Shown here: one piece after another, positions 1-45,359 of the stretch
How the letters are laid out: each line of letters begins with the position of its first letter
Numbering within the stretch: position 1 is the first letter of the stretch
NCBI GenBank assembly: GCA_040880805.1
Contig: JBBDHW010000037.1
Span: 1-45,359, forward strand
Direction: 5' to 3'
DNA: 45,359 nucleotides
Source of the DNA: Acidimicrobiia bacterium
GTDB taxonomy: Bacteria; Actinomycetota; Acidimicrobiia; IMCC26256; DASPTH01
The notes under the pieces: model-generated
The model's database searches: none
The model's input: the letters and a program-made list of their open reading frames with translations, nothing else
What the model was told of the DNA's origin: nothing
Program-made: the position numbers and the translations under genes

Positions 1-15
1 GGCGAGACGCTGCAG

Positions 16-1578
16 GTGTTCGCCCAGCGTCCGCGCAACATGCGCGACGTCTTGGTCAACGCCGCCGAGCGGCACGCCGACTCGCCGTACCTCGTGTTCG
101 GGAACGAGACCGTCACCTACGGGGAGCTCCCCGGTCGGGTCGCGTCGTACGCCGCCGTGCTCGCGGACGAATATGGAGTGGGCAAGGGTGACCGGGTGGC
201 GATCGCGAGCGCGAACACCGTCGAGTACGCGCTCACGCTGTGGGCCTGCATCGTGACGGGCGCGATCGGCACCGGCTTGAACGGCTGGTGGACCGGTCCC
301 GAGCTGGCGTACGGCGTGGAGCTCACCCAGCCGAAGGTGCTGATCGGTGACGATCCGCGCCTCGAACGCATCGCGGAGTCGGGCGCCCATATCGACGCGC
401 CGATTCTGCGATGGGGCGAGCTGGCGGCCAAGGTTGCGGCGCGCGGCAAGGTCGCGCTGCCCGACACGCCGCTCGACGAGGACGATCCCTTCATCGTCCT
501 GTTCACGAGCGGTACCACCGGGCGGCCGAAGGGCGCGACGTTGTCGCACGGCAACATCATCCACTTCGCGCTCAGCAGTGGGCTGCGCGGGGCAACGAGC
601 GCAATGCTCGCTAACACCGGCAGCACCGCGTCGCCGATGGCGGCCGCATCGCTGTGCGCCGGTCCGTTCTTCCACATCTCCGGCATTGCCCCGATCATGA
701 TGGGCGGACCGTTCTACGGCACCACGATCGTGTTCACGCCCCCGGGCCGGTGGGACGAGACCACCCACCTCGAATTGACCGAGAAGCACCGCATCGCCAC
801 GTGGACGGGCGTCCCCACCATGTACTGGCGGTTGCTCGAGCACCCCGACTTCGACGACTACGACCTCACCTGCCTGAAGGCGATCAGCTCCGGTGGCGCG
901 CCGTTTCCGCCCGAGCTCATCCGCTTGCTCCAGGAGAAGTTCCCTGGTGTCGGTGTGACACAGGGATACGGCGCGAGCGAGACCATGGGGTCGGGCACGC
1001 TCTCGTTCGGCCCGCTGATGGAGCACCACCCCGACGCCGTGGGGCGGGCGACGCCCGCCATCGACATCCAGATCCGTGACGAGAGCGGCAATGTGCTCGG
1101 CGTGGGTGAGGTCGGGGAGATCTGTATCCGCTCCGGCACCGTGTTCCTCGGCTACTGGGACGATCCCGAGGCGACCGAGGAGGCGTTCTGGCCAGGCCGT
1201 TGGTACCGCACCGGCGACTTCGGCCGGATCGACGACGACGTGTTGTTCATCGAGAGCCGGATGCGCGACATGATCCTGCGCGGTGGCGAGAACATCTACC
1301 CGATCGAGATCGAACACCGGCTCGTCGAACATCCCGGCATTGCCGACGCCGCGGTCATCGGCGTGGAGCACCGCGAGCTCGGGCAAGAGGTGAAGGCATT
1401 CGTGGTGCTGGCTCCCGGCGCGGATCTGAGCGAGTCGGCAATTCAGGAATGGGTCGCGCAGTCGCTCGCGCGTCACAAGGTGCCCGCGTATGTAGAGTTC
1501 CGCGACAGCCTGCCGTACACCGCGACCGGCAAGCTCTTGAAGCACGAGCTCGAAGCCGAGGACGCGACGCCGAGCTAA
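16..1578 (+). CDS. AMP-binding acyl-CoA synthetase (ANL superfamily)
   Basis: Predicted to activate a carboxylic (fatty or aromatic) acid to its acyl-AMP and then its CoA thioester in the cytoplasm. The 520-residue reading has the family landmarks in order: P-loop LFTSGTTGRPKG near residue 160, GYGASE near 317, YRTGDF near 396, the RGGENIYP hinge region near 421, and the C-terminal TATGK with its catalytic lysine at about 506. Length is normal for the family. The GTG used as start lies 15 bases from the window edge and the frame is open to the edge, so the true start may lie outside; an internal ATG at base 40 is another option. The substrate cannot be told from sequence. Family assignment is firm. 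Confidence 0.93.
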   Translation: MFAQRPRNMRDVLVNAAERHADSPYLVFGNETVTYGELPGRVASYAAVLADEYGVGKGDRVAIASANTVEYALTLWACIVTGAIGTGLNGWWTGPELAYGVELTQPKVLIGDDPRLERIAESGAHIDAPILRWGELAAKVAARGKVALPDTPLDEDDPFIVLFTSGTTGRPKGATLSHGNIIHFALSSGLRGATSAMLANTGSTASPMAAASLCAGPFFHISGIAPIMMGGPFYGTTIVFTPPGRWDETTHLELTEKHRIATWTGVPTMYWRLLEHPDFDDYDLTCLKAISSGGAPFPPELIRLLQEKFPGVGVTQGYGASETMGSGTLSFGPLMEHHPDAVGRATPAIDIQIRDESGNVLGVGEVGEICIRSGTVFLGYWDDPEATEEAFWPGRWYRTGDFGRIDDDVLFIESRMRDMILRGGENIYPIEIEHRLVEHPGIADAAVIGVEHRELGQEVKAFVVLAPGADLSESAIQEWVAQSLARHKVPAYVEFRDSLPYTATGKLLKHELEAEDATPS

Positions 1579-1625
1579 ACGGTGCGCCGTTCTGTGCTCG
1601 GACCGTGTGCGCGGAATATCTACAG

Positions 1626-2096
1626 TTACGCGCCCTTGCCGCCGACACCTCGCGCTGCGATCGCAAGCCCCGCGTCCCACCCAGGCGCTCGGCCGTTGAC
1701 CGGCGGGCGGATCGTCTTGATGTCGGCTCCGCCACGCGCCAGGACCCACGAGACAACGGAGTTCGAGTTCCACATCGCGCCTGTGCCGAACTCGTCGCGG
1801 CCCCACACCGGGGTCGGAATCGATGGCAGCACATCGAGAATGTGTCTCGCGACTTCGGCATCCTCTGTCAGCCTCACGGGGCTCGCGATCGCCTCTTCGA
1901 TGTCGGGAATCTGCCCGTCTCGCCAGCGACGTATTTCGTAGCGGAAAACTCGAAACCGACCCAGCCATCGCATTCCGACCGGCCCTTCCGCCACGACACC
2001 TCGCCGTTCGCCGAGAAGGAACCGGCGGGATGAGCAACGCCCATGACGATTCCTCCGTCTACCTCCACGATCGCGCCACCGCGCACGCGCCGTCAT
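1626..2096 (-). pseudogene. Conserved protein of unknown function, probably frameshifted near its N-terminus
   Basis: The C-terminal ~110 codons look like a real protein: FRYEIRRW, TPVWGRDEFGTG, WNSNSVVSW and GRAPGWDAGL are the kind of conserved blocks I associate with an uncharacterised actinobacterial family. The first ~45 codons of the same frame are arginine-rich with poor third-position GC, whereas the next frame over, starting from a GTG at 2086, is GC3-rich there and reads protein-like (IVEVDGGIVMGVAHPAG). A one- or two-base slip somewhere around 1950-1985 would join the two. The ATG of the C-terminal frame overlaps the stop of the upstream hydrolase by four bases (ATGA), so the intact annotation is still possible. 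No function is proposed. Confidence 0.5.
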
Positions 2097-3532
2097 CGGC
2101 TGTGCGGGTGTCGGTGCTCACGCGCCGGTCGCTGCCCTCCGAGGCTCGGTTGTCGGCCGCGAAGCGCCGAGAGCTGGTGTTCGACTTCGGAGAGGGCCGC
2201 GACTTCGGATCCTTCCATTACGTACACCAGGTAGTACATAAGGAGGTCGGGAAGGGTTACAGCATCGAGCGCGACCGGGGCGTTGTCGTGACCGAGCGCG
2301 TACACGGTCCCGAAGCGGCGCGAGTACGCACGCACCGAGAAGAAGCTGCGGCTGTGTTCGGCCCAGCCGGCGAGGGCCGACGCCGCGATGCGGTGTACGA
2401 GGTCAGCGTCGCGTTCCCCGACGCCGGCCTCGGCGAACTGGGCGGGGTCTGCACCGAAGTCGAGATCGAAGCGTCGCTCCGCGCCGTCGGGGAACACCAA
2501 CCCAACTCGGTAGCGCACCCGATGCTCCCGGTACGCGCCCACGGCGCGGTCGTCACTTCCCGCTGGGGTCGTGACCCAATCGCCGAGTCCGCGCACGACC
2601 TCGACGGCGAGCCGCTCGAGCTGCGCGGGTACATACCCGTCGGGGTTCGGGTCGCTGAGGGGGGGAATCGGCGCCGTCGGGTCGAAGGCCACGCGCCATG
2701 TGTCGAGCGCCTCGGTGCGGGCGACGGGCGACGCGCCGGCATGGAGCGAGATCTCGACGCCCGCGGTGACCTCGAGCACATCACCGGGATCGATGAGGCG
2801 GGCGTCGACCTGGGGCGCGAGTCGACCCAGATCGGCGACAAATCGCTCGCGCGAGATGGGGAAGAGGAACGCGTTGAGCCATTCATGGTCGTCACAGAAT
2901 CGAAAGCCAGCCGACGCGGGCACGACAACGGTCGGGTCGACGCGAAGCGCGGTTTCGAGGTTCCGCCGGTGTGTCTCGAGGGGGAACCCGGTCGCGCGGC
3001 TCTCGAAGAACTCGAAGTTCTGACTGGCGTACATCGCGAACAAGATGTCGATCGTCCCGAACCGGTCGCGCACCACGTCGATCGTCTCGTCGGAGAGCAG
3101 CGTGTCTTCCTGGTTCCAGAACGCCCCCGAACGGTCGCGGAATACCATCCCCATCTCGGGTACCGAAGTGAGCTCGGACCGGGTCGGGAAGAGCTCGAAG
3201 CCTGGTCCCAGGATCGGGGCCATGGCCACGACCGGATGGACGTTTTCGAAGCCCAGCTCCCGGAGTGCGTGCACGATGAGCGGATCGGGCGGACAGATCG
3301 CGTCGACGTCGCGCGCGACCAGGTCGAGCGAAGCCACGTCGAAATGATCGGGATGACGGTGCGAAACGACGAGGATGTCGACCTCGGGGATCTTGTCCAC
3401 GTCGACGGATCGCCCGGGACACGACACCACCGTGCCCTCCTCGAACGGATCGCCGAGCACCGGATCCATGAGACAGGTCGCCCCGTCCAGCTCCACGAGC
3501 ACCGAAGCATGTCCAAGCAGTGTGATCCGCAT
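2093..3532 (-). CDS. Metallo-beta-lactamase-fold hydrolase with a C-terminal extension
   Basis: The N-terminal ~230 residues form an UlaG-like metallo-beta-lactamase fold: LLGHASVLVE at the start, an early Asp in CLMDPVLGD, and the metal-binding H58-x-H60-x-D62-H63 in VVSHRHPDHFD. The ~200-residue C-terminal part (YRVGLVFPDG, LPDLLMYYLVYVM) is not a domain I can name. The ATG at 3532 is chosen because the conserved fold begins there and a GGGAGG ribosome site precedes it; an upstream in-frame extension to 3691 is low-complexity and arginine-rich. It overlaps the next minus-strand gene by four bases, suggesting coupled translation. Substrate unknown. Confidence 0.85.
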   Translation of the reverse strand: MRITLLGHASVLVELDGATCLMDPVLGDPFEEGTVVSCPGRSVDVDKIPEVDILVVSHRHPDHFDVASLDLVARDVDAICPPDPLIVHALRELGFENVHPVVAMAPILGPGFELFPTRSELTSVPEMGMVFRDRSGAFWNQEDTLLSDETIDVVRDRFGTIDILFAMYASQNFEFFESRATGFPLETHRRNLETALRVDPTVVVPASAGFRFCDDHEWLNAFLFPISRERFVADLGRLAPQVDARLIDPGDVLEVTAGVEISLHAGASPVARTEALDTWRVAFDPTAPIPPLSDPNPDGYVPAQLERLAVEVVRGLGDWVTTPAGSDDRAVGAYREHRVRYRVGLVFPDGAERRFDLDFGADPAQFAEAGVGERDADLVHRIAASALAGWAEHSRSFFSVRAYSRRFGTVYALGHDNAPVALDAVTLPDLLMYYLVYVMEGSEVAALSEVEHQLSALRGRQPSLGGQRPAREHRHPHSR

Positions 3533-3846
3533 CCCGACGCCTCCCGCTCCGCACGCGATGCCAGTGTGCCCGATTGTCCCCGCACGCGTGCAGCGAGCCA
3601 CGGCGACCCGGGCAGCGGACGACGACCCCGGTCGCGATCGTCGTGACGCTCGATTCCACCGAACTTGACGTTGCAGCGACGGTTCGCACACTGCGCCACC
3701 GGCTGGTTACCGGCCAACTCCTGCTCTGTCCTCGGAGGCACGTAGGCGTCGACGAGGCTGTTACCGCGGAGCCACTGGACGGTCCCTCGGTCGTCAAGCG
3801 TGAAGGGTTATTAGATTGAGCCACGACTGAACAGGAGGGCGAGCAC
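3533..3846. other. Divergent intergenic region, no gene recognised
   Basis: This 314-base gap separates a minus-strand hydrolase from a plus-strand amidohydrolase. Open frames crossing it on both strands are arginine/serine-rich and match nothing I recognise. It should hold both promoters. A possible plus-strand -10 (TTAGAT around 3811) sits ahead of a good AGGAGGG ribosome site at 3833-3839. The promoter call is weak. Confidence 0.4.
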
Positions 3847-4989
3847 GTGGAACTCGGCTATGGGATGTTCGACGCGGACAACCATCTGTACGAGGCTTCT
3901 GATGCGTTCACCCGGCATCTGCCGGAGCGGCGGCGTCGGGACTTCTACTGGGTGACCGATGATCGGGGTCACCGTTTGATCGTCGTGGGGAACCGCGTGT
4001 GGGACTACATCGTGAACCCGACGTTCGATCCTGTGGCGGTGGCTGGCGCGTTGGACAGGCGCAAGGTGGAACCGCTGGGTGACCGGCCGGAGTACCGGGA
4101 TCCGGTCAGGCGTGTGGCGCGCTTCGACGAGCAGGGGATCGAGGCGTCGTTGATGTTCCCGACGTTGGCGTCGGGTTTGACCGAGATCGTGGGCGACAAC
4201 TTGTGGTTGCTGTCGGATCTGACGTGGTCGTTCAACCGTTGGTTGGAGGAGGACTGGGGGTTCGCGTTCGAGAACCGCAGCTTCGCGACGCCCCTGTTCA
4301 CCTTGTCGGATGTGGATGAGTCGGTGGCGATGTTGGAGTGGGCGCTCGAGCGGGGATGCCGGGCGATCATGGTCTGTGGCGGCCCGGTGCGAACGCAGTT
4401 GGGGTGGACCTCGCCGGCGGACCCGATGTTCGATCCGTTGTGGGCGCGGTGCGCAGAGGCTGGTGTGGTGGTGTGCGTGCATGCGGCGGCGGCGGGCTAC
4501 AACCGTCATTCGGGTGAGTACACCGGCAACTACGAGCTGAGACCGTTCCAGGACCAGACGCTCGATACGCTTTTGAATCGTGGCCGTCCGGTGTCGGACT
4601 TCTTCGCGGCGATGATCTGGCAGGGTGCGACGACGCGTCATCGGAACCTTCGGTTCCTGTCGGTCGAGAACCATGCCGACTGGGTGCCGCGGTTGGTGTC
4701 TCTTCTCGGCCGGTTCGGTCGGGCGAGCACGTTGGGTGAGGACCCGGTCGACGTGTTCCATCGGTGCGTCTGGGTGACGCCGCACTGGGAGGACGACATC
4801 GAGGGGTTGATCGAGCTCATCCCGGTCGAGCGGGTGACGGCCGGGTCGGACTTCCCGCATTACGACGCATTGGCGGAGCCCACCGATTTCGCCAAGCACC
4901 TCAACGGGCTGAGTTCGCAGGATGTGCGAAAGGTGATGAGGGACAACCTGCGCTCGATCCTCACGGGGGGTGTACAAACATTTGTGTAA
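3847..4989 (+). CDS. Amidohydrolase-2 family metal-dependent hydrolase (TIM barrel)
   Basis: Likely a cytoplasmic metal-dependent hydrolase or decarboxylase of the ACMSD-like amidohydrolase-2 family. Near the N-terminus it has the metal motif in FDADNHLYE (D-x-D-N-H), internal VCVHAAAAGY, and the C-terminal GSDFPHYDA that supplies the last metal-binding Asp region. Start GTG at 3847 is supported by AGGAGGG eight bases upstream. The final residues (GGVQTFV) are unusual: they are encoded by sequence reading into what looks like the left end of an insertion sequence, so the native C-terminal residues have probably been replaced. The catalytic barrel appears complete. Two other amidohydrolases of this type occur in the window. 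Substrate is not predictable. Confidence 0.88.
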   Translation: MELGYGMFDADNHLYEASDAFTRHLPERRRRDFYWVTDDRGHRLIVVGNRVWDYIVNPTFDPVAVAGALDRRKVEPLGDRPEYRDPVRRVARFDEQGIEASLMFPTLASGLTEIVGDNLWLLSDLTWSFNRWLEEDWGFAFENRSFATPLFTLSDVDESVAMLEWALERGCRAIMVCGGPVRTQLGWTSPADPMFDPLWARCAEAGVVVCVHAAAAGYNRHSGEYTGNYELRPFQDQTLDTLLNRGRPVSDFFAAMIWQGATTRHRNLRFLSVENHADWVPRLVSLLGRFGRASTLGEDPVDVFHRCVWVTPHWEDDIEGLIELIPVERVTAGSDFPHYDALAEPTDFAKHLNGLSSQDVRKVMRDNLRSILTGGVQTFV

Positions 4990-5033
4990 GGGCGGAGCTC
5001 TGATGGCCTGAGGGCCGGAGAGAATTCCGCATC

Positions 5034-5301
5034 ATGTCGGACACCAAGCGTGACGAGCAGCCGCCGGCGGAGGTGTCGGTGATCGACGACGAGTTGATCG
5101 AACGGCTGATGGCGCAAGTCGATGCCGAGGGCGTCGAGTGTGCTCGATGTGGAGCGCAGCGATCATCTGGGCTACGAACGTGGCGATCCCGCCGGCCGCG
5201 GTTCGGGTAACTCCCGTAACGGCACGTCGCCCAAGACGGTGTTGACCGACGCCGGCGCGATCCCGCTGGAGATCCCGCGGGACCGCAACGGACGTCTCTG
5301 A
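5034..5301 (+). pseudogene. IS256-family (Mutator-type) transposase remnant
   Basis: From ATG 5034 the frame reads a typical N-terminus of actinobacterial IS256 transposases (VIDDELIERLMAQVDAEG) for about 35 codons. The reading then jumps to another frame giving DHLGYERGDPAGRGSGNSRN, TSPKTVLTDAG and IPLEIPRDRNG, the next conserved block of the same family, and stops at 5299-5301. Roughly 20-30 codons are missing at the junction near 5137, and everything downstream, including the DDE catalytic domain, is absent. The element is therefore dead. Its left end may extend back to about 4972, into the 3' end of the amidohydrolase gene, where ACAAACATTTGT resembles an IS terminal sequence; that part is inference. 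Confidence 0.8.
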
Positions 5302-5324
5302 TTCCAATCAGGAATACTGGCAAC

Positions 5325-5999
5325 GTGCCGGCTGACCCCGATCTCCTCGGCAGCGTTCGGACCATGCGTCGCAAGCTGGCCGACGACGGTCCGAGCCGAA
5401 CTCGTACCGAGGGCGACTTCGAAGTCGTGTCCGTCCCGCCTCGTGACTGTGACGCGCTCCGCGACCTCCTACTTGCCGAGCGCGCGCGAGTCGTGATCGA
5501 GATCGGCCTCGCGTACGGAAGTTCCGCGCTCGCGATCGCGGAGGCCCTCGTCACTCCGGGCGCCGACGATGCGCGCCACCTGATCATCGACGCGTTCCAA
5601 GGCCACTTCCACGACGCGGGATGGAACGTGATCGTCATGACTGGTCTGACCGACGTCTGCTCGTTGCTGCGCGAACGATCTCAACTCGTGCTCCCCCGGC
5701 TGATGGCCGACGGCGTCGTCGCCGACGCAGCGTTCGTCGATGGCAGCCACGTGTTCCACAACGTGTTCGTCGACCTGTTCTTCCTCGGCGAGCTCGTACG
5801 TCCCGGTGGTCTGATCGTCCTCGACGACTGTTCCTGGCTGTCAGTGGCTACGGCAGCGAGATACTTCGAAAACAACACCGGCTGGCAACGAGAACCGATC
5901 AACAGCGAGACGCGGCTCCGCGCCTTCCGCGTGCCGAACCCCAAGATCGAGGCGAGCTTCGAAGCGTTCAAACCATTCGGCGTCGACTTGACGGACTGA
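5325..5999 (+). CDS. Class I SAM-dependent methyltransferase
   Basis: A 224-residue Rossmann-fold methyltransferase. Motif I is VVIEIGLAYGSSALAIAEAL (about residues 57-76), an acidic position follows in HLIIDAF, AAFVDGSH fits the post-motif region, and LVRPGGLIVLDDC fits motif III of O-methyltransferase-like enzymes. The acceptor is unknown. Start GTG 5325 has only a weak AGGA upstream. The gene fills exactly the space between the transposase remnant (about 24 bases upstream) and the integrase remnant (about 9 bases downstream), so it may have arrived with, or been stranded by, mobile DNA. A small palindrome, CTGATT-CC-AATCAG at 5298-5311, lies directly upstream. Confidence 0.82.
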   Translation: MPADPDLLGSVRTMRRKLADDGPSRTRTEGDFEVVSVPPRDCDALRDLLLAERARVVIEIGLAYGSSALAIAEALVTPGADDARHLIIDAFQGHFHDAGWNVIVMTGLTDVCSLLRERSQLVLPRLMADGVVADAAFVDGSHVFHNVFVDLFFLGELVRPGGLIVLDDCSWLSVATAARYFENNTGWQREPINSETRLRAFRVPNPKIEASFEAFKPFGVDLTD

Positions 6000-6007
6000 C
6001 ACGCAAT

Positions 6008-6492
6008 GCCGGTTTGCTCACATCGACGGGCGCATCGGGTCAAACCCAGCCCAGTACGTGCGTCGACCCAAGGTTCATCCGAGCGAAGGTCACGGCATGG
6101 ACCGCGCCGAGTTGGGCACGTTCCTTGGAAAGGGCAACAAGCCCGCCACGATCCCGCTCGTGCCCCGGACCGCGCGGACAATCGACCTCGCGGTTGGCGA
6201 ACAGCACGAGGGGCCGATCCTGCGACGGAGGGACGGACCGCGCCTGGACCGCCGAACAGCGCACCGCTGGGTCCGCTCGATCGGGAAACGGGCAGGGCTC
6301 GGCGCGGTCCACCCGCACATGCTTCGTGCCGGCTTCATCATGGCGGCGCTCGATGCCCGCGTTCCGCTACGTGATGTGCAGATCGCAGCCCGCCACGCTG
6401 ATCCGAGAACTACGACGATCTACGACCGCCGGAGAGAGAACTTCGACCGACACGCCGCATACGTCGTGGTTGCCTTTGTCGCCGGCGGCTGA
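6008..6492 (+). pseudogene. Tyrosine recombinase/integrase remnant with internal deletion
   Basis: The frame begins mid-protein just after the methyltransferase stop (RFAHIDGRIGSNPAQYV, typical of the end of the SAM-like core-binding domain) and continues through RRPKVHPSEGHGM and AELGTFL. It then jumps in frame to KGNKPATIPLVPRT. The catalytic part after the jump is present: HPHMLRAGF (H-x-x-R), IAARHAD (His) and TTTIYDRRR (Tyr nucleophile). The segment that should carry the first catalytic Arg (the LRVSE-type motif) is missing, so about 40 codons were lost. With no N-terminal domain and no first Arg the protein cannot be active. The start usually called (GTG 6058) is artificial. Confidence 0.85.
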
Positions 6493-6658
6493 CCTGCTGA
6501 CCCACCTCGAGCGGCACTTCGGAGGCAGCCTCCGACTTCCGGAGTCGATCGATCGGGCCCCCGACATAACAGTCACCGATCGCCAGCGAGCCTTGGCAGG
6601 CTGAAGTCATGACCGCTGACTCGTCCTCAGAGCTTTCGTGCCGAATTCCCGCCGACGA

Positions 6659-6687
6659 TGTCGAGAATTCGGGGCCTGCTCCGTCTC
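6659..6687 (+). promoter_or_regulatory. Candidate ECF-type promoter upstream of the DGPF gene
   Basis: TGTCGA (6659-6664), a 17-base spacer, then CGTCTC (6682-6687), 48 bases before the DGPF gene start. The TGTCGA -35 resembles what has been reported for ECF42 sigma factors, and CGTC is common in ECF -10 elements. ECF42 operons are known to be self-controlled, so this placement is expected, but the match is by eye only. Confidence 0.4.
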
Positions 6688-6734
6688 AGGGGTGCATCCG
6701 GCCGGAAGGGCCGACGTCACACAAGGAGAACACC

Positions 6735-7138
6735 ATGGCCAAGTACTTGTTGCTCAAGCACTACCGAGGCGCGCCGGCGCCCGTCAACGATGTCCCGATG
6801 GACCAGTGGAGGCCCGACGAGGTCGAGGCACACATCCGGTTCATGAACGACTTCGCAGCTCGGCTCGAGAGCAGCGGCGAGTTCATCGACGGACAGGCGC
6901 TGTCGCCCGACGGCGTGTGGGTCCGCTACGACGGCGAGGGGCGCCCGCCGGTGACCGACGGCCCGTTCGCCGAGACGAAGGACTTGATCGCGGGATGGAT
7001 GGTGATCGACGTCGACAGCCACGAGCGAGCGATCGAGCTCGCCGGTGAGCTGTCGGCAGCACCCGGGGCCGGCGGCGAACCGATCCACGAATGGCTGGAA
7101 GTCCGACCCTTCCTGGCCGCGCCGCCCACCGTCACTCA

Positions 7139-7142
<4 letters not shown>
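6735..7142 (+). CDS. DGPF-domain (YCII-related) protein
   Basis: A 135-residue ferredoxin-like-fold protein of the YCII/DGPF family. It begins MAKYLLLKHYRG and carries the name-giving DGPFAETKD around residues 75-83, followed by GWMVIDVDSHERAIE. Start ATG 6735 has a good AAGGAG six bases upstream. Proteins of this type are the standard genetic partner of ECF42 sigma factors, and here the stop overlaps the sigma-factor GTG by four bases (GTGA), implying coupled translation. The biochemical role of DGPF proteins in these modules is not established; YCII relatives include small dehalogenase-like or peroxide-linked enzymes, but no catalytic claim is made. Confidence 0.92.
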
Positions 7143-8267
<1,125 letters not shown>

Positions 8268-8296
<29 letters not shown>

Positions 8297-8435
8297 CCTC
8301 GTCGCCGGGCGTGAAGATGGCCGCCAACTGCTCGGCGAGCTCGCTCGGCCGGTGCGCGCCTTGAAGGTCGGCCAACTGAGGCGAACTCGCTCGAAGCTCC
8401 GCAGCGCCGAACCGCCGACAGCACTTCTCGTGCAC
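8268..8435 (-). other. Small unassigned reading frame, possible gene remnant
   Basis: A 55-codon frame from GTG 8435 reads protein-like in its second half (ADLQGAHRPSELAEQLAA, FTPGDEVICG) with GC-rich third positions, and it overlaps the 3' end of the sigma-factor gene on the other strand. I do not recognise a family. It may be the tail of a decayed gene or a chance antisense frame. The rest of the 8436-8536 gap shows nothing. Confidence 0.2.
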
Positions 8436-8536
8436 CCGGACCTGTCCCAGAACGCCTAATACACGGGTACGCTGCCGATCTGTCGCGCGAGCAACGCGCG
8501 TCGACTGAGCGTTCGGGGCGCGCAATCTGGCACGCG

Positions 8537-8941
8537 TCAATGACGACGGGCTCGTTCTTGCTCGACGTACTCGTCGGCAAGATGGTGTGGCGCACACGCC
8601 AACCAGCCGTCGAAGATCGCTTCCCGCAGTGCTCGCTTGGTGACGGTCTTCAGCTGGATCAGAATCGCCGGGTACCCGTCGAAATGCGGAATCGTGAAGA
8701 AGGCTCGGGGCTGTGCCGCGAGCACGGCCTCCTTCTCGCCGAGATCCTCGACGCGAACCGCGAGGATCGCTCCGTCGGGCGGGCTGGTGTCGCCGAACCG
8801 CCGGATGTCTGCCTTGCTGAACGGCCGCTCCCACGCAAAGGCCTTGCCCGCGACCGACCATGTGCGATTGCCGTGACGCTCGCCCTCGCCGACTTCCGGC
8901 AAGTCCAGGGCCATCCGGGCGACCTCGTCGACACTTACCAT
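8537..8941 (-). CDS. MmcQ/YjbR-family protein
   Basis: A 134-residue protein of the MmcQ/YjbR family, a small double-wing DNA-binding-like fold with no settled function. Recognisable blocks are ALDLPEVGEGERHG at the N-terminus, WSVAGKAFAWERP, a nucleotide-binding-like LAVRVEDLGEKEAVL, FFTIPHFDGYPAILI and the C-terminal LREAIFDGWLACAP. Start ATG 8941; the ribosome site is weak. It lies just downstream of a second, more divergent member of the same family on the same strand, though the ~115-base gap suggests they are not tightly coupled. Confidence 0.82.
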   Translation of the reverse strand: MVSVDEVARMALDLPEVGEGERHGNRTWSVAGKAFAWERPFSKADIRRFGDTSPPDGAILAVRVEDLGEKEAVLAAQPRAFFTIPHFDGYPAILIQLKTVTKRALREAIFDGWLACAPHHLADEYVEQERARRH

Positions 8942-9057
8942 TACCGCACCCTATTCCGACCGCTGCGTAGTGCCGTTCGTTCCGTGCGCGTCGAGGAAGC
9001 CGCCAACTTCGCGATCTCGCGCGAGGGGCCACCGTCGAAGCGCCGCAGCAGGGTGTG

Positions 9058-9489
9058 TTACCGCTCCAACTCGCGTCGCCGAGCTGGGGTTCTCGTTCGA
9101 GCGTCGAGTTCGGCGATGAGCTTCTTGGCGGCCTTGTTGCGGTAACTCTCGTCGACCCAGTCACAGAGAAGGTCCACGTCAGCCGCGGACAGTCGAACGG
9201 TGAGCCATCCCCACTGTCCGAGGCCGCTGGTGGTCGTCGGCACTGCCCGTGCGAGCGCGACTGCTTGCTCGTAGGAGTCGGTGAGCTTGACGGCCATGGC
9301 GTGGGTCTGGGCGTCGCGCCTCCCGAGCCACAAGAACATTGGTCCGTGCACGAGATGCCTTCGCCATGGCGGCGGATCGACCGACCGTTTCTCGACCTTG
9401 ATGACAGGCTCGCCCCACGGGAAGTCCTCTGTCGCGGAAGGAAGGCTCAGCGCGAACTCGCGCAGGGTGTCCCACTTGCGAACGCTCAC
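9058..9489 (-). CDS. MmcQ/YjbR-family protein, second copy
   Basis: A 143-residue relative of the preceding family: REFALSLPSATEDFPWGEPVIKV opens the fold, MFLWLGRRDA and MAVKLTDSYEQA form the middle, and GLGQWGWLTVRL with LLCDWVDESYRNKAAKKL closes it. Start GTG 9489 is chosen because conservation begins there and GGTGGGAG lies about eight bases upstream; the longer upstream frame to 9834 is low-complexity. In the 143 bases upstream, another minus-strand frame reads LDPIEWLLEGDP before a stop; this could be a scrap of another gene. Function of the family is unknown. Confidence 0.78.
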   Translation of the reverse strand: MSVRKWDTLREFALSLPSATEDFPWGEPVIKVEKRSVDPPPWRRHLVHGPMFLWLGRRDAQTHAMAVKLTDSYEQAVALARAVPTTTSGLGQWGWLTVRLSAADVDLLCDWVDESYRNKAAKKLIAELDARTRTPARRRELER

Positions 9490-9632
9490 CAGCTCAGACT
9501 CCCACCGATGGGTCTCCCTCGAGCAGCCACTCGATCGGGTCCAACGCCGTCCCCTTGTAGCAGAACTGCGTGAACTGTACGGCGGATCAGTGAACGCGGC
9601 GCCACCGGTCTCGGCGGTCGCCGATTGTTGAC

Positions 9633-9845
9633 TCAGAGACAGAACGGGTGACCGGAAGGGTCGGCGTAGATCTCGGTGTCGGCCAACTTCGGCAAGCGGA
9701 TGGCGCCGAAACGCTCGGCGCGCTCCTGGGCCGAGTGCGTGCCATGGGTGAATCGGAAGTCGACGTGGAGCTGCGCGGGGTATGCGGGGTCGGGCCAACG
9801 GGCGGCGACGACAACGAGGAAACCCACGGCACACCCCTCGTCCCC
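9633..9845 (-). pseudogene. Glyoxalase/VOC-family protein, C-terminal fragment
   Basis: About 70 codons match the end of Glyoxalase_6-like VOC proteins: RWPDPAYPAQLHVDF, AQERAERFGAIRLP, then EIYADPSGHPFCL and stop, with the conserved metal-site Glu region and the terminal GHPFCL. The N-terminal beta-alpha-beta module that should precede it is absent; upstream codons in the frame run straight into the divergent monooxygenase gene. I read this as a gene truncated at its 5' end. The usual start codon assigned at 9902 would only add non-conserved residues overlapping the next gene. Confidence 0.6.
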
Positions 9846-9887
9846 AACCGACGGGAGTGCACGCTCAGTTTGCGGCAGGATGCTCGG

Positions 9888-10184
9888 ATGATCCTTGAGC
9901 ATGCAGTCCTCAACGTGAGTTCGGGCGAGGAGCAGAGCTTCGAGCGCGCGTTCGCCGAGGCGAAGGCGATTATCGCGGCGATGTCAGGCTTTCGGTCGCT
10001 CGCCCTCGATCGGTGCATCGAACAGCCGTCGCGCTACCTGCTCCTGGTCGAGTGGGAGCGTCTTGAGGATCACACGGAAGGATTCCGGGGCTCGCGCGAA
10101 TACGAGAAGTGGAGGGATCTCCTCCATCACTTCTACAACCCATTTCCAGTCGTCGAGCACTACGAGCCGCTCATGCGTGCCTGA
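9888..10184 (+). CDS. Antibiotic-biosynthesis-monooxygenase (ABM)-fold protein
   Basis: A 98-residue ferredoxin-like ABM-domain protein: ILEHAVLNVSSGEE, AKAIIAAMSGFRSLALDRCIE, RYLLLVEWERLEDHTEGF and the C-terminal PFPVVEHYEPL match the dimeric alpha/beta-barrel family. Members range from cofactor-free monooxygenases to proteins of unknown role, so the enzyme name should not be taken literally. ATG 9888 is preceded by GCAGGA at a good distance; the longer frame back to 9648 is an antisense shadow of the VOC fragment. Confidence 0.82.
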   Translation: MILEHAVLNVSSGEEQSFERAFAEAKAIIAAMSGFRSLALDRCIEQPSRYLLLVEWERLEDHTEGFRGSREYEKWRDLLHHFYNPFPVVEHYEPLMRA

Positions 10185-10407
10185 GACGCGCGAAGCGCTG
10201 CGGTGGCGCGCAACGCCGGGTTTGTCCATGCCGCAACGGTTCAGCTCGATGGAAGCCTGCCACGCACCCGAGAGCAGACCGGACGCGAGATGCGATGGAT
10301 TCGGCGCGTCGATTCCACCACTCGGTTGCCAGGACCCATCAATCCATCGCCGTGAGGTGACTCGGTGATCGCAGTTGAGGTGCCCGGATCGCGGGCCCCG
10401 CCCCGCG

Positions 10408-10494
10408 GATGTCATCGTCGCGGAACGTGAAGCCGTCCGATCGCGCGCTGTCCTGAACAAACGAGTGATACCGCACCAGCTTTCGATCGGTCAT
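10408..10494 (-). pseudogene. Sulfotransferase N-terminal fragment
   Basis: From ATG 10494 the frame reads KLVRYHSFVQDSARSDGF and TFRDDDI, closely resembling the N-terminus of bacterial aryl/P-loop sulfotransferases just before their PAPS-binding STPPKSGTTW motif. The motif is missing and the frame becomes random, so only ~29 codons survive. The surrounding 10185-10505 interval otherwise shows no gene. The fragment sits 11 bases after the stop of the small membrane-protein gene on the same strand. It is short, so the call is tentative. Confidence 0.35.
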
Positions 10495-10505
10495 CACGCG
10501 AGCGA

Positions 10506-10799
10506 TCAGTTGCTTCGGCGGCGCCGGAAGCGGATCGTCGCCAGCGCCGCGACGATCGCCGCGCCGGTCACTCCCGCGATGATTGCGCCGTTCCGCAACG
10601 TGATGCGCGACCGGTGCCCGCCTTCCTCGGCTTCGACGCTCTCGATGTCGGCGAGGTAGAGCCCTTCGTCGTGCAGTGTGACGTGCGCACCCTGCTCGGG
10701 ATCCTGTCGAGCGGCGTGTCGCAACTGCTCGCGAAAGACTTCGGGACCCACACCGTCCGGTACCTCACCCTGCGCCTCTTCGGCCTCGGTCTCGTCCAC
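10506..10799 (-). CDS. Small protein with one C-terminal membrane helix
   Basis: A 97-residue protein with an acidic N-terminal half (DETEAEEAQGEVPDG), a middle that reads HVTLHDEGLYLADIESVE, and one predicted membrane helix (IIAGVTGAAIVAALATI, about residues 74-90) ending in a positively charged RFRRRR tail. The tail would place the C-terminus in the cytoplasm under the positive-inside rule, with the N-terminal domain outside or the protein tail-anchored. No family recognised. Start GTG 10799; no strong ribosome site. It follows the SelW-like gene on the same strand after a 59-base gap. Confidence 0.6.
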   Translation of the reverse strand: MDETEAEEAQGEVPDGVGPEVFREQLRHAARQDPEQGAHVTLHDEGLYLADIESVEAEEGGHRSRITLRNGAIIAGVTGAAIVAALATIRFRRRRSN

Positions 10800-10858
10800 G
10801 CGCTCACGCTATCGTCCCGTGCGCCTGAGCGAGCTGGTCGGTGAGCAGGGCTTCACGA

Positions 10859-11128
10859 TCACCCCTGCTCGATCTCGGGTCCGAGGCGCGCTCGGATCAA
10901 CGACGCAACCTCACCGTCCTCGGCGTGGCGACCGAGGTCGGCCTTGGAGAAGATCAATTCGTCGTCGAGGGTGACCTCGAAGAGACCACCCGACGACGGG
11001 ACGAGCTCGAGCGATTCGACGCGCGGGCCCCACCCCGTGAGCACTTCGTCCGTCAAACTGACGGCACGTGGTGTGTAGTTTCAAACGCTGCAGTACTCGA
11101 TCCGGATGACGTGCTGGTCGTCCGACAC
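10859..11128 (-). CDS. SelW/SelT/SelH-family selenoprotein with UGA-encoded selenocysteine
   Basis: Read through one in-frame TGA (11083-11081), this is an 89-residue Rdx-family thioredoxin-like selenoprotein. The start GTG 11128 follows GGAGGAGG. The N-terminus HVIRIEYC-S-V-U-NYTPRA has the family's redox motif C13-x-x-U16, followed by SLTDEVLTGWG, the conserved SGGLFEVTLDDELIFSK, and a short C-terminal helix. Without read-through only 65 residues from 11056 would be called, lacking the whole active site. A stem of six perfect base pairs with a GTT loop begins 16 bases after the TGA. SelW-like proteins are thought to act in thiol redox control, with partners poorly known. The selenocysteine machinery (selA, selB, selC, selD) is not in this window and must be elsewhere for this to work. 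Confidence 0.88.
11050..11064 (-). promoter_or_regulatory. Bacterial SECIS hairpin of the SelW-like gene
   Basis: On the minus strand CCGTCA-GTT-TGACGG forms six perfect pairs closed by a three-base loop that starts with G. The loop begins 22 bases after the UGA, within the range described for bacterial SECIS elements, and flanking CACGT/AC-GAA-GTG can extend the stem imperfectly. Seen directly; function inferred. Confidence 0.75.
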
Positions 11129-11186
11129 ATCCCACCTCCTCCACGCGCGGTTACCCGGATAGTGGCACACCGCTACCGTCGTGTGC

Positions 11187-11963
11187 ATGTATGTGGATCT
11201 TCTGTTCGATCCGTTCGGTGCCCGTTGGGTCGACGTGCATGACGGCGCCGTCGCGGCGGAAGCAGCCGGCTTCGACGGCGTGTGGACCTACGACCACCTC
11301 GCCGGCTCCGTGCACGGCGCCTCGGGCGTGCTCGAGTGCTGGACGACCCTCACGGCCATTGCTGCGAGCGTCCCGCGGATCGCCGTCGGGTCGATGGTGC
11401 TCAACGTCGCCAACCGCGACGCCGGCACCCTCGCGGTGATGGCTGCCACGCTGCAGGAGGTCAGCGCCGGGCGTCTCCTCCTCGGCATCGGTGCCGGCGG
11501 CGGAGCCGACACCCCGTACGCCGCCGAGCAGTACGCGCTCGGCCGCGACGTTCCCGGTGCCCGGCGGCGCAGGCGCGCGGTCGAGGACGCGATCGCGACG
11601 CTCCGTCAGGTGTGGACGGGCCGCGCCGATGGAGCTGCCGGATTCCTCCAGCCCCAGCCGCCACCGCCGATCATCGTCGGCGCCTTCGGACCGAAGATGA
11701 GCGAGCTCGCCGGGCGCGTCGCCGACGGCATCAACACGTCAGGCGCCGATCTCATCGCACGGGCCCGCAGCGCGCACACGGGCGCCGGCAATCCGCCCGG
11801 GAGTTTCCTCGTGACCACGTCGGCGAGCCTGAGTTCGGAATGGCTGGACCCCCACGGCGCACGGCGCGCGCAACTGGCTGCACTCGATGTCGACCGGCTC
11901 GTGCTCTTCGTGCGACCGCCGTATACCGACGCGATCCGGCGCCACGCGCGGTGGCTCAGTTGA
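11187..11963 (+). CDS. LLM-class flavin/F420-dependent oxidoreductase (luciferase-like)
   Basis: A bacterial-luciferase-like TIM barrel of 258 residues: YVDLLFDPFGARW, AAEAAGFDGVWTYDH (the typical His/Asp-bearing second strand), LTAIAASVPRIAVGSMVLN, GRLLLGIGAGGG (cofactor phosphate loop) and PPPIIVGAFGPKMSELAGRV. It is shorter than the usual ~330 residues but has a stop in a natural position. Members use FMN or coenzyme F420 in redox steps; which one is used here is unknown. ATG 11187 fits the conserved N-terminus; GTG 11181 is two codons upstream. It diverges from the SelW-like gene across 50-60 bases that must hold both promoters. Confidence 0.85.
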   Translation: MYVDLLFDPFGARWVDVHDGAVAAEAAGFDGVWTYDHLAGSVHGASGVLECWTTLTAIAASVPRIAVGSMVLNVANRDAGTLAVMAATLQEVSAGRLLLGIGAGGGADTPYAAEQYALGRDVPGARRRRRAVEDAIATLRQVWTGRADGAAGFLQPQPPPPIIVGAFGPKMSELAGRVADGINTSGADLIARARSAHTGAGNPPGSFLVTTSASLSSEWLDPHGARRAQLAALDVDRLVLFVRPPYTDAIRRHARWLS

Positions 11964-11970
11964 CCCATCC

Positions 11971-12684
11971 TTACGACTGCGAGCAGGCCCGGATCGCGGC
12001 GTCGGCGGCGGTGTCGGCGGCCAACGTGGCGCCTTCGGCCAGGCGCGCCATCACTTCGAGACGGTCCGGGTGCTTCTCGAAGTAAGCCGTGATCGCCGCC
12101 TCGTTCGGTGTCCCGTCCATGTTGCTCATGTGGAACACCTCTTCGTCGACGCTCCCGTCGGTCGCGCGGTCGCTGATCACGCGGAACACCGACCACGGGA
12201 TGCCGCGCTCCTCGCAGAGCAGCGCGATCGCGGCAGTCTCCATGTCGAGCGACACGACGCCGCGGTCTCGTAGCTCGGCGATGGCGTCGAGGTCGGTCGT
12301 GAGCCCGACCGCGGTGTACATCTTGCCCTGCGGCGTTCCGTCGCCGAGCGGCGCGGGTCGGTACTCGGCGCCCGTCTGGCTGTGCACAACGGCCTCCGGC
12401 AGGATGAGTGTCCCGATCGGGGTCTCGTTCTCCACCGCGCCGGTGATGCCCACGGAAACCACGTGGCCGATCGACATCGCGTCGAGCAGGCGCTCGGTGC
12501 CCGTTGTCGCGTAGTCGATGCCCATCCCGGTGACGATGGCGACGACGTCGCGGTCGCCGAGTGTTCCCGAGTGCACGGTGACGTCGGCGACCTGTGTCTC
12601 CGTGAGCGCCAGTTTCTTGACGAGCGGCGTGAGCTCCATCGGCATCGCGCAGATGAACGCGAAGTGGGCCTGATTCGAGGGCAT
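11971..12684 (-). CDS. 5'-methylthioadenosine/S-adenosylhomocysteine nucleosidase-like protein
   Basis: A 237-residue protein of the PNP/UDP phosphorylase superfamily. It starts HFAFICAMPMELTPLVKKL (MTAN-type N-terminus), has VAIVTGMGIDYAT, the ribose-site GITGAVENETPIGTLIL, VVSLDMETAAIALLCEERGI with the conserved Met-Glu pair that binds ribose, and WSVFRVISDRATDGS with the Asp that protonates the base. It should cleave the glycosidic bond of MTA, SAH or a related nucleoside. Start ATG 12684 matches the family; an in-frame GTG six bases upstream is possible. The same frame extends into a decayed hydrolase gene upstream, which is not part of this protein. Confidence 0.82.
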   Translation of the reverse strand: MPSNQAHFAFICAMPMELTPLVKKLALTETQVADVTVHSGTLGDRDVVAIVTGMGIDYATTGTERLLDAMSIGHVVSVGITGAVENETPIGTLILPEAVVHSQTGAEYRPAPLGDGTPQGKMYTAVGLTTDLDAIAELRDRGVVSLDMETAAIALLCEERGIPWSVFRVISDRATDGSVDEEVFHMSNMDGTPNEAAITAYFEKHPDRLEVMARLAEGATLAADTAADAAIRACSQS

Positions 12685-12765
12685 GTTCACGCCCGAAGCT
12701 TCTCGCGTCCCGCTCCGGACGGCCAGTCCTGAGGCATGATCAACGCTGCGATCTACGCCCTCCTC

Positions 12766-12958
12766 GACGGTGGCGCGCTCGATCCCGAGGGCGATCATCA
12801 GGTCGCGTAACACGTTGGCGTGCGCACCGAGCGAGTAGTCCTGCCTCGCCGTGGACGAACAGCAGCACCGGCCGCCCATCCCCAGGCTCGCCGCCGCCGA
12901 TCCGGTAGGTCAGCCGGTGCCCGTGCAGGAGTACGTCACGCTCCTCGGGGTGCGTCAC
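12766..12958 (-). pseudogene. Alpha/beta-hydrolase remnant with internal deletion
   Basis: Starting at GTG 12958 the reading THPEERDVLLHGHRLTY, then GRPVLLFVHG, is the classic opening of an alpha/beta-hydrolase up to the oxyanion HG. The sequence then switches frame to DYSLGAHANVLRDLMIALGIERATV, which is the block just before the nucleophile elbow. About 30-40 codons between the two blocks are missing and the nucleophile elbow and everything after it are absent. The nucleosidase gene follows immediately. It is a dead fragment. Confidence 0.75.
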
Positions 12959-13001
12959 CCCGCGGAAAACTACCGGACGCGTGGCCGAAGGCGGGACACG
13001 G

Positions 13002-14015
13002 TCAGACGGTCAGGGCCCGCTCGAGCCATCTGCGTTCGATGGGAAAGGTCAACGCGGCACGGGCTTCCTCGACTGGTAGCCACACGGGCGTGAATTTCTC
13101 GTCGCCCGCGCTCTGCGCGCGTCGCCGGCCGGTGCGCAGGCGCATCCGGTAGTAGTGCTCATCGCGTGTGACGTGCCAGCCGGGGCCGGCGTCGGGAAAG
13201 GCGTCGAACTCGCTCACCTGAATCCCGAGGTCGGCGGTGACGACCGCGTCCACATAGCCACTCTCTTCGCCGACCTCGCGGACCGCGGTGTCGGCGGGCG
13301 ACTCGTTCGCTTCGATGTGGCCCTTGGGGAGCCGGATCTCGTCGCGCTCCGGGCGTCGTAAGACCAACACCTCGTCGCCTTCGATGACGACGCCCCCCGC
13401 GGCCGCGTACTGCGTCTCGATCATCTGCAGTTCGCGTCGCAGCCACGCCAACGTGTCGCCGACGGACACGAACTCCAGGGCCGACATGCCGACTGCTCGC
13501 GCGCCCTCGACGTTGTCGAGTCGATCGTCGATGAAGACACACTGCTCGGCATCCACGCCCAACCGATCGGTCATCAGCCGGTAGATCCGTTCGTCGGGTT
13601 TCTCAACTCCTTCCTCGCCCGAGATCACCACCGCGTTCACCAGACGATCCAGCGCGAGCCGGTGCGTAGTCGCGAACCGCACACCGGCGGGCGCATTCGT
13701 CAGAATGCCGGTGCGATAGCGAGGTCGGAGACGGCCGAGGAACTCCTCGAGCCGGTCCTCCAACACCCAGTGCTCGTTGAAGTCAGCGAGCAGGAGCGCG
13801 ACGTCTGGCGCGTCCAACCCGGTGTCGGCGCGGAGAACCGACGCGACATCGTCGATCTCATAGGGAAGGCCGACGGTGTTGATCGCGCCCCAGACCAGCT
13901 CGTTGAACTGATCGGCCTCCACGTCCAATCGCGCTGCCCAGCGCATCCGCCCCAACGCGGTGCGTTCGGGGAGCAACACGCCACCGATATCGAACACGAC
14001 CCCCTCCACTGGCAC
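13002..14015 (-). CDS. HAD-family hydrolase fused to a NUDIX hydrolase domain
   Basis: A 337-residue two-domain protein. Residues 1-195 are a HAD phosphatase: VVFDIGGVLL with the nucleophile Asp at about 9, ILTNAP (motif II), EEGVEKPDERIY (motif III Lys near 139) and CVFIDDRLDNVEGA (motif IV Asp pair near 163). Residues 200-337 are a NUDIX domain beginning QYAAAGGVVIEGDEVLVLRR with a complete NUDIX box from Gly232 to Gly253 (GHIEANE, then REVGEESG). This could couple removal of a pyrophosphate with dephosphorylation of the product; that is inference. GTG 14015 is preferred; GTG 14024, one base after the upstream stop, is also possible. No frameshift is seen at the junction. Confidence 0.85.
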   Translation of the reverse strand: MPVEGVVFDIGGVLLPERTALGRMRWAARLDVEADQFNELVWGAINTVGLPYEIDDVASVLRADTGLDAPDVALLLADFNEHWVLEDRLEEFLGRLRPRYRTGILTNAPAGVRFATTHRLALDRLVNAVVISGEEGVEKPDERIYRLMTDRLGVDAEQCVFIDDRLDNVEGARAVGMSALEFVSVGDTLAWLRRELQMIETQYAAAGGVVIEGDEVLVLRRPERDEIRLPKGHIEANESPADTAVREVGEESGYVDAVVTADLGIQVSEFDAFPDAGPGWHVTRDEHYYRMRLRTGRRRAQSAGDEKFTPVWLPVEEARAALTFPIERRWLERALTV

Positions 14016-14025
14016 ATTGCCCACG

Positions 14026-14805
14026 CTAACCAGCAGCCGGCGATCGCAGCCTTTGCTCGAGCACCACTCCGTAGAGCGCACCGGGGAAGACGTCAGTGAT
14101 CGTCCAACCGGCGGGCTCGCAAATCTGCGTGAGCTCGTCAAGGGAGCACCAGAGCAGGTTGAACCAACTGGTCGCGAGCTCCCGGTAGCGGATGCGGATC
14201 GTGATCTGTCCGCCGAGCCGATTCCGGCGGCGGTTTGCCTCGTGATACGCGAGGTGCACGGGATCGTCGGTTTGGTACGGATCGATACACGTTCCGACGA
14301 TGATCGAGCCGGGGTGGCCGAGCCTCGTGAGTGCGGCGAGAAAGTCCGGCGCTCGCTCGGGGCTCTCCAAGAACCCGAGGTTGTTGCCGAGCGCGAGGAA
14401 CGTATCGAACGGCGGCGGCGTGGTCGCCGCGAGATCGTCGACGGTGCCGAGGAAGCGTTGCCGTACGCCGCGCCGCTCGCACACTTGGAGTGCGCCCGGT
14501 GAGACGTCGAGGGCGACGACATCCTGGTTGTGGTCTTGGAGTGCCAGCGCGGCGCGCCCGGCACCGGCGCCGACGTCGAGCACACGGCCAACCGCGCGAT
14601 CGAGCGCCCATCGGCATCGCTCGCCCCATTTGTCAGGCGCTCCGAAGTAGTTCTGTTCGACCGAGTCGATGTCGACGTATCCGTCGTCGCGCTCGACGAC
14701 GGCGCGACTCTCGCCATGCTCCAGCGCAGCGAGCAGAGCCGCGCCGAACGCGTCTCCAAGCATGGGGGCGCCGCGATCGTCAACCATCGCGACCAGCTTG
14801 CTCAC
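14026..14805 (-). CDS. Class I SAM-dependent methyltransferase
   Basis: A 259-residue methyltransferase with VGRVLDVGAGAGRAALAL as the SAM-binding motif I near residues 72-89, VVALDVSPGALQVCE (acidic residue for ribose), and FDTFLALGNNLGFL in the motif IV region. The N-terminal ~65 residues include SVEQNYFGAPDKW, seen in small-molecule methyltransferases. The acceptor is unknown. Start GTG 14805 begins a normal-length protein. It ends one to ten bases before the HAD-NUDIX gene, so the two are probably co-transcribed. Confidence 0.85.
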   Translation of the reverse strand: MSKLVAMVDDRGAPMLGDAFGAALLAALEHGESRAVVERDDGYVDIDSVEQNYFGAPDKWGERCRWALDRAVGRVLDVGAGAGRAALALQDHNQDVVALDVSPGALQVCERRGVRQRFLGTVDDLAATTPPPFDTFLALGNNLGFLESPERAPDFLAALTRLGHPGSIIVGTCIDPYQTDDPVHLAYHEANRRRNRLGGQITIRIRYRELATSWFNLLWCSLDELTQICEPAGWTITDVFPGALYGVVLEQRLRSPAAG

Positions 14806-14851
14806 TTGTCGTCATGTCGATCCGAACCATTATCGCGGCAACGCAGGTGCG

Positions 14852-15769
14852 CTACTTCCCGAGCTCGCTCAGCCGCTGCGCGAGGGCGCATTCGAGATCC
14901 TCGCGTTCTTGGCGCGTTCGCTCGACTGGCCACGACATGAGATCGACCAGCAGCACGACTTCCGCCCAGGGATGGAAGCTCCGACCGCTGATCTCTTCCC
15001 AGATCCTGACGAACCGATCGGCGGTCTCGAGACCGAAGTTTCCGATCAGGTTGCCGCGACACCACGACACGTCGACCGACGGGGGACCCATGCTCGCTGC
15101 CTGCCAGTCGACGACGCCACTGAGCCGACCGCGGTGCCACAAGACGTTCGCGAGGTGGAAGTCGCGGTGGATGAACACTCGATCGGGATCGAGCCGGGGT
15201 CCATGGAAGATTTCGAGGGCGCGCTCCCAGAGCGCGGGCGCTTGCATCCATGTCGGCGGTTCCCCTGACTCGGGGTCATAGGGCCTGAAGTCGTCGATGC
15301 CGTGTTCGGAGGTCAGTGGTGCCGCGTGTATCGCGGGCAAGACACCAGCGAGGCCGCGCAACCACTGATCGGTGCCCTTCGGCGCTCCGTCGAGTCGGCC
15401 GGGTAGCCGCGCCATCAGGATCGTCGGCACGTCTGTCTCCGCGCCGGTCGGGTCGACGGCCAAGAGTTGCGGCGCGGGAACTGGCGTCGCTTCCAAGCGC
15501 TGCAGCACGCGCGCTTCGCGTCCCGCGATGTCGGGGTCCTTGGCGTGGATGAGTGGAACCACAGAGCGGCGCAAGACCGCTGCGCCAGTCTCACTCGGCC
15601 AGGCCACATACAGGACGTGCATGGCAGAAGATCTCCCGCCCAAGAGCACCCGGACGCGGGTCACTTTCGCGCCGAGGGTCTCTTCGACCCACGCGAGCGT
15701 CTGCGACGGAGGCCGCAGACGAAGCAACCGGTACCGCTCGGCATCGTCCAACGTGTGTGAGGGACTCAC
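14852..15769 (-). CDS. Aminoglycoside-phosphotransferase-like kinase
   Basis: A ~305-residue APH/choline-kinase-fold protein. It has VEETLGAKVTRVRVLLGG (glycine-rich nucleotide loop), the catalytic Brenner motif FIHRDFHLANVLWH (H-x-D-x-x-x-x-N), and the metal-binding GVVDWQAASMGPP. Many actinobacterial members phosphorylate small metabolites or are of unknown role, and antibiotic resistance should not be assumed. Start GTG 15769 is chosen because residues before it in the frame (to 15820) are non-conserved; no ribosome site is obvious. It lies 46 bases upstream of the methyltransferase on the same strand. Confidence 0.83.
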   Translation of the reverse strand: MSPSHTLDDAERYRLLRLRPPSQTLAWVEETLGAKVTRVRVLLGGRSSAMHVLYVAWPSETGAAVLRRSVVPLIHAKDPDIAGREARVLQRLEATPVPAPQLLAVDPTGAETDVPTILMARLPGRLDGAPKGTDQWLRGLAGVLPAIHAAPLTSEHGIDDFRPYDPESGEPPTWMQAPALWERALEIFHGPRLDPDRVFIHRDFHLANVLWHRGRLSGVVDWQAASMGPPSVDVSWCRGNLIGNFGLETADRFVRIWEEISGRSFHPWAEVVLLVDLMSWPVERTRQEREDLECALAQRLSELGK

Positions 15770-15900
15770 GCGGGTCCAGTGTTGTCGGTTCGGCGCCTGA
15801 TAACCGGAGCGACCGCACAACGGCAGATGGAAGACTCGGGGCGCATGGCCGTTTCCGAGCTGGACAGATGTCCGGACCGCTCGCCCACTAGGTTCGGCGC

Positions 15901-16332
15901 ATGCCGAGCGACCTCTCGTTGAAGACGATGAACACTGTCCACCGCGGCCTGCTCAAGATCAGTGGTGGACGCCTGGGATGGAATCTCAGCCGCATGCCGG
16001 TGCTGGAGCTCACGACGACGGGCCGCAAGACCGGCCAGCCTCGCTCGGTGATGCTCACGTCGCCCGTGCAGGATGGTGCGACCATCGTTGTCGTGGCATC
16101 CCGCGGCGGCGACGACCACCATCCGGCCTGGTTCCTCAACCTGCGGGACAACCCGGAGGTCGATGTGGTGATGGACGGCAAACCCAAGCAGCGCATGCAC
16201 GCGCGTGTCGCGACCCAGGAAGAGCGAGCACGCCTGTGGCCCCTCGTCACCGCTGACCACAAGAACTACGCCGGCTACCAGACCAAGACCAAGCGCGAGA
16301 TTCCCCTGGTCCGCTTGGAACCCGTCGAGTAG
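15901..16332 (+). CDS. Deazaflavin (F420)-dependent nitroreductase-family protein
   Basis: A 143-residue split-barrel protein of the Ddn/nitroreductase-quinone-reductase family. The signature is LELTTTGRKTGQPRSVMLTSP, then IVVVASRGGDDHHPAWFLNLRDNP, VDVVMDG and the C-terminal REIPLVRLEPV. Family members bind F420H2 and reduce quinones or nitro compounds; some members bind other ligands. This supports F420 use by the host. ATG 15901 begins at the conserved N-terminus, and it diverges from the kinase-like gene. Confidence 0.9.
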   Translation: MPSDLSLKTMNTVHRGLLKISGGRLGWNLSRMPVLELTTTGRKTGQPRSVMLTSPVQDGATIVVVASRGGDDHHPAWFLNLRDNPEVDVVMDGKPKQRMHARVATQEERARLWPLVTADHKNYAGYQTKTKREIPLVRLEPVE

Positions 16333-16403
16333 TCACCGCCCGGGCGCGAGTTCGCGCAGTCGACGGCGTCGCACGCAAGGAGAATGGCGCCGAAGCGGGA
16401 GGC

Positions 16404-16439
16404 GTGGACAATGTCATCGGAGCCGTGTACATTGTCCAC
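16404..16439. promoter_or_regulatory. Operator-like perfect inverted repeat
   Basis: GTGGACAATGT (16404-16414) and ACATTGTCCAC (16429-16439) are perfect 11-base inverted copies separated by 14 bases, directly before the first codon of a toxin-antitoxin-like pair whose second gene encodes a helix-turn-helix protein. The half-sites are centred 25 bases apart, which suits a dimeric regulator on nearby faces of DNA. Autoregulation is inferred. Confidence 0.65.
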
Positions 16440-16651
16440 GTGACCCGCGGCCGGCACCCGCACAAGGAGATCAACAAGGCACTCGAGGGCGCCGAGAAGG
16501 CTGGCTTCGAGGTGGTGGAGATCCGCAAGGGCCACGTGTGGGGAAGGGTGTCGCGCCGAATGGCCAGGAGCTGACGGTCTGGAGCACTCCGCGAAGCCCC
16601 GAGACGATAGCCAGGCGCATCCGCGAGTTCGTACGCCGACATGCGACGTAG
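16440..16651 (+). pseudogene. HicA-like toxin-type small gene with a one-base frameshift
   Basis: From GTG 16440 the frame reads VTRGRHPHKEINKALEGAEK, AGFEVVEIRKGHVWGRV, then ends early. Shifting frame at about 16548 gives PNGQELTVWSTPRSPETIAR and RIREFVRRHAT to a TAG at 16649-16651, exactly the expected C-terminus of the same small-protein family (charged N-terminus, GHxWGR core, WSTPRSPE tail). One base is missing around GGGTGTCGCG. An in-frame alternative start is GTG 16425. This gene is normally followed by a helix-turn-helix partner, as here. The HicA-like toxin label is an analogy from size and layout, not proven; the frameshift would silence it unless it is a sequencing error or programmed slip. 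Confidence 0.6.
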
Positions 16652-16663
16652 AGGAGACCGACG

Positions 16664-17191
16664 ATGAAGACTTACACGTTCCGACTGGTGGTCGCTGATC
16701 GCATCGACGATGACGGAGCGAACCGCTTGTTCGAGGCGGGGGTTGAGGATGGCGTTCCGGAATCGGGTCCCCAGGGCCATTCGATCGGTTTTGACCGGGA
16801 GTCGTCCTCGTTACAGGAGGCGATCCTGTCGGCGATCGCGGAGGTGGAGTCGGCGGGATTCGACGTTTTGCGAGTCGAACCCGACGAAGTCGTTTCAGCG
16901 GCTGACATCGCCGAGCGCACCGGCAGAAGCCGTCAGTCGGTCTCGTCGTTGATCAATGGAACTCGAGGCCCCGGCGGCTGGCCGCGACCGGTCGCGGGCA
17001 ACGTGCGCAGTCCGTTGTGGCGCTGGAGCGATGTCGGCAGCTGGTTCGAGACATTCGATGGGTCTGAGAAGGTCGACAAGACCGAAGCAGCCGTCGTAAC
17101 CGCGGTCAATGAAGTACTCGCGGCGCGGCGCGCGTTGCGACCGCTCGGCGCGCAGGCGCGCAAGCGACTGCTGCGTCAGCTCGCGAGCTGA
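16664..17191 (+). CDS. Helix-turn-helix DNA-binding protein, antitoxin-like partner
   Basis: A 175-residue protein. The N-terminal ~75 residues (TYTFRLVVADRIDDDG, GHSIGFDRESSSLQEAILSA) resemble a small ligand- or partner-binding fold like HicB-type or sensory modules. Residues ~75-130 hold a MerR/HTH-like segment: VSAADIAERTGRSRQSVSSL, GPGGWPRPV and LWRWSDVGSWF. It follows the frameshifted small gene by 12 bases with a GAGGAG ribosome site, and an 11-base inverted repeat precedes the pair. A role as repressor and antitoxin is inferred from this arrangement. The protein itself looks intact. Confidence 0.8.
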   Translation: MKTYTFRLVVADRIDDDGANRLFEAGVEDGVPESGPQGHSIGFDRESSSLQEAILSAIAEVESAGFDVLRVEPDEVVSAADIAERTGRSRQSVSSLINGTRGPGGWPRPVAGNVRSPLWRWSDVGSWFETFDGSEKVDKTEAAVVTAVNEVLAARRALRPLGAQARKRLLRQLAS

Positions 17192-17237
17192 TCGATGCAG
17201 ATGCCGACGCGCGAAGCGGCGCGCGGGAACTGCTAAG

Positions 17238-17521
17238 AGCTCTCCGACGAGGATCAAGCGCTCCCGGGCGAATGGGTGAACGAAGGATTTCGGCCCGCAC
17301 CCGAGCCTGCGATCCCGGTCGAGGCCGCCTCGTCGGTCGCGCTCTGGGGTGAGGTGCTCGACGACTTCCGGAGGATCGTGGCGTCGCTCGACGAAGCGGC
17401 CCTTCACGTCGAAGCGGCGCGCCGGGCGCGTTGGTATCAGGTCTCCCACGTGAACCGTGAGATCCTGCATCACGCGGCGGAGGTCGGTTGCATGCGCGAC
17501 CTCTACCGCCACATCCACCTA
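17238..17521 (+). pseudogene. DinB-like (mycothiol-transferase-type) protein fragment
   Basis: The frame after the stop at 17235-17237 reads ELSDEDQALPGEWVNEG, SSVALWGEVLDDFRRIVAS, and near its end SHVNREILHHAAEVGCMRDL YRH, which resembles the C-terminal helix with the second metal-binding His of DinB/mycothiol-dependent proteins. No N-terminal four-helix half with the first His is visible, and the normal C-terminal stop is lost because the frame runs into the antisense of the next gene. I read it as a decayed gene. GTG 17276 gives a long artificial frame to 17956. Confidence 0.45.
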
Positions 17522-18199
17522 ACGCTCGCGGACGGCGGCCTCAGCAAGGACGGTCCAGTGGAAGCTGCCGGGTGGTTGCTGGTCGATGTCCACGACCGAG
17601 AGCGCCTCGAGGTGGGCATCGGTCAGCATCGCGGTCAGGGTCGTGGCGTCGACATAGAAGTGCGGATGGCTCTTGTCGCCCGCGCTCTGATCGTCGACGA
17701 ACGTGTCCGGGCGTACCTCGCGGCCGGCGCCGAAGGCGCGGTGACGCTTCGACAACATGGTCAGCTGTGTGGTCCCGCCGGGATGCAGCACTCGACGGCA
17801 CTCGCTGAACGCGGTGCGCACGACGTCTGCGTCGCCGTGATACAAGACGTTCCAAGCGAGCACGTGGTCGATGCTGTCGTCATCGATCGGGAGGCTCGTG
17901 AACGGCGCGAGCCGCGTGTCGATCCGAAGGCCCTGGGCGTCGGCTTCGCGACGTAGCTCGGCGAGTCCAGTCGGGCTGGCGTCGATGGCGACGACCTCGA
18001 AGCTGGCGCGAGCAAACACGAGTGCATGACGGCCGATCCCGGTTCCGACGTCGACCACGCGCCGTACCCCGCGCGCGACCAGCGCGGGCACGAGCTCGGT
18101 GACGGCCGGCTCCGGCTGATTCCACGATGCGCGGGTCGTGGGGTCAGCCCACCGGCGGTCCCACGCCTGGTGGGCGGTATCGAGCCGCTCTTCCTGCAC
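17519..18199 (-). CDS. Class I SAM-dependent methyltransferase (type 11-like)
   Basis: A 226-residue methyltransferase: RRVVDVGTGIGRHALVFA (motif I, about residues 46-63), VVAIDASPTGL, IDHVLAWNVLYHG (motif IV) and RRVLHPGGTTQLTML (motif III/post). The N-terminal AWDRRWADPTTRASW is common in tellurite-resistance/thiopurine-like methyltransferases. Acceptor unknown. Start GTG 18199. It is the last gene of a minus-strand run beginning with the GH3 enzyme, and lies nine bases after the restored end of the acetyltransferase gene, supporting co-transcription. Confidence 0.86.
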   Translation of the reverse strand: MQEERLDTAHQAWDRRWADPTTRASWNQPEPAVTELVPALVARGVRRVVDVGTGIGRHALVFARASFEVVAIDASPTGLAELRREADAQGLRIDTRLAPFTSLPIDDDSIDHVLAWNVLYHGDADVVRTAFSECRRVLHPGGTTQLTMLSKRHRAFGAGREVRPDTFVDDQSAGDKSHPHFYVDATTLTAMLTDAHLEALSVVDIDQQPPGSFHWTVLAEAAVRER

Positions 18200-18268
18200 A
18201 CACGAACGCTACGCCCGCCAGTGGTAGTGGACGTCGGGAGCGCCTTCCTCGTTCGCTCCCTCGGTCGT

Positions 18269-18658
18269 CTAGATCGCGACGAAGCCGTGGCGCTCGTAGA
18301 AGCGAAGTGCTCCGATGTTGCTCTGGAACGCCCACAGGTCGAGGCCGTCGGGCCGCTGTTCCTTCGCGACGTCAACGAGCGCCGACCCGAGACCCTGGCC
18401 GGTCCATTCGGGATCCACGTACAGCTGGTCGACGCACTCGTCGAGCAGCACCATCATCGCGACGAGCCCGTCGTCCGTGTCGATCACCCACACCTCTCGG
18501 TTCGGAAGCACGATGGACGCGAACCACTCGCGGACTTCGTCGTCGGGATGGACCGGCGGCGGGATGGCGGGGATCGACGCGTGGCGTGACCGCAACCAAA
18601 CCTCGGCGACAGCCGGTGCTTCGTCGGAGCGCGCACGGCGCGGTTGCAGAGGCGTCAG
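18269..18658 (-). CDS. GNAT-family N-acetyltransferase, CTG start and premature amber stop
   Basis: The acetyl-CoA-binding core is clear: VDQLYVDPEWTGQGLGSALV (motif A with the pyrophosphate loop) and LDLWAFQSNIGALRFYERHG (motif B). The usual first strand, RARSDEAPAVAEVWLRS, lies upstream of the first conventional start (TTG 18595). No ATG or GTG is available before the upstream stop, so a CTG at 18658, four bases after that stop and preceded by GGCGGAG, is proposed. At the other end, TAG 18271 interrupts the protein; the 19 following codons in frame (EGANEEGAPDVHYHWRA and stop at 18209) match the normal GNAT tail. The true gene is thus probably 18209-18658 with one nonsense change. Confidence 0.7.
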   Translation of the reverse strand: MTPLQPRRARSDEAPAVAEVWLRSRHASIPAIPPPVHPDDEVREWFASIVLPNREVWVIDTDDGLVAMMVLLDECVDQLYVDPEWTGQGLGSALVDVAKEQRPDGLDLWAFQSNIGALRFYERHGFVAI

Positions 18659-18661
18659 CCG

Positions 18662-19855
18662 CTACTCCGCCGCTGCGGTCGTCCAGCCGTCAGCCGGGAG
18701 TGGATGACGGAACAGGCGAGCCGCATTCTCGTGGGTCATCTTGTCGATGTGGTCGTCGGGTAGCCCGGCGAAGCGCTGTTCGAGGAGCTCCTGTGTGTCG
18801 GGCCAGCTCGAGTCGGCGTGCGGGTAGTCGGTCTCCACCATGATGTGGTCGACGCCGATACGTTCCCGTGCCCCCAGGGTCGACGGGTCGTCGATGGTGC
18901 AGAACCAGAAGTTCCGCTGCACGGCTTCGCTCGGCGTGAGATCGCCGTCCCACACACCGGCACCACCGACCGCGGAGTGCGACATCACGTAGTCGAGCCG
19001 GTCGAGGAGCATCGGCACCCAGCCGATCCCTCCTTCCGACAGGGCGATGTTCAATCGCGGGAACCGCAGCGGCACGCGCGCCCACAACCAGTCGGCGGTA
19101 GCGACGATCCCGTTCACGGGGAACAGTGTGGTGCTGAGCTCGAGCGGCGCACCCGGTGATCCTCCCGCGGACCACGCCGCCGATCCGGTGTGCAGGCAGA
19201 TCACGGTGTCGGTCTCCTCGCACGCCGCGAGCAGCGGATCCCAGTGCTCGGTGTGCATCGACGGCAGGCCGATGTGGTGTGGGTTCTCGGGAAAGCTGAG
19301 CGCCTTGAACCCTCTCGCGGCATTGCGCAGCACTTCCTGCGCGGCGACGGCCGGATCGTTCAACCACGTGATCTGCAACGGGATGATCCGATCGCGATAC
19401 GTACCCGCCCACACGTCGTGGTGCCAGTCGTTCCACGCCCGCACGCACGCCAGCCCGACCTCCTGGTCGTTGGCGCGCGCGAACATCGTGCCGGCGAATC
19501 CGGCAAGCAGCGACGGGAAGCACAGCGACGCCCAGATGCCCGCGGTGTCCATGTCGGCGATACGCGCGTGGATGTCCCAACATCCCTTGCGCATCTCGTC
19601 GAAACGTACGGGATCCATGCTCCACTCGTGCTTCGGGCGTCCGATCACCGCGTTGAGCCCGATGTTCGGATAGAGCGCATCCTCGAACACCCACGCCTGC
19701 TTTGCGCCTTCGAGCTCGACCACACGCGGCGCGCGGTCGACGAGATCCGCGGGCATCCGGCCGTCGAACAGGTCGGCGGGCTCGATCAGGTGATCGTCGA
19801 CCGAGATGATGGTGAACGCCCTGCGCTTCGCTTCCGGGTCGGGGAGCAGCGACAT
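18662..19855 (-). CDS. Amidohydrolase-2 family metal-dependent hydrolase
   Basis: A 397-residue TIM-barrel hydrolase. It has IISVDDHLIEPADLF (metal motif at the first strand), DIHARIADMDTAGIWASLCFPS, the His-bearing VICLHTGSAAW, LNIALSEGGIGWVPMLLDR (substrate-loop Glu-Gly-Gly) and VETDYPHADSSWP (last metal ligand region). Start ATG 19855 abuts the stop of the GH3 gene (TAGATG), so translation is coupled. Proteins of this type decarboxylate or hydrolyse aromatic or cyclic substrates; the actual one is unknown. The acetyltransferase and methyltransferase follow on the same strand. Confidence 0.9.
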   Translation of the reverse strand: MSLLPDPEAKRRAFTIISVDDHLIEPADLFDGRMPADLVDRAPRVVELEGAKQAWVFEDALYPNIGLNAVIGRPKHEWSMDPVRFDEMRKGCWDIHARIADMDTAGIWASLCFPSLLAGFAGTMFARANDQEVGLACVRAWNDWHHDVWAGTYRDRIIPLQITWLNDPAVAAQEVLRNAARGFKALSFPENPHHIGLPSMHTEHWDPLLAACEETDTVICLHTGSAAWSAGGSPGAPLELSTTLFPVNGIVATADWLWARVPLRFPRLNIALSEGGIGWVPMLLDRLDYVMSHSAVGGAGVWDGDLTPSEAVQRNFWFCTIDDPSTLGARERIGVDHIMVETDYPHADSSWPDTQELLEQRFAGLPDDHIDKMTHENAARLFRHPLPADGWTTAAAE

Positions 19856-22336
19856 CTAGATCGTTACCTCCACGGTCGCTACGTGCGCGATGTCTGCCGA
19901 CGATCGACCGATCTCGAGGTCGTACGTTCCCGAGTCGATCCGCCACCCTGGATCGGGAGCGGGCGCCGGTTCCGCGGACGGGATGGGCGGCCCGGTGCGC
20001 CCCGGTAGAGGCGAGTCGGTCACGGGCTGCCAGTAGGAGAAGGCGCGGTCGCCGAGCTCGAGGACGACGGTGCTCGTCTCGCCCGGGTCGAGCCACACCT
20101 TGGCGAACGCCTTCAGTTCCTTCGGTGGGCGCGTGATGCTCGGGTCCCGCGGTGCGACGTAGCACTGCACGACTTCGGCGCCGCGCCGCGCGCCGGTGTT
20201 GGTGACGTCGACCTCGACGGTCAACGTGTCGCCCGCCGTCAACGTCATCGACGACACGCGCGGCGCGCCGATCTCGAACGTCGTGTACGACAGGCCGTGG
20301 CCGAACGGGAACGCAACCCGCAGCCGGCGCGCGTCGTACCACCGGTAGCCCACGAGCACACCCTCGCTGTAGCGCACCTGGCCGTTCTCGCCGGGGAAGT
20401 TTCCGTACGACGGGTTGTGCTCGAGCCGCACCGGAAACGTCGTGGGCAGCCGTCCACTCGGCTCGTTCTCGCCGAACAGCACGTCGGCCAGCGCGTTCGC
20501 CATCTCCTGGCCACCGAACCAGGCCACCGCGGGCACGTCGCCGGCCCAGTCCAACGTGACCGGCGACGCCGCGTTCACCGCGACCACGGTGCGCGGATTG
20601 ACAGCGGCGACCCGACGGATGAGCTCGGCCTGGTCGCCGGGGAGCTCCATGAACTCACGGTCGTGCCCTTCCGACTCCCAGTCGTCGTTCGTGCCGACGA
20701 CGACGATCGCGGCGTCAGCTCCTGCCGCGGCCGCTATGGCGCGTTCCATGAGGTCCGCCGGGGGGAGCGCCCGGCACCCCACCTGCACACCTTCCAACGC
20801 GCCGCTCGTACCGCCTGTTCCACCCACTGCGGCCGTGTACTCGACGACGAGCTCGTGCGGGCTCGTGTCGAGCTCGACCATCGCCTCGATGGCCTCGCTC
20901 CCCATGGCGAAGAGCTCGCGCCCGCGCGGCGGCGGATTCGTGACGCCGTCGAGGACGACGTTGCCATCGAGCAGCACGCGTGACGGGCCGAGCTGCACGA
21001 GCGACAGCACGTGTGGTCCCGTAGTCGACGGAACGAGCGAGGCGGTCGCGCGGAACGAGCTGCCGCCGCCCGGAAGGCCTCCGAGGAAGATCACCCGGCC
21101 GTCTCGCCGTCGCGCGCGCTCGGGCCCTCCGTCGACCACGACCTCGAATTCGGCCGCAACCGGTGGGACCGTCCGCTCGATGTCGCAGCCCTGCTCGTAG
21201 ACGATCTTCACGTCGGCACCCACGCGCTCCTGCAACGCGTCGAGTGGCGGCACGCGGTAGTGCGGTGTGAACGACGCCGACCCGCCGCCCATGATGCGCG
21301 CCTGCTGGGCGTTCGGTCCGATGACAGCCAGCGTGGTGATCGACGACGCGTCGACGGGCAGCATCGCGCCGTCGTTCTTCAGGAGCACCATCGACTCTGC
21401 CGCAGCCGCGCGCGCGAGGGCGCGGTGCTCGGGGCGATCGAGCGATTGCGGCTCCGGCGGCCCGTCGTCGAGCGCGCCGATCCGGTCGAAGACGGTGAGC
21501 AAGCGCGTCGCTGCCGCGTCGACGACCGATTCGTCGACCTCGCCGCCTCGCACCGCGCCGGCGAGCGCGGGTCCGTAAACACGGCCGGGTCCGGGCATCT
21601 CGAGATCGAGCCCGGCGCCCGCCGAACCGGCCGACGACCCGCGCGCGTACCAGTCCGAGATCACGAAGCCCTCGAAGCCCCACTCGCCGCGCAGGACGTC
21701 GGCAAGAAGCCACTCGTGCTCCGCGCAGTAGGTGCCGTTGAGCCGGTTGTACGCGGTCATGATCCCGAGCGAACCGCCCTCGCGCACGGCGAGCTCGAAC
21801 GGGAGGAGTGTGATCTCGCGCAGCGTGCGCTCGTCGATCACGGAGTTCATCGTCATGCGCTCGAACTCCGCGTCGTTCCCCGCGAAATGCTTCACGGTGG
21901 TGGCGACACCCTGCGACTGCACTCCGCGCACGAACGCGGCGGCCGTCTTGCCGGAGAGGAGCGGGTCTTCGGAGTAGCACTCGAAGTTGCGGCCCGCGAG
22001 AGGCGAGCGGTGGATGTTGACCGTCGGGCCGAGCAATACCCGGCACGCCTTCGTGCGCGCTTCGGCGCCGATCGCCTCGCCGATGCGTTCGACCAGCCCG
22101 ACATTCCACGTTGCGCCGAGCGCCGAGCCGCACGGCGCGCAGAACGCGCTCACGCCCTCACCGCCTTCGCCCGGGAGGCCGGGGCCGCGCGCGCCGTTGG
22201 GCCCGTCGGTCACGAAGACCTTCGGGATACCGAGCCGAACGACTGCGACGGTGGACCACAGGTCGTCGCCGGCCAGCAGCGCGGCCTTCTCGTCGAGGGT
22301 CAGGGCTGCGACGAGGGCAGGAATGTCACGGGACAT
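19856..22336 (-). CDS. Glycoside hydrolase family 3 beta-glucosidase-like enzyme with PA14 insert
   Basis: An 826-residue GH3 enzyme, cytoplasmic by absence of a signal peptide. Order: TIM barrel (LTLDEKAALLAG, TDGPNGARG, RNFECYSEDP, TVKHFAGND), the nucleophile Asp at about 228 in GFVISDWYA, the alpha/beta sandwich (VVGTNDDWESEGHDR), a PA14-type carbohydrate-binding insert in the middle (roughly residues 370-510), and a C-terminal fibronectin-III-like domain (TLTVEVDVTNTGARRGAEVV). This resembles BglB-type exo-beta-glucosidases. ATG 22336 is chosen over the far upstream start at 22396 because the family starts there and the longer version would overlap the divergent gene. First gene of a four-gene minus-strand run. 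Confidence 0.92.
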   Translation of the reverse strand: MSRDIPALVAALTLDEKAALLAGDDLWSTVAVVRLGIPKVFVTDGPNGARGPGLPGEGGEGVSAFCAPCGSALGATWNVGLVERIGEAIGAEARTKACRVLLGPTVNIHRSPLAGRNFECYSEDPLLSGKTAAAFVRGVQSQGVATTVKHFAGNDAEFERMTMNSVIDERTLREITLLPFELAVREGGSLGIMTAYNRLNGTYCAEHEWLLADVLRGEWGFEGFVISDWYARGSSAGSAGAGLDLEMPGPGRVYGPALAGAVRGGEVDESVVDAAATRLLTVFDRIGALDDGPPEPQSLDRPEHRALARAAAAESMVLLKNDGAMLPVDASSITTLAVIGPNAQQARIMGGGSASFTPHYRVPPLDALQERVGADVKIVYEQGCDIERTVPPVAAEFEVVVDGGPERARRRDGRVIFLGGLPGGGSSFRATASLVPSTTGPHVLSLVQLGPSRVLLDGNVVLDGVTNPPPRGRELFAMGSEAIEAMVELDTSPHELVVEYTAAVGGTGGTSGALEGVQVGCRALPPADLMERAIAAAAGADAAIVVVGTNDDWESEGHDREFMELPGDQAELIRRVAAVNPRTVVAVNAASPVTLDWAGDVPAVAWFGGQEMANALADVLFGENEPSGRLPTTFPVRLEHNPSYGNFPGENGQVRYSEGVLVGYRWYDARRLRVAFPFGHGLSYTTFEIGAPRVSSMTLTAGDTLTVEVDVTNTGARRGAEVVQCYVAPRDPSITRPPKELKAFAKVWLDPGETSTVVLELGDRAFSYWQPVTDSPLPGRTGPPIPSAEPAPAPDPGWRIDSGTYDLEIGRSSADIAHVATVEVTI

Positions 22337-22388
22337 GCCGCCCAGTATTGGCGGGTCGGGTACCGCGGCGAAAGACGAGAATGCCGAG

Positions 22389-22952
22389 ATGAGCACCGAC
22401 GAGTCGCTGGTCCTCCCTTCCTACGTCGATTGGCCGCTCTTCCCCTTCGAGGGCGAGCTGCGGGTCAAGCCGCCGACCCAGCTCGACGCCGATCGCGTGC
22501 GCAGCGGCGAGCCTGGTGGACCACCTTGTGGCTCATGTCCGGCGGACGACGACGCCTTCATCTGGGTCGACGACCGGTGGCGCCTGTTCGCCCGGGAGGA
22601 GCCGCCCTCGGTACCAGTGCTCGTGATCCTCGAGACGAGGGCGCACGTCGACCTGGACGGGCTCGACGGTGAGCTCGCAGCCGAGCTGGGCCCGATGATG
22701 ATGCGGCTCGACCGAGCGATCCGTGCGGTCGGCAACGTCGGTCGGGTGCACGTGCACCGCTGGGGAGACGGGGCCGAGCACTTCCACATCTGGTTCTACG
22801 GCCGGCCGGTCGGCTCCATGAACATGCTCGGTTTCGGGATGCCCCTGTGGGAGCCGATCCTGCCGCGGATTACCGAGCCCGAGTGGCGCGCCAACCTGGT
22901 GACCGTCGCGCAGGCTCTCGCCACCGACGGGGGACGCGCGGTCGTCGGCTAG
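22389..22952 (+). CDS. HIT-like protein of unknown function
   Basis: A 187-residue protein. Its best motif is RVHVHRWGDGAEHFHIWFYGRP, where alternating His/hydrophobic residues (H-F-H-I-W) resemble the active-site strand of HIT-superfamily nucleotide hydrolases or transferases, though the classical H-x-H-x-H is not exact. A Cys pair (GGPPCGSCPADDD, residues ~44-51) and LPLWEPILPRITEPEW-like C-terminal blocks are also notable; proteins like this occur in actinobacteria as unannotated genes. ATG 22389 gives the natural start. It diverges from the GH3 gene and ends overlapping the stop of the convergent synthetase in a CTAG. Confidence 0.6.
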   Translation: MSTDESLVLPSYVDWPLFPFEGELRVKPPTQLDADRVRSGEPGGPPCGSCPADDDAFIWVDDRWRLFAREEPPSVPVLVILETRAHVDLDGLDGELAAELGPMMMRLDRAIRAVGNVGRVHVHRWGDGAEHFHIWFYGRPVGSMNMLGFGMPLWEPILPRITEPEWRANLVTVAQALATDGGRAVVG

Positions 22953-24499
22953 CGCGCGTAGCGGTCGCGCAGTTCCTGCTTCCTGATCTTGCCCATCGGG
23001 TTGCGCGGGACCTCGTCGACGAGCTCGAGCTGCTCGGGGATCTTCTGGGTGGCGAGTCCCACCGAACGGCAGTGCTCGGCGATGTCGGCGAGGGTCAATC
23101 TGCCGACGCCCTCCTCGAGTTGGACGACGGCGCAGCATCGCTCGCCCGTCCTCGGGTCCGGCACACCGATGACGGCGACGTCGAGGATCTTGGGGTGCCC
23201 GTGGAGCACGTCCTCCACTTCCGTTGCCGAGATGTTCTCGGCGTTGCGGATGACGACGTCTTTCAGGCGACCGGTGATCTTCACGTGGCCCGACGGGAGC
23301 ACCATGCCGAGGTCGCCGGTGCGGAAGAAGCCCTGGTCGTCGAAGGCGTCCTTCATGAGGTCGGAATTCGCGTAGCCGCAGAAGAGCTGTGGCCCGTTCA
23401 GGCACAGCTCCCCGGCTTCGCCCGACCCGCACTCGCTGCCGTCGGGGCGAATCACCCGGATCTGCGCTCCGGGTGACGGTCGTCCCTCCGTGGTGCTCAG
23501 CTGCTCGTCGGTATCGTCCAGCGACGGCGCGGTTGCGATGGGGAACTCGGTGAGTCCCCAGCTCGAGCAGACCCCGCGTCCGCCCAGCACCTCCTGGACC
23601 TCTCGATGCAGCTCGGGCGAGTTGGGCGCGCCGCCGCCGCTGCAAGTACGCAGGCGCGGGAACAGCCGCTCCGGGCCGTGCTTGCGCTGCGCGGCCATGT
23701 ACGCGTGGAAGAACGGGATCGCGCTCCCGAGGAGAGTCGCGCCGTGCTCGGCCATCACGAGCGGGCTGCGCTCGGGGTCGAAGACGTCGATCGTCACGAT
23801 GCGGAAGCCGGTGAGCAGCGACGCGGTGACGATCGCCATGCCGCCGATGTGCGCCATCGGGAACGCAACGGGAAGGACGTCGTCGGGTGTGGTCGAGTAG
23901 CCCGCGACGAACCCGTACGAGCCCGCCATCACCGACGCGTCGGTGTGCCACACGCCCTTCGGGTCGGCGGTGGATCCCGACGTGTGGTACAGCCACCGTG
24001 CCGGCAGCGACACGGCGTCCGGATACGACGGCGGGGGTGGCAGTGTCGACGGGTCGCCCCTCGGCAACTCATGGTCGGAGTCGAGGATCTCGAAGCCGTG
24101 CGATTCGGCGATCGTTTCGAGCATCGCCCGATGATCGAAGCCCCGGAACGTGGCGGGTGCGATGACGAGGTCGGGCTTCGCCTCACCGGTGATGTAGGTG
24201 ACCTCGCGCTCGCGCATGATCGGGATGATCGGGTTCTGCACCGCGTCGAGGCGCCCGAGTGCGGCCATGAGCACCACCGCCCCGATCGTGGTAGGTATCT
24301 GCCAGCTCACGACCGATCCCGACGTGATCCCGCGCGCAAACAGCGCAGCCGCGACGCCAACCGCTGTGTCCCGGTACTCGCCGAACGTCATCGAACGGCC
24401 GAGGTCGTCCTCGAGCATCACCGCGTCGGGTGTGCGCGCGGCACGCTGCTCGACGACGCCCCACAGCGTGACGGGGTGTTCGGGGATCGCTTCCTGCAT
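22949..24499 (-). CDS. AMP-binding acyl-CoA synthetase
   Basis: A 516-residue ANL-family ligase: P-loop LYHTSGSTADPKGVWH, CSSWGLTEFP (A5-type motif), FFRTGDLGMVLPSGH, GRLKDVVIRNAENISATEVE, and PRNPMGKIRKQEL with the catalytic Lys near the C-terminus. It lacks obvious substrate hints. ATG 24499 begins the conserved N-terminus and lies four bases after the enoyl-CoA hydratase stop, making it the last gene of the UGSC operon. It presumably activates the acid that enters the pathway. Confidence 0.92.
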   Translation of the reverse strand: MQEAIPEHPVTLWGVVEQRAARTPDAVMLEDDLGRSMTFGEYRDTAVGVAAALFARGITSGSVVSWQIPTTIGAVVLMAALGRLDAVQNPIIPIMREREVTYITGEAKPDLVIAPATFRGFDHRAMLETIAESHGFEILDSDHELPRGDPSTLPPPPSYPDAVSLPARWLYHTSGSTADPKGVWHTDASVMAGSYGFVAGYSTTPDDVLPVAFPMAHIGGMAIVTASLLTGFRIVTIDVFDPERSPLVMAEHGATLLGSAIPFFHAYMAAQRKHGPERLFPRLRTCSGGGAPNSPELHREVQEVLGGRGVCSSWGLTEFPIATAPSLDDTDEQLSTTEGRPSPGAQIRVIRPDGSECGSGEAGELCLNGPQLFCGYANSDLMKDAFDDQGFFRTGDLGMVLPSGHVKITGRLKDVVIRNAENISATEVEDVLHGHPKILDVAVIGVPDPRTGERCCAVVQLEEGVGRLTLADIAEHCRSVGLATQKIPEQLELVDEVPRNPMGKIRKQELRDRYAR

Positions 24500-24503
24500 C
24501 AGC

Positions 24504-25307
24504 TCAAGAGGTCTTGTCGAGCTGTGCGGCGACGCGGTCACGCGCGTTCGGGAGTTGCAGCAGCCGCGAGAACTCCTGGCCTTCGAGCTCACGGGCGCGC
24601 AGGATCCCCTCGCGCTCGGCGTCGAGCACGAGCCGCTTCGTGGCCATCAGCGACGGCAGCGGGTGCTCCGCGATGCGAGACGCCAGCTCCACCGCCTCGG
24701 CGACGAGGCGGTCGGCCGGACACACCTTCACCGCGAGGCCGCACGCGACGGCCTCCTCGGGTTGGATCCAGTCCGAGGTGAACAGCGCGAGCGCAGCGCG
24801 CTGTCGGCCCGCTCGACGAGGAAGGAGATAGCTGCTCGCGGCTTCCGGCGCGACACCCATCCGCGTGAACGGCGCGCGCAGCCGCGCGTTCTCCGACACG
24901 AGCACGAGGTCGCAGTGCAGCAGCATCGTGAACCCGATGCCGACGGCCGCGCCGTTCACCGCGGCGATCACCGGCTTGGGGAAGGACGAGAGCGCGTTGA
25001 CGAAGGCATCGAAGCCGCGGCTCATCGAACTCGCCTCCGCCGGACGCTGCGGCGTCGCGGCCAGCTGTCCCTCCTCGGGTATTACGGCCGTCATCTCCGT
25101 GATGTCGACGCCGCCGCTGAACACACGCCCTGCGCCGGTGAACACCACCACACTCACCGACTCGTCGGCCTCTGCTTCTCTGAGCGCGACCGCGGCGGCG
25201 TGGTACAGCCGTTCGTTGAACGCGTTCGCCTTGTCCGGGCGATTCAACGTGAGCACGCGCACGAGCTCGATGTTCTCGATCAGGAGCAGGTCAGGAGTGT
25301 CGGGCAC
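24504..25307 (-). CDS. Enoyl-CoA hydratase/isomerase (crotonase) family protein
   Basis: A 267-residue crotonase: VRVLTLNRPDKANAFNERL, the oxyanion-hole FSGGVDITEM (first) and PVIAAVNGAAVGIGFTMLLHCD (second), and LRAPFTRMGVAPEAASSYLLPR, where Glu in the usual catalytic position is followed by Ala-Ala-Ser-Ser. It binds acyl-CoA substrates and may hydrate, isomerise or hydrolyse them. Start GTG 25307, nine bases after the companion gene's stop. It lies between the companion protein and the acyl-CoA synthetase, so it should act on the same CoA-linked intermediate. Confidence 0.92.
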   Translation of the reverse strand: MPDTPDLLLIENIELVRVLTLNRPDKANAFNERLYHAAAVALREAEADESVSVVVFTGAGRVFSGGVDITEMTAVIPEEGQLAATPQRPAEASSMSRGFDAFVNALSSFPKPVIAAVNGAAVGIGFTMLLHCDLVLVSENARLRAPFTRMGVAPEAASSYLLPRRAGRQRAALALFTSDWIQPEEAVACGLAVKVCPADRLVAEAVELASRIAEHPLPSLMATKRLVLDAEREGILRARELEGQEFSRLLQLPNARDRVAAQLDKTS

Positions 25308-25316
25308 GGCGGGAAT

Positions 25317-26393
25317 TTACCGGGGGAAGAAGTCGTCGGCCCAGGCCACTTTCTGGTGTGCGAGCTCGCTGTCTCCCCAGCTCGGGAGCACGACGGCGTG
25401 CAGGCTGGCGAGCCCTCCGCACACGATCACCACGAACTGGTCGGGGCGCTCGTTGAGAAACACACGACCGGTCTCGTCGATGCGACCTTTCTGCTCGAGC
25501 ACGGCGCGGTTCGGCTCGGGCCAGAGGTCGATCGGCTGCCACGCGTGCTCGAAGAGGTAGGTCTGGAGGTCTTCGATGTTCGGGAAGGCCCGGGCGAAGC
25601 GCTGGGCCCACTCGGGGTTCACCGCGATCACCGTCTGCCCGTTGCCGGCGGTGGGCGTGAGGAACTTGTTCGACAGCGGGAACGCCGCGCTCTTCGCGAC
25701 GAGACGGAGGAGGTCGCGCGGGTCGTCGTTGTTGATGTCGGCGATCGCGTGGGTTCCCTTTGCTGCGTGCACCGTGACGACGTCGTCGTCGCGCGAGTAG
25801 CCCCACTGCTCCGCGAGTGACGGCCACGGCGACTGCTCGTCCCATTCGCCGAAGCACACGCCGAGCCGCCCCGGCTGCCCGAACACGCTCTTCGACGTCG
25901 CGCCGGGCGTCGGACCGACCGTCTGCCCGCCGATGTTGCGCAGACACAGCGACACCGCGCGCCCGATCGTCATCGAGCCGCGTCCGGCGGCGCCGCCCAT
26001 GCAGCCGTTCTGGTAGTCGATGCCCACCCGGTCGCGCGACGGTCCGTTGACGATGAGGTACGGGAACACACTCGACGTGGTGGTGGTGATCCCCTCGAGG
26101 TTGAACGGCGGCTCGCACATGGCCTCGAGCGCAGCGATCACGTAGGGCATCCCCCAGGCTTCACAACCGGCCATGGCAGCGTTGACCGCGGCGAGCTCCA
26201 CCGTCGCCTCGCGGTTCATCGGCGGGAGGATCCCGATGACGTCGTCGGTGTGGAACGGTGTGGACGCGAGGATGCCGCGCACGCGACGTTCCGTAGGCGG
26301 GAGGAGCGGCAGGCCGTCGCCCCATCCGGCTTCCAACGAGAGCTCGTAGAGCGCGACGGGGTCTTCGTCGATCCTGATCCGGTCACTGACCAA
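25317..26393 (-). CDS. Conserved companion protein of the UGSC selenoprotein, unknown function
   Basis: A ~358-residue protein starting with LYELSLEAGWGDGLPLLPPT. Other striking blocks are GILPPMNREATVELAAVNAA, MAGCEAWGMPYVIAA, NGCMGGAAGRGSMTIGRAV, SLCLRNIGGQTVGP, GRLGVCFGEWDEQSPWPSL and ERPDQFVVIVCGG. Several Cys (about six) and glycine-rich loops suggest a metal, flavin or thiol site, but I do not recognise the fold. No ATG or GTG fits; TTG 26393, overlapping the UGSC stop by eleven bases, is proposed. The long upstream frame to 26897 is a shadow of the UGSC gene. Its tight link to UGSC suggests the two work as one enzyme. Confidence 0.7.
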   Translation of the reverse strand: MVSDRIRIDEDPVALYELSLEAGWGDGLPLLPPTERRVRGILASTPFHTDDVIGILPPMNREATVELAAVNAAMAGCEAWGMPYVIAALEAMCEPPFNLEGITTTTSSVFPYLIVNGPSRDRVGIDYQNGCMGGAAGRGSMTIGRAVSLCLRNIGGQTVGPTPGATSKSVFGQPGRLGVCFGEWDEQSPWPSLAEQWGYSRDDDVVTVHAAKGTHAIADINNDDPRDLLRLVAKSAAFPLSNKFLTPTAGNGQTVIAVNPEWAQRFARAFPNIEDLQTYLFEHAWQPIDLWPEPNRAVLEQKGRIDETGRVFLNERPDQFVVIVCGGLASLHAVVLPSWGDSELAHQKVAWADDFFPR

Positions 26394-26949
26394 CGGGTCG
26401 ATCAGGCACCCCGAGGGTCCGCAGGAGTCTTGGGTACGCGTCTGCAGCAATCTGGCGCACTTCCTCGTCGGGACGACCTTCGAGAGGGTAGGGCAGCACG
26501 AGCACGCGCAGGCTCGGGTGACCGTTGTGCGCGGCCATCCGGTGCGCGAACGCCTCGAACTCCTCGGTGACGACGACGACCGCCGGCTTCTCGAGCCGCT
26601 CCACGGCCATGGTGTCGTGGACACTCCACGACGTGCACGATCCTCAGTTGCCGAGGCCGACGACGCCGCAGTCCACGAGGCGCGACCACTCCTCGACATC
26701 CGAGCGGGTCTGCTCACCCTGTGGACCGGCGCGATCGCCTGCCCAGAGCACGCGCACGACGGCACCGTCGCGCCGCAACAGGTCTTCCCAGACCTCGATG
26801 ACGGAGAAATAGGAGCGCCAGGAGCGATCGGTACGGAGGCCGACGGCCACTCCGTCGAGCGGACGATCGAGGGACCAGGTCTCGGACGTGTCGCCACCCG
26901 CGTCGGGCGCGGTCGGGGCGAGGATCTCGACCTGGCGCGCTTCGTCCAT
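26383..26949 (-). CDS. UGSC-family selenoprotein with UGA-encoded selenocysteine
   Basis: Reading through TGA 26646-26644 joins two half frames into a 188-residue protein. The N-terminal part (VAVGLRTDRSWRSYFSVIEVW, VDCGVVGLGN) ends at the UGA and the next residues are G-S-C, giving GLGN-U-G-S-C-TSWSVHD, the motif that names the UGSC (seleno)protein family. The C-terminal part continues with PAVVVVTEEFEAFAHRMA and LRVLVLPYPLEGRPDEEV, also typical. U102-x-x-C105 is a selenenyl-sulfide-type redox motif. The start ATG 26949 overlaps the SDR stop (TGATG). Conventional calling would give two orphan fragments. An eight-pair hairpin begins 11 bases after the UGA. The family's reaction is not known to me. 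Confidence 0.92.
26614..26632 (-). promoter_or_regulatory. Bacterial SECIS hairpin of the UGSC gene
   Basis: On the minus strand GTCGTGGA-GTG-TCCACGAC makes eight perfect pairs closed by a three-base loop starting with GU. The loop begins 19 bases after the UGA. The same architecture (perfect stem, 3-base GU-initial loop) occurs after the UGA of the SelW-like gene, supporting a shared SelB recognition rule. Confidence 0.8.
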
Positions 26950-27731
26950 CAGTCCGGGATTCCACTCATTCCGGGGCCGCCGTCGACGCTGAACGTCTGA
27001 CCGCTGACGTACGACGCGGCGTCACTCACCAGGAACAGCATCGCATAGGCGACCTCGACCGGCGCGCCGGTGCGTCCGAGTGGGATGCCCTGCACCATCG
27101 CCTGTTGGTCGAGACGCGCGACCTCCCACGCGTCGAGCGCCCGCTCCGACGCGACGAGGCCGACCGCCACGCAGTTCGCCCGGATGCCGTAGCGACCCCA
27201 CTCGGCGGCGGTGACCCTCGTGAACATCTGGAGACCTGCCTTGGCTGACGCGTAATGCGCGCCACCCTTCACGCCGGTGACTCCAGCTCCCGACGACACG
27301 TTGACGATCGCGCCCGATCGTTGCGCGATCATCTGCCGACCGGCTTCGCGCGTGCAGAGGTACGCGCCCCGCAGGTTGAGACCGACGGCGCTGTCGAACG
27401 CCCTCGTGGGGAGATCCTCGAGGCGACCGAGGCGCGTACCCCCGGCGTTGTTGACGAGGATGTCGACCTTCCCGAGCTCCTCGATCGTGCGCTCGACGAG
27501 CCGCACGACCTGGTCCTCCTCCTTGACATCCGTCGGGACGGGAACGCACCGCCGCCCGGTGGTGCTCTCGACCTCGGCGGCCACGCGCTCGAGCTCGGCG
27601 ACGGTGCGGCTGGCGACGACGACCTCTGCCCCGTGCTCGGCGAAGAGGCGCGCGGTGGCGGCACCGATTCCGGTTCCACCGCCGGTGACGATCGCCACGC
27701 GATCGGTGAGGCTGAACTGCTCCAGGGACAT
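26949..27731 (-). CDS. Short-chain dehydrogenase/reductase (SDR)
   Basis: A 260-residue classical SDR: nucleotide loop VTGGGTGIGAATARLFAEHG, LVNNAGG, catalytic Ser in IVNVSSGAG, and the Y-x-x-x-K in HYASAKAGLQMF; C-terminal VSGQTFSVDGGPG. The Arg in VVASRTVAEL after strand 2 favours NADP(H). It should oxidise or reduce an alcohol/carbonyl, possibly a hydroxyacyl-CoA given its neighbours. It is the first gene of the UGSC operon and overlaps the UGSC gene by one base (TGATG), so the selenoprotein is translated right behind it. Confidence 0.94.
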   Translation of the reverse strand: MSLEQFSLTDRVAIVTGGGTGIGAATARLFAEHGAEVVVASRTVAELERVAAEVESTTGRRCVPVPTDVKEEDQVVRLVERTIEELGKVDILVNNAGGTRLGRLEDLPTRAFDSAVGLNLRGAYLCTREAGRQMIAQRSGAIVNVSSGAGVTGVKGGAHYASAKAGLQMFTRVTAAEWGRYGIRANCVAVGLVASERALDAWEVARLDQQAMVQGIPLGRTGAPVEVAYAMLFLVSDAASYVSGQTFSVDGGPGMSGIPD

Positions 27732-27761
27732 CTCGGTTCGTACCGTATACGCTCCGCGTCG
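27732..27761. promoter_or_regulatory. Thirty-base divergent promoter region
   Basis: Only 30 bases separate the ATG codons of the SDR operon and the acyl-CoA-dehydrogenase-like gene. The core TACCGTATACG contains TAnnnT-type -10 candidates in both orientations and no ribosome site for either gene, suggesting leaderless transcripts and shared control. Promoter assignment is by eye. Confidence 0.4.
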
Positions 27762-28898
27762 ATGACGGATCCTCTGAAGCTCGCGCGCGACCTCGTGCCG
27801 CTCGTCGAACAGGAAGCCACCAACTCGGAACAGATCGCGACGATGCCCGATGTGGTGGTGAACGCGTTCCGCGACGCAGGGCTCTTCGCGCTCCAGGTTC
27901 CGCGCTCGCTGGGAGGCTTCGAGGCTGACATCGAGACCACCCTCGCGGTCTACGAGATCGTGTGCCGGGCCGACGCGTCGACCGGTTGGTCGCTGCTCGC
28001 CAACGCGTCGACGTCAGCGTTCGCGACCACGTACACGAGCGACGATGCAGTCGCCGCCATGTTCGCCGACGGCGCCATGCCAATTCACGCCGGGCAGTTC
28101 GCGCCGCGCGGCACCGCGGTCAAGGTCGACGGCGCGTATCGGGTCAGCGGCAGCTACAGCTTCGGCAGCGGGAGCGCGCACGCCGAGTGGATCGGCGGCG
28201 GCACCCTCGAGCTCGTCGACGGTGCACCGCGCATGATCACCCCCGAGCGACCGGCGATCCGCGTGTTCTTCGTGCCGCGTGATCACATCGAGTTCGCGGG
28301 CAACTGGGACGTCATGGGGCTGGTCGGCACCGGGAGCTTCGACTACGTCGTGCCGGAACAGCTGGTGGATGCCGGGTTCACGTTCGACATGATGAACGAC
28401 CTCCCGCTACGCGGAGGTCCGATGTACCGCATCGGTGTGCTCGGGCTCGCGGCGATCGGGCACGCAGGGTTTGCGCTCGGGGTCGGTCGCCGCGCGCTCG
28501 ACGAGATCGCGATCCTCGCGCAGGACAAGCAGCGACTCGGCCAGAGCACGGTGCTCGCCGACCAGGAGCGGTTCCAGTACGAGCTCGGGCGTAACGACGC
28601 CGCCATGCGCGCATCGCGTGCCCTCGTGTTCGACGCCTTCGGTGCCGCACAGGTGAAACTCGACGCCGGCGACACGTACGACATGGTGAGCCTGATCCCA
28701 TTGCGTCAAGCCACGACCTGGGCCACCGACGCGGCGGAGGAGGCGGTTCGCTTCGCCTACCTGGCTTCCGGGAGCGACGGGCTGCGCAACCCGAGCGTGA
28801 TCGGCCGCTACTTCCGCGACATCCACGCCGCGACGCAACACGTCGTCGTCGACGACTCGACGCTCACGCAGGCGGGCCGCGCGCTCCTGGGCCGCTGA
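27762..28898 (+). CDS. Acyl-CoA-dehydrogenase-fold flavoprotein (HsaA/monooxygenase-like)
   Basis: A 378-residue protein with the acyl-CoA dehydrogenase fold: N-terminal helices (DLVPLVEQEATNSEQIA, PRSLGGFEADIETTL), a beta domain with YRVSGSYSFGSGSAHAEWI (the flavin-site G-S-x-G-S region seen in HsaA and related flavin-dependent monooxygenases), and helical ends RQATTWATDAAEEAVRFAY. The lack of the usual catalytic Glu segment and similarity to HsaA-type sequences favour a reduced-flavin-dependent oxygenase over a dehydrogenase. ATG 27762 is used; the frame upstream is antisense to the SDR. It starts the plus-strand partner of the UGSC operon. Confidence 0.85.
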   Translation: MTDPLKLARDLVPLVEQEATNSEQIATMPDVVVNAFRDAGLFALQVPRSLGGFEADIETTLAVYEIVCRADASTGWSLLANASTSAFATTYTSDDAVAAMFADGAMPIHAGQFAPRGTAVKVDGAYRVSGSYSFGSGSAHAEWIGGGTLELVDGAPRMITPERPAIRVFFVPRDHIEFAGNWDVMGLVGTGSFDYVVPEQLVDAGFTFDMMNDLPLRGGPMYRIGVLGLAAIGHAGFALGVGRRALDEIAILAQDKQRLGQSTVLADQERFQYELGRNDAAMRASRALVFDAFGAAQVKLDAGDTYDMVSLIPLRQATTWATDAAEEAVRFAYLASGSDGLRNPSVIGRYFRDIHAATQHVVVDDSTLTQAGRALLGR

Positions 28899-28906
28899 GG
28901 AGGATC

Positions 28907-29530
28907 ATGCCGGAACTTGCCGATGTCGTTGCGCCCGAACACACCGCGATCATCACCCAGGAATGCCAGCGCGGCGTGATCGGTGACCGCAGTGTGCTCC
29001 CTCAGCTCGCGGAGATGGCGCGAGATACGGGAATGATCGACAACGTGGCGCGTCTGGTGGACGCCGGGCGGCGAGCCGGTGTCGAGATCGTCCACCACGT
29101 GGCGACGAAGCGACCCGACATGAAGGGTGCCAACCACAACGCCCGGCTCTTCCGCGCGATGGTGCGGCCCGGTCGTCTCCAACTCACCGGGAGCGAGATG
29201 GTGGAGATCGTGCCGCCCATCAGTGTCTCCGACTCCGACATCATGTCCTCGCGACTGCACGGCCTCGGCCCGCTCGCGGGTACCGATGTCGACTCGATCC
29301 TCCGCAACCTCGGAGTCACCACGCTGATAATCGTCGGCGTGTCTTCCAACGTCGCCATCCCGAACGCGGTCTTCGACGCGGTGAACCTGGCCTATGAAGT
29401 GGTGCTCCCTCGCGACGCGATCGCCGGGTTTCCCGCCGAATACACCGACACCATCGTCGACAACTCCCTCTCGCTCGTCGCGACGATCACGACGACCGAC
29501 GACCTCGTCGCCTGCTGGGTTCCGAGCTGA
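28907..29530 (+). CDS. Isochorismatase-fold protein lacking the catalytic cysteine
   Basis: A 207-residue member of the isochorismatase-like cysteine-hydrolase fold, with TAIITQECQRGVIGD at the position of the usual Asp strand, a Lys in VATKRPDMKGANHN, and GVSSNVAIPNAVFDAVNLAY where active hydrolases carry T-N-V-C. The nucleophile is Ala here and the first acidic residue is also changed, so a standard hydrolase reaction is unlikely. I believe a subfamily with NVAI exists, so it may be a conserved variant rather than a dead copy. GAGGAGG precedes ATG 28907, eight bases after the flavoprotein stop; they form an operon. Confidence 0.85.
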   Translation: MPELADVVAPEHTAIITQECQRGVIGDRSVLPQLAEMARDTGMIDNVARLVDAGRRAGVEIVHHVATKRPDMKGANHNARLFRAMVRPGRLQLTGSEMVEIVPPISVSDSDIMSSRLHGLGPLAGTDVDSILRNLGVTTLIIVGVSSNVAIPNAVFDAVNLAYEVVLPRDAIAGFPAEYTDTIVDNSLSLVATITTTDDLVACWVPS

Positions 29531-29768
29531 CGTCGATCCACGCCCAGGCCACGCCGATCGCGCTGAGAGTGATCAGCACGAACTGGACTACCACGAGCGT
29601 CGTGATCTCCCAGTCGGTGAAGTAGAGATGGAGCGGCAGCGTGAGCACGAAGAACGCGAGCCACTTCAAGCGACCCGAGAGCTGGTGTTTCCGCCACTCT
29701 TTCCACCCGCCCCAGCGCGTGAAGCGCTCGGCCGCGCGCTCGAATGGATCGTCGACTTGGTCGGACAT
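29487..29768 (-). CDS. Small two-helix membrane protein
   Basis: A ~93-residue protein with a charged N-terminal cytoplasmic segment (DPFERAAERFTRWGGWKEWRKH) and two membrane helices: LKWLAFFVLTLPLHLYF and TTLVVVQFVLITLSAIGVAW, then a basic tail (PSRRRGRR). It belongs to the 2TM-domain type of proteins often found beside PadR regulators. The ATG 29768 overlaps the PadR stop by one base (TGATG) with GGGAGG upstream. Its end overlaps the convergent isochorismatase-like gene by 44 bases. Confidence 0.78.
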   Translation of the reverse strand: MSDQVDDPFERAAERFTRWGGWKEWRKHQLSGRLKWLAFFVLTLPLHLYFTDWEITTLVVVQFVLITLSAIGVAWAWIDVSSEPSRRRGRRSS

Positions 29769-30229
29769 CACGCGGCACCTCCCCCCGTGTCTGCGATGTT
29801 CTCGATGTCGGAAGCCGTTCGCTCCAATATCTCGCTGACCTTCTTCGGATCGATCTGTCCTGTGGTCGCGCGTAGCCGTACCACGAAGCGGTCGAGTGCG
29901 TGTTCGAGCAACGCATCGCGCCGGACCCGCACTCCTGTGCGCAGCTCGAGACCGGCGAGTTGCTCACCGCGGGCTCGAAGGGCGTCACGCCCGAGTTCGG
30001 TGAGCTGGACGACCTGGCCGTTGCGCGGGCCGTGTGGGGTACCCGTGATCAGCCGCTCGTGCTGGAGCGCGCGGATGGCGGGGTAGACACTTCCCGTCGA
30101 CGGCTCGTACGCTTCGCCGAAGAGGAGGTCGAGCTCGCCGAGGAGCCGGTAGCCCGTCATCGGCTCTCGTTCGAGCAGGGCGAGGACCACCAGGGGCAGC
30201 TCGCCGTGCCGGAAGAACCACTTGGCCAT
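29768..30229 (-). CDS. PadR-family transcriptional regulator
   Basis: A 153-residue PadR protein: winged helix at residues ~8-85 with LPLVVLALLEREPMTGYRLL, YEPSTGSVYPAIRALQHERL and VVQLTELGRDALRARG, followed by a C-terminal dimerisation helix (VSEILERTASDIENIAD). PadR proteins usually repress a neighbouring transporter or enzyme and themselves. ATG 30229 fits the family start, after GGCGGAA. Four evenly spaced heptamers lie upstream between it and the divergent VOC gene. The small membrane protein is co-translated with it. Confidence 0.93.
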   Translation of the reverse strand: MAKWFFRHGELPLVVLALLEREPMTGYRLLGELDLLFGEAYEPSTGSVYPAIRALQHERLITGTPHGPRNGQVVQLTELGRDALRARGEQLAGLELRTGVRVRRDALLEHALDRFVVRLRATTGQIDPKKVSEILERTASDIENIADTGGGAA

Positions 30230-30262
30230 ATTTTCCGCCGCTGTTCCCGCCGTCCCGCACCG

Positions 30263-30303
30263 TACGAAGTTCATGCGAAGAGTACTGCGAAGATCCTGCG
30301 AAG
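30263..30303. repeat. Four phased heptamer repeats, possible regulator site
   Basis: TACGAAG (30263) and three exact TGCGAAG copies (30274, 30286, 30297) are spaced 11, 12 and 11 bases apart, placing them on one face of the helix. They lie in the divergent region between the PadR gene and the VOC/cyclopropane-synthase genes. An operator for PadR is the natural guess, unproven. Confidence 0.6.
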
Positions 30304-30319
30304 TCAAGCCCGGGGGAAG

Positions 30320-30784
30320 ATGTCGGCCGTGAGCGACGACACCGATGCCGTGTTGAACCAGCTCAACCTGGTGGTCAGCGACATGGACGCAGCGGTCGCG
30401 TTCTACCGGCAACTGGGGCTCGAGGTTCCGGACGGGGGCGCTGACGACGGCATCCGCCATGTCGAGATCGAGATCCCCGGTGGCATCCACCTCGACCTCG
30501 ACAACGAGACGCTCGCTCGCGTCTACAACGCGGCGTGGCGACGACCAGAGGGCGGGAGCCGCGCGCTCCTCGGTTTCGGCGTGTCGTCGCGCGCGGCCGT
30601 CGACGACAAGTACGCCGAGCTCACCGGCGCGGGCCACCGCGGCGTGCAGCCTCCCTATGACGCGTTCTGGGGTGCTCGCTACGCGATCGTGGCCGACCCG
30701 GACGGGAATGAAGTCGGGCTGATGAGCCCGCATGACGACGACATGCGGTCGTTTCCGCCGTCGAACTCACCGGAGGCATCATGA
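30320..30784 (+). CDS. VOC-family (glyoxalase/dioxygenase-like) protein
   Basis: A ~154-residue VOC protein: LNQLNLVVSDMDAAVAFYRQLG (N-terminal module), HVEIEIPGGIHLDLDN (with the metal-site His/Glu-type positions), then ALLGFGVSSRAAVDDKYAEL and the C-terminal module YAIVADPDGNEVGLMSP. Members are metal-dependent lyases, dioxygenases or antibiotic-binding proteins; the specific role is unknown. ATG 30320 is directly after GGGGGAAG, so GTG 30329 may be the better-spaced start. It overlaps the cyclopropane-synthase gene by four bases (ATGA). Confidence 0.85.
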   Translation: MSAVSDDTDAVLNQLNLVVSDMDAAVAFYRQLGLEVPDGGADDGIRHVEIEIPGGIHLDLDNETLARVYNAAWRRPEGGSRALLGFGVSSRAAVDDKYAELTGAGHRGVQPPYDAFWGARYAIVADPDGNEVGLMSPHDDDMRSFPPSNSPEAS

Positions 30785-32049
30785 CTGTGGCGGATCTCCT
30801 TTCGAGCGTGCTCGGATCGAACGTCCCGGTTGCGTTCCGCGCCTACGACGGGAGCAGCTTCGGGCCCGCTGACGCGCGGACGAGCGTGGTGGTTCGTTCG
30901 CCGGACGCGTTGCGCCGGATCGTCACCGCGCCCGACGAGCTCGGCTTCGGTCGCGCGTACGTGGCCGGCGACATCGCGATCGACGGTGACATCTTCGACG
31001 TCATCGCGATGTTGAAAAACTTCCAGAACGTAAGGGTGGGGCCGCAGCAGATCGTGTCGGCGGTGAAGATCCTGGGGGTTCGCAACCTCAAGCCGCTCCC
31101 TCCGCCGCCGGAGGAAGCGCGCCTGCGCGGCCGTCGCCACTCGAAGGAGCGCGACGCGGCAGCGATTTCTTACCACTACGACGTCTCGAACGACTTCTAC
31201 CGGATCGTGCTCGGGCCGTCGATGACGTACTCGTGTGCGGTGTGGACCGACGCGACGGCCACGTTGGAAGACGCGCAGGCGAACAAGCACGAGCTCGTGG
31301 CGAACAAGCTCGACCTGCAGCCCGGCATGCGGCTGCTCGACATCGGATGCGGGTGGGGCGGGATGGTGCTACACGCCGCGCAGCACCACGGCGTGCGCGC
31401 CGTCGGCGTCACGCTCTCGCGGCGGCAAGCCGAGGCCGCGCAGAAGCGGGTGAGCGACCTGGGCCTCGCCGACCTCGTCGAAGTCCGCTACGGCGACTAC
31501 CGCGACATCAGGGACGGGCCCTACGACGCGATCAGCTCGATCGGGATGTTCGAGCACGTCGGTCTCTCGCAACTCGCGGAGTACTTCGAGCGCTGCCACC
31601 GTCTGCTCGCGCCGGGCGGCCGTTTGCTCAACCACGGGATCAGCCGCCCGTGGCACATGCCGAAGCAACATCACGGTCGGTTCGCGCGTCGCACCTTGGC
31701 CAGAGACTTCACCACGCGGTACGTGTTCCCCGACGGCGAGCTCCACGAAGTCGGCGTCGTCGTCTCGGCGATCCAGGCCGCCGGCTTCGAGGTGCGACAC
31801 CTCGAGAGCCTGCGAGAGCACTACGCCCTCACGTTGCGATGCTGGGTGCGCAACCTCCAGGCCGAGTGGGACACCGCGGTCAGCGAAGCCGGTGCCGGGC
31901 GTGCGCGGGTGTGGCTGCTCTACATGTCGGCCGCCGCCGTCGGGTTCGAGGCGGACGAGAACGAGGTCCACCAGATCCTCGCCACGAAGACCGACCACGG
32001 GCAGAGCGGCATGCCCTTGCAACGCGACTTCAACGCCGGTCTCCGCTGA
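30781..32049 (+). CDS. Cyclopropane-fatty-acyl-phospholipid synthase family methyltransferase
   Basis: A 422-residue SAM-dependent enzyme of the CFA synthase family. N-terminal domain with ELGFGRAYVAGDIAIDGD, then AISYHYDVSNDFYRIVLGP and MTYSCAVW (typical of CFA/mycolic acid cyclopropane synthases), SAM motif MRLLDIGCGWGGMVLHAA near residue 185, DAISSIGMFEHVG, and FPDGELHEVG near the C-terminus. It should modify unsaturated membrane lipids, adding a methylene or methyl group, at the inner face of the membrane. Start ATG overlaps the VOC stop, so both are likely under the same control near PadR. Confidence 0.93.
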   Translation: MTVADLLSSVLGSNVPVAFRAYDGSSFGPADARTSVVVRSPDALRRIVTAPDELGFGRAYVAGDIAIDGDIFDVIAMLKNFQNVRVGPQQIVSAVKILGVRNLKPLPPPPEEARLRGRRHSKERDAAAISYHYDVSNDFYRIVLGPSMTYSCAVWTDATATLEDAQANKHELVANKLDLQPGMRLLDIGCGWGGMVLHAAQHHGVRAVGVTLSRRQAEAAQKRVSDLGLADLVEVRYGDYRDIRDGPYDAISSIGMFEHVGLSQLAEYFERCHRLLAPGGRLLNHGISRPWHMPKQHHGRFARRTLARDFTTRYVFPDGELHEVGVVVSAIQAAGFEVRHLESLREHYALTLRCWVRNLQAEWDTAVSEAGAGRARVWLLYMSAAAVGFEADENEVHQILATKTDHGQSGMPLQRDFNAGLR

Positions 32050-32762
32050 CCCGCGCCACGACGCGCGCGAACCCGAGAGTCCGTCCCGACTCAGTGAGGA
32101 GCAGATCGGCGTCGCCCGCCTCGCGCACCTCGGTGCCCTTCCATGCCGCCCCCACCTCGCACCACCGGTACCAGAGGTCCCATCCGGCCGGATGCGTGTC
32201 CGCGCGTTCGACCTCGACGACGCCGCTCATCTCCCAGTGCCTCTTCCACCAGCCGGCGCTGCGGAAGGTGAAGAAGTCGCCGCCGGTCGAGCCCATGATC
32301 GAAGTAGTGGAAGGCGTCGACGCTCACGATCGCGTCGAAGTAGCCAGCCGCATAGGGAAGTGTGTGGGCCTCCACCGAGATGGGCAACACACGGTCGGCG
32401 ACGTCAGTCTCGGCGATGCGTCGCGCGTTGTCGTCGGGCGAGATCCACAGGTCGCTCGCCCACACCTGCACACCGAACTCGCGTGCGAGGAAGATGGACG
32501 AGATCGCGGTGCCGCACCCGAGGTCGAGCACGCGCATGCCGGGTTGTAGATCGAGCACCTGCGTGAGCCACTCCGTGAGCCACACCACATTCGGCCCCAT
32601 GTGGTTGAGGAACACCCACTTCGGGTCGTACGCGGAGGTGCGGGGGTAATCGGGATGCACGGAGAGCTCTGTGAAGCGGGCCGGGTCTGCCGGTCCGTCG
32701 CCCGGCGGTCGGAGGAACTGCGTCCACGAGTACGAAGGGTGCGCTGGCAGGGCAGGAGTCAT
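32030..32762 (-). pseudogene. SAM-dependent methyltransferase with internal deletion and frame change
   Basis: From ATG 32762 the protein is normal: YSWTQFLRPPGDGPADPARF, YDPKWVFLNHMGPNVVWL, MRVLDLGCGTAISSIFLA (SAM motif) and DAIVSVDAFHYFD. It then runs into a short arginine-rich wrong frame. The proper C-terminus, GDFFTFRSAGWWKRHWEMSG, VVEVERADTHPAGWDLW and a stop at 32030, continues in another frame from about 32300. The central ~30-40 residues (motif with LRPGG and following) are missing at the junction. It overlaps the GH20 gene stop by four bases (ATGA). Almost certainly inactive unless the join is an assembly error. Confidence 0.78.
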
Positions 32763-34519
32763 ACGTAGGCGGCCAGGGTTGCTTCAAGGCGCGCGACGCT
32801 GTCGGCGAGGCCGCCGGGCCGCGAGCGGCGGAGCCACACCTCACGTTGCCGGTCGATCGCTTCGGCGAGGTCGACGCGGAGCCGGTCGGTGTCGAGTGCC
32901 GGGCCGTCGACGGACGCGAGTAGCCGCCACGCGCCGTGCCGCGCGAGCCGTGCCGCTTGCGCGAGCTCGTCGCGCACCAGGTCGCCGTCGACGCAGGCGG
33001 GCGTTGCCCTCTCGATCTCCTGCACGCAGCCGTCGATGCGCGCGATCACGTCCTCGATGCTGTCGACGGACGGCTCGCCGGTGGCGAAGCTGAACCCCGC
33101 CGGGACCAGCGCCCCTTGGAGCGGGCTGCCGTTGAACGAACGGCGGCCAGTGCGGTTCCACTGGCGGCCGAGCTCGACAACCGCGGCGCCGAGGCGAGCG
33201 CTCGGGTCGTCGAACACGAAGTGATCGAGCACCTCGGCGAGGTCCACGTCGTGGTTGGCGTCGGCGCACCACGCGACTGCTCCGCCGTACGCGATCGGAC
33301 CGAAGCTCACCGACGGCGGCTGGAGATGCCCGTTGTCGCCCCAGTCAGTAATCAGGTAGCCACCGGCGTCGCGTTCGCGTCCGGTGCGCGCGGCGTCGAG
33401 GAGGTTGGCCTGCGCGTTGTCGACGCGACCGATCAACGAGTCCCAGGCCGACGTGCCGGGCGCGACCCAGAACGGCACGCCCGCGTCGGCGAGCGGCCGA
33501 GTGTTGACGTCGAAGCCGAGCGCAGCTTCGAGGTCCACACCGAGCTGATCGAGCAGGGTGCGGATCGCCGGGTCCAGGTGCTGGGCGGCATCGTCGAGTG
33601 CCCGCGGCGCCTCGTAGGTCCAGCAGACGGGGACCGAGCCGTCGGGGAGGTCGCGCGCGAGCGCGGGATCCTTGCGCACGATGTCGGCCCAGTAGTGGAC
33701 CCTGTGCCCGTCGTCGACCAGCGGCCGGATGATGCGCACCAGGTGGTCGATGTACACGCGTTCCTTGCCGACGCGCGCGACGAGCTCCTTGCTCCTGCCG
33801 TGCCCGAGGTCGAAGGTTTCGTCGCAGTTCACGTTGACGCGTCGCGACCGGAAGTTGGGGAGCAGCTCGGCGAACAGCGTCTGCGCGAACTCGGCGTTCT
33901 CGGGAGTGGGTGCGAGCACCGTTGGTCGCATGGGGTATCCGGGGATCGGTTCGAAGCCGTCGGGCGCCTCGGCCCGGTTCCGGTACCGCTCGTGCGCGAG
34001 CCAGCGTCCCATGTGGCCGAAGCAGTTCTGGTTCGCGACGAGGTCGATGCCGGCAGCCGTGCACGTGTCGTCGAGCCAGCGCACGTCGTCGGCCGTCATT
34101 GGCGACGCGTCGCGCCACACCACTTCGTGCTCGGCGTACGCGAACGTGTGCTCGGTATAGAGCTCGAAGTGGTTGATGCGGGCGAGCGCGCAGAGATCGA
34201 CGAGCCGCGCGAGCGTATCGCGTGTCGGTACGCGGTCGCGGCTCACGTCGAGCATGTAACCGCGGACTGGGAAGTCGGGCCAGTCGCGGATGCTGAGGCC
34301 GGGGAGCCGGAACGGGTGATCGGCGACGAGCTGGTCGAGCGTGGCGCGCGCGTAGCGCAGCCCGCGGTCGTCGCGGTGCGCGATGGTGACGCCGGTGGGG
34401 TCGATGTCGAGCGTGTAGCCCTCGGGTGGCACCGACGCGTCGACCCGCGCGCGTACCTCGAAACCAGGGGCGGGTCCGTCACCGTTCTCGAGGAGCAGGC
34501 GTGGTCGTGGGAATAGCAT
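32759..34519 (-). CDS. Glycoside hydrolase family 20 beta-N-acetylhexosaminidase-like enzyme
   Basis: A 586-residue cytoplasmic enzyme. An N-terminal alpha/beta domain (GYTLDIDPTGVTIAHRDDRG) is followed by the TIM barrel: FPVRGYMLDVSRDRVP, LARINHFELYTEHTFAY, DLVANQNCFGHMGRWL, and the catalytic Asp-Glu pair at about 233-234 in VNVNCDETFDLG, which in GH20 enzymes stabilises the oxazolinium intermediate and donates the proton. Later blocks include YWADIV and ITDWGDNGH. It would release terminal N-acetylhexosamine. ATG 34519 is chosen over the long upstream frame, which is antisense to the thiolase gene. The methyltransferase pseudogene follows with a four-base overlap. Confidence 0.87.
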   Translation of the reverse strand: MLFPRPRLLLENGDGPAPGFEVRARVDASVPPEGYTLDIDPTGVTIAHRDDRGLRYARATLDQLVADHPFRLPGLSIRDWPDFPVRGYMLDVSRDRVPTRDTLARLVDLCALARINHFELYTEHTFAYAEHEVVWRDASPMTADDVRWLDDTCTAAGIDLVANQNCFGHMGRWLAHERYRNRAEAPDGFEPIPGYPMRPTVLAPTPENAEFAQTLFAELLPNFRSRRVNVNCDETFDLGHGRSKELVARVGKERVYIDHLVRIIRPLVDDGHRVHYWADIVRKDPALARDLPDGSVPVCWTYEAPRALDDAAQHLDPAIRTLLDQLGVDLEAALGFDVNTRPLADAGVPFWVAPGTSAWDSLIGRVDNAQANLLDAARTGRERDAGGYLITDWGDNGHLQPPSVSFGPIAYGGAVAWCADANHDVDLAEVLDHFVFDDPSARLGAAVVELGRQWNRTGRRSFNGSPLQGALVPAGFSFATGEPSVDSIEDVIARIDGCVQEIERATPACVDGDLVRDELAQAARLARHGAWRLLASVDGPALDTDRLRVDLAEAIDRQREVWLRRSRPGGLADSVARLEATLAAYV

Positions 34520-34553
34520 TGGGGCGAACCTACTTCGGAGAAGGAGCACTTCC

Positions 34554-35726
34554 GTGACTGATGCCGTCATCGTCGCCGCCGCCCGCACGCCGATCGGGCG
34601 CGCCCGCAAGGGGTCACTCGTCGACGTCGACGCGTTCGAGCTTGCCAGGATCGTGGTGGGCGCCGCGGTCGAGCGGTCGGGAATCGCGACGAGCGACATC
34701 GACGACATCGTCGTGGCCGAGTCGCTCCAGGGCGGCGGGGTCATCGCGCGCAACGTCGCGGTCCAGTTGGGCCTCACCTCGGTGCCGGGCCTGGCCGACA
34801 ACCGGCATTGCGCGGCCGGGCTGAGCGCAGTGCAGATCGCGTCGGCAGGGATTCGTGCCGGCATGGACCACGTCGTGGTGGCGGGTGGTACCGAGAGCCT
34901 GAGCACCTCACCGCAAACGCTGAAGCGATTTGGCCCGGGCGCCGAGCCGCTTCCGTGGATGTCGCCGAGCCACCCCGACACCCCTGACGCACCCACGTGG
35001 GACATGTCGATCACGGTTGGCGAGAACACGGCCCGCGAGATGGGACTCACGCGTCAGGACGTCGACGCGTGGGCGCTGTACAGCACCGAGAACGCGCTCC
35101 GATCCATCGACGGAGGCGCATTCGAGGCCGAGATCGTGCCGGTGCCGGTCACGGATCCCGACGGCACGCAACGGATGTTCGCGGTCGACGAGCACCCGCG
35201 GCGCGGCTCGTCGATGGACACGCTCGGCGCGCTGCCGGTGCTGCACCCCGAGATCGAGGGCGCCACCGTCACCGCGGGGAATGCGGCCGGGCTCAACGAC
35301 GGCGCGGCCGCGGTCGTCGTCACTTCCGGCGAGTTCGCGCGTTCGCACGGGCTCAGTCCGATGGCCCGTGTGCTGTCGTGGGCGTCGATCGGTCTCGAAC
35401 CCGCGCGCACCGGCCTCGGGCCCACGCTCGCGATCCCGAAGGCACTCGACCGCATCGGCATGTCGATCGACGACATCGAGCTGTGGGAGATCAACGAGGC
35501 GTTCTGCTCGGTGCCGGTTGCGGCGGTGCGCAAGCTCGGCATCGTGCAGGAGATCGTGAACGTGAACGGCAGCGGCGCCAGCCTCGGTCACCCCATTGCG
35601 TGCACCGGCGCGCGCATGGTGGTCACGATGATCAACGAGCTCCACCGACGCGGGAAGACACGCGGGTGCGTGTCGATGTGCGCCGGCGGCGGCATGGGAT
35701 CCGCCCTCATCCTCGAAGCCCTCTAA
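34554..35726 (+). CDS. Thiolase (acetyl-CoA acyltransferase)
   Basis: A 390-residue thiolase with all catalytic residues: nucleophile Cys86 in NRHCAAGLSAVQ, the NEAF block in EINEAFCSVPV, His346 in GSGASLGHPIACTGAR, and Cys376 in CVSMCAGGGMGSA. It should cleave 3-ketoacyl-CoA or run the reverse condensation, closing a beta-oxidation type pathway with the synthetases and hydratase of this window. GTG 34554 is preceded by GGAGAAGGAG. It diverges from the GH20 gene and is followed by a strong palindrome. Confidence 0.95.
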   Translation: MTDAVIVAAARTPIGRARKGSLVDVDAFELARIVVGAAVERSGIATSDIDDIVVAESLQGGGVIARNVAVQLGLTSVPGLADNRHCAAGLSAVQIASAGIRAGMDHVVVAGGTESLSTSPQTLKRFGPGAEPLPWMSPSHPDTPDAPTWDMSITVGENTAREMGLTRQDVDAWALYSTENALRSIDGGAFEAEIVPVPVTDPDGTQRMFAVDEHPRRGSSMDTLGALPVLHPEIEGATVTAGNAAGLNDGAAAVVVTSGEFARSHGLSPMARVLSWASIGLEPARTGLGPTLAIPKALDRIGMSIDDIELWEINEAFCSVPVAAVRKLGIVQEIVNVNGSGASLGHPIACTGARMVVTMINELHRRGKTRGCVSMCAGGGMGSALILEAL

Positions 35727-35731
35727 CCCCC

Positions 35732-35786
35732 AACGAACTTGCGTCGTTCAGGGTCGTAGAGCGCCCACGAACGACGCAGGTTCGTT
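35732..35786. terminator. Bidirectional terminator-like palindrome between convergent genes
   Basis: AACGAACTTGCGTCGTTC (35732-35749) pairs over 18 bases with 35769-35786, with one G-T wobble, around a 19-base loop. It lies a few bases after the thiolase stop and before the end of the convergent SDR gene. It lacks a T-run, so it may act as a weak or Rho-assisted terminator or simply protect transcript ends. Confidence 0.6.
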
Positions 35787-35791
35787 GTGAA

Positions 35792-36673
35792 CTAGTGGGG
35801 GACGGTGGGGTTGAGGCCTTGGCCGAAGCGGTCGGCGCGTTCGTGGAGACGCTGGGCGTTGGCCTCGTTGCCGTTCATCTGGATGCAGTAGACGCCGGTC
35901 TTGATCTGCTCGAGCACGTCGCGGCCGAGCTCGTTGAGGTCCTGCAGCGGTAGCTCCCGCCCCGCTTTCTTCGCCTGCTCCATCAAGCCTTCGATTGTCT
36001 GCGGCGTCGTGGGGCGCGGCTTCTCACGGCTCAGTTCCGGCGGCCGGTTGCGCTCCGACGTCCAGAGCCCGGTCCTGAGCAACCCGTGGCCACCCGGCAG
36101 GAACAGCGACGCCTGCAAGTTGGTTTCCTGTGCTTCGAGCTGCGCGGCCAGGCACTCGGTCATGACCGCGACCGACGCCTTGCTCGCCGCGTAGATCGAC
36201 GCCATCGGCATCGGCGCGATCGCACCGTCACCCGACGACGTGTTGATGATGTAGCCGGGTTCCCCGCCTTCGAGCATGCGCGGCACGAACGACTGGATTC
36301 CGTACGCGACTCCGAACACGTTCACCGTGAACGTCCACGCCCAGTCGTTGGGTGTGGTGTCCCAGATGTTCGCGCCGGGTGCTCCGATACCGGCGTTGTT
36401 GAACAGCACGTGGCACACGCCGTGCTTCTGGTAGACGGCCTCGGCGAGCGCCTCGACCGAGTCGGGCTTCGACACGTCGGTCTGCACGCCCGACACCTCG
36501 CCCAAGCTCGACAGTTCCTCGACGGTCTTGTCGATCGCGCCCTTCTCGACGTCGGCGATGACGACCAAGGCGGCGTCCTTCAACAGCTCTGCGCAGATCC
36601 CCTTGCCGATCCCGGACGCGCCGCCGGTGACAACCGCGACCTTGCCCTTGAAGTCGGTGATCGTGCTCGCCAT
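35792..36673 (-). CDS. Short-chain dehydrogenase/reductase (SDR)
   Basis: A 293-residue SDR: VAVVTGGASGIGKGICAELL, VVIADVEKG with Asp after strand 2 (favouring NAD(H)), LFNNAGIGAPG, catalytic INTSSGDGAI and IYAASKASVAVM (Y-x-x-x-K). The ~60-residue C-terminal extension (LPLQDLNELGRDVLEQIKTGVY) is seen in some actinobacterial SDRs acting on larger ring or steroid-like substrates; substrate not assigned. ATG 36673 overlaps the amidohydrolase stop (TGATG), so it is translated right after it. Confidence 0.92.
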   Translation of the reverse strand: MASTITDFKGKVAVVTGGASGIGKGICAELLKDAALVVIADVEKGAIDKTVEELSSLGEVSGVQTDVSKPDSVEALAEAVYQKHGVCHVLFNNAGIGAPGANIWDTTPNDWAWTFTVNVFGVAYGIQSFVPRMLEGGEPGYIINTSSGDGAIAPMPMASIYAASKASVAVMTECLAAQLEAQETNLQASLFLPGGHGLLRTGLWTSERNRPPELSREKPRPTTPQTIEGLMEQAKKAGRELPLQDLNELGRDVLEQIKTGVYCIQMNGNEANAQRLHERADRFGQGLNPTVPH

Positions 36674-37905
36674 CAGACTGTCTCCACTCTGTCTTCGAGC
36701 TCGCCGCCGTGGATGTCGTCGACCGTGGGGCCGATCCGCTCCACGAGAGGCTCGAGTGCCAACGGGTCGAAGCCGTAGCAGTCGACTGCGTTGAGGCCCA
36801 GGATCTTGCGGGTCTCGTCGACGGGCACGTCGTGGAAGCGCATGCGCAGCCACTCCCGCGTGTGCGGCCATGTGCCCTCCGGGTGCGGGAAGTCGTTTCC
36901 CCACATGAGGTTTCCGATCCCGATCCCGTGCCGGCGGTCCACCTCCATCTGGTGCATCGTCGACGCGCCGAGCCAGCAGTTTCGGTCGATGTAGTCGCCG
37001 GGCTTCATCGACAGCCCGCCGCGGAACACATCGACCCCGAACTTCCGCGTGTTGTGGTCGCCGATCCACTTGGCGTCCATGCGAGTACGCAGGTCGGGAA
37101 CCCACGCCGCGCCGTTCTCCGCGATGCAGTAGTGCAACGTGGGGAAGCGCTCGAACACACCGCCGAGGATGAGCACGTGCATCGGGCGCGCCGCCCACCA
37201 TCCCGCTTCGGCGGCGTAGATGGCCATCGTGCTCGGGCCGAAGCTGATGTCGGTGGGCCCCGCACCCGAGTGCGTGTGCAGCACCAGGTTGTGCTCCACG
37301 CACGCCGCCCAGATCGGGTCGTACACCGGGTCGTTGTACGACGGCTGGCTCATCCAGCGAGTGGGGATCATGACTCCACGGAGCCCGTGGTTTGCCGCCC
37401 ACGCGATCTCCTCGAGCGCGGCCTCCTGGTTGTGCAGGATCGGCACGAGCGCGACGCCCACGCGGCGATCGGGGCTGTCAGAGCACAGCTCGGCGAGCCA
37501 CCGGTTGTGGGCTTTGGCGCCCTCCATCACGAGCACGGGGTCGCTGTCGCCGGACGAGCCGAGCCCGGCACCGAACGGCGTGCCCGACACGCCACCGACC
37601 CCCGCCGCGTCGGCGTCGGGAAAGATCACCTCGCACGCGACGCCGTCACCGTCGAGCTCCTTGTCGCGGATGTTGGCGTCCCACGAGCCGCGCATGCCAC
37701 CGTGTTCCTCGATCTCCTCGCGCCATTCGGCGACCCACTTCTCGCGGTCCTCGGACGGTGCCATCCGCGCCGCGCTGAAGCTCGACGCCGCCGCGATCCA
37801 CTCGTCGTAGGTGTCGCGGAACTTCGGGTCGACGTACTCGCGGTACTGCTCGGCGGGCAGGCCCGCGTGACAGTCGGACGAGATGACGAGGTACTTGTCG
37901 CTCAT
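36673..37905 (-). CDS. Amidohydrolase-2 family metal-dependent hydrolase
   Basis: A 410-residue TIM-barrel hydrolase: VISSDCHAGLPAEQYREYV (metal D-x-H at the start), ANHGLRGVMIPTRWMS, LVLHTHSGAGPTD (metal His), LHYCIAENGAAWVPDL (Glu-Asn-Gly loop) and MWGNDFPHPEGTWPHT (final Asp/His region). It is the third such enzyme here and the closest in style to actinobacterial amidohydrolases co-located with SDRs. ATG 37905 is the natural start. It is followed by, and overlaps, the SDR gene. Confidence 0.92.
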   Translation of the reverse strand: MSDKYLVISSDCHAGLPAEQYREYVDPKFRDTYDEWIAAASSFSAARMAPSEDREKWVAEWREEIEEHGGMRGSWDANIRDKELDGDGVACEVIFPDADAAGVGGVSGTPFGAGLGSSGDSDPVLVMEGAKAHNRWLAELCSDSPDRRVGVALVPILHNQEAALEEIAWAANHGLRGVMIPTRWMSQPSYNDPVYDPIWAACVEHNLVLHTHSGAGPTDISFGPSTMAIYAAEAGWWAARPMHVLILGGVFERFPTLHYCIAENGAAWVPDLRTRMDAKWIGDHNTRKFGVDVFRGGLSMKPGDYIDRNCWLGASTMHQMEVDRRHGIGIGNLMWGNDFPHPEGTWPHTREWLRMRFHDVPVDETRKILGLNAVDCYGFDPLALEPLVERIGPTVDDIHGGELEDRVETV

Positions 37906-37923
37906 GTGAAACCCCGCTGCTGG

Positions 37924-37971
37924 TACTGGGCTAGTTGTACTGGGCTAGTTGTACTGGGCTACTTGTACTGG
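37924..37971. repeat. Tandem 14-base repeat at the end of a gene
   Basis: TACTGGGCTAGTTG is repeated: two exact copies (37924-37951), a third with one change (GGGCTACTTG, 37952-37965) and a partial fourth (to 37971). The last part is the end of the acetoacetate-decarboxylase-like gene, whose TAG stop lies in the third unit. The unit thus looks like a duplication of that gene's tail. It lies just upstream of the amidohydrolase start. Confidence 0.85.
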
Positions 37972-38714
37972 ATGGCGACGCGACGCGCGAAGTCGTCGGG
38001 ATCGCCGACCGCGCCGTGGAAGTTGTAGGTGTTCGCCGCGGAACGCACGCTCCAGAAGATCGACACCGTCTCGAGGATCGGCAGGTCGACCACCGGGCAC
38101 CCGGGCAGATCGCGCAGCTCGAGCTTGCCGTCGACGCGCTCGCGCGACTCGTGCGTGCGCACCTGGTCGAGCGTCACGAGGAACGGCCCCGCGTCGAGGC
38201 CGTTGCCCACCGCGGCGGGCAGGAACTTGAACCAGAACTGCGTGTTCTCGTACGGCTCGGGCGTCGGCAGCTTCTCGGCGACATCGCCGATGATCTCGAC
38301 GAACGTGACGCCCTGGCGGGTGATGCTGCCGCGCACGTGATCACCCTCACGGCTGAGCTCGATGTCGGCCAGCTTCTTGGGCTCGCCGAACTTCTCGCGG
38401 CTGATCGCCAGCGCGGGCTCGAGGTCGATCGGGATGAGCAACGGGTACTCGCCCCTCAGGCCGTTCCACATCGCGTCGACACCGAACCAACCGACGCGCT
38501 CGCGGTGGACGAAGTCGCCGTGCTGAATGTGGATGTCGCAGATGCGAACGTGCACGTTCGGTTCCGGCGGCACCTCGAGCGGCTTCGGGAGCACCTCGGC
38601 GACGACCTCGGGATCCGTGAGGTAGGTGACCTCGAGGTTCGGGATCGCCGGGCCGGCGTGGGTACCGGTCTGGGCTGCGGGTGCGGGGTCCTCGACCCAG
38701 CGCGTCTTTCCCAT
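37959..38714 (-). CDS. Acetoacetate-decarboxylase-family protein
   Basis: A 251-residue ADC-like beta-barrel protein: LEVTYLTDPEVVAEVLPKPL (typical opening), HIQHGDFVHRERVGW, YPLLIPIDLEPALAISREKFGEPKKLADIEL (the Lys/Glu-rich active-site strand region of the superfamily), FWFKFLPAAVG and a short C-terminus. Many actinobacterial members are not decarboxylases but act on related beta-keto or cyclic substrates; the Schiff-base lysine should be checked by alignment. ATG 38714 follows GGGGGG by seven bases. Ends inside the tandem repeat. Likely the first gene of a run with the amidohydrolase and SDR. Confidence 0.87.
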   Translation of the reverse strand: MGKTRWVEDPAPAAQTGTHAGPAIPNLEVTYLTDPEVVAEVLPKPLEVPPEPNVHVRICDIHIQHGDFVHRERVGWFGVDAMWNGLRGEYPLLIPIDLEPALAISREKFGEPKKLADIELSREGDHVRGSITRQGVTFVEIIGDVAEKLPTPEPYENTQFWFKFLPAAVGNGLDAGPFLVTLDQVRTHESRERVDGKLELRDLPGCPVVDLPILETVSIFWSVRSAANTYNFHGAVGDPDDFARRVAIQYK

Positions 38715-38839
38715 GGAAATACCCCCCAAATGGGTGTCGAGTGAAATGGTTTTCCGAACGGTACTCGGGTGGGTTGGTGGCGGCAAGGAAGGGCTGCACG
38801 GCTCGACGGCCGCGCCGCCGTGTTGCAAGCTGTCGGCCC

Positions 38840-41290
38840 ATGAGCCACCACCTCCTTCCGCCCACCGGCCAACTCACCGGCCCACTCGCCGGGCTCCGCG
38901 CCGTCGACTGCACGGTCGAACGAGGCGAGTTGTGCGGCCGCTACCTTGCCGACCTCGGCGCCGAAGTCGTGAAGGTCGAGCCGCCCGGTGGAACGCCTGC
39001 CCGGAAGCTGGCCCCAGTTCGGTCGGGTGTCTCGCTGGCGTGGGCGGTGCGCAACGCGGGGAAGCTGGGCGTGGTGCTCGACCTCGAGACGGAGGCCGAC
39101 CGCGATCGGTTTCACTCGCTCCTCGATCACTCCGATGTGCTCCTCACGTCGGAGGTTGCGCTCGACGCGGGCATCGGAGCGACTGGCCTCGACACGCGCG
39201 AGCTTGCGGCCCGTCATCCGCACCTTGTCGTGATCGCGATCACCGCGTTCGGCCTCGAGGGTCCGTTCTCCGACTACGTCGCAACCGACGCCGTGCTCTC
39301 GGCAACCGGCGGGATCGCGTTCAAGGCCGGCGTTCCCACCGACACGCCGCTGTTCCCGCCCGGGCACCTCGTCGACGACCTCGTCTCGGTGACGGCGGCG
39401 TTCGCGGCGCTCTGCGCGCTCTACCAGCGCGAGCACACCGACGCGGGGCAGTTCGTGGAGCTCTCCGCGAACGAGGCCGTCGCGCTCGCGGCCGACTGGG
39501 CGCTTCCAAACGTGAGCGCGCGCGTGCTCGCCGGCGAGCCGCCCGCCGAAGTGCGCAACGGATCGGGACCCGTCTATCCCGTGTTCAAGTGCAAGGACGG
39601 CTACGTACGGCTCGTCGTGTTGAGCACGCGCCAATGGCGCGCCCTACGCGAATGGCTGGGCGAACCCGAGTATCTCCAGGATCCCGAGCTCGAGAGCTTC
39701 GTCGCCCGGCTCATGATCGCGGCGACCGTGATCAATCCGTTGCTCGAGGAGCACTTCGCGCAGTTCGGCATGGACGAAGCCGCGGCCGAGGCCCAGCGAC
39801 GCGGCATCGTGTGCACGCCCGCGCTGACACCGAAGCGCGTGCTCGAGAACGAGCACCTTCGCTCACGCGCGACGTTCGCGCCGCTTTACGTCGGCAACGG
39901 TGTCACGGCACCCGTGTTCACAGGGTTCTACGAGCTCGACGGCGAGCGCGCGGGACCGCACGAGCCGCCGCCGGAGATCGGCCAGCACACCGAGCAGGTC
40001 TTCGGCAGTCTCGGCGAGGCGCGGCCTGCACCGTCGTCGATACCCGCTCCGGCTCCGCCGCTCGCCGGCGTGCGGGTCATGGACTTCGGGATCGGCGCCG
40101 TCGGCGTGGAGGTCGGACGCCGTCTCGCCGAGTACGGCGCCGAAGTGATCAAGATCGAGTCGCGCGCGTATCCCGATTTCATGCGTACGGTCACCGGCGG
40201 CGAGTTCTCGCCCTCGTTCGTGTCGTCGAGTCGTTCGAAGCTCGGCTTCGGTGCGAACGCGCAGACGCCCGAGGGACATGAGGTGCTGCTGCGCCTGGCC
40301 GAGCAGTCCGACGTCGTCGTCGAGAACAACTCCACCGGCACGATGGACAACCTCGGGCTCGGGTTCGGTGACCTCGTCGCCGTCAACCCGAACATCGTGA
40401 TGGTGTCGAGCCAGCTCATGGGCTCGCACGGGACGTGGGCCGATTGGCGGGGGTACGGGCCCACCGGCCAAGGCCCGGGAGGGCTGCTGCACCTCTGGAA
40501 CTACGCCAACCGTGACGACCCCGCGGGCTCGGCGTCGATCTACCCCGACCACTACGCCGGCTGTCTCGGCGCGGTCGGCGCGCTTGCGACGTTGGTCGGC
40601 CGCGCGCGCGGCACCAACGCGGGGACGCATGTCGAAATCGCGCAGGTGGAAGCGGTCGCGGGCTCGCTCGCCGACCTGCTCGCGGCAGAGGGCGTCGCGC
40701 CCGGATCCGTCGTGCCGTCGGGCAACCGCAGCGAACAGGGTGCGCCGTGGGGTCTGTACCCGTGCGCAGGCGAGGAGCAGTGGGTCGCGATCACCTGTCG
40801 CGACACCTCCGACTGGCGCGCGCTCCGGACCGCGATGGGCGAGCCCGACTGGGCCGGCGATCCGGCTTTCGACGACAACGACTCCCGCCTCGCGAACGCC
40901 GCGGTGCTCGACGAGAAGGTCGGCGAGTGGACGCGCACCGACACCAAGGATGCGATCGCGGAACGGTGCCAGCGCCACGGCGTGCCGGGTGCGCCGATGC
41001 TGACCGGCACCGACATGGGGAGTCATCCGCACTACGTGGCGCGCGAGTTCGCGATCCGCATCGACCAACAGGTCCTGGGCCCGATGGTGCTCGACGGCGC
41101 CGCGTTCCACGGCGCCCTCATGGTCGGCCCCGACGTCCGGGGTGCACCCGCGATCGGCGAGCACACACGACAGATCAGCACCGAGGTACTCGGCCTCGAT
41201 GATGCCGAGATCGACAAGCTGTTGGCGACCGGCGCGCTCGAGACCACGCCGGCGGTCACACAGCCGGCGTCGTCCGACCTCTCGGACTGA
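38840..41290 (+). CDS. Double-domain class III (CaiB/BaiF) CoA-transferase
   Basis: An 816-residue protein made of two CaiB/BaiF units. Unit 1 (about residues 10-395) opens with GPLAGLRAVDCTVERGELCG and LADLGAEVVKVEPPGG; unit 2 (about 405-790) opens with PLAGVRVMDFGIGAVGVEVG and LAEYGAEVIKIESRA and continues with PNIVMVSSQLMGSHGTW. The catalytic Asp is expected in each around the FxxxDAVLSATGGI / YxxH stretches: unit 1 has VATDAVLSATGG, while unit 2 shows IYPDHYAGCLGAVG. It transfers CoA between acids. Such fused forms are known in actinobacteria. ATG 38840 is used; the frame upstream is antisense to the neighbouring gene. Confidence 0.92.
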   Translation: MSHHLLPPTGQLTGPLAGLRAVDCTVERGELCGRYLADLGAEVVKVEPPGGTPARKLAPVRSGVSLAWAVRNAGKLGVVLDLETEADRDRFHSLLDHSDVLLTSEVALDAGIGATGLDTRELAARHPHLVVIAITAFGLEGPFSDYVATDAVLSATGGIAFKAGVPTDTPLFPPGHLVDDLVSVTAAFAALCALYQREHTDAGQFVELSANEAVALAADWALPNVSARVLAGEPPAEVRNGSGPVYPVFKCKDGYVRLVVLSTRQWRALREWLGEPEYLQDPELESFVARLMIAATVINPLLEEHFAQFGMDEAAAEAQRRGIVCTPALTPKRVLENEHLRSRATFAPLYVGNGVTAPVFTGFYELDGERAGPHEPPPEIGQHTEQVFGSLGEARPAPSSIPAPAPPLAGVRVMDFGIGAVGVEVGRRLAEYGAEVIKIESRAYPDFMRTVTGGEFSPSFVSSSRSKLGFGANAQTPEGHEVLLRLAEQSDVVVENNSTGTMDNLGLGFGDLVAVNPNIVMVSSQLMGSHGTWADWRGYGPTGQGPGGLLHLWNYANRDDPAGSASIYPDHYAGCLGAVGALATLVGRARGTNAGTHVEIAQVEAVAGSLADLLAAEGVAPGSVVPSGNRSEQGAPWGLYPCAGEEQWVAITCRDTSDWRALRTAMGEPDWAGDPAFDDNDSRLANAAVLDEKVGEWTRTDTKDAIAERCQRHGVPGAPMLTGTDMGSHPHYVAREFAIRIDQQVLGPMVLDGAAFHGALMVGPDVRGAPAIGEHTRQISTEVLGLDDAEIDKLLATGALETTPAVTQPASSDLSD

Positions 41291-41309
41291 CCAATCAGAC
41301 GGATTGGTC
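41289..41309. terminator. Hairpin at the end of the CoA-transferase gene
   Basis: GACCAATC-AGACG-GATTGGTC makes eight perfect pairs with a five-base loop and starts inside the CoA-transferase stop codon. A second CCAATCAGACC copy follows near 41319. It separates convergent genes and has no T-run. Terminator function is inferred. Confidence 0.5.
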
Positions 41310-41321
41310 TGCCTGACCCAA

Positions 41322-41906
41322 TCAGACCGATAGGGCGCGTTCGCAGAACGCGACGAGGTGGTCGATGTCGGCGCGGCTGGGTGTGGTGCGCGTCAGGATG
41401 CGCTGCTCCATGTACGCGTACGTGATGTCGTAGACCGCGCGTGCGTCTCGGTGCGGATCCCGGAGCTCGAGCTCGCCCGCGGCGGCGGCGGCTGCGAGCG
41501 CGTCCTCCAACTGCTGCAGCAGGACCGCCTCGGCCCGGGCCTTCTCGGCGGGAAACTGATCGGCGAGCCGGCCGATGTTCGCGACGAACGGGCGCGTTCG
41601 CGATGCCGCCTCGGGGTCGACCGCTTGCGCGACCACACCTTCGATCCACGCCCGCACGCGAGCGCGTGCGTTTGGCGCGGCTTCCATCCGGTGGGCGAGG
41701 TACTCGGCCTGACGGCGGAGGCCGTCGTCGAAGATCACGAGCATGAGCTCGTCTTTCGAGGCGAAGTGCCGGTAGAACGCAGGACTGGAGAGCCCGGCTT
41801 CGTCGAGGATGTCGCGGACGCGCGGGTCGATCGTCCCCGTGCGCTCGATCACTCGGTAGGTGGCTTCGACGATGCGTTCGGCGTCCCCGGCCGCCGCAAC
41901 ACTCAC
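41322..41906 (-). CDS. TetR-family transcriptional regulator
   Basis: A 194-residue TetR protein: N-terminal HTH in RIVEATYRVIERTGTIDPRV and RDILDEAGLSSPAFYRHFASKDELML (about residues 10-55), then an all-helical ligand-binding domain ending with TPSRADIDHLVAFCERAL. It diverges from the acyl-CoA synthetase gene across only 20 bases and so likely represses it and itself, with an acyl-CoA or the substrate acid as possible ligand (inference). GTG 41906 is the start; a TACGGT lies six bases before it, a leaderless-type arrangement. Confidence 0.92.
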   Translation of the reverse strand: MSVAAAGDAERIVEATYRVIERTGTIDPRVRDILDEAGLSSPAFYRHFASKDELMLVIFDDGLRRQAEYLAHRMEAAPNARARVRAWIEGVVAQAVDPEAASRTRPFVANIGRLADQFPAEKARAEAVLLQQLEDALAAAAAAGELELRDPHRDARAVYDITYAYMEQRILTRTTPSRADIDHLVAFCERALSV

Positions 41907-41926
41907 TCGGTTACCGTACTCTCGCC
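41907..41926. promoter_or_regulatory. Twenty-base divergent promoter/operator region
   Basis: The region between the TetR and synthetase start codons contains CGGTTACCG, a near-symmetric site, with TACGGT (minus) six bases before the TetR GTG and TACTCT (plus) four bases before the synthetase ATG as -10 candidates. This would make both transcripts leaderless and place any regulator on both promoters at once. By eye only. Confidence 0.45.
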
Positions 41927-43387
41927 ATGCGCCGCGACTTGCTGATCGGTGACATCTTTCGAACCGCGACGCGGGCGGCGCCGGGGCGGATCGCCGCCTG
42001 GCGCGGCGACGATTCGATCACGTTCGACGAGCTCGAGCGGCGCGGCAACCAGGTGGCGCATGCGCTCGCGGCACTCGGTATCGGGCATCGAGACACCGTC
42101 GTCGCGTGGAACGACACCACGCTCGACGTGCTCCCGCTGTTCGTCGCGCTGGCGAAGCTCGGCGCGGTGTTCGCCCCGATCAGCCCGTTGCTTTCGCCGG
42201 ACGAGGCCGAGGTGATGATCGCGGCGGCGAGGCCGAAGGCGATCGCCGCCGACGCCGGGCGCGCGGCCGACGGTGCGGCCCTTGCGGCGCGTGTGAGCGC
42301 GCCCTTCGTCGAGCTCGCGGGCTTCGCCGCCGACGAGGACGATGCCGACGTCGACGAGCCCCTTCTACGCGAGACCGACCCGCACGTCGTCTTCTTCACC
42401 AGCGGGAGCACGGGGCGCCCGAAGGGCGCGGTGATCTCCAATCGAGTCAACGTGCTGCGCACACATCCGGGCGCGTTGTTGGAACCCCGAGGCGCGAAGG
42501 TCGCGCCGTTCCCACTGTTCCACATGGGCGCGTGGACGATGGCCCTCCAGCAATGGCAGGCGCGCGAGGCGATGGTCTTCACGACCACCGATCCGGCCGC
42601 GATCTGCGAGGCAATCGAACGCCACTACGCGACGCGGGTGCACTGCCTGCCGGGAATCTGGCGGCGCGTCCTCCAGTACCTCGACACGCCGGATGGTCGC
42701 GCGCGCGATCTGTCCTCGGTGTTGCTTGCCGACGCCGCGACTTCGGCGACCCCACTCGAGCTCCTCACCGCGATCGACCAGGCGTTGCCGAACGCGCGCG
42801 TGCGGGTCTTCTACGGGTCGACCGAAGCGGGCTTGGTCGCGTGGCTCCCGCCCGCCGACATGTACCGCAAGCCGGGGAGTGTCGGCGTGCCGGGAGTCCT
42901 CACCGCGGTCCGTGTCGATCCGGGCGGTGAGCTGTGCGTGAGCGGCCCGCTGCTGTTCGACGGCTACCTCGACGATCCGGAGGCGACCGCAGGTGCACTC
43001 GTCGACGGTTGGTACCACACCGGCGACGTCGTCGATGTCGACGACGACGGGTACATCTCCATCGTCGGCCGCGCGCGCGACGTGATCCGCACCGGCGGGG
43101 AGACGGTCGCTCCGCCCGAGGTCGAGGCGGTTTTGACGCAGTGCCCCGGTGTTGCCGACGTCGCGGTGATCGGACTCCCGGATCCGCAATGGGGCGAGGT
43201 GGTGTGCGCGGTGATCGTGCCCGTCGCCGGACGCGACGCGCCGACCCTCGACGAGGTGCGCGCCTACTCCGACGGCCTGCTCGCCAGGTTCAAGCAACCC
43301 CGGCGCGTCGAGGTGGTCGACGCGATCCCCCGGACCCCCGCCACCCAACAGGTCCAGCGCCGCCTCCTCGTGGACCGCCTGACCTGA
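41927..43387 (+). CDS. AMP-binding acyl-CoA synthetase-like protein lacking the A10 lysine
   Basis: A 486-residue ANL-family protein: FDELERRGNQVAHALAALG, P-loop FFTSGSTGRPKGAVIS, FYGSTEAGLVAW, WYHTGDVVDVDDDGY and GRARDVIRTGGETVAPPEVE. At the C-terminus the usual T-G-K motif reads RTPATQQVQRRLL, so the lysine that drives adenylation is replaced by glutamine. It may catalyse only the thioesterification half-reaction, use another acyl donor or be inactive. The rest of the fold looks complete. Start ATG 41927; controlled by the divergent TetR protein by position. Confidence 0.88.
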   Translation: MRRDLLIGDIFRTATRAAPGRIAAWRGDDSITFDELERRGNQVAHALAALGIGHRDTVVAWNDTTLDVLPLFVALAKLGAVFAPISPLLSPDEAEVMIAAARPKAIAADAGRAADGAALAARVSAPFVELAGFAADEDDADVDEPLLRETDPHVVFFTSGSTGRPKGAVISNRVNVLRTHPGALLEPRGAKVAPFPLFHMGAWTMALQQWQAREAMVFTTTDPAAICEAIERHYATRVHCLPGIWRRVLQYLDTPDGRARDLSSVLLADAATSATPLELLTAIDQALPNARVRVFYGSTEAGLVAWLPPADMYRKPGSVGVPGVLTAVRVDPGGELCVSGPLLFDGYLDDPEATAGALVDGWYHTGDVVDVDDDGYISIVGRARDVIRTGGETVAPPEVEAVLTQCPGVADVAVIGLPDPQWGEVVCAVIVPVAGRDAPTLDEVRAYSDGLLARFKQPRRVEVVDAIPRTPATQQVQRRLLVDRLT

Positions 43388-43397
43388 GGGTGGCGCC

Positions 43398-43427
43398 AAA
43401 AACGGCGTTTTTCGCTACTCTCGCGGG
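43398..43427 (+). promoter_or_regulatory. Candidate promoter of the oxidoreductase operon with A/T palindrome
   Basis: AAAAACG-G-CGTTTTT (43398-43412) is a perfect 7-base inverted repeat in otherwise GC-rich DNA, followed by TACTCT (43416-43421), a TAnnnT -10, six bases before GTG 43428. The spacing suggests a leaderless transcript. The palindrome could instead be the terminator of the synthetase gene. Confidence 0.5.
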
Positions 43428-44003
43428 GTGGAACGAGAGCTGCTGGTCACGGGGATCGGCGGGCAGGGGATCCAGCTCGCGGCCCTCGTGATCGCACGGG
43501 CCGCGCTCGTCGAGGGCCGCGAGGTGCAGCTCTTCGGCAGCTACGGCGGGATGATGCGCGGCGGGAACACCGAGGCCACCCTCGTGGTCGCCGACGGGCC
43601 GGTCGAGGCCCCGCCCACCGTCGGATCGGCGTGGTCCGCGATCGTGATGCACCACGACTACTCGGAGCCGACCTTCGAGCGGCTTCGGCCGAACAGCGTC
43701 GTGATGGTGAACTCGACCGTCTTCGAAGGTTCGTTCGACCGCGACCCCTACGTCGTGGTCGACGTGCCCGCCACCGATCTCGCCCTCGGGCTCGGCAACA
43801 TCATGACCGCGTCGATGGTGATGACCGGCGCGTACGCGGCGGTCACCGGGCTCGTTGCACTCCACGCGCTGGTCGACGCGGTACAGGGCGCGTTGCCGTC
43901 GTACCGGGTGCGCCATGCCGGCCTCAACCAAGACGCGCTGCGCGCCGGGTACGACGCCGCACCCGACGTGCGCGTCGACGCGTGGACGGTCTCAGTCGCA
44001 TGA
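43428..44003 (+). CDS. 2-oxoacid:acceptor oxidoreductase, gamma subunit
   Basis: A 191-residue gamma subunit of a CoA-dependent 2-oxoacid:ferredoxin oxidoreductase (KOR/VOR/POR type): ELLVTGIGGQGIQLAALVIA at the N-terminus, then FGSYGGMMRGGNTEATLVV and VVDVPATDLALGLGNIMTA. It begins the operon gamma-delta-alpha-beta, with four-base ATGA overlap into the delta gene. The complex decarboxylates a 2-oxoacid to an acyl-CoA while reducing ferredoxin. Which 2-oxoacid is unclear. Confidence 0.92.
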   Translation: MERELLVTGIGGQGIQLAALVIARAALVEGREVQLFGSYGGMMRGGNTEATLVVADGPVEAPPTVGSAWSAIVMHHDYSEPTFERLRPNSVVMVNSTVFEGSFDRDPYVVVDVPATDLALGLGNIMTASMVMTGAYAAVTGLVALHALVDAVQGALPSYRVRHAGLNQDALRAGYDAAPDVRVDAWTVSVA

Positions 44004-44272
44004 GTGCGGGCACGGTGCTCACGCGCGGCACGGTCGTCATCGACGTCGAAGCGTGCAAGGGCTGCGATCTCTGCATCGACGCGTGCCCGCCTCGTGTGCT
44101 CGTGATGACCGAGCACATCGTGAACACGCGTGGCTACCGTTACCCGATGCTGCTCGCGGGTTGTACCGGATGCCGTGCGTGCGCCCAGATCTGCCCCGAC
44201 TTCGTGTTCCAGGTGTACAAGTACGACACGCCGCTCGAGCTTCCCATGGAAGTCGAAGCGGACCAGGCATGA
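44000..44272 (+). CDS. 2-oxoacid:ferredoxin oxidoreductase, delta (4Fe-4S) subunit
   Basis: A 90-residue ferredoxin-like subunit with two 4Fe-4S motifs: VIDVEACKGCDLCIDACP and GCTGCRACAQICP. It passes electrons from the thiamine-diphosphate site to external ferredoxin. ATG 44000 overlaps the gamma stop and the end overlaps the alpha start (ATGA again), so these subunits are made together. Confidence 0.94.
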   Translation: MSAGTVLTRGTVVIDVEACKGCDLCIDACPPRVLVMTEHIVNTRGYRYPMLLAGCTGCRACAQICPDFVFQVYKYDTPLELPMEVEADQA

Positions 44273-45351
44273 CGACCGCGCCCGCTCGTCAGCTCCTCGA
44301 GGGTTCGGAGGCGATCGCCGACGCGATGATCGCGGCCGGGTGCCGGTTCTTCGCCGGTTACCCGATGACCCCGTTCACCGAAGTGCTCGAGTACATGGCG
44401 GCCAAGCTCCCCGAAGTCGACGGCGTGTGCATGAACGCCGAGAGCGAGCTCGAGGCGATCGGCATGGCATGGGGCGCCGCGGCCACCGGCACGCTTGCCG
44501 CCACGGGGTCCACCGGCCAGGGCCTGTCGCTCATGCAGGAGTCGCTCGCGGAGATCTCGCTCGCACGCGTGCCGCTCGTCGTCTTGAACATGGCGCGCGC
44601 GCAGGGCGACTACTTCCAGGCCACGCGTGGTGGCGGGCACGGCGACTACCGGCACCTCGTGCTCGCGCCCATGGACGTCGCCGAGGCCGTCGAGCTCGTG
44701 CAGCTCGCGTTCCATCTCTCGTCGCAGTGGCGCAATCCGGTTTTGGTGTTCGGCGACTACTACCTCGCGCACACCACGCAGTCGGTTGCCGTCGAGGCGA
44801 TTCACTTCGGACCGCCGCCTGCCGCCGACTGGGCGCTCGACGGCTCAACTGGCGGGTCCGGCAACGCACGCCTCGTATCGCCGCTCGGTACGGGCAAGCA
44901 GCGCGACGCTGCCGGCTACGACCTCGCCCAGCACTATCTCGCGTGCGCGCAGGGCACGACCGAGATGCTGGAAGGCGTCACGCCGCTCGTCGACACGGGG
45001 TTCGTCGACGACGCCGACGTGGTGGTCGTCGCCTTCGGCACACCCGCCCGCTACGTGCGCGCGGCGGTGCGCAGCCTGCGCGACGACGGCGCGAAGGTCG
45101 GCTGGGTCCGGCCGATCTCGCTCGTACCCTTCCCGGCGGAAGCCGTCGCCGCCGCCGCCGAAGGCGCGCGAGCCGTCGCGGTGTACGAGAACAATCAGGG
45201 CCAGATGATCGACGACGTGCGCCTCGCGGTACTCGGGCGCTGCCCGGTGCACTTCATCGGCGGCCTGAGCCTCGACAGCTCGGGGTTCGGGATCGCGCCC
45301 GATCTCGACGTCGCCACACTGCGCGCACGCATCGAGGAGGTGCTCGGCTGA
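44269..45351 (+). CDS. 2-oxoacid:acceptor oxidoreductase, alpha subunit
   Basis: A 360-residue alpha subunit (pyrimidine-binding domain): GSEAIADAMIAAGCRFFAGYPMTPFTEVLEYM, then ESELEAIGMAWGAAATGTLAATGSTGQGLSLMQESL, MARAQGDYFQATRGGGHGDYR and a transketolase C-terminal part (VAFGTPARYVRAAVRSL, VYENNQGQMIDDVR). It is the separate-alpha arrangement without a fused gamma domain, as in archaeal-type KorA/VorB. It overlaps the next gene by one base (TGATG). Confidence 0.94.
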   Translation: MTTAPARQLLEGSEAIADAMIAAGCRFFAGYPMTPFTEVLEYMAAKLPEVDGVCMNAESELEAIGMAWGAAATGTLAATGSTGQGLSLMQESLAEISLARVPLVVLNMARAQGDYFQATRGGGHGDYRHLVLAPMDVAEAVELVQLAFHLSSQWRNPVLVFGDYYLAHTTQSVAVEAIHFGPPPAADWALDGSTGGSGNARLVSPLGTGKQRDAAGYDLAQHYLACAQGTTEMLEGVTPLVDTGFVDDADVVVVAFGTPARYVRAAVRSLRDDGAKVGWVRPISLVPFPAEAVAAAAEGARAVAVYENNQGQMIDDVRLAVLGRCPVHFIGGLSLDSSGFGIAPDLDVATLRARIEEVLG

Positions 45352-45359
45352 TGGAACGA
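45351..45359 (+). CDS. Start of a gene running off the window, probably the beta subunit
   Basis: ATG-GAA-CGA begins at 45351, sharing one base with the alpha-subunit stop. Only three codons are visible. In this operon type the missing subunit is beta (thiamine diphosphate-binding), so that is the expected product; the assignment rests on gene order alone. Confidence 0.55.

Follow-up and report, generated by a model that had tools for sequence, protein, structure and literature searches.

The UGSC proteins are a family of selenoproteins on record at least since the Global Ocean Sampling survey of 2008 (PMC2398784), in which a thioredoxin-like reading of the UxxC motif was suggested and a UGSC/Unknown_1 fusion was described. 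The family is also modelled in Pfam (PF24696) and NCBIfam (NF041046). The gene studied here is carried by a stretch of 45,359 nucleotides from an Acidimicrobiia bacterium, which is called the window. A preliminary description, made from the sequence alone, presented it as a hidden selenoprotein gene. Since both databases already model the family and the 2008 survey had published it, the novelty implied by that word is overstated, and the window gene is a new member of an already known family.

The UGSC gene runs on the minus strand from an ATG at 26949 to a TGA stop at 26385-26383 (Table 1). The single interruption of this frame is the in-frame TGA at 26646-26644 (codon 102), and the codons directly 3' of it, GGA TCG TGC, encode Gly-Ser-Cys, which places the UGSC motif at residues 102-105. 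The upstream fragment, 101 aa long, was present as an open reading frame in the program-made list. Coordinates, frame and motif are as claimed in the preliminary description, where a TGA followed by Gly-Ser-Cys was proposed to separate two same-frame fragments of one protein.

Table 1: Features of the UGSC locus (positions of the window).
Feature	Position	Strand	Description	Basis
Acyl-CoA ligase-like (AMP-binding) gene, downstream	22949..24592	minus	Pfam PF00501; overlaps the hydratase gene	
Enoyl-CoA hydratase-like gene, downstream	24504..25307	minus	Pfam PF00378; 9 nt past the partner gene	
Partner gene	25317..26393	minus	358 aa from TTG 26393 (inferred start); 11 nt overlap with the UGSC gene	
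UGSC-family selenoprotein gene	26383..26949	minus	188 residues, Sec codon 102, own stop TGA	Translation with TGA as U, Pfam, alignments
SECIS-like hairpin	26614..26632	minus	GTG loop on a stem of 8 bp; starts 11 nt 3' of the TGA	Sequence, 21 UGA homologues
In-frame TGA, probable Sec codon	26644..26646	minus		U or C in the aligned homologues
Short-chain dehydrogenase gene, upstream	26949..27731	minus	Pfam PF13561; its TGA stop overlaps the UGSC ATG by 1 nt	

Read through the UGA, the protein matched PF24696 over residues 8-180 with 111.2 bits (E 7.6e-32), the curated cut-off of the model being 25 bits. When the fragments were searched alone, the downstream one scored 77 bits and the upstream one 14 bits, with each alignment covering the corresponding part of the profile, which indicates that both sides of the TGA belong to one domain; the proposal that the two fragments are one protein was supported. 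The match to NF041046 (83.2 bits, E 1.8e-23) fell under the strict equivalog cut-off of 125, so that the joined translation is a UGSC family member by Pfam, is not an equivalog by the NF041046 cut-off, and represents a divergent member. Its identity was 51% to the closest homologue (L009) and 21-31% to 15 of the 16 other aligned members.

Among 396 genomes of the same phylum, UGSC was found above the Pfam cut-off in 27, with 44 matches in total, most of them with exactly one in-frame TGA. Frame and residues are kept past the TGA in the homologues, in agreement with the conservation that had been proposed for both sides, and in full-length homologues the TGA column is occupied by either U or C, Cys being present in four of those aligned (L022, L038, L041, and L042). 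In a diverse alignment of 17 UGSC sequences the only invariant columns were U/C 102, Cys 105, and Gly 143. The uninterrupted profile across the TGA and the recurrence of one TGA at this motif among many homologues of the phylum argue that TGA 102 is not there by chance.

The perfect eight-pair hairpin claimed to start 11 bases past the TGA is present in the sequence as GTCGTGGA / GTG / TCCACGAC, with eight Watson-Crick pairs and its onset 11 nt after the TGA. Given the protein, the window hairpin alone is mildly improbable under synonymous recoding (P about 0.03), and the fold energy of the whole 48-nt region gave a P of about 0.13; this thermodynamic test of a single gene was not discriminating, and counts of pairing and covariation were used in its place. 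Over 21 UGA homologues the stem was paired in 92.7% of cells, and 0 of 500 shuffles were as high, counts that serve as a guide and not as a probability because the related UGA sequences are not independent. The hairpin was kept in 20 of the 21 UGA genes tested. Stem pair 21/27 was C-G in 16 of them, G-C in 5, and broken in none; the swap tracks a Cys/Trp difference in the protein, and the third base of a later Val/Leu codon changes and keeps the pair. The loop-side Ser codon was AGT in 18 of the 21 UGA genes versus 0 of 4 Cys genes, and pairing in the Cys homologues reached only 37.5% of cells, the hairpin being lost in these genes. No hairpin was present at the same offset from the UGA in L046 (motif UDGC), and the closest homologue, L009, keeps the UGA with only 5 of the 8 stem pairs. 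It is the conservation and covariation across relatives, rather than the window gene alone, that makes the hairpin convincing, and with its compensatory change it is a conserved, putative SECIS-like element.

The preliminary description proposed looking for selA, selB, selC, and selD in the same genome, whose assembly has 3.49 Mb in 69 contigs and is 95.4% complete. Three of these were found above cut-offs: selB (303.6 bits, cut-off 242) adjacent to selA (479 bits) on contig C17, and selD (406 bits) on contig C24. The fourth, selC, was not found in this incomplete assembly with Rfam, with two patterns, or with a model built from relatives; the Rfam candidates were ordinary tRNAs, and the other searches gave ordinary tRNAs or non-tRNA matches. 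A tRNA-Sec was present in 23 of 25 UGSC-bearing genomes checked, and in the two that lacked it (G150 and G102) all UGSC matches are without an in-frame stop. As a separate observation, the tRNA-Sec gene of two genomes (G123 and G313) is located upstream of the partner-UGSC pair, at a distance of about 450 nt and in divergent orientation (L079:1876-3988 and L078:7138-9234).

Two other readings of codon 102 were weighed. The TGA, which is a stop in the standard code, could be a genuine one, and the gene a pseudogene cut by a nonsense mutation into two dead fragments, a reading to which the missing selC of the incomplete assembly also lends itself. However, the occurrence of one TGA at this motif across many other genomes, the conserved frame, residues, and hairpin 3' of it, and the presence of selA, selB, and selD all speak against it, and the sequence conservation makes it very unlikely. 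Even more improbable, to the point of being negligible, is a reassignment of TGA to another residue such as Trp or Gly with no Sec machinery involved: the UGSC gene and the upstream dehydrogenase gene both terminate at TGA, the aligned homologues without TGA carry Cys and never Trp or Gly, and genes of the Sec machinery are in the genome, even if the frame is indeed open once TGA is taken as a sense codon. The window gene is, with high confidence, a UGA-decoded UGSC selenoprotein, a confidence which covers its identity and excludes its enzymatic role. At the sequence level this identity is strongly supported by the frame, the motif, the conservation, the hairpin, and selA, selB, and selD, and Sec would be incorporated at codon 102.

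Next in the locus is the partner gene, which overlaps the UGSC gene at the 3' end of the latter. Its product had no family match in the copies of Pfam and NCBIfam searched, and homologues adjoin UGSC in nearly all loci examined; the partner is a conserved family of about 350 aa, unnamed and without a model in those copies, which could receive one. In a profile search it was found in 28 of the 396 genomes, including all 27 with UGSC (Fisher P 5e-41, overstated because the genomes are related). For 40 of the 44 UGSC matches it lies no more than 300 nt away and in the same orientation, with the partner first in 30 and UGSC first in 10, and its invariant features include DGLP, PPT, AG, and GG. Both proteins are fused in one 583-aa frame in G136 (L047:1447-3195), where the motif has degenerated to MGTS and the Sec/Cys site is lost, so the partner there seems to need no Sec site. 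The predicted structure of the partner (pLDDT 37) was too low for use, and no relatives of it were found in viral contigs. The source genome also has a second UGA-containing UGSC gene (L019, G000:C22:124144-124659) with the motif GGUGSC and its own partner gene at C22:124770-125684. Elsewhere, one contig of a genome without a UGSC match (G183:C272) has four partner-family matches, and a partner-family gene at G362:C226:1437-2414 has one in-frame TGA, possibly Sec or a sequencing error.

The genes at both sides of the pair were also considered. The upstream dehydrogenase and the UGSC gene probably belong to the same transcription unit, and the arrangement of dehydrogenase, UGSC, partner, hydratase, and ligase hints at a CoA-thioester pathway. 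Acyl-CoA genes recur near UGSC in both the window and L085. No wider conserved operon was seen around UGSC, the neighbours varying among genomes.

An AlphaFold2 model of the UGSC protein, obtained with a two-sequence alignment (pLDDT 80, pTM 0.76), is built of five strands that alternate with helices, and Sec sits in the turn that leads from strand 3 into the next helix. Its Foldseek matches in the PDB include flavodiiron, MdaB, ArsH, and WrbA structures (TM about 0.45-0.50), and a flavodoxin-like alpha/beta fold, not a thioredoxin-like one, is predicted. Sequence searches of the PDB with the UGSC and partner profiles found no relative, and a viral structure library gave only weak generic alpha/beta matches. 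In profile comparisons with hhalign, controlled with column-shuffled profiles, UGSC aligned to GrdB-like proteins in their C-terminal Sec region (P 2.3e-4, probability 44%, score 36 against a shuffle maximum of 22) and to stand-alone UPxC-type proteins (P 2e-5, probability 77%, score 40.4 against 19.2), the Sec column falling onto the Sec column in both alignments. Between the UPxC-type and the GrdB-like proteins themselves, homology is clear (99.8% hhalign probability over 222 columns). These comparisons suggest that UGSC may be distantly related to the C-terminal domain, which bears the Sec, of selenoprotein B of glycine and proline reductases. PF07355 had no match in the window UGSC protein at E 10 and none in its own genome. 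A PF09338 second-subunit gene adjoins the GrdB-like gene in the 4 of 4 loci checked; a homology of the partner to this GrdE/PrdA type was tried and rejected (profile comparison probability 0.16%).

A rival reading, in which UGSC would be a thioredoxin-like UxxC thiol oxidoreductase, as the 2008 survey (PMC2398784) suggested for the family, and would be unrelated to the selenoprotein B reductases, agrees with the UxxC motif itself. It is nevertheless improbable, by a smaller degree than the two readings of the TGA above: the predicted order of strands and helices, with Sec past strand three, is not that of thioredoxin, and the profile match to the C-terminal domain of selenoprotein B points elsewhere. 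Flavodoxin-like domains are among the best PDB matches and thioredoxin is in none of the top 50, which argues against a thioredoxin-like fold.

By homology, SelB with Sec-tRNA would bind the hairpin just past UGA 102 and insert Sec, and the product would be 188 residues long and contain the motif Sec-Gly-Ser-Cys. We infer an enzymatic function for it: with a probability that we place a little below even, UGSC could be a redox subunit working with the partner of about 350 aa. The selenol may attack the substrate, or may be oxidised, forming a selenenyl-sulfide with the Cys of the motif that would afterwards be re-reduced, a chemistry likened by analogy to that of selenoprotein B; for the window operon, possible substrates are a small organic acid or an intermediate of a CoA-thioester pathway. 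More tentatively still, UGSC and its partner might be a previously undescribed two-subunit selenoenzyme for Sec-dependent reduction or C-X bond cleavage, with a Sec domain distantly related to selenoprotein B and an unrelated second subunit. Concrete, testable leads on this functionally uncharacterised family come from the near-obligate partner, the predicted flavodoxin-like fold, and the putative, remote kinship with selenoprotein B.

By comparison with the UGSC family as modelled in PF24696 and NF041046, the window protein shares the full-length Pfam match, the UGSC motif, the UGA codon, the SECIS-like hairpin, and the size, whereas it is divergent and its gene precedes, rather than follows, that of the partner. 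The stand-alone UPxC-type proteins (L122-L142, PF07355 positions ~200-347) are related to GrdB over its C-terminal half, carry an in-frame UGA in their motif, and occur in many genomes of the phylum; they have Sec at the same strand-turn-helix position as UGSC, but the motif is UPxC (ULTC in L125) and not UGSC. With respect to selenoprotein B of glycine/sarcosine/betaine/proline reductase (GrdB/PrdB, PF07355), UGSC differs in having no PF07355 match and no N-terminal part of about 345 residues, and in a partner that is not PF09338, while both share a strand, the U-G-S/T-x-T motif, a later HP/P region, a helix that in most members ends in LE..GIP, and a second subunit, putative in the case of UGSC, encoded alongside.

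Follow-up and report, generated by a model that had tools for sequence, protein, structure and literature searches.

What is the function of four short, phased repeats lying between two divergent genes, and to which gene do they belong? The question arises in an Acidimicrobiia contig, where a stretch of 45,359 nucleotides (the whole of which we call the window) carries, at 30263-30303, four T(A/G)CGAAG copies with start-to-start distances of 11, 12 and 11 bp. A gene for a PadR-family regulator lies on one side, and a gene pair encoding a VOC/glyoxalase-family protein and a CFA/CMAS-type methyltransferase on the other. The first-pass annotation had suggested that the repeats may mark cooperative PadR binding that controls a membrane-lipid modifying enzyme. 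We propose that the array is probably the autoregulatory operator of the padR operon, with tandem half-sites that would be bound by PadR, as two dimers, blocking RNA polymerase. This reading draws on comparison of sequences across PadR relatives. The features that it involves are as follows, with elements counted from the padR -35.

29487..29768, minus strand: small ORF with an ATG overlapping the stop of padR; two segments judged hydrophobic by eye, no Pfam match; counterpart of the 2TM ORFs in relatives
29768..30229, minus strand: padR, PadR-family winged-helix regulator of 153 aa (PF03551, E 2.3e-12)
30263..30269, plus strand: element 4, TACGAAG (minus strand CTTCGTA)
30274..30280, plus strand: element 3, TGCGAAG (minus strand CTTCGCA)
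30279..30284, minus strand: candidate padR -10, TACTCT, 17 bp after TTGACT and matching TATAAT at 3 of 6 positions
30286..30292, plus strand: element 2, TGCGAAG (minus strand CTTCGCA)
30297..30303, plus strand: element 1, TGCGAAG (minus strand CTTCGCA)
30302..30307, minus strand: candidate padR -35, TTGACT, read from the sequence and overlapping element 1 by two bases
30320..30784, plus strand: VOC/glyoxalase-family gene, divergent neighbour of padR (PF00903)
30781..32049, plus strand: CFA/CMAS-type methyltransferase gene, downstream of and overlapping the VOC gene (PF02353)

The array sits in a 90-bp gap (30230-30319) that separates the start codons of padR (30229, minus strand) and of the VOC gene (ATG at 30320, with a GTG at 30330 as an alternative), and lies 17 bp from the VOC ATG. 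The regulator itself (P0001) scores 47.2 bits against PF03551, above the cut-off of 27, and so has a PadR winged-helix domain; in the PDB, 19 distinct sequences match profile A1, and many of them are named as PadR family. On the padR strand, the copies start at the 3′ edge of TTGACT and span a plausible -35/-10 region. We infer the padR promoter positions from their place and from the relatives, because a strict sigma-70 scan does not report TTGACT/TACTCT or any other promoter.

The four near-identical heptamers and their 11-12-11 spacing, as originally described, hold up well against chance. By itself the exact heptamer shows no enrichment (4 copies in the window vs 6.29 expected), but its arrangement is singular. 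When any heptamer is allowed, in four copies spaced by 10-12 bp with at most one mismatch in total, 30263-30303 is the sole instance in the window, and such a four-copy array appears in none of 200 order-3 Markov shuffles. Across the 3,485,945 bases of its own genome, TRCGAAG-N4/5-TGCGAAG-N4/5-TGCGAAG matches the array site only, in two overlapping matches. A three-copy GCGAAG pattern has a match in 23 of 395 class genomes. The matches listed, window array aside, are all 30 bases long with 12-12 spacing and look like codon repeats, whereas the window array has 29 bases and mixed spacing. The suggestion that the repeats line one face of the DNA is roughly right, with the qualification that, measured against exact turns of 10.5 bp, the offsets of 0, 11, 23 and 34 drift by about 2.5 bp, or some 86 degrees.

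A check proposed with the first-pass annotation was to look for the same repeats upstream of orthologous PadR genes. PadR was searched for in 58 genomes of the order, 395 of the class and 396 of the phylum, in draws that overlap. The four nearest relatives found match over nearly the whole protein, at 38-50% identity to the window PadR: L128 (50%), L004 (45%), L005 (41-44%) and L129 (38%). All are from other families than that of the window, and two are from other classes. Together with the window PadR they form a clan with support of 0.908 in a tree of 61 rows, comprising these five members, 53 control PadRs, L130, L161 and E. coli NfeR. The clan is small, with five members, all but one from distant families. 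No further array-bearing locus came from G428's order and class (3 genomes each) or from those of G528 (8 and 24 genomes); L161 and L163, which came from these searches, fall outside the clan, and no array lies upstream of the near relatives L130 and L161, both outside it. A scan of genome contigs found one distant PadR, plasmids yielded distant PadRs only (the best one NfeR-like), and the viral contigs searched contained none. As a protein marker of the clan, we considered the alanine that follows YP in the recognition helix; all five members have it, as do 11 of 47 control motif matches, so that it is not diagnostic.

The repeats are present upstream of all four other clan members found. Indeed, each of the five padR genes is preceded by four phased TCG elements at steps of 10-12 bp, placed just after a TTGnnn hexamer. 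Measured at the CG step, the offsets are 0-11-23-34 in the window, where the array follows TTGACT, and identical in L129. They are 0-11-22-33 in L128, 0-11-21-32 in L005 (after TTGCGT) and 0-10-20-30 in L004 (also after TTGCGT). The hexamers preceding the arrays of L129, L128, L005 and L004 are TTGACA, TTGACG, TTGCGT and TTGCGT, in that order. In L004, the fourth element can be placed in two ways that differ by one step, the best array starting one 10-bp step before the alternative one. Four of the five arrays have outer spacings of 11; the middle spacing is 10, 11 or 12.

With a TTCGYA motif derived from the window alone, none of 300 shuffles reaches the score of L128 or of L129, while 6 of 300 do so for L005 and 8 of 300 for L004. 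By a simple window-derived score, L004 and L005 (17) are not above the best (18) of 51 control PadR upstream regions, a set without L012 and L029. With leave-one-out profiles, 0 of 500 shuffles reach the score for each of the five members, and none of the 53 upstream regions of control PadR genes scores at or above any of them. Over these 53 controls, L128, L129 and L005 have a wide margin, L004 has a moderate one (23.2 vs 18.9) and the window a narrow one (18.5 vs 18.2, the latter from L039). Further, when a profile built from the four relatives alone is run over both strands of the window, the window array comes out top (18.5). The runner-up (16.9) is at position 5893 on the minus strand, inside a 224-aa ORF.

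Conservation of the array goes with the PadR clade, not with the divergent gene. On the divergent side, the neighbour is acetyl-CoA-synthetase-like (ACAS_N) in L128, TetR-like (TetR_N) in L129, a TacA-type antitoxin (TacA1) in L005 and a protein without Pfam match in L004. A small ORF lies downstream of padR in all five loci. Three of these ORFs (L004, L005 and L128) match Pfam 2TM (PF13239); those of the window and L129 have hydrophobic segments and no 2TM match. The presence of such an ORF directly after padR in all five loci makes an operon of padR and a membrane protein possible. Because the divergent neighbour differs from locus to locus while the small downstream ORF is shared, the array belongs to the padR promoter.

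These patterns also bear on other readings of the array. One is that a response regulator of the OmpR/PhoB type, or another global regulator, and not PadR, binds it as a tandem box. Boxes of the OmpR/PhoB type, such as PHO boxes, consist of 7-bp units with 4-5-bp gaps, and the 7-bp direct repeats seen here at 11-12-bp steps look alike. We consider such a binder unlikely, as the array stays with padR in loci whose divergent genes differ. Further, the window's own genome has 29 two-copy boxes (TGCGAAG-N4-TGCGAAG, allowing up to two mismatches), compared with 38 matches to the reversed control pattern. The box does not recur beyond this control, and there is consequently no sign of a genome-wide regulon for it.

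Alternatively, the array could be the operator of the divergent VOC-CFA genes, which PadR would specifically repress. Its place between both start codons, close to the VOC ATG, is what such an operator would have, but its company elsewhere makes this improbable. In the relatives the array occurs without VOC or CFA, no PadR-VOC-CFA arrangement was found among their loci examined, and in all five cases the array is at the padR -35. Seen from the other genes, 19 other VOC loci contain no PadR or CFA match (a twentieth VOC match came without a locus) and 26 other CFA loci contain no PadR or VOC match, each locus having about 1.5 kb of flank, or less at contig ends. Control of a membrane-lipid enzyme, as first suggested, is thus unsupported, the divergent gene being different in each relative. 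A protein bound at the array could nonetheless also affect the VOC promoter.

That the array is a functionless product of chance or of recent tandem duplication is very hard to credit: it does contain a 16-nt repeat, 88% identical at a distance of 23 bp, but besides the shuffle result, its place, phase and sequence are conserved beside PadRs only 38-50% identical, and this conservation already contradicts the idea.

An autoregulatory padR operator, the reading that we prefer, would work as follows. PadR would recognise phased (T)TCGYA elements, each a pseudo-palindromic half-site (TnCGnA). Neighbouring elements would be separated by one helical turn, the distance needed by the pair of recognition helices in a PadR dimer. 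The four elements would hold two side-by-side dimers, on elements 1-2 and 3-4, over the padR -35 and -10. The spacing, with outer steps of 11 in all arrays but that of L004 and a variable middle step, fits two dimers with a flexible join. Bound dimers would block RNA polymerase, and a ligand would release them, derepressing padR and the small membrane ORF. Sharing the 90-bp gap, the VOC-CFA promoter may undergo bystander repression. Of the operator first proposed, the tie to PadR is retained in the array's link with the PadR clade, which is compatible with cooperativity. Its description as direct repeats unlike inverted ones is partly wrong: because the core TnCGnA is pseudo-palindromic, the direct-looking repeats may also be read as overlapping inverted pairs, TTyC-N10..12-GyAA. 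The two middle elements of the relatives can be read this way, with a spacing like that of PadR inverted repeats in PMC3506622 and PMC5050560.

How does such an array compare with other PadR operators? E. coli NfeR (YqjI), a PadR-type repressor of the divergent nfeF (yqjH), is 34% identical to the window PadR over 90% of its length, and likewise has a divergent neighbour gene. Two (A/G)ATATA elements lie 11 bp apart upstream of E. coli nfeR, and two lie 10 bp apart at an NfeR-related locus in Acinetobacter. On an Enterobacter plasmid (L165:1317-1461), three (A/G)ATATA elements at exact 11-bp spacing lie upstream of an NfeR-like PadR gene. The NfeR elements differ from the array in being AT-rich, and in such AT-rich DNA their spacing may be chance.

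Published systems share the general layout. In PMC3506622, PMC4517056 and PMC5050560, PadR inverted half-sites are 8-12 bp apart, and PMC5050560 places the recognition helices about 34 angstroms apart. For LmrR, several dimers are suggested on its own promoter, perhaps binding cooperatively (PMC4534193). The operators of PadR, LmrR and LadR read ATGT-N8..10-ACAT, and the sites of cdPadR1, for which two inverted-repeat sites on its own promoter are reported, read TACT-N11..12-AGTA. The likeness is of a PadR-family regulator with sites in its own promoter and half-sites about one turn apart. The difference is that they describe one or two inverted repeats, whereas the window has four direct-order CTTCGYA elements at 11-12-11 bp. 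The window array as read contains no ATGT or ACAT, and so no classical ATGT-N8..10-ACAT operator. None of the titles listed in searches of open-licence literature concerned a PadR with direct-repeat operators.

A further parallel comes from the phylum itself. A CGATATATCG palindrome, with CG steps 8 bp apart, lies upstream of 35 of 53 control PadR genes, and is likely to be the operator in many of these upstream regions. Eleven of the 53 controls (L016, L017, L018, L019, L022, L023, L027, L028, L030, L031 and L032) have a distinct double-operator layout, in which a pair of CGATATATCG palindromes is set at a distance of exactly 13 bp (10 bp plus 3). L039 scores highest of the controls on the array profile (18-19); its PadR gene is preceded by a CGATATATCG palindrome and perhaps by additional half-sites. 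The GATATATC core is absent from the 300 bp upstream of the window padR, and is kept inside the array by L129 only of the five. The arrays of L004 and L005 contain GATATATA/GATATATT, and the elements of the relatives' arrays tend to alternate TTCGTAA and TTTCGATA.

We speculate, tentatively and with some doubt, that this PadR clade swapped a single palindromic operator for a phased half-site array, in which dimers side by side along one face would give a steep autoregulatory switch for padR and for a small membrane protein that may sense or relay the signal. The operator seems changed from one palindrome to a phased half-site array, and it provides a testable candidate for a PadR clade that is uncharacterised and has small membrane ORFs as partners. 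If true, this would show how a symmetric winged-helix dimer can use direct-looking repeats. Compared directly, the two layouts differ in that the palindrome is single, with CG steps 8 bp apart, whereas the array has four, 10-12 bp apart. The outer halves of the palindrome (ATCGTAA and TTACGAT) nonetheless resemble array elements of the relatives, such as TCGTAA. Since its elements resemble half of the CGATATATCG palindrome of other PadRs of the phylum, the array appears to be a variant of known PadR autoregulation.
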